From the IMG/VR virus record IMGVR_UViG_3300046492_000043, positions 1 to 20,225 of that record: DNA of 20,225 nt. The stretch is one strand, 5' to 3'. The DNA is from a virus. Made by a program: the position numbers and the translations under genes. The stretch's first letter is position 1. Each line of letters opens with the position of its first letter. Below, piece after piece: positions 1 to 20,225 of the stretch. The notes beneath the pieces were generated by a model. That model was not told where the DNA came from. It did no database searches and was given only the letters and a program-made list of their open reading frames with translations.

Positions 1-720
1 TTCGCAGTACAAGTAGAGACTTACGCGATCGACGAAGCGTTCAAGGAGATTTACCATTCGACCAATGCGTTTGATGAGTGTCTCCACATGAAGCTCGAAG
101 CTATTGGTCAGGCAGTTTGGAAAGCTGCTAAAATGTACATCATGGCTGTGTGGTCAATGGAAGGAGTTCGCTACGCGGTTCCAGACATTAAGATGCAGGG
201 TATTGAAGCAGTCAGGTCATCGACTCCAGAGATATGCAGAAAGTACATTAAAGACTCTCTACCGTTCATCGTCGCGAAGGACGAAAAAGGACTTAAGGAA
301 CACATTCTTAAATGTGAGGAAGAGTTCTTTAAACAACCGTTTCATAGAGTCGCAAAACCTGGTGGTGTAACAGAGATCACGAAGTGGGAAGACAATAATA
401 CCATTTACAAGAAGGGTGTTCCTTACCACGTTCGTGCTGCGATCACGTACAACAATCTAGTTCGAAAGAAGGGACTAGATGGAGAAATGCCACTTATTAA
501 CAATGGCGATAAGATGAGACTGTGTTATATGACAATGCCAAATCCACTCCGTGAAAATGTATTCGCGTGTCCAGATGAACTACCAGAAGAGTTTGGTGTT
601 GAACGCTATATAGATTATGTTACACAGTTTTATAAGACTTTTAAGAAACCAATTACCGGTTTGACAGATGCAGCAGGTATCTCAATTTCCGATAAGATGG
701 ATCTTTCCCAATTTTATTAA
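1..720 (+). CDS. 43: DNA polymerase gp43, C-terminal part (cut by window start)
   Basis: The frame is open from base 1, so 239 residues of the C-terminus are visible and the catalytic palm lies upstream of the window. The residues around KMQGIEAVRSSTP, the later PYHVRAAITYN stretch and the KPITGL...AAG ending match the thumb and C-terminal part of T4-type family B polymerase gp43 as I know it. The last residues, MDLSQFY, resemble the short sliding-clamp-binding tail of T4 gp43 (which ends SLDFLFG). The enzyme replicates phage DNA with proofreading, and this tail would tether it to the gp45 clamp. The next gene starts 12 nt downstream with a good GGAG site, so the two are probably cotranscribed. 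The call is confident from the pattern of conserved residues and the adjacent uvsX and gene 41. Confidence 0.93.
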   Translation, partial: FAVQVETYAIDEAFKEIYHSTNAFDECLHMKLEAIGQAVWKAAKMYIMAVWSMEGVRYAVPDIKMQGIEAVRSSTPEICRKYIKDSLPFIVAKDEKGLKEHILKCEEEFFKQPFHRVAKPGGVTEITKWEDNNTIYKKGVPYHVRAAITYNNLVRKKGLDGEMPLINNGDKMRLCYMTMPNPLRENVFACPDELPEEFGVERYIDYVTQFYKTFKKPITGLTDAAGISISDKMDLSQFY

Positions 721-732
721 GGAGAATTAAAA

Positions 733-909
733 ATGCTATTTCATCTCAATCCTGGAAACCTTCAAGGTCAGGAACAAGGACGTACACTTCGTGAAGTCAA
801 GGAGAAGCCAGCTCTTCTCGAGATTGACAACTCTCAGTTTGTAGAGACTCCAATCAACGAGCTCCATCAAGCCGAAAAAGACCAGATCCTTAATGAGGAA
901 GAGAAATGA
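733..909 (+). CDS. Small hypothetical protein, 58 aa
   Basis: This ORF is short but well formed. An AAGGAG site at about 718-723 overlaps the gp43 stop, the start is ATG, and its stop overlaps the next start (ATGA at 906-909). The product is hydrophilic and rich in Glu and Gln, begins MLFHLNPGNLQGQEQGR, and has no signal peptide, membrane segment or cysteine. I do not recognise a family. It lies between gp43 and uvsX, the interval that in T4 holds gene 42 and the beta-glucosyltransferase gene, so it may be a replication accessory protein. That function is only inferred from position. Confidence 0.72.
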   Translation: MLFHLNPGNLQGQEQGRTLREVKEKPALLEIDNSQFVETPINELHQAEKDQILNEEEK

Positions 910-1097
910 TTGAGCGTAAACCTGAGTACCTTGACCTTGTCCTAGACAATGCTCAACTCATTCTTTCAGATATGAGCGACTGGGGATACTGGGATGGTTA
1001 CGTTGAAGATGGCGAGGAAGAAGATGATATTTCAAACATCATCAGACTGCTTCAAGAAGGCACAATTAAAATCACGGTAAATGTAGAATATGTCTAA
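906..1097 (+). CDS. Small acidic hypothetical protein, 63 aa
   Basis: The start ATG overlaps the preceding stop by 4 nt (ATGA), and a GAGGAAGAG stretch just upstream can serve as ribosome binding site, so translation is probably coupled. The protein begins MIERKPEYLDLVLDNAQ and carries a strongly acidic middle (EDGEEEDD), followed by a short basic and hydrophobic tail. There is no membrane segment or cysteine. Small acidic early proteins of T4-like phages often bind host factors or mimic DNA, but nothing here proves that. No family is recognised. It overlaps the next gene by 8 nt. Confidence 0.7.
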   Translation: MIERKPEYLDLVLDNAQLILSDMSDWGYWDGYVEDGEEEDDISNIIRLLQEGTIKITVNVEYV

Positions 1098-1311
1098 CAA
1101 TAATAAAGAATTATTGGATTTCGGGTTTACATTTGAAGAAGAACGTGTTATAACTGATACACGATTTGATCGAATGTACGATCTCGTTATTCCATTCCTA
1201 CAAAATTTGAAAAAGAATCCTGATAGCGCCACCATCAAGTGGCCAAATCGGGAACAAGAAATTACTAAATTTATAAGTATTATTGACGCAATTAAGGATG
1301 ACAATGAGTAA
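1090..1311 (+). CDS. Small hypothetical protein, 73 aa
   Basis: The ORF overlaps the upstream gene by 8 nt and the uvsX start by 8 nt, which is typical dense phage packing. No strong Shine-Dalgarno sequence is visible before the ATG, so coupling to the upstream gene is likely. The product begins MSNNNKELLDFGFTFEEERV and is a mixed-charge soluble protein with a probably helical C-terminal half (EITKFISIIDAIKDD). No known domain is recognised. Its position directly before uvsX suggests coexpression with recombination and replication functions. Confidence 0.72.
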   Translation: MSNNNKELLDFGFTFEEERVITDTRFDRMYDLVIPFLQNLKKNPDSATIKWPNREQEITKFISIIDAIKDDNE

Positions 1312-2383
1312 GTTAAGAGACAAACTTTTAAAGAGTTCTACAATCGAAATGACCAGCATGATGTCAGACTCAGACATCTACAACAAGAAGGACTTCGCTG
1401 CTACAGAAATCCCAATGTTGAACGTCGCGTATTCTGGTGACGTAAATGGCGGTCTAATGCCAGGTGTTACAACATTTGCCGGTCCAAGTCGACACTTTAA
1501 GACTCTATTCTGCTTGATTTCAGCAGTAGCGTATCTTCGTAAGTATCCAGACGCAATCGTTCTATTCTACGATTCTGAGTTTGGTACTCCTCCAGCGTAC
1601 TTTAAGTCTGCTGGCATCTCTCCAGATCGAGTAATCCATACGCCTATCACTTCGTATGAAACACTCAAGCACGACATCGCGGTTCAGCTCGATACAATCG
1701 AACGTGGTGATAAGGTTGTAATTATTATCGACTCTCTCGGTAACCTTGCATCCAAGAAAGAAGCACAAGACGCTCTCGACGGTAAGTCAGTAGCAGACAT
1801 GACACGTGCTAAGGAAAACAAGTCACTCTTCCGTGTCATCACTCCATACCTTCGTATTAAGGACATTCCACTTCTAGTTGTACAGCACACATACGATACA
1901 ATGGAAATGTACTCAAAGAAGATCGTGTCTGGCGGTCAGGGAACCATGCTCGCTTCTGACAACGTGTTCATTATCGGTCGTCAGCAGGACAAGGATGGTG
2001 CAGAGCTCCAGGGTTACAACTTCGTAATCAACGTAGAGAAGAGCCGTTATGTCAAAGAAAAGTCTAAAATTCCTATTACTGTTTCTTTTAGCGGTGGTAT
2101 TCGTCGTTGGTCTGGTATCCTTGACCTCGCTGTGGAAGGCAATTATATCATTAAAGCTACTGCTCAGTCTTATTGCCGCGTAGACCGCGAAACTGGTGAG
2201 ATGATTGAGACAGTCAAGTACAAGCGTAAGGATATCGAATACAACTCAGAACTCTGGAAGGAAGTCTTCGCTACTACAGATTTCGCTGAGTTCATTTCGA
2301 AGAAGTACAAGGTTTCATATGGTGATCTAATCACTGACGAAAGCATTGACGAAGAAATCGACGATGTACTAGACGAAGAATAA
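1304..2383 (+). CDS. uvsX: UvsX, RecA-like recombinase
   Basis: This is the phage strand-exchange protein that coats single-stranded DNA and drives recombination-dependent replication. I chose the ATG at 1304, giving 359 aa, because MSKLRDKLLKSST lines up with the T4 UvsX start and AAGGA (1294-1298) sits 5 nt upstream. In-frame ATGs at 1283 and 1298 are less well placed. The Walker A region GPSRHFKT is at residues 60-67 and corresponds to GPSKSFKS in T4. The motif LFYDSEFG is at about 87-94. Walker B is VVIIIDSLGNLASKKE, with Asp143. The C-terminus is acidic (DEEIDDVLDEE), as in T4 UvsX, where the acidic tail tunes DNA binding. At 359 aa it is slightly shorter than T4 UvsX (391 aa). It overlaps the preceding ORF and precedes helicase gene 41. 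Confidence 0.96.
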   Translation: MSKLRDKLLKSSTIEMTSMMSDSDIYNKKDFAATEIPMLNVAYSGDVNGGLMPGVTTFAGPSRHFKTLFCLISAVAYLRKYPDAIVLFYDSEFGTPPAYFKSAGISPDRVIHTPITSYETLKHDIAVQLDTIERGDKVVIIIDSLGNLASKKEAQDALDGKSVADMTRAKENKSLFRVITPYLRIKDIPLLVVQHTYDTMEMYSKKIVSGGQGTMLASDNVFIIGRQQDKDGAELQGYNFVINVEKSRYVKEKSKIPITVSFSGGIRRWSGILDLAVEGNYIIKATAQSYCRVDRETGEMIETVKYKRKDIEYNSELWKEVFATTDFAEFISKKYKVSYGDLITDESIDEEIDDVLDEE

Positions 2384-2384
2384 G

Positions 2385-2393
2385 TGTTATAAT
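2385..2393 (+). promoter_or_regulatory. Possible extended -10 promoter before gene 41
   Basis: TGTTATAAT is a perfect extended -10 element (TGnTATAAT) in the 34-nt gap between uvsX and gene 41. At the matching -35 distance the sequence (TGTACT) is poor, and no MotA-like box is visible. It could give independent early or middle expression of gene 41, or be chance. Confidence 0.35.
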
Positions 2394-2417
2394 CTTCTCT
2401 AGCATACCGAGGTTTAA

Positions 2418-3773
2418 ATGAATATTGAGAATACAATTTTATCTAACTTAGTTTTAAATGAAACCTTTTCAAGAAAAGTAATACCTCATATAGATCCTGA
2501 CTATTTTGAGGATGATCACGAAAAGATTGCTGCACATCTTATTCTAAACCATTATAAGAAGTACAACAAACCACCAACGAAACAGACTCTCAAGATTGAT
2601 CTGGAAGCTAAGTCGCTTCCAGAGAACCTCTTTGAGAAATCTGCAGAAATTATTAATGAACTTCGATATGAACCTGTAGACGAAGAATGGTTGATGAACT
2701 CAACCGAAGAATTCTGTAAGAAGAGAGCACTTCATAATGCTCTTCTTCTCGCAGTTGAAAAGTACGACAGCGGAGACGAGACTGGACAGATTCCAGATAT
2801 TCTTCAAAAGGCTTTGGGTGTATCTTTTGACACTCACATCGGACACGATTATTTCGAAGACGCTGCTGCTCGATTTGAGTTCTATAACCGCGCAGACAAC
2901 AAAATTCCATTCGACATCGATCTCCTAAACAAGATCACGAACGGTGGAGTGTCTAAGAAGACGATGAACCTTCTCATTGCTTCGACTGGTGTTGGTAAGT
3001 CGATGGGTCTATGTCATCTTTCAGCTGCCTACATCAACGAGGGATACAACGTTCTTTACATCTCTCTTGAAATGGCAGAAGAAGCTCTGGCAGAACGTAT
3101 CGATGCTAACTTGTTCGATGTTGATATCGCATTGGTTCGTAAGCTTTCTGAGTCGAATTTTAATGAGAAAGTCAATAAGACCAGGAAGAAGGCATCTGGT
3201 AAACTAATTTTCAAAGAGTATCCAACTGGATCCGCCCACTCAGGACATTTTAGACATCTTCTTTCAGAACTTAAGACTAAGAAGAAGTTCATTCCCGATG
3301 TGTTGGTTATCGACTATCTCAACATCTGTGCGTCTGCAAAGTTCAAGACCAAGACTTCGATGTATGAGTATGTCAAGTCGATCGCTGAAGAACTTCGTGG
3401 TCTCGCTGTAGAGCATGATCTCATTCTTTGGACTGCTACACAGACAAACCGTGAAGGCTACTCAACATCTGACTTCGATCTTACTGCTGTTTCTGAGTCA
3501 ATGGGTATCTCACATACTTGCGATATCATTCTTGCACTCATCTCAACTGATGAACTTGAGCAACAGAAACTCTTGAAAGTCAAACAGTTGAAGAACAGAT
3601 ACGGTGATAAGAATTATTACGGTTCGTTCGTAGTAGGAATTGACCGATCTAAGATGCGAATAATGGATGCTGAAGCGTCTGCACAGACTACAGTTTCTCA
3701 AACAGAGAATGATACGCGAGAAAAACCTGTAGAGGATAAGAAAGCCAAGATCGCAGCGATGTTCGGATCATAA
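2418..3773 (+). CDS. 41: Replicative DNA helicase gp41 (DnaB-type)
   Basis: The 451-residue protein is a hexameric 5'-to-3' helicase of the DnaB/RecA fold that unwinds the fork ahead of gp43 and partners the primase. Residues 1-140 form the helical N-terminal domain. The ATPase core follows: Walker A ASTGVGKS at 188-195, catalytic Glu in YISLEMAEEALAERI (Glu218), Walker B VLVIDYLNI (Asp299) and the sensor motif TATQTNRE at about 339-346. The tail (EKPVEDKKAKIAAMFGS) resembles the short C-terminal partner-binding tails of phage replication proteins, which is inference. T4 gp41 is 475 aa, so the length fits. GAGG (2409-2412) lies 5 nt before the ATG. The uvsX-41 order matches T4, although T4 gene 40 between them is absent. 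Confidence 0.96.
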   Translation: MNIENTILSNLVLNETFSRKVIPHIDPDYFEDDHEKIAAHLILNHYKKYNKPPTKQTLKIDLEAKSLPENLFEKSAEIINELRYEPVDEEWLMNSTEEFCKKRALHNALLLAVEKYDSGDETGQIPDILQKALGVSFDTHIGHDYFEDAAARFEFYNRADNKIPFDIDLLNKITNGGVSKKTMNLLIASTGVGKSMGLCHLSAAYINEGYNVLYISLEMAEEALAERIDANLFDVDIALVRKLSESNFNEKVNKTRKKASGKLIFKEYPTGSAHSGHFRHLLSELKTKKKFIPDVLVIDYLNICASAKFKTKTSMYEYVKSIAEELRGLAVEHDLILWTATQTNREGYSTSDFDLTAVSESMGISHTCDIILALISTDELEQQKLLKVKQLKNRYGDKNYYGSFVVGIDRSKMRIMDAEASAQTTVSQTENDTREKPVEDKKAKIAAMFGS

Positions 3774-3774
3774 A

Positions 3775-3782
3775 TATAAATA
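3775..3782 (+). promoter_or_regulatory. Late-promoter-like TATAAATA before the spanin gene
   Basis: The sequence is an exact match to the T4 late promoter core, placed just after the gene 41 stop and 12 nt before the spanin ATG. Late expression would suit a lysis gene. With T4 late geometry the transcript would start near 3788 and leave out the AAAGG site (3783-3787), so either the start differs or the match is fortuitous. Confidence 0.4.
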
Positions 3783-3794
3783 AAAGGTTCCCAA

Positions 3795-4133
3795 ATGCTT
3801 AAGCCATATCTTGATACCATAAAGTATGTCATAATCTTTGCTCTAGGAGTAATGATCGTTTCATTGGGGGCCAAAATTTATTACTACGTGAAAGAGAACG
3901 CTGCTAAGGATGCAATCATTCAGACTCTCACATCTGCTAATGAGACTCAAAAACTGGCTATCTCACAGCTTGAGTTGAACGTCGCTCTTACAAATAAGGT
4001 CATTAAGCTTCGGGATGAACAACTCGAACAGCTTAACGACCAACTAGGACATGTAACAGACGATCTAGGACCATCTGAAAATGATCAGGCAGCAGATTCA
4101 CTTAAAGAACTTATTCGTCGTTTAAGCAAATAA
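3795..4133 (+). CDS. Probable inner-membrane spanin (Rz-like)
   Basis: The 112-residue product has one N-terminal membrane anchor (about residues 10-30, YVIIFALGVMIVSLGAKIYY). A long helical, coiled-coil-type region follows (roughly 35-85, with heptad-like Leu/Ile in QLELNVALTNKVIKLRDEQLEQL), then a charged tail. This is the layout of the inner-membrane member of a two-component spanin. That protein spans the periplasm and, with an outer-membrane lipoprotein, fuses the two membranes at the end of lysis. A matching lipoprotein gene lies at 7668-7958. Spanins are recognised by topology more than sequence, so a non-lytic membrane-anchored coiled-coil protein remains possible. AAAGG at 3783-3787 is the ribosome binding site. 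Confidence 0.66.
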   Translation: MLKPYLDTIKYVIIFALGVMIVSLGAKIYYYVKENAAKDAIIQTLTSANETQKLAISQLELNVALTNKVIKLRDEQLEQLNDQLGHVTDDLGPSENDQAADSLKELIRRLSK

Positions 4134-4151
4134 CATCATAAAGGATTAATT

Positions 4152-5246
4152 ATGCGCGTTGCGGTATTAAAGCTTGGGGCTCGGATTGTATTCGGGGACA
4201 AGATCGGGACATCAGGTGGGACTGGTGAAGCAGTCAGCCTTATCAACATGTTACAAGAAGGTGGGTTTGAAGTTGATTGCTACACCAAGGTTTCGAAGAA
4301 GGATCCTGTACCTTCTCACGTTAAGGTTTTTGACATTAAGGACTATGGCTCAGTGGTCTATGACCATCTTTTTGTTATTAACGGTTCTGTTAATTTCTTC
4401 GGTGGTGCAGAAGATCCAGAACAGATTCTCAACTACAAAGTTATCAACAATTTCCAAGGTCCAGTAACGTATCTCTATTGCGATCCAAACCTTCCTCTAC
4501 GACAAATTTGGCCTTCAGTTCAGAAGAAGGAATGGGCAGCTAATTGGTCTGAGAAAGATATCAACATTACCCGTAAGATTAACATCGTAGCTCAGATTCA
4601 CAACCTCGCAGCTGCTCGAAAGAACCACGAGGGTAATGGATACGAGATCGGTACAGTTGTACATTACCCTTTCTATAAGTTCCCTATGATGTTTGATCAG
4701 GTTCGTTCTGATGAGAAAAACGCCGACATCTCTTATGGTGGAACTTTCCGTTCTGGTCGACGAGAGAAGAAGCTGATTGACTTCTACTTTGGTTACCCAG
4801 AAGAACTTAAGGTCGAGGTATTCGGAAAGATTAAGGCTCCAGATTTTAATGTAAAGAAAGTTGGCAATCTACGACATCCACTGTTTACAGGTGCTGTAGA
4901 TTATAATAAGATGATCGAGAAGATGTCAAGAGCTAAGGCTCACGTTGTCATCGGCGATACAAAATATCCTGATTTCGAAATGATTTCTCAGAGAGCATAC
5001 GAGTCAATTATGGCCGGTTGCGTTACTTTTATCGACTCTGACTTTGATCGTAAGAAGCGTATTTTTGGACACAATAAAAATGTAGCAGATTTCGTCTACG
5101 TAGATAATCGCGAACAAGTCTACAAGCGATTATCTAAATTAAACGATAATGATTTAAAGCGATTTGCAGATATCCAACTCAAAGCCGTTGGTTTTGACCG
5201 TCATAAATACACCCATGACCTCACGGATATCTTGAAAGGATTATAA
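4152..5246 (+). CDS. DNA beta-glucosyltransferase-like protein (T4 BGT family)
   Basis: The 364-residue protein is a GT-B-fold homologue of T4 beta-glucosyltransferase, which moves glucose from UDP-glucose onto 5-hydroxymethylcytosine in phage DNA. Matches run over most of the length. The N-terminal MRVAVLKLGARIVFGDK resembles the T4 start. VINGSVNFFGG (75-85) matches VVNSSINFFGG. LYCDPNLPLRQIWPSV matches LFTDIRLPFSQSWPNV, with Asp111 at the place of catalytic Asp100. YGGTFRSGRRE (195-205) matches the UDP-binding GGSFRSGQRE. RAYESIMAGCVTFIDSDFD (281-299) matches WETMASDAVMLIDEEFD, with Glu284 at the ribose-binding Glu. T4 BGT is 351 aa. Its stop is directly followed by the ATG of the YvcK/HAD gene, so the trio is translated as a unit. 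The donor sugar could differ from glucose, since the neighbours resemble sugar-nucleotide enzymes. dCMP hydroxymethylase (gene 42) is not in this window. Confidence 0.9.
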   Translation: MRVAVLKLGARIVFGDKIGTSGGTGEAVSLINMLQEGGFEVDCYTKVSKKDPVPSHVKVFDIKDYGSVVYDHLFVINGSVNFFGGAEDPEQILNYKVINNFQGPVTYLYCDPNLPLRQIWPSVQKKEWAANWSEKDINITRKINIVAQIHNLAAARKNHEGNGYEIGTVVHYPFYKFPMMFDQVRSDEKNADISYGGTFRSGRREKKLIDFYFGYPEELKVEVFGKIKAPDFNVKKVGNLRHPLFTGAVDYNKMIEKMSRAKAHVVIGDTKYPDFEMISQRAYESIMAGCVTFIDSDFDRKKRIFGHNKNVADFVYVDNREQVYKRLSKLNDNDLKRFADIQLKAVGFDRHKYTHDLTDILKGL

Positions 5247-6965
5247 ATGAAAGTAGTTGTCTTCGCTGGCGGTACAGGTTCAGCACAAATTCAAATTGGT
5301 TTTAAAGAACTATTTGGCGACAAACTAGATTACTCCATTATCACCAATTTGGCAGATAATGGACTATCGACTGGAGATTGTCGCAAAGTAATGGGTGGCA
5401 ATATGATGGGTCCGTCTGACCTACGTAAGAACCAGCTCCATATCCATAAGCTTCGTCATGGCACGACTCCACTTTGGAAGTTCCTAGACAAGCGTGTTAC
5501 TGGTAATAAAGAAACATTCAAAGAGTTTCTACTCGATGGTGTCCAATATTTCGAAAAAGAAGTTCAATCGCTCATCAAGTACGCTGTCGAGTATTTCTTT
5601 GCTCAGCCGGCTGCTAGTGAATTAAATTACGACGACTTCTCAGTCTCTAATGTTATCTACACGGGTCTAGCAGGACTCAATGGAAATAGTCTCTCTAAGG
5701 CTGGACAGATTATGGAAAACATCCTAAACATTCCAGTTGACAGTGTTGTTCCAGTCGGCGATAAGTCACTTTATCTTATGGCAAGAACAGAGTCTGGTGT
5801 TACGATCACAGACGAAGGCGACATCGTAAAGTGGAATTCTGAAGACAAAATCCATTATGCCTTTTATGTAGACAATGAAGGACATTACGCCACCCCTTTT
5901 GCAGACGAACGAGCACTCAGGATTATTGGAGAAGCTGACATCATTCTCTTCTCATCTGGAACTCTTTGGTCTTCTCTCATTCCAACATATCTCTACACGG
6001 GTGTTGGTGATGCTATTGCAAATTCTAAAGCTAAGAAATATCTGCTTATGAACGCGACATCAGACAACGATGTTATTGGCGTAACAGGCGACAAAGTCAT
6101 TGAGATTCTCAGCAACTATCTTCCAGTTGATGAGATCACTATCCTACAATCTGAGGAATCTAAGGGTACTCTGCTTGAGGTCACTAAGTATAATGTTCTA
6201 TGGATGACGAATAGCATCAGCGACTTTAATCCAAAGGTTCACGATGGTCATCGAGTCGTTGCATATATGTTCCGTGATTTCTATTTGCCTTACGCTTATG
6301 ATACTATCGGTTTTGACTATGACGACACACTCGTTGATCGTAAAACCAAGGATCATTCAAATGTTAGTCTACTCAAAGAGTTAAAATCACATTTCAATCT
6401 GTTTATCTGTAGTGGAAACACTCACAGGTCATTCGTTCCAAGGTCTGAGTTAAAAGGCATTCGCATATTTGCTGAGAATGGACTAAACGAATATGAGTGG
6501 CACGAAGACAGATACTTTAAGTTCGTTAAGTGTCTTAAAGAAGAATTTAAACTGACTAACATAGGTGTCAGCAACATTATCGAAGACCTTACAGGTATTG
6601 GATTTCCAAGCAGCAAAATTTCAAATAGAAATAATGCATCAGTTGCTATCAAACCAGTTCACGAAGAATATAGAAAAATTTTAGCCAATATTTTAGGTGA
6701 TATTTTCTATGATTTTAAGGTCATCACGTCTGGCAATACAACTATTGAGATTTTTAATCGTGGTATAAATAAGACAATCGTTATAGAAGAGTATCCATCT
6801 AAGTCAATCACTTTCGTTGGTGATGAGAATTACCCGGGTGGAAATGATTACGAGATTGCTCGTCATCCTGCAGTTAAGTTCTTACAAGTTCGTAATGCAA
6901 ATGATACATACATCTTCTTACGAACTCTCGTACTTTTAAACCGTACAGATTATTGGAATGAGTGA
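5247..6965 (+). CDS. Fusion of YvcK/CofD-like domain and HAD phosphatase
   Basis: This 572-residue protein joins two domains. Residues 1 to about 345 resemble the YvcK/GlmR-CofD family: GGTG at 8-11, a TNLADNGLSTG segment (33-43), GPSDLRKN (55-62) and ADIILFSSGTLWSSLIP (230-246). The last parallels the ADxIVLGPGSLYTSxIPNL region of YvcK. YvcK/GlmR proteins bind UDP-sugars. CofD transfers a phospho-acyl group from a nucleotide diphosphate onto a hydroxyl in F420 synthesis. Residues from about 352 form a capped HAD phosphatase of the Cof/phosphomannomutase type: motif I DYDDT (357-361), motif II Ser389 in CSGN, a Lys around 509 in GINKTIV, and motif IV GDENYPGGND (525-534). All HAD key residues are present. 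The gene abuts the BGT homologue (no gap) and overlaps the nucleotidyltransferase by 1 nt. The substrate is unknown. Confidence 0.82.
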   Translation: MKVVVFAGGTGSAQIQIGFKELFGDKLDYSIITNLADNGLSTGDCRKVMGGNMMGPSDLRKNQLHIHKLRHGTTPLWKFLDKRVTGNKETFKEFLLDGVQYFEKEVQSLIKYAVEYFFAQPAASELNYDDFSVSNVIYTGLAGLNGNSLSKAGQIMENILNIPVDSVVPVGDKSLYLMARTESGVTITDEGDIVKWNSEDKIHYAFYVDNEGHYATPFADERALRIIGEADIILFSSGTLWSSLIPTYLYTGVGDAIANSKAKKYLLMNATSDNDVIGVTGDKVIEILSNYLPVDEITILQSEESKGTLLEVTKYNVLWMTNSISDFNPKVHDGHRVVAYMFRDFYLPYAYDTIGFDYDDTLVDRKTKDHSNVSLLKELKSHFNLFICSGNTHRSFVPRSELKGIRIFAENGLNEYEWHEDRYFKFVKCLKEEFKLTNIGVSNIIEDLTGIGFPSSKISNRNNASVAIKPVHEEYRKILANILGDIFYDFKVITSGNTTIEIFNRGINKTIVIEEYPSKSITFVGDENYPGGNDYEIARHPAVKFLQVRNANDTYIFLRTLVLLNRTDYWNE

Positions 6966-7684
6966 TGACTGACTTAATTATTGTTGCTGCAGGAAACGGA
7001 ACCAGAATGGGAGTCTCTACTCCCAAGGTTCTCTTTCCACTTCATGGTGAACCTAACTTAGATCGTACTCTCAGAATTGCTAAGCAGTCTGAGACTTTTA
7101 GTAGGATCAAGGTGGTTGTTTCTGAAGGTTCACTTAACCATTTCGATCCTTATAAGAACGACGTAGAATTGATTCCTATCAAGTCAGGTTGGGGTGACGG
7201 ACATGCTCTCATTTCAGCTCTCTCAAAGTCCTATAGCTTTGGACCAGCTGTCATCATCTGGGGTGATGCGGTCCTTTTAGATGACGGCATTTTCAGAGAA
7301 CTTTCTTATAAGAATATTAAAAACTCTCCGTTCATTATTCCAGGTGTTTACGAAGATGATCCTTACGTCTGCTTTGAACACAATTACCAGATGCAGGTAA
7401 AGCACACTCTTTTCTCTAAATACAATGAGAGACGAGCTTTTGGTATTCACGACCAGTCGATTTTCAAAGTAAACGCAGAAATTATTTTTCGTGCTCTCAT
7501 GCAGGCCCACGACTTCCTCTGGAAGGACGATCGCTACATCACAGAGAACAGTGAACTAAATCTTTTGAACCTTACACATTATCTCTGGAATGTAGACAGA
7601 CCTGCGATTGTCTATGAGACAAAGCATCCTACATATTCATTCAACACGATAGAAGAGGCATTGAAAATTGAGACTAACATCTAA
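6965..7684 (+). CDS. GlmU/MobA-like nucleotidyltransferase
   Basis: The 239-residue product is a single-domain NTP transferase of the sugar-1-phosphate nucleotidyltransferase fold. The signature AAGNGTRMGVSTPK is at 8-21, followed by VLFPLHGEP, close to the GlmU pattern AGxGTRMxSxxPKVLHP. GDGHA (77-81) corresponds to the uridine-contacting GTGHA of GlmU. VIIWGDAVLL carries the metal-binding Asp101. It should join an NTP to a phosphorylated sugar or similar molecule, giving an activated donor. The acetyltransferase half of GlmU is absent. I prefer the ATG at 6965, which overlaps the upstream stop (TGATG), over a GTG at 6962. Its end overlaps the lipoprotein gene by 17 nt. Together with the BGT homologue and YvcK/HAD fusion it probably supplies the donor for DNA modification. 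An alternative is CofC-like activation for the CofD-like domain. Confidence 0.84.
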   Translation: MTDLIIVAAGNGTRMGVSTPKVLFPLHGEPNLDRTLRIAKQSETFSRIKVVVSEGSLNHFDPYKNDVELIPIKSGWGDGHALISALSKSYSFGPAVIIWGDAVLLDDGIFRELSYKNIKNSPFIIPGVYEDDPYVCFEHNYQMQVKHTLFSKYNERRAFGIHDQSIFKVNAEIIFRALMQAHDFLWKDDRYITENSELNLLNLTHYLWNVDRPAIVYETKHPTYSFNTIEEALKIETNI

Positions 7685-7958
7685 GCTCGCAATGGTAGGA
7701 GTTGGAATTGCCCTCCTATCCGGTTGTACAAAAACAATCACTGTAGAAGTTCCACGGACCGTTGTAATTTCTGTTCCAAAGCCACTTATTAATTGTCCGG
7801 ACATCAATAAGTTCCCTAATCCGGATACCATGACAAACAAGCAGTTGGCCGACACGATTACGGATCTATATAAAAAGCATAAGGTTTGTAAAATCAATAT
7901 GAACAAGATCCAGGAATATGTGGATCAAGCTGTAAAGAACCAATCTCCTCAAAAATAA
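7668..7958 (+). CDS. Probable outer-membrane spanin lipoprotein (Rz1-like)
   Basis: The 96-residue precursor has a basic N-terminus (MRLTSK), a hydrophobic core and a lipobox LLSG|C with lipidated Cys20, giving a mature lipoprotein of about 77 aa. I chose the TTG at 7668 (AGAGG at 7654-7658 upstream) because the ATG at 7692 would leave no positive charge before the hydrophobic core. The mature part has VPRTVVISVPKPLINCP, then a helical segment and two cysteines (CP..., VCK) in a spacing I associate with Rz1-like lipoproteins of phages of alphaproteobacteria. It should reside in the outer membrane and pair with the coiled-coil protein at 3795-4133. Unusually, about 3.5 kb of sugar-nucleotide and DNA-modification genes separate the two. 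Confidence 0.75.
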   Translation: MRLTSKLAMVGVGIALLSGCTKTITVEVPRTVVISVPKPLINCPDINKFPNPDTMTNKQLADTITDLYKKHKVCKINMNKIQEYVDQAVKNQSPQK

Positions 7959-7961
7959 CTG

Positions 7962-7990
7962 TTTACATTCTTCGTAATTTAGAGTATATT
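7962..7990 (+). promoter_or_regulatory. Early sigma70-like promoter P1
   Basis: -35 TTTACA (7962-7967), 17-nt spacer, -10 TATATT (7985-7990). The spacer contains GTAATTTAGAG, shared in pattern with the promoters at 18610, 19011 and 19547. Transcription would start near 7997 and read the 8019 gene, whose GGAGG site is at 8009-8013. Confidence 0.85.
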
Positions 7991-8018
7991 GAAACATATT
8001 CAAATTACGGAGGATTTA

Positions 8019-8171
8019 ATGCCACCACTCGATTGTGATAAAGAGCACGATGGTCAGTACGAAGCTCGTGAAGCCTATCTTGAACGATTAGAAGCTGATG
8101 TAGGTGACGAACCTGCGACTGATTATTGGGATGATTGGGCAACAGAAGACATGCAGTGGGAGGATGAATAA
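8019..8171 (+). CDS. Small acidic early protein, 50 aa
   Basis: This is the first gene after promoter P1. The start is the ATG at 8019, with GGAGG at 8009-8013. A longer reading from a TTG at 7989 would begin inside the -10 box and is discarded. The product (MPPLDCDKEHDGQYEAREAY...) is very acidic with a Trp-rich tail (DYWDDWATEDMQWEDE) and has no membrane segment. No family is recognised. Its TAA overlaps the next ATG (TAATG), so three small genes form a coupled early operon. A host-directed early function is plausible but not shown. Confidence 0.75.
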   Translation: MPPLDCDKEHDGQYEAREAYLERLEADVGDEPATDYWDDWATEDMQWEDE

Positions 8172-8365
8172 TGACCTGCAAAGAAGAGCGACGCACGATA
8201 ACAATATTCCATGAATATGAATTCGGCAAAGCTACCTCGTATGAACAACTGGATCAAATTGATGACGATTACGAGGATCGTATTTTCGCCGTCGCCGAGA
8301 AAAGAGATATTTTCGGTTACTTGAAGGGCTTTATCGTCACACTGAAAGAAGAGATAGCAGCATAA
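8171..8365 (+). CDS. Small early hypothetical protein, 64 aa
   Basis: The ORF is linked by 1-nt TAATG overlaps to both neighbours and has no strong ribosome binding site of its own, consistent with translational coupling. The protein MTCKEERRTITIFHEYEFGK... has a basic start, an acidic centre (YEQLDQIDDDYEDR) and a mixed C-terminal part, with one cysteine and no transmembrane segment. I recognise no domain. It is expressed from promoter P1. Confidence 0.72.
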   Translation: MTCKEERRTITIFHEYEFGKATSYEQLDQIDDDYEDRIFAVAEKRDIFGYLKGFIVTLKEEIAA

Positions 8366-8775
8366 TGGCTAAAGTAATTCTGGATGAAGAGTCATATTTT
8401 TGTCTTCCAGATCCGGACAAGAAAGTTTATCCCTTGTTCGAATCCAAGTGGGATGATACGAGTATTGCAAATGGAAATGGTTGGAACTTTTATACAAAGT
8501 CCGGTAAGAGGTTCGCGATGTACCGCTTCATCGACAATAAGAATCACATGTTTCCAGATATGGTTCAAAATCTCATAGATACATTGTGTTATCAACACTC
8601 TGATGTTTTTGCTCGCAATTGGTTGAGAATGACTATGTACTATTGTGGAATCCGGATATATAATAACGAATATAGAGACCGTTCTTTTCCTGGTATGACT
8701 TCGAAAGATGACCGCCGGATCGATAAAGAATGTCTCGATTTCGTCCAAAATTGGAAAGGAAGTTTCCATGGTTAG
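8365..8775 (+). CDS. Early hypothetical protein, 136 aa
   Basis: The start ATG overlaps the preceding stop (TAATG). The 136-residue protein begins MAKVILDEESYFCLPDPDKK and is rich in aromatic residues (WNFYTKSGKRFAMYRFIDN, MTMYYCGIRIY), suggesting a compact globular fold. It has three cysteines without zinc-finger spacing and no membrane segment. I recognise no family. It overlaps the metallophosphoesterase gene by 8 nt and belongs to the P1 operon. Confidence 0.75.
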   Translation: MAKVILDEESYFCLPDPDKKVYPLFESKWDDTSIANGNGWNFYTKSGKRFAMYRFIDNKNHMFPDMVQNLIDTLCYQHSDVFARNWLRMTMYYCGIRIYNNEYRDRSFPGMTSKDDRRIDKECLDFVQNWKGSFHG

Positions 8776-9358
8776 ATATATCGGAGATATTCATGCCAAT
8801 TTTAAGAATTGGCTAGCGATTACTGACGGTGCTGAAGAGTCAGTGCAAGTTGGCGACTATGGTATTGGCTTTCGGCAGCCTCCATATGGTTCTTTTGCTC
8901 CATCGAATCATCGTTTCATTCGTGGAAACCACGATGATCCGATTCGTTGTAAAGGCGAATCTAACTACATCGAAGATGGTACTATCGAGGGAGACATCAT
9001 GTACGTTGGTGGTGCTCTTTCTATCGATCGTGCTTATCGGACTGAAGGTCGTGATTGGTGGAGAGATGAAGAACTATCTTACGATCAGTTCAACGATATA
9101 CTAGACATCTACGCAGACCAGAAGCCAAAAATGATGGTGACTCATGAGTGCCCAGACTACGTGGCTACATGCATGATGTCTCATTATCGTCTCACAAAGT
9201 TCAACGACAAGTCAATCACGAGACAAGCTTTTGATGCGATGTGGGACATCCACATGCCAGAAATTTGGATATTTGGTCACTGGCACCTAAATTATGATCA
9301 GAAAATCGGAGACACGAGATTCATCTGTCTCAACATTGAGGAGTATATAGACATATGA
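8768..9358 (+). CDS. Calcineurin-like metallophosphoesterase
   Basis: The 196-residue protein carries the full set of metallophosphoesterase motifs: GDIHANF (Asp7, His9), GDYG (Asp30), GNHDD (Asn54, His55), TH (His126) and GHWH (170-173). These bind a two-metal centre that hydrolyses phosphate mono- or diesters. Phage members include serine/threonine phosphatases of the lambda type and nucleotide phosphodiesterases; the substrate cannot be read from sequence. I use the ATG at 8768, because AAAGGA (8755-8760) is correctly spaced and the MVRYIGDIH start is typical. An extension to 8708 would lie inside the upstream gene. The stop overlaps the next gene (ATGA at 9355-9358). Expression from P1 early in infection suggests remodelling of host phosphorylation or nucleotide signals (inference). 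Confidence 0.88.
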   Translation: MVRYIGDIHANFKNWLAITDGAEESVQVGDYGIGFRQPPYGSFAPSNHRFIRGNHDDPIRCKGESNYIEDGTIEGDIMYVGGALSIDRAYRTEGRDWWRDEELSYDQFNDILDIYADQKPKMMVTHECPDYVATCMMSHYRLTKFNDKSITRQAFDAMWDIHMPEIWIFGHWHLNYDQKIGDTRFICLNIEEYIDI

Positions 9359-9582
9359 CACATCATGTTATTGACGCTACTTACGACGCAGTTCTTCGCG
9401 ACTGGTACAAAATTGAACTGGGAGATAAGTCAATTGTCTTCGGTCGCATTTATGAGGATAAGAAAGGTCGTTTCAACGACGGTGATCAGATTCGCACTTC
9501 TATGGTCATGAACCATGTTGGAGACATCGTTAGGACGTGTAACACGACTTATAAGCTGGAAAATCCTTATGAGCAGCTCTGA
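9355..9582 (+). CDS. Early hypothetical protein, 75 aa
   Basis: The start overlaps the phosphoesterase stop by 4 nt (ATGA), and the end overlaps the zinc-ribbon gene by 14 nt. The product MTHHVIDATYDAVLRDWYKIE... reads like a small beta-rich protein, with alternating hydrophobic residues in YKIELGDKSIVFGRIYED. The only cysteine is near the C-terminus, and there is no membrane segment. It resembles small phage proteins with paired strands but fits no family I can name. Confidence 0.72.
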   Translation: MTHHVIDATYDAVLRDWYKIELGDKSIVFGRIYEDKKGRFNDGDQIRTSMVMNHVGDIVRTCNTTYKLENPYEQL

Positions 9583-9907
9583 GAAAAAGCCAATCAATCG
9601 GGAAGCGTATCCATTTTATGGGTATGCTCCTGGTGATTACATGGGAAGATGTAACACCTGTGAAACAGAGATGTGGAATGTTGACAAACACGCTTACCAT
9701 TGCATTGATTGTGCTGTCATTCAAGCTAAGAAAACAATTGACAACCTTAACCAGGTAATCGCCAGTAATGTCCGTCGCGACACTGTGCATACGACTTACC
9801 TAACGGGAGAAGAGTACGATACGCTTCAGGAAGCCCTGGCAAACCCTACAAAGCCTACTCAGAAATTAATTGATCTGTTTCGAAAAAAGACGTTTACATC
9901 GATCTAA
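9569..9907 (+). CDS. Zinc-ribbon protein with DUF1778-like tail
   Basis: The chosen start is ATG 9569, giving 112 aa; a longer frame from 9515 lies inside the upstream gene. Residues from about 24 hold CNTC...HCIDC, two CxxC knuckles 16 residues apart that should bind zinc, preceded by YAPGDYMGR. This looks like the small zinc-binding proteins common in phages. The C-terminal segment LTGEEYDTLQEALANPTKPTQKLIDLFRKK resembles the ending of DUF1778-type antitoxin proteins (the DxALENPPxPNxxLxxL pattern). A nucleic-acid or protein-binding role is likely but undetermined. The last 15 bases contain the -35 of promoter P2. Confidence 0.76.
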   Translation: MSSSEKKPINREAYPFYGYAPGDYMGRCNTCETEMWNVDKHAYHCIDCAVIQAKKTIDNLNQVIASNVRRDTVHTTYLTGEEYDTLQEALANPTKPTQKLIDLFRKKTFTSI

Positions 9908-9921
9908 GAATATGATAATAT
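9893..9921 (+). promoter_or_regulatory. Early sigma70-like promoter P2
   Basis: -35 TTTACA (9893-9898), overlapping the end of the upstream gene. A 17-nt spacer leads to TAATAT (9916-9921), with an overlapping alternative GATAAT (9914-9919). It lacks the GTAATTTAG spacer pattern of P1, P3 and P5. It should drive the DUF932 gene, whose AAGGAG site is at about 9937-9942. Confidence 0.75.
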
Positions 9922-9950
9922 CTTCTTATTAACAAAAAGGAGACTACATC

Positions 9951-10892
9951 ATGCACAATATCGAAATGATTGATGGTAAACCTTCTATCGCGTATGCCGG
10001 CGAAACTCCTTGGCACGGTCTCGGAAAAAATGTCCGGGACGATCTCACTCCAGAACAAATGCTGGAAGAAGCACTTCTCAATTGGGAAGTCACAAAATCT
10101 CCGGTCTTCGTGAAGATTGGAAATAAAGACGTCCCAACCGGTCGGCAAGCTCTCGTTCGTAGCTCTGATGATAAAGTCCTTGACATTGTCGGAAAGGGAT
10201 GGGAACCTGTCCAGAACGCCGAAGCCTTCGGTTTCTTCCACGACTTCATCATGGCAGGAAAGATGAAGATGCACACTGCCGGTTCTCTCGATGGTGGAAA
10301 GATGGTATGGGCACTGGCTGAAATCAATGATGGATTTACCGTCTTCGGTAAGGACAAGATTGAAGGTTACCTGCTCTTCTCAAATCCTCACCAGTACGGA
10401 AAGAGCATTGACATTCGACTCACTCCAATCCGGGTCGTCTGCCAGAACACCCTCTCAATGTCTCTTAAAGGTAAGGGTGACGTTCAAGTTTCTCTGAACC
10501 ACCGGTCGAAGTTTGATGCGAACCTCGTCAAAGAGACCCTGGGTATCTCTCACAACAAGCTCGACGCCTACAAGGAAACCGCAGAGTTTCTCGGATCGAA
10601 GCGGTACACGGATGAGAGCATCTCCGAATACATCAATTCAATCTTTCCAATCAATGCGAAGAAAGAAATGTCCACCGTTGGTAAGGTAGTCCGAGCTGCA
10701 GTAGAAACCCAGCCTGGAGCAGACATCGTGCCTGGCAGCTGGTGGAACGCCTTCAATGCCGTCACGTTCACGTCGGATCACGTACTTGGTAGAAGCCAAG
10801 ATACCCGACTACGCTCTTCCTGGTACGGTTCGGCCCGTGCTAGAAAGATAGCAGCCCTTAAGAAGGCTGTGGAATTCGCAGAAGCCGCATAG
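9951..10892 (+). CDS. DUF932 (phage/plasmid-like, TIGR03299 type) protein
   Basis: The 313-residue protein begins with a segment typical of the phage/plasmid-like DUF932 family, with GETPWHGLGK at about 17-26. It continues with VPTGRQALVRSSDDKVLDIVGKGW, LFSNPHQYGKSIDIRLTPIRVVCQNT and the C-terminal WWNAFNAVTFTSDHVLG, all family hallmarks as I recall them. The biochemical role is not established; family members often occur on phages and plasmids near replication or anti-restriction genes. It has its own strong early promoter (P2), a good AAGGAG site and a terminator directly after the stop, so it is a monocistronic, probably highly expressed early unit. By eye its GC content is higher than that of neighbouring genes, which may reflect strong expression or later acquisition. 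Confidence 0.85.
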   Translation: MHNIEMIDGKPSIAYAGETPWHGLGKNVRDDLTPEQMLEEALLNWEVTKSPVFVKIGNKDVPTGRQALVRSSDDKVLDIVGKGWEPVQNAEAFGFFHDFIMAGKMKMHTAGSLDGGKMVWALAEINDGFTVFGKDKIEGYLLFSNPHQYGKSIDIRLTPIRVVCQNTLSMSLKGKGDVQVSLNHRSKFDANLVKETLGISHNKLDAYKETAEFLGSKRYTDESISEYINSIFPINAKKEMSTVGKVVRAAVETQPGADIVPGSWWNAFNAVTFTSDHVLGRSQDTRLRSSWYGSARARKIAALKKAVEFAEAA

Positions 10893-10898
10893 CAAACT

Positions 10899-10923
10899 GG
10901 GAGGGCTCCGGCCCTCTCCTTTT
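10899..10923 (+). terminator. Rho-independent terminator after the DUF932 gene
   Basis: GGGAGGGC (10899-10906) pairs with GCCCTCTCC-side bases (10911-10918, one G-U) around a TCCG tetraloop, followed by TTTT. It begins 7 nt after the stop codon. The exported-protein genes downstream show no promoter of their own, so it may act as a partial terminator. Confidence 0.8.
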
Positions 10924-10948
10924 CCCTGAAACTCAATGGAGATACAAA

Positions 10949-11254
10949 ATGAAAAAAGTTCTAATGTCTATCATCTTTATCTCCATTGCTTCTGCAGCTC
11001 ATGCAGAAGGATGGGAAAACCTCTCGAACTTGACTGATACCAAATTATCGGCAAGCCCAGTTTCCGCTAAAATTGGAGAAAAGGGTGCAAAGTGTATATT
11101 CGAACTTCTCTATCCTATCAAAGCAAACCACAACCTCAACAGTTATGTGTATGAGCTTGATGAAAATAGAATAGCATTCATCGTGAAGAACCCTAAGAGT
11201 GGTCATCGTTTTGAATGTACATCAAAATCATTCACAGAAACGATCAACTTTTAG
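10949..11254 (+). CDS. Small exported protein A, 101 aa (paralogue of next gene)
   Basis: MKKVLMSIIFISIASAAHA is a clear Sec signal peptide with likely cleavage AHA|EG, leaving a mature periplasmic protein of about 82 aa. The mature part begins EGWENLSNLTDTKL and has two cysteines (AKCIFEL and FECTS) that could form a disulfide in the periplasm. The next gene encodes a recognisable paralogue sharing W(D/E)NL(S/T)NLT, G-x-K-C-x-x-E-L, a Y-x-Y-x-(F/L)-(D)E strand and the second Cys-Thr. No known family is recognised. A GGAGAT site precedes the ATG. Phages use small exported proteins for superinfection exclusion (Imm- or Sp-like roles); that is inference. Confidence 0.82.
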   Translation: MKKVLMSIIFISIASAAHAEGWENLSNLTDTKLSASPVSAKIGEKGAKCIFELLYPIKANHNLNSYVYELDENRIAFIVKNPKSGHRFECTSKSFTETINF

Positions 11255-11264
11255 GAGAACTATC

Positions 11265-11576
11265 GTGAAGAAGCTAATAACAACGATCCTATTCATGACG
11301 ATGGCGTCTAGCGCCTTTGCAGGAGAGTGGGACAATCTTACAAACTTAACAAGTGAGTTTCTTGAAAAGAGCAACATTCAAGAAAAACTTGGTCAGGGCG
11401 GCTCCAAATGTGTCGCAGAGCTTGTTATGGGTATCCATATGAGGAACAAGTCTGACATTTATATCTATAAGTTCGATGAGGAAAACAATTCATTCCTCAT
11501 TCAATCGTCAGACGGTGTTGTCAGCAATGTATGTACAGCTGATGCGTTTACGCAGACAGTCAAGTTCGTACAGTAA
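11265..11576 (+). CDS. Small exported protein B, 103 aa
   Basis: The start is GTG at 11265: AGGAGA (11253-11258) is ideally spaced, and KKLITTILFMTMASSAFA is a typical signal peptide with cleavage AFA|GE. An in-frame ATG at 11199 would lie inside the upstream gene and spoil the signal peptide. The mature protein (about 84 aa) begins GEWDNLTNLTSEFLEK and shares the layout of the preceding gene product, including both cysteines (SKCVAEL, NVCTAD), so the pair arose by tandem duplication. It has no membrane anchor after cleavage and should be periplasmic. The function is unknown. The genes are 10 nt apart and probably cotranscribed. Confidence 0.83.
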   Translation: MKKLITTILFMTMASSAFAGEWDNLTNLTSEFLEKSNIQEKLGQGGSKCVAELVMGIHMRNKSDIYIYKFDEENNSFLIQSSDGVVSNVCTADAFTQTVKFVQ

Positions 11577-11591
11577 TAGGAGTTTTATATC

Positions 11592-11945
11592 ATGAACAAG
11601 ACACTTCTAATAGCTGTAGCAGCCGCTGTGATTTTCACTGGAACGAATGCAAATGCAGAACGCCGACCTGTTGGAGATGCTACATACGAAGACATGATTA
11701 AATCAGCCTACCTCGGTGATGACGTCGACAAATGTTTTATGAAGATACTAAGGGACTCTGTCGAAAACAAAACAGATGAAGGGCTGGAGTTCGAACTTAC
11801 CATGCAGGGAGTTCGCTTTTGGGATGCTTCCCGACCTGATGTAGAGAATATCATCTGTGGCACAAGTTCATTCAGGTACACAAGCCACGGAGTTCCTTTT
11901 GAATATCCATATCGAATTTACATTCAGATGGAAAAAGCCTGGTAA
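11592..11945 (+). CDS. Small exported protein C, 117 aa
   Basis: MNKTLLIAVAAAVIFTGTNANA is a Sec signal peptide with likely cleavage ANA|ER. The mature protein of about 95 aa has two cysteines (DKCFMKIL and IICGTSS), again suggesting one disulfide. It has charged helical and beta-like stretches (EFELTMQGVRFWD, YRIYIQMEKAW). It is not an obvious paralogue of the two preceding exported proteins, though it shares size, export and the two-cysteine plan. TAGGAG sits upstream of the ATG. The bidirectional terminator at 11967 ends the transcript. No family is recognised. Confidence 0.82.
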   Translation: MNKTLLIAVAAAVIFTGTNANAERRPVGDATYEDMIKSAYLGDDVDKCFMKILRDSVENKTDEGLEFELTMQGVRFWDASRPDVENIICGTSSFRYTSHGVPFEYPYRIYIQMEKAW

Positions 11946-11966
11946 TACCAAATTCCCCGTCGCATA

Positions 11967-11992
11967 GAAAAGGAGCCGAAAGGCTCCTTTTC
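11967..11992. terminator. Bidirectional terminator between converging early and late units
   Basis: GAAAAGGAGCC (11967-11977) and GGCTCCTTTTC (11982-11992) form a perfect 11-bp stem around a GAAA tetraloop. The A-run and T-run at the two ends give a U-tract on either strand. It therefore can end both the plus-strand exported-protein operon and the minus-strand gp23 transcript. Confidence 0.9.
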
Positions 11993-12016
11993 TTTAACTC
12001 AATCGAAACAACCAGA

Positions 12017-13309
12017 TTACTGGATGTTGGCGATAACGCTTCTACGATAATAGACGTTTGAGTTTTGCTGTAGAGTACCGTCTGAAGCTGTTGCACCCTT
12101 GCTGAATGGGTTAGCTACTAGACCGTAACGTGTCTTGAAGCCAATCTTAGGTGAGAAGCTGTCCTGACCAACTGCACGAACCATCTGAAGTGGGGTGTAA
12201 GGTGCGTAGTACATACCAGCATCCCATGATGATTGACCCTTGTAACCAAGAACGATGAAGTCAGATGTTGCATAAGGATCGATGTAAACCTTGATCTTAC
12301 CATTTAGAACACCAGCGAAAGTTACGCCTGTATCGTCAATGTTAAGTGATGCAGCAGCTTCGTTGAACTTAAGAACACCAGCCATTTGAAGAGCTGAGGC
12401 AACGTTTGAAGAAGTGATTAGGATGTTACCTTTACCACGACGTGTAGCTTTAGCAATCGCGTTAGCTTCTAGATCGATGTGGAAGTGTAGACCAGCAAAC
12501 TTTTCACCCATCCAACGACCGTTTGAGTCGGTATCGAGATCGAAAGTACCAGCAGTTGTTGTACCAGCTTGTGAACCGGCAACAGCTGTAAGGTAAACCA
12601 TACCAACGATTTCACGGTTGATTTCGGCGATTAGTTCTGTTGAAAGAACGTTTGATAGTTCTTTTTCAGCTTCTAGACCGTGGATTGCCTTAAGGTCTTG
12701 TGCGAATTCGTGGGTGTATTCAGCCTTTAGAGCTCTTGAACCAACGTTCACGTTAACCTTTTCAATGCTGATTGCCATTTCGGCGAAAGCTGAGTTACCA
12801 GCAGTACCTAGAGCTTCAGCCTGGGCTGTTGACATTGTACCAGCACGGTTGTAAGTTGTTGAGTCACCTGTTGGAACTGTACCTGTCTGACCACCACCTA
12901 GAGCAGTACCAGTACGGATAGTTGAGAAGGCAGTGTTAGCTTCCTGATAGAAGGCTTCGTTACCAGCTTGGTTAGCATAACGTGCACGCATTGCGAAGAT
13001 CTGACCAGTTGGACCAGACATTGGCTGTACGCCGCAGATATCATAAGCGATAAGATTTGGAGCTGAACGACGGATTAGGGAGATAAGAACTGGATCGTAG
13101 TTCTGTACACCACCGGTGTTGTTAGTTGGAGCAGCTTCCATAAGTGGATGCTGTACGCGTTCGAAAGCACCAGACTCATAAGCCTTTTCGGTATTTTCAA
13201 GAAGCTGAGCTGTTACGGCTCTACGTTCTGCGTCTTTAATTGCTGGTAGAGACTCGTCTTCTAGAAGAGGAAGCCACTTTTTGATGATGTCTGGGCTAAC
13301 TGTTGCCAT
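12017..13309 (-). CDS. 23: Major capsid protein gp23
   Basis: The 430-residue product matches T4 gp23: KWLPLLEDESLP near the N-terminus, IRRSAPNLIAYDICGVQPMSGPTGQ (T4: VRRAIPNLIAFDICGVQPMNSPTGQ), LKAEYTHEFAQDLKAIHGLEAE, FAGVLNGKIKVYIDPYA and MYYAPYTPL...GFKTRYGLVANPF. It forms the hexamers of the prolate head with an HK97-type fold. PLME|AAP places the gp21 prohead protease cleavage after Glu58 (T4 cleaves FLTE|A), giving a mature protein of 372 aa. At 430 aa it is shorter than T4 gp23 (521 aa) and lacks part of the variable insertions. An AGGAG site lies about 10 nt before the ATG, and an exact late promoter TATAAATA lies 37 nt upstream. No gp24 vertex gene follows in this window. Confidence 0.97.
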   Translation of the reverse strand: MATVSPDIIKKWLPLLEDESLPAIKDAERRAVTAQLLENTEKAYESGAFERVQHPLMEAAPTNNTGGVQNYDPVLISLIRRSAPNLIAYDICGVQPMSGPTGQIFAMRARYANQAGNEAFYQEANTAFSTIRTGTALGGGQTGTVPTGDSTTYNRAGTMSTAQAEALGTAGNSAFAEMAISIEKVNVNVGSRALKAEYTHEFAQDLKAIHGLEAEKELSNVLSTELIAEINREIVGMVYLTAVAGSQAGTTTAGTFDLDTDSNGRWMGEKFAGLHFHIDLEANAIAKATRRGKGNILITSSNVASALQMAGVLKFNEAAASLNIDDTGVTFAGVLNGKIKVYIDPYATSDFIVLGYKGQSSWDAGMYYAPYTPLQMVRAVGQDSFSPKIGFKTRYGLVANPFSKGATASDGTLQQNSNVYYRRSVIANIQ

Positions 13310-13332
13310 GTTAATTCAACTCCTTGTTGTAT

Positions 13333-13368
13333 TTTTGTCTTTTTATTATTTATAATTTTTAGTTATTT
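13333..13368 (-). repeat. Repeated late-promoter/leader sequence, copy 1
   Basis: Thirty-six bases around the gene 23 late promoter match 14277-14311 with one substitution and one single-base indel. The shared block spans the end of the upstream gene, the TATAAATA box and the start of the leader (AAAAAGACAAAA on the minus strand). Confidence 0.85.
13347..13354 (-). promoter_or_regulatory. Late promoter of gene 23
   Basis: The minus strand reads TATAAATA, an exact match to the T4 late promoter core, in the 49-nt gap between genes 22 and 23. It is embedded in a stretch almost identical to the one before gene 22. Confidence 0.85.
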
Positions 13369-14261
13369 GAACTCATTGAACGAGCTGCTTTGATGTACTG
13401 TGCCATACGGCTGTCAACAGGAGCGGCTACGTCTACTACCTTAACTTCTTCACTAAGCATATCTTCCTTTGCGGTGATAACCTTAGTAACTGATTCCTTT
13501 AGAACTTCTGCCTTTTTCTTGAAAGCATCAGCATCTCCAAAAGCAATGTTCTCAATTAGGGAAGCGAACTTCTCTTTTGATACATCGTCTAGGTCTTCAG
13601 TAAGACCGTCAAGGATTTCCTTACGCTTGAAAGACTCAACGAGCTTGTCACGAGCAATTACGTCCTTAGTAGTTTCGTCTAGGTGTGATTCGAGTTCAGC
13701 AACCTTAGCAGTTAGAGCTTCAACGATATCTGTCTTTTCGTCTGGAATATTGATGTTGTGTTCAGCAACTAGGTTGAATAGACCAGTCATAAGTGACTCA
13801 GCGATTTCACCCTTAATGCCGTTTGTTACAGCTAGTTGGTTGTCAGCAATCCACTTTTCTACGACTAGGTTAAGGTAATCATCAACCTGTTCAGCGAGAG
13901 TCTGTGTAGCTTCTTCTAGCTTTGTAGTGTATTCTGTTTCAAGAGTTTCTGAAAGTTCTGCACGAATAGCACTTTCCTTAGCTGAGATAGCACCTTCAAA
14001 AAGTGCGAAAGCTTTTTCCTGGAAATCTTCAGAAAGATCAGAACCAACGAATAGAATGTCTAGGTCTTCCTTACGAATTGCGCCAGCAGGAGAAACAGTA
14101 ACTTTTTCTTTCTTAGCAACTGAGTCGTCAGCTTCGGCATCGCCTTGCTTCTTGTCTAGTGGACGCTTAGCATGTGCATTTGCACCACCAGCTGGTGTTA
14201 CGTAATCAGCTGACTCAGAATCTGAATGTGTGCTCTTAGCTTCTTCAAGTTTCTTGCTCAT
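13359..14261 (-). CDS. 22: Prohead core scaffolding protein gp22
   Basis: The 300-residue protein sits between gp21 and gp23, as in T4, and has the expected character. It is highly charged and mostly helical, with a low-complexity N-terminal region rich in Ala, Lys and Asp, and long helices (ISAKESAIRAELSETLETEYTT). Many L/I-x-E motifs occur (for example LEEA at 5-8 and again near residue 115, LSE, LDE, LTE). gp22 forms the scaffold core inside the prohead and is then cut to small peptides by gp21, and those motifs are its cleavage signals. T4 gp22 is 269 aa. A GGAGA site lies 4 nt before the ATG, and TATAAATA lies about 30 nt upstream. The call rests on position and composition plus length more than on strict sequence identity. 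Confidence 0.9.
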   Translation of the reverse strand: MSKKLEEAKSTHSDSESADYVTPAGGANAHAKRPLDKKQGDAEADDSVAKKEKVTVSPAGAIRKEDLDILFVGSDLSEDFQEKAFALFEGAISAKESAIRAELSETLETEYTTKLEEATQTLAEQVDDYLNLVVEKWIADNQLAVTNGIKGEIAESLMTGLFNLVAEHNINIPDEKTDIVEALTAKVAELESHLDETTKDVIARDKLVESFKRKEILDGLTEDLDDVSKEKFASLIENIAFGDADAFKKKAEVLKESVTKVITAKEDMLSEEVKVVDVAAPVDSRMAQYIKAARSMSSNN

Positions 14262-14276
14262 AATTTCTCCTAATTA

Positions 14277-14311
14277 TTTTGTCTTTTTAATATTTATAAT
14301 TTTTGTTATTT
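14277..14311 (-). repeat. Repeated late-promoter/leader sequence, copy 2
   Basis: Thirty-five bases nearly identical to 13333-13368, again spanning the TATAAATA box and running into the end of the upstream gene. Confidence 0.85.
14291..14298 (-). promoter_or_regulatory. Late promoter of gene 22
   Basis: The minus strand reads TATAAATA in the 48-nt gap between genes 21 and 22, about 30 nt before the gp22 ATG. This would give gp22 and gp23 additional late transcription relative to gp20-gp21. Confidence 0.85.
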
Positions 14312-14948
14312 AGAAAGAAGCGAGGAAACGTGACCAGGCGTTAAGAAGTTCACTCTCTGTGAGGCTTTTCTTATTAGTTTCTTTCTTAATGTCTTCCAAG
14401 ACCTGCTGACGATATACGCCGTTTTCCCAGATCCATTCTGCACCTTCATGTAGACCTTCAACGAAAGCCTCGTGAGCTGATGGATCTGCAACGATGTCGA
14501 CTGTTGCAAGGTGGAAGTCATTCTGAACTTCGTTGATACCGCCAACAGAACGAACTGAGCCGAGACCGCGTGATGAAACACCAAGTTGGATGCCTTCATC
14601 AATAAGGTTCTTAGCAACGATACCCATAGGAGTGTCGAGAATCTTAGCCTTACCAATGAAATTGTCACCTTCGCGGCGAAGTTCCTTGATGACGTGTGAT
14701 ACGCGGTCTAGGTTGATCGTTGGACCAGAAGGATGGTTGAGTTCACCCATTGCTCTGTTCTTAGCGATGTGAGTGCTTGAATAGCGGTTCACTTCGTTCT
14801 CTAGGATAGAGGTTGGATAGACGCGGCCATTGCGGTTCTTAATAGCACCTTGCATGAAGATACCAGAAATGTAGTGGCTTTTTACGCCACTCTCATTTGC
14901 TTCTACAAGGTTCTTTACGTCCTCAGTTAATTCTGATAGCAGTTTCAT
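14310..14948 (-). CDS. 21: Prohead core protease gp21
   Basis: The 212-residue protein matches T4 gp21: YISGIFMQGAIKNRNGRVYP (T4: IEGIFMQAEVVNRNKRLYP), MGELNHP (His72) and GVSSRGLGSV (Ser125/126). These residues make up the catalytic His-Ser part of a herpesvirus-assemblin-type serine protease. The VDIVADPSA segment near 150-158 corresponds to VDAVWGPSA in T4. The enzyme is packaged in the prohead, activates itself, then cleaves gp22, gp23, gp67 and other core proteins after L/I-x-E. Its own C-terminal region contains LTESE, a likely self-cleavage site. The start ATG overlaps the stop of the upstream gene by 1 nt (TAATG), so synthesis is coupled to it. Confidence 0.95.
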   Translation of the reverse strand: MKLLSELTEDVKNLVEANESGVKSHYISGIFMQGAIKNRNGRVYPTSILENEVNRYSSTHIAKNRAMGELNHPSGPTINLDRVSHVIKELRREGDNFIGKAKILDTPMGIVAKNLIDEGIQLGVSSRGLGSVRSVGGINEVQNDFHLATVDIVADPSAHEAFVEGLHEGAEWIWENGVYRQQVLEDIKKETNKKSLTESELLNAWSRFLASF

Positions 14949-15994
14949 TAGATGTTCCTAGCGAATTTAATCATAGATTCCATCTCAGCCTTGCTCTTTG
15001 AAGCACGGGCTGTCATGGCTGTTTGGCTTGCAGGTGATGCTGTCTTAAACATTTCACCTAGGTGTTTTGCGTCGTCCTTAGACAGATCATATTCTGTTCC
15101 ATCTGAGAGCTTGACTTTACCAGGCTTAAAGGCTTCATCTAGAGATGTTTCTTCAAACTTGAAACCATCTGGCTTAACGTGATACGTTGAACCGTCTTTT
15201 GTTTTAATTTTATTGAGTTTCTCAGCGTGCTTATCGGCAGCATCTTTAGTCTTATGAGCCTTGATGTGTGTCCCATGATTTAGAGGATGGCGCGTGTCTC
15301 TCCCTGTAACAGGATCTTTTCCACCAGTGTTGTAAACATTATAGCTTAAAGGTTTAGCACCATCAAGAATTTTGTCCACTTCTTTAGGATTATCAAGACC
15401 TTTATACAAAGGATGGTCCTGCCATTTTTCCTTTTTCGCTTCTTCGAGTTCTGCGTCAACAGGTAGTGAACCTAGGAGCTGATCGCGTAGGTCTTCTAAC
15501 TGACGAGTTAGACCCTTCCAATCCATGTAATAAGCAGATGTAGAAGCAACGGCATCATCATAGGATTCGTTGGCTTCATCGTTGTTGTAATCAATATGAG
15601 CAGAGATTAGCTTACCAATTTCTTCGTAAACTTCCTGAGCGTTTGAAGACCAAAGTTCTGGAATGTCGTCATAGCCTTCTTTAACAGCCTGACGTGTCAT
15701 AGCATCTTTGTGAAGTTTGCCCATACCAGAACGGAAATCACCAAATGTCTTCTTCAAAAATGCGAGCTTTTCCTTATCAACAGGAAGTTCATCATGCTTT
15801 GATGTATGCATTTGCTGATGAGACTCTTCTACCTTTGTTGCAGGCTTCTTAGTCTGGTCTTTCGTTGTATTTGCTACGACCGGAACGTCTTCAGGATCAG
15901 GGATAATTTCGACTTTATGAAGGTCGATGAATCGCTTATCATTTACAGCGTTTGGCTCGTAGACTTCTTTGTAGAAATCTGAAAAGCTCTTCAT
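14948..15994 (-). CDS. Head protein in the gp68 position, 348 aa
   Basis: This gene lies between gp67 and gp21, where T4 has gene 68 (141 aa), but the product is 348 aa and I see no clear gp68 likeness. It begins MKSFSDFYKEVYEP, a start style common to T4-like prohead proteins. The middle holds an acidic helical region (DYNNDEANESYDDAV). A basic segment (HPLNHGTHIKAHKTKDAADKHAEKLNK) follows, and the end has KLSDGTEYDLSKDDAKHLGEMF...MESMIKFARN. LEEA and LDEA sites fit gp21 cleavage. LDEA would release the C-terminal part of about 70 residues. It is probably a prohead core or internal head protein. The ribosome binding site is weak, and the gp67 stop lies 3 nt upstream, suggesting coupling. Confidence 0.78.
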   Translation of the reverse strand: MKSFSDFYKEVYEPNAVNDKRFIDLHKVEIIPDPEDVPVVANTTKDQTKKPATKVEESHQQMHTSKHDELPVDKEKLAFLKKTFGDFRSGMGKLHKDAMTRQAVKEGYDDIPELWSSNAQEVYEEIGKLISAHIDYNNDEANESYDDAVASTSAYYMDWKGLTRQLEDLRDQLLGSLPVDAELEEAKKEKWQDHPLYKGLDNPKEVDKILDGAKPLSYNVYNTGGKDPVTGRDTRHPLNHGTHIKAHKTKDAADKHAEKLNKIKTKDGSTYHVKPDGFKFEETSLDEAFKPGKVKLSDGTEYDLSKDDAKHLGEMFKTASPASQTAMTARASKSKAEMESMIKFARNI

Positions 15995-15997
15995 GGC

Positions 15998-16270
15998 TTA
16001 GTCTTTCTTTAGGAATGCTGGGACTTTCTTGTCGTCCTTCTTGTCATCTTTATCTGATTTGTCGCCATCATCAGAATCCTTAGTGTCGTCAGACTTATTA
16101 TCGTCCTTCTTGTCGTCCTTGTCATCATCCTTGGTGAAAACTTCTTGGATGTAGTCAGCACGAGCTTCATCAAGAGCGTCCTTGACCTTTAGCTTAATGC
16201 TCTCATTGAATGCAGCTTTAAGGGCTAGAACGTCACCCTTAGCGATTGAATCGACGATTTCTCTTGACAT
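15998..16270 (-). CDS. 67: Prohead core protein gp67-like, 90 aa
   Basis: The N-terminal half (MSREIVDSIAKGDVLALKAAFNESIKLKVKDALDEARADYIQEVF) parallels T4 gp67 (MEGLIEAIKSNDLVAARKLFAEAM...). The C-terminal half is an Asp/Lys repeat tract (DDDKDDKKDDNKSDD and on), again as in T4 gp67, which is 80 aa and very acidic. LDE|A and IQE|V are gp21 cleavage motifs. gp67 is a core protein needed for correct head shape and is cut during maturation. An AGGAG site precedes the ATG, and a near-consensus late promoter lies 22-29 nt upstream. The gene order gp20-gp67 matches T4. Confidence 0.88.
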   Translation of the reverse strand: MSREIVDSIAKGDVLALKAAFNESIKLKVKDALDEARADYIQEVFTKDDDKDDKKDDNKSDDTKDSDDGDKSDKDDKKDDKKVPAFLKKD

Positions 16271-16291
16271 AATTATCTCCTATTTTTTAAA

Positions 16292-16299
16292 TATTTATT
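16292..16299 (-). promoter_or_regulatory. Candidate late promoter before gene 67
   Basis: The minus strand reads AATAAATA, one base from the TATAAATA consensus, inside the 40-nt gap between genes 20 and 67. Confidence 0.55.
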
Positions 16300-16310
16300 C
16301 CGAATGAGCT

Positions 16311-17933
16311 TTAGGCTTTTGTCGGTTTGTTTTTAAGTGGTTTGTCTCTGCCTGGAGGAGGTGGAGCTCCCAAAGGATCTTCTGGCATGTCAGGAACCAC
16401 GTCGGCAGCTGCATTCATAACAGCCATTGCGTGATCAGCTTCGTACTCTGCTTTCTTTTCAACTGCAATTTGTTTGTCAATCTGGTCCATGTCTTCTTGA
16501 GACTGATTAAGAACCGTTCTACGGATGTATTCCTTAGAGAAATAGATACCCTTGACATTGTCGATTTTGTCGAGAACGTCGAGCTGACCAGATAGGATTT
16601 CAAGAGCTTTGTTCTGAGCGAAGAGGTTGTCAGCAGCGAACTCAAATGAGATGAGATTTTTGATGCGGTCGAACTCTTCTGGAGACATGATATTCTTAAG
16701 AGTCAATTGTCTCTTCAGCAGTTTTACGAACAGAACCGCAAATCTCTTACGCATACGACCAACGAATTTAGCGAACTTGATCTCATCACGAGAAATTTCT
16801 GTGGCACGACCGAACTGGAAGGTAGCGCTTGAGTCGAGACGCGTCATCGGAACGTTGAGTGAACGGTAGAGTTTATCGAGAAAGTACTGAAGTTCGTCAA
16901 TAGAACCTAGACCTTGACCACCAGGAAGCGTTGTAATTTCAGTGGCTTTACCATCTGAACGACGTGGTAGGAAGTAATCCTCAGTCATTGTCATCTGTCT
17001 ACGATCGTCTCTGATTTCTCCAGACGCTTGGTCGTAAACGAGTTTGTTCTTGTACTTTGTCGCGACGTCTCTTAGGTGCTGTTCAGCTTTCGTCTTAGGA
17101 AGGTTGCCGACGTCAATGTAGAATACACGACGTTCTGGAGCACGAGAAATCTTATAGATAAGTAGCGCATCTTCAAGTGCGCGGAGCTGGTTCAATGCAC
17201 GGAGAGTTTTGTGTAGGTGAGAAAGAACCATTGTGTTGTTGTGGTTCATTAGACCAGAAGTCACGTACACGACAGAATCGGCAGACAGCTTCAGAACGCT
17301 CTGGCCATTTACAGACGCAGAAGCAGCTGTATTGAAACCGTCCGGGCTGTAGATGTAATATTCATTGGTGATCTGCTTGAGAATAGCGTTTGCTCTTCCC
17401 TGCTCGTTTTTGATTTCCTTGATCTTCTTAATCGTACGTGGGTCGATGTAACGAAGCTCGCGAATACCGTCTGTCTTAAATTTGTTTTCGTCGATGATAA
17501 CCTGATAGTTAAGACGGCCGTCTTCGTACCAACGTCTAGCGATCTCATAAGCATTGTTGTTGAAATCTAGGAGACGTAGAATGTTTTGGAACTCTACAGA
17601 GATTTTTTCTTTGATGGCTTCTGAGTACTGGAGTTCGTCGAGGTCGATGTCCACGATGTCGTTGTTCTGTTCGACTGACATCATCTCGTTGATAATGTCA
17701 TCTATCGCGCCATCAACCTCTGGGATTTGAGCGATTTCGCGGTATTTTGTAATAAGCTGTGTTTCGTTTGCAATGTTCTGATCGAAAGAAGCAGTTACAC
17801 CGTAAGCCTCCATAGCCCCAGGAACATAATTCTTTTCAATAAGTAGAGCGCCTTCGTCATCAACCAATGTAATGGGAGACTTTACTGGCTCTTCCTTATT
17901 CTTTCCTGTAATCGAGAATCCAAATAACTCCAT
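16311..17933 (-). CDS. 20: Portal protein gp20
   Basis: The 540-residue protein matches the T4-type portal family. Recognisable stretches include IAQIPEVDGAIDDIINEMM, DFNNNAYEIARRWYEDGRLNYQVIID, LRYIDPRTIKKIKE, RALNQLRALEDALLIYKISRAPERRVFYIDVGNLPKTKAEQ, the DDRRQMTMTEDYFLPRRSDGKATEITTLPGGQGLG region and LNVPMTRLDSSATFQFGRATEISRDEIKFAKF. Twelve copies form the ring at one head vertex. It initiates head assembly, passes DNA during packaging and joins the neck. T4 gp20 is 524 aa. The C-terminus is Pro-rich (DPLGAPPPPGRDKPLKNKP). AAGGA lies 9 nt before the ATG. The terminator-like hairpin with an internal late promoter at 17954-17984 separates it from gp19. Confidence 0.97.
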   Translation of the reverse strand: MELFGFSITGKNKEEPVKSPITLVDDEGALLIEKNYVPGAMEAYGVTASFDQNIANETQLITKYREIAQIPEVDGAIDDIINEMMSVEQNNDIVDIDLDELQYSEAIKEKISVEFQNILRLLDFNNNAYEIARRWYEDGRLNYQVIIDENKFKTDGIRELRYIDPRTIKKIKEIKNEQGRANAILKQITNEYYIYSPDGFNTAASASVNGQSVLKLSADSVVYVTSGLMNHNNTMVLSHLHKTLRALNQLRALEDALLIYKISRAPERRVFYIDVGNLPKTKAEQHLRDVATKYKNKLVYDQASGEIRDDRRQMTMTEDYFLPRRSDGKATEITTLPGGQGLGSIDELQYFLDKLYRSLNVPMTRLDSSATFQFGRATEISRDEIKFAKFVGRMRKRFAVLFVKLLKRQLTLKNIMSPEEFDRIKNLISFEFAADNLFAQNKALEILSGQLDVLDKIDNVKGIYFSKEYIRRTVLNQSQEDMDQIDKQIAVEKKAEYEADHAMAVMNAAADVVPDMPEDPLGAPPPPGRDKPLKNKPTKA

Positions 17934-17953
17934 AAATCAATCCTTAAAATAAA

Positions 17954-17984
17954 AATGCTTCCTATGGTATTTATAGGAAGCATT
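17954..17984 (-). terminator. Terminator hairpin with late promoter TATAAATA in its loop
   Basis: A perfect 12-bp inverted repeat (17954-17965 with 17973-17984) surrounds a 7-nt loop. On the minus strand it is followed by TTTATTTT, the form of an intrinsic terminator for gp19 transcripts. The loop and the last three stem bases spell TATAAATA (minus strand, 17968-17975), an exact late promoter core about 40 nt before gp20. Confidence 0.82.
17968..17975 (-). promoter_or_regulatory. Late promoter of gene 20
   Basis: TATAAATA on the minus strand, lying in the loop of the 17954-17984 hairpin. Transcripts started here would include at most part of the 3' arm and so should escape the terminator. 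Confidence 0.78.
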
Positions 17985-18015
17985 AGAATTTAAATGTAAG
18001 TTTCTTATTGTTGGA

Positions 18016-18564
18016 TTATATGCCCCCGGCATCTCCGGTAATGCCACTGTAGACTTCAACGTCAGAAACAGCGAACGTAACCTGGAATTCTTCGATGGTA
18101 TCTGTAGTTTCCCAGTTAAGATCGATTGGAGCAATTTCCATTGGCCAAATGTTATTGAACTGGTATGTGCGAAGTTCACGACCGTCTTTAGCGAACTGTG
18201 TAACGATAGCCTGTGACACGTAGTTAGAAGGTGATGAACCACGAGTTGCGAGGTTGCCTTGCTGTGAATTGATGGCGTTTGACCACATTTCAAGAGCATT
18301 ACGGATGTCGAATGTTTCGTCGTTGATGATTGTAACAACCCAGTCAGCTACTACACGATCACCAGGTAGAGGAATCTTACGACCGAAATATGGAACTTCA
18401 ATCTTACCAACTGTTGATGTAGGAATTGACGCAGCCTTACACATGAATGGTGTGTTGATGTCTGCGACTGAGTTAATTGGGTTCGTAATGACAACTTCGA
18501 ACTGTGAAGGTCGAGCACCACCACCAATTAGTCTGGCGCGAATGTCGTTAATGCTGTGACTCAT
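18016..18564 (-). CDS. 19: Tail tube protein gp19
   Basis: The 182-residue product aligns with T4 gp19 (163 aa). ARPSQFEVVITNPI matches ARPNLFQVEISY. FMCKAASIPTSTVGKIEVPYFGRKIPLPGDRVVADWVVTIINDE matches FQCKATALPAGIVEKIPVGFMNRKINVAGDRTFDDWTVTVMNDE. ALEMWSNAIN, YVSQAIVTQFAKDG and LNWETTDTIEEFQVTFAV also correspond. gp19 hexamers stack into the inner tube of the contractile tail. An AAGGAGAAG site precedes the ATG, with a near-consensus late promoter 28-35 nt upstream. gp18 (sheath), which precedes gp19 in T4, is not adjacent here; early plus-strand genes lie there instead. Confidence 0.95.
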   Translation of the reverse strand: MSHSINDIRARLIGGGARPSQFEVVITNPINSVADINTPFMCKAASIPTSTVGKIEVPYFGRKIPLPGDRVVADWVVTIINDETFDIRNALEMWSNAINSQQGNLATRGSSPSNYVSQAIVTQFAKDGRELRTYQFNNIWPMEIAPIDLNWETTDTIEEFQVTFAVSDVEVYSGITGDAGGI

Positions 18565-18591
18565 ACGTCTTCTCCTTGTACCTTTTATTGA

Positions 18592-18599
18592 TATTTATG
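18592..18599 (-). promoter_or_regulatory. Candidate late promoter of gene 19
   Basis: The minus strand reads CATAAATA, one base from TATAAATA, 28-35 nt before the gp19 ATG. It lies back to back with early promoter P3 in a 104-nt divergent region. Confidence 0.65.
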
Positions 18600-18609
18600 A
18601 AAAAAAGGC

Positions 18610-18638
18610 TTTACAATAATTGGAATTTAGTGTATATT
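18610..18638 (+). promoter_or_regulatory. Early sigma70-like promoter P3
   Basis: -35 TTTACA (18610-18615), 17-nt spacer with GGAATTTAGTG, -10 TATATT (18633-18638). It drives the 18669 and 18835 genes away from the late block. Confidence 0.85.
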
Positions 18639-18668
18639 AATCTTAGAACATAAATATGGAGATCTAAA

Positions 18669-18824
18669 ATGACTTATCAAGAATGGATCGCAGAAGTTTT
18701 TCGTTTGTTCCAATCGCGTCTTTCGATTTCTCTGGAAGCTACGGAATGGGATTTCCCAGAAATATATAAAGAACAACAAACTCCTGAAGAGGTCATAGAA
18801 GACTATATGGCAACGGAGTGGTAA
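18669..18824 (+). CDS. Small early protein, 51 aa
   Basis: This is the first gene after promoter P3, with a GGAGAT site 5-6 nt before the ATG. The 51-residue product MTYQEWIAEVFRLFQSR... is acidic and aromatic, probably two helices (EWIAEVFRLFQ and TPEEVIEDYMATEW), with no cysteine or membrane segment. No family is recognised. The next gene follows 10 nt later with its own AAGGAG site. Confidence 0.72.
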   Translation: MTYQEWIAEVFRLFQSRLSISLEATEWDFPEIYKEQQTPEEVIEDYMATEW

Positions 18825-18834
18825 GGAGAACTAA

Positions 18835-19005
18835 ATGTCGTACCTCGAAAAATACCTCAACTACGGTGTAGGCGGTTCCAACTGTCCCTGCTGCGCAGAC
18901 GCTCCTGGTTCAAAGGCTCGGAAGAACGAGTTCCGCTGCGCGAAGCGTCGCGAGCGTGAAAAAGCCATCAAAGAAGCAGTGAAAGAAATCTACGAAGACA
19001 AATAA
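18835..19005 (+). CDS. Small Cys-containing early protein, 56 aa
   Basis: AAGGAG overlaps the stop of the previous gene and is well spaced from the ATG at 18835. The product begins MSYLEKYLNYGVGGSN, contains CPCC followed 14 residues later by another Cys (FRCAKRRE), and ends in a strongly basic and acidic helix (AKRREREKAIKEAVKEIYEDK). The four cysteines in this layout could bind zinc. A nucleic-acid-binding role is possible but not shown. No family is recognised. Promoter P4 begins only a few bases after its stop. Confidence 0.72.
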   Translation: MSYLEKYLNYGVGGSNCPCCADAPGSKARKNEFRCAKRREREKAIKEAVKEIYEDK

Positions 19006-19010
19006 AACAG

Positions 19011-19039
19011 TTTACTTTCGCTGTAAATTTGTGTATATT
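19011..19039 (+). promoter_or_regulatory. Early sigma70-like promoter P4
   Basis: -35 TTTACT (19011-19016), 17-nt spacer ending TGTAAATTTGTG, -10 TATATT (19034-19039). The last spacer bases, -10, start region and early leader (19031-19056) are identical to promoter P5. Confidence 0.85.
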
Positions 19040-19056
19040 ATATCATAATCAACCAA
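19031..19056 (+). repeat. 26-nt direct repeat at promoter P4, copy 1
   Basis: Identical to 19567-19592. It covers the -10 box, the likely transcription start and the beginning of the leader, and contains a short inverted repeat ATTAT-ATC-ATAAT (19037-19049). Confidence 0.95.
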
Positions 19057-19071
19057 TGGAGAAAATTGATT

Positions 19072-19491
19072 ATGGAAAAGAAAATGACCATTCGTGAATT
19101 CATCGAAAAGTTCGAGGCCGGAGTCTTCGACAAGCCGGACGTCAGCACCCAGTGTGATGCCGGTTGGTATGACTGGTTCTGTCGGGAAACTTCTTTGATG
19201 AATAAGACCAAGCGACTCGGGAAGCTGGTGATCCAGTTATCAAAATCTCCAAAGGTCGACATCGATAAGATGTATGTCTTCTTCAAGAACAACTGTCCAG
19301 TCGGAGGCAATCTGTACGACTCTTTTTCCTTCTGCAACGTAGAGGACTCCAGTGTAGTATGGTGGATCACTCCACGTCTTGGATACAACATTGAGGATCT
19401 TCAGGGTAAGGCCCAGGTGTTCGACGCCAAGAAATGTGAAGATGTCGTAACCGGCACTTGGAAAGATGTTAAGGACTTCTTTCTGAAGTGA
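19072..19491 (+). CDS. Conserved phage hypothetical protein, 139 aa
   Basis: The start is ATG 19072, with GGAGA (19058-19062) 9 nt upstream; a TTG at 19066 is too close to that site. The protein (MEKKMTIREFIEKFEAGVFD...) has segments I associate with a widespread phage family of unknown function: AGWYDWFCRETSL, KVDIDKMYVFFKNNCPVGG and LYDSFSFCNVEDSSVVWWITPR. It has four cysteines, no signal peptide and no membrane segment. It is a monocistronic early unit between promoter P4 and a terminator. Its GC content looks higher than that of the replication genes. Confidence 0.8.
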   Translation: MEKKMTIREFIEKFEAGVFDKPDVSTQCDAGWYDWFCRETSLMNKTKRLGKLVIQLSKSPKVDIDKMYVFFKNNCPVGGNLYDSFSFCNVEDSSVVWWITPRLGYNIEDLQGKAQVFDAKKCEDVVTGTWKDVKDFFLK

Positions 19492-19497
19492 CATTCC

Positions 19498-19525
19498 AAA
19501 GTGAGGCAGAAATGCCTTACTTTTT
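19498..19525 (+). terminator. Rho-independent terminator
   Basis: AAAGTGAGGCA (19498-19508) pairs with TGCCTTACTTT (19513-19523, one G-U) around a GAAA loop, followed by TTTTT. It starts 7 nt after the stop of the 139-aa gene and separates it from promoter P5. Confidence 0.88.
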
Positions 19526-19546
19526 CATTTTCTAAGAAAATAACTG

Positions 19547-19575
19547 TTTACACAGCTTGTAATCTAGTGTATATT
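19547..19575 (+). promoter_or_regulatory. Early sigma70-like promoter P5
   Basis: -35 TTTACA (19547-19552), 17-nt spacer containing TGTAATCTAGTG, -10 TATATT (19570-19575). It is preceded by TAACTG, as in P1. It drives the 19607 gene. Confidence 0.88.
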
Positions 19576-19592
19576 ATATCATAATCAACCAA
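19567..19592 (+). repeat. 26-nt direct repeat at promoter P5, copy 2
   Basis: Identical to 19031-19056, including the short inverted repeat (19073-equivalent at 19573-19585) just downstream of the -10 box. Confidence 0.95.
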
Positions 19593-19606
19593 ACGGAGTA
19601 TCTCAA

Positions 19607-20023
19607 ATGGACAAGCTGGTTATGGAAAATGGAATTGGAAACCTCTTCGAACGCTCCACTCAGATCCGCATGGTCAATGACCAGAAGGTAGAATTCACTC
19701 AGCTCTTTGAAGCTGAAGACTTGGTTCTCCCCTACCAGTCAATCCGCCACGGCATTCTTTACCGGACCTACCAGATCGGAAGCGTTATCGGTGGAGCAGT
19801 CAAAGACGGAAACGATCCTCTCGAAGCTCTCGAACGTGCAAAAAGCTTCGGACACCAATTGGTTTTCATCTTCGGACTTGGCTCCTCAATCCATAACGGA
19901 CCACGGTCAACCCGGAAGCACATCTTCGTAAAGCACGGAATGATTGTTCGCTTCATGGGTCAATTCTACGAGATCATCAAGACATCAAATGACAATCTCG
20001 GTCTCAAGCCAATTACTTTCTAA
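19607..20023 (+). CDS. Early hypothetical protein, 138 aa
   Basis: The ATG at 19607 follows CGGAG (19594-19598). The protein MDKLVMENGIGNLFERST... has no cysteine, signal peptide or clear membrane segment. A Gly-rich hydrophobic stretch (RTYQIGSVIGGAVKDGNDPLEALERAKSFG) and QLVFIFGLGSSIHNGPRSTRKHIFVKHG suggest an alpha/beta fold. I do not recognise a family. It stands alone behind promoter P5 and ahead of a hairpin, and by eye is richer in GC than the replication genes, like the other monocistronic early genes. Confidence 0.8.
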   Translation: MDKLVMENGIGNLFERSTQIRMVNDQKVEFTQLFEAEDLVLPYQSIRHGILYRTYQIGSVIGGAVKDGNDPLEALERAKSFGHQLVFIFGLGSSIHNGPRSTRKHIFVKHGMIVRFMGQFYEIIKTSNDNLGLKPITF

Positions 20024-20030
20024 TCAAAAA

Positions 20031-20050
20031 GGAGAGGGGAAACCCTCTCC
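20031..20050. terminator. Hairpin after the 138-aa gene (possible terminator)
   Basis: GGAGAGGG (20031-20038) and CCCTCTCC (20043-20050) form a perfect 8-bp stem with a GAAA loop, 7 nt after the stop. On the plus strand no T-run follows. On the minus strand TTTTT follows, so it would be a better terminator for leftward transcripts. On the plus strand it may instead protect or attenuate mRNA. Confidence 0.55.
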
Positions 20051-20071
20051 ACTTCAATATGGAGATGAAAA

Positions 20072-20225
20072 ATGAAGAAAATGAACAGAAATACGTATGA
20101 TGACAATTCTCAGATCTCATTTTTGGGTGCAATCTGGTGCATCTTTATTGCGGTGTTTTTCACGCTTCTGCCATTCCGTTCATGGTTTTTGAAGCAATTT
20201 GACCGGGTTTTTGTCGCAAAGGAGG
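20072..20225 (+). CDS. Small membrane protein, cut by window end
   Basis: The ATG at 20072 follows GGAGAT (20061-20066). The 51 visible residues begin MKKMNRNTYDDNSQ and hold one hydrophobic segment (about residues 17-35, FLGAIWCIFIAVFFTLLPF) followed by a basic/aromatic stretch (RSWFLKQFDRVFVAKE). It is probably a single-pass inner-membrane protein. No stop is reached before the window ends. The leader resembles that of exported protein A at 10949, again after a GC-rich hairpin. The function is unknown. Confidence 0.68.
   Translation, partial: MKKMNRNTYDDNSQISFLGAIWCIFIAVFFTLLPFRSWFLKQFDRVFVAKE

Follow-up and report, generated by a model that had tools for sequence, protein, structure and literature searches.

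What would a phage use a protein for in which a YvcK/CofD-like domain is joined to a HAD domain? The question is raised by a gene in a stretch of 20,225 nucleotides (the window) of the virus record IMGVR_UViG_3300046492_000043 (Table 1), which an earlier note had described as a YvcK/CofD-like domain fused to a HAD phosphatase in one phage protein. Most likely, the fusion helps to make an activated sugar that disguises phage DNA from bacterial defences. In its specific form, to which we assign a probability of about 0.7 on sequence comparison and structure prediction, the fusion and the nucleotidyltransferase encoded directly downstream would form a supply module of the phage's own, providing the nucleotide sugar with which hydroxymethylcytosine in its DNA is glycosylated. 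That phages can encode the supply of sugar nucleotides for modifying their DNA is already known; a version based on this fusion would be new. Sugar modifications of DNA decide restriction and CRISPR sensitivity, and the fusion predicts which uncultured phages, including those of 340-460 kb, carry DNA modified with a phage-made sugar.

Table 1. Features of the fusion gene and its two neighbours (window positions; residues are those of the fusion protein).
Feature	Position	Strand	Remarks
T4-type DNA beta-glucosyltransferase (BGT)	4152..5246	+	364 aa; PF09198 E 3.7e-28, phrog_7922 E 3.6e-63
YvcK/CofD-like + PMM-like HAD fusion	5247..6965	+	572 aa; ATG start, no internal stop
YvcK/CofD-fold domain, residues 1-~349	5247..6293	+	PF01933, TIGR01826 E 5e-22
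GGTG, residues 8-11	5268..5279	+	G8, G9, G11 invariant in 27/27
GPSDLRKN, residues 55-62 (family signature GPSDxRKN)	5409..5432	+	one position excepted, invariant in 27/27
SSGTLWSSLIPTY, residues 236-248	5952..5990	+	G238, T239, W241, S243, L244, P246, Y248 invariant in 27/27
HAD-IIB domain, phosphomannomutase/alpha-phosphoglucomutase type, residues ~352-565	6300..6941	+	PF03332; profile matches
DYDDT, nucleophile/acid-base motif, residues 357-361	6315..6329	+	D357, D359, T361 invariant in 27/27
NRNN...EEYR, residues 460-476	6624..6674	+	R461, R476 invariant in 27/27
GDENYPGGND, residues 525-534	6819..6848	+	acidic motif IV, PMM form
GlmU-like sugar-1-phosphate nucleotidyltransferase (NTPT)	6962..7684	+	240 aa; PF12804 E 2.4e-11

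The fusion and its neighbours

The window belongs to a T4-superfamily phage, of which the DNA polymerase C-terminus, a DnaB-type helicase and the major head protein were identified by family; the last shares 70% identity with its counterpart in Rhizobium phage RHph_I1_18 and 64% with the one in Stenotrophomonas phage DLP_6. The fusion is a real single protein and not a product of chance or assembly, because full-length copies occur in many unrelated contigs. Its AlphaFold2 model, built from 27 homologues (30-41% identity), has a pLDDT of 92.5 and a pTM of 0.89. All the motifs named in the earlier note (GGTG, GPSDLRKN, SSGTLWSSLIP, DYDDT, CSGN at residues 388-391, and GDE..GGND) are present, and across the homologues nearly all of their residues are invariant or near-invariant. 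The N-terminal half is the better conserved, with a mean column identity of 44% versus 34% for the HAD half, and both active sites are kept in the fusion homologues of phages and bacteria.

Missing from the first reading were the two genes that give the pathway: a DNA glucosyltransferase gene before the fusion and a nucleotidyltransferase gene after it. The three genes are contiguous: the TAA stop of the BGT gene directly abuts the ATG of the fusion, and the GTG start of NTPT overlaps the fusion stop (an ATG follows at 6965). BGT matches PDB 1bgt at E 7e-44 over 338 aa, almost its whole length, reaches the Pfam cut-off for PF09198 with 98.8 bits, and keeps the T4 residues E22, D100, R191, R195, R269, and E272. 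The best match to the NTPT family profile is presented by the GlmU uridyltransferases (5vmk, E 4.5e-15). Its model (pLDDT 95.3) has a nucleotidyltransferase fold that Foldseek pairs with GlmU (E 4e-16, TM by query length 0.82), and R15, K22, W100, G101, and D102 (the WGD motif) are invariant; the protein reached no GlmU equivalog cut-off. No hydroxymethylase was found within the 20-kb window, a point against the supply module.

The two spanin genes of a phage are normally adjacent. Here, an Rz-like spanin candidate (window 3795-4133, phrog_214 E 3e-5) lies just 5' of the three genes and an Rz1-like spanin (window 7668-7958, PF23793 E 7e-10) just 3' of them, as if BGT, fusion, and NTPT had been inserted between the pair.

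The YvcK-like domain

The fold claimed for the N-terminal part was recovered by both profiles and structure prediction: Pfam CofD (PF01933) covers residues 3-282 (E 2.7e-26, over the cut-off), and Foldseek matches this part of the model to YvcK structures (2ppv E 1.5e-16, TM by target 0.78; 2ppv/2o2z ca. 0.8 by target length). The NCBIfam models rank YvcK/GlmR (TIGR01826, E 5e-22) first, followed by a GAK-system CofD-like family and then CofD itself (TIGR01819, E 0.058). The TIGR01826 score of 78.7 bits stays below the curated cut-off of 196 bits; that of TIGR01819 (CofD 2-phospho-L-lactate transferase) is 12.4 bits over residues 3-38 only, under a cut-off of 257 bits. The family-profile search gives the same order, with UPF0052 structures at E 4e-28 and CofD as the weakest PDB match (E 0.017).

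This order bears on an alternative modelled on coenzyme F420, whose synthesis is known to pair CofC, a MobA-like NTP transferase, with CofD. Here a CofC-like NTPT would turn a phosphorylated compound into NDP-X, the YvcK/CofD domain would move phospho-X onto the hydroxyl group of an acceptor, releasing NMP, and a phosphate would be trimmed off by the HAD domain, so that the DNA or its sugar would carry a phosphodiester-linked group. The known CofC/CofD pairing speaks for it, as do the weaker Foldseek matches to FbiA/CofD (3c3d, 6uw7; E about 1e-9) and a stand-alone GPSDIRKNQ protein whose gene overlaps a HAD gene and belongs to a large biosynthetic cluster, with a glycosyltransferase close by (L020-L023). 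The domain is nevertheless far closer to YvcK than to CofD, and we regard F420-like chemistry as improbable. A guanylate-kinase-like neighbour, considered as a sign of GMP recycling, was dropped: BGT phages that lack the fusion have the gene as well (L079), so that the two are not tied to each other.

With YvcK/GlmR (UPF0052) the fusion shares the fold and the motif order GGTG / D-x-G-S-(S/T)-G / D-(I/L)-R, while PPGDIRN has become GPSDxRKN and GPGSLYTS-LPN has become (S)SGTQWSSLIPTY. It differs in being joined to a HAD domain, in lying outside the canonical operon, and in two of the three proposed GlmR catalytic residues. Joint mutation of D40, D41, and N198 in Listeria GlmR cuts its uridyltransferase activity about 100-fold (PMC10128056); the counterparts in the fusion are D37 (kept), N38, and T247. 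Invariant in the N-terminal half of all 27 homologues are G8, G9, G11, Q16, N34, D37, G39, S41, G43, R46, GPSD, R60-N62, R83, D189-E190, W241, Y248, D273, and D275.

The altered residues would suit a domain that acts as a sensor only, binding the end-product NDP-sugar and tuning the fused mutase without catalysis, which is compatible with a supply module. Bacterial GlmR offers a precedent: PMC7525490 reports that it binds UDP-GlcNAc and describes it as a regulator of GlmS. Against this, GPSDxRKN, DNGxSTG, GTxWSSLIPTY, R83, D273, and D275 are invariant or nearly so in phages and bacteria, and being the better conserved of the two, the N-terminal domain looks catalytic. Moreover, the staphylococcal structure 2ppv likewise has D-N at the first GlmR residue pair (D37-N38 here), and a separate YvcK-only protein persists where the HAD domain joins NTPT instead (see below). 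A purely sensory role appears rather unlikely to us; we give the domain an even chance of being catalytic.

In the two bacterial genomes that were searched, a second, weaker YvcK-family match exists alongside the fusion. Two 'Listeria phage' records (H3, OR846774.1, here L003, and H2, OR848159.1) were rejected as fusion carriers, as only the YvcK half matched; the H3 (L003) protein is a plain 322-aa GlmR-like protein, and its gene is presumably host DNA filed as phage. The stand-alone protein with the GPSDIRKNQ signature has 418 aa (L020:7998-9254) and its gene overlaps a separate HAD_2 gene (9235-9894), also in L021-L023; neighbours in these Anaerocolumna, Clostridium, and Lachnotalea genomes are a UDPGT/EryCIII-like glycosyltransferase and a multidomain ORF of ca. 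2,300 aa.

The HAD domain

The C-terminal part has a HAD fold, as had been claimed, with two Pfam families over their cut-offs: PMM (PF03332, E 5.8e-7, 30 bits against a cut-off of 22.4, residues 487-560) and Hydrolase_3 (E 1.6e-5). PF03332 was not reported for the fusion homologues L006 and L011. The catalytic residues are retained too; D357, D359, T361, R461, R476, K509, and E527 are invariant across the 27 homologues. The word phosphatase fared less well. The top profile matches (phosphomannomutase 7myv, E 2e-15; alpha-phosphoglucomutase 4bnd, E 2.5e-14) and fold matches (4bnd and phosphomannomutases, TM by target length ca. 0.6) are all phosphomannomutases or alpha-phosphoglucomutases, and since the nearest relatives of the domain are phosphohexomutases, the label is doubtful. 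Judging from sequence and model, we incline slightly towards a phosphosugar mutase over a phosphatase.

Common to the domain and to the eukaryotic-type phosphomannomutases and the Lactococcus alpha-phosphoglucomutase (4bnd) are the HAD-IIB fold, FDxD(D/G)TL...R (in phages), RN-type and EER-type arginines, and GD..GGND; in the alignment to 7myv, R461 and R476 match the 'RNG' and 'EER' arginines. Differences are an identity of only about 20%, the absence of the 'PIGR' arginine region (this arginine was not found in the fusion alignment), and the junction to YvcK, or to NTPT in one phage. In the bacterial homologues D526 is replaced by N. Acinetobacter phage AB1I1T encodes a stand-alone PMM-like HAD protein without a YvcK domain (L050:7354-8103, PF03332 E 5.8e-14); its gene is separated by ca. 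2.3 kb from those for alpha- and beta-glucosyltransferases.

A second way of joining the domains

The earlier note held that the fusion places both domains in one pathway. This is supported, and strengthened by the contig L070 (IMGVR_UViG_3300033463_000045), where a 338-aa YvcK-like protein standing alone comes after BGT, and next a 444-aa protein in which HAD (residues 4-210) is fused to NTPT (218-442). With BGT as the constant neighbour, YvcK, HAD, and NTPT thus occur in two alternative combinations and so appear to serve one pathway, and the HAD-NTPT junction would favour a HAD domain that produces the sugar-1-phosphate for activation by NTPT. In this way, evidence from fusion, re-fusion, and operon structure ties the orphan YvcK fold, for which an enzyme and a sensor role are debated, to a defined pathway.

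In the scheme that we propose, the PMM-like HAD domain would convert a hexose-6-phosphate or pentose-5-phosphate into the sugar-1-phosphate; NTPT would couple this to an NTP, probably UTP given its GlmU-like active-site region, yielding the nucleotide sugar; and BGT or another DNA glycosyltransferase would pass the sugar to hydroxymethylated DNA. The YvcK domain would share substrates or products with these steps, be it as a second sugar-1-phosphate/NDP-sugar enzyme or as an NDP-sugar-binding control domain. What the data show directly are the identity of the domains, the conservation of their active sites and gene neighbourhood, the re-partitioning in L070, and the displacement by an RB69-type module described below; the glycosylated DNA of the window phage, the reactions, their order, and the sugar are what we infer from sequence, structure prediction, neighbourhood, and phylogeny.

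Distribution of the cassette

Far from being confined to one phage protein, as first described, the fusion is widespread in phages, with full-length copies in some 25 distinct loci; it also occurs in 9 gut-Firmicutes MAGs. The phage loci include many IMG/VR contigs and LR756500 (462 kb), the only carrier of the full fusion in the phage collection. A first phage set was dereplicated to 18 loci, to which a BGT-seeded scan added about eight. Three scans, each seeded with a different member of the trio, agree: from the fusion, NTPT was found in 7/7 loci and BGT in 6/7; from NTPT, the fusion in 20 of 21, the exception being cut by the contig end; and from BGT, both fusion and NTPT in 33 of 36 contigs (several of them near-identical, and counting the re-partitioned L070). 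BGT, fusion, and NTPT, often with a dCMP hydroxymethylase nearby, are a conserved cassette. A TS-family gene (a homologue of the T4 gp42-like dCMP hydroxymethylase) is near it in 13 of the 18 distinct phage loci, and the one encoded by L006 shares 55-57% identity with the dCMP hydroxymethylases of T4-like phages. At the seventh fusion-seeded locus (L004), a TET-associated / beta-glucosyl-HMC-alpha-glucosyltransferase takes the place of BGT, suggesting that the module serves DNA glycosyltransferases in general.

All nine Firmicutes MAGs have NTPT directly upstream of the fusion, with genes for GT8/GT2 glycosyltransferases, a flippase, and CMP-sugar synthetase-like and SIS proteins as neighbours, a setting that speaks for a role in sugar-nucleotide supply. 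A class-wide survey of 391 genomes matched only the seed, so this bacterial form is rare. Its polysaccharide loci could mean that the phage fusion, too, is an accessory metabolic gene for host surface glycans or exclusion, unrelated to phage DNA. In phages, however, the fusion keeps company with DNA glycosyltransferases (BGT, or in L004 TAGT), and frequently with dCMP hydroxymethylase as well, and no surface-glycan genes were recognised in the phage cassettes, which makes this explanation very improbable.

The earlier note knew of no characterised protein with such a fusion, and our literature searches, incomplete in coverage, found no description either; CofD is not mentioned in the main text of MetaGPA (PMC8670742). 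The BFVD structure search gave no fused match, and a single-sequence viral scan found no relatives of the fusion; alignment queries were needed to detect those among viruses.

Two kinase-like genes accompany the cassette as well (e.g. L030:5360-5932, L043:10783-11433), a thymidylate-kinase-like gene in 13/18 loci and a guanylate-kinase-like gene in 12/18. In three phages (L006:7024-7830, L024:9192, L046:7099-8121) a methyltransferase-family gene is situated between BGT and the fusion, and its product might methylate the sugar or the base.

Glycosyltransferase phylogeny and the RB69-type module

In the phylogeny (DISPLACEMENT) the cassette phages have BGTs that group in a single clade (100/100), separate from the BGTs of all eight T4-type phages examined that have BGT only (T4, CC31, Merlin, Muldoon, KMB26, and Acinetobacter, Enterococcus, and Lactobacillus phages). 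Like the T4 system of BGT and dCMP hydroxymethylase, the cassette has the BGT UDP-site and catalytic residues and often a hydroxymethylase nearby; T4 differs in using host UDP-glucose, without fusion or NTPT. The cassette clade (window 4152-5246, alignment A10) has invariant K7, R11, and G18 (T4 numbering) that differ from T4 BGT, and these differences, with the UDP-site residues kept, hint at another donor sugar or acceptor.

Some points count against a supply module. Three BGTs of the cassette clade, nested inside it as a single group, occur without the fusion. T4-like phages normally use host UDP-glucose, so that such a module would be needed only if the sugar were unusual or limiting. Nor, to our knowledge, does the synthesis of sugar nucleotides usually involve a YvcK domain.

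Two of the phages with nested BGTs (contigs of 152 and 310 kb) lack both fusion and NTPT and carry an RB69-type module instead: an A5P isomerase homologous to RB69 ORF055 (identities of 53% and 48%), together with an NTPT-APH kinase fusion of 541-552 aa that has RB69 ORF053_052 as its homologue. The third contig, of 13.7 kb, is too short to judge. Over contigs of at least 80 kb, the displacement of the fusion by the RB69-type module has a Fisher p of 0.0095, a value that ignores that it is one phylogenetic event; being a single evolutionary event, the displacement supports functional equivalence of the modules without proving it. The fusion-bearing records searched, all other than the window, contained no close ORF055; LR756500 and its near-copy G002 have a single distant SIS protein, with 33% identity to ORF055. 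This protein (L092:1486-2712, 408 aa) has its SIS domain at the C-terminus, preceded by a further N-terminal part. Both modules are present in the bacterial loci L011 and L015, and need therefore not make the same sugar.

RB69 DNA carries arabinosyl-hmC, for which ORF055 and ORF053_052 are the proposed UDP-arabinose genes (PMC6024577). Efficient propagation of the phage Thanatos requires the homologue TH1_060, and its UDP-xylose pyrophosphorylase TH1_063 makes UDP-xylose in vitro (PMC12838424). Like the cassette, these are phage sugar-nucleotide genes proposed to feed a DNA glycosyltransferase, and a nucleotidyltransferase is common to all three. Unlike the cassette, the RB69 module combines a SIS isomerase with an APH-like kinase fused to NTPT; in a homology search of the fusion cassette against it, only NTPT was detectably related (E 3e-8), with no homologue of YvcK or of the PMM-like HAD.

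A more far-reaching proposal remains tentative, and we doubt it more than we believe it: the YvcK domain would be a true sugar-nucleotide enzyme that, alongside a PMM-type mutase and a GlmU-like transferase, makes an NDP-sugar new to DNA, many uncultured T4-like and huge phages would carry a new glycosyl-hydroxymethylcytosine, and the module would also decorate bacterial surface glycans.

As a further precedent for phage-encoded sugar supply, Lactobacillus phage ATCCB has a gene for UDP-galactopyranose mutase (L053:5071-6168) directly after thymidylate synthase and BGT, a gene order suggesting a galactofuranose-type DNA modification.
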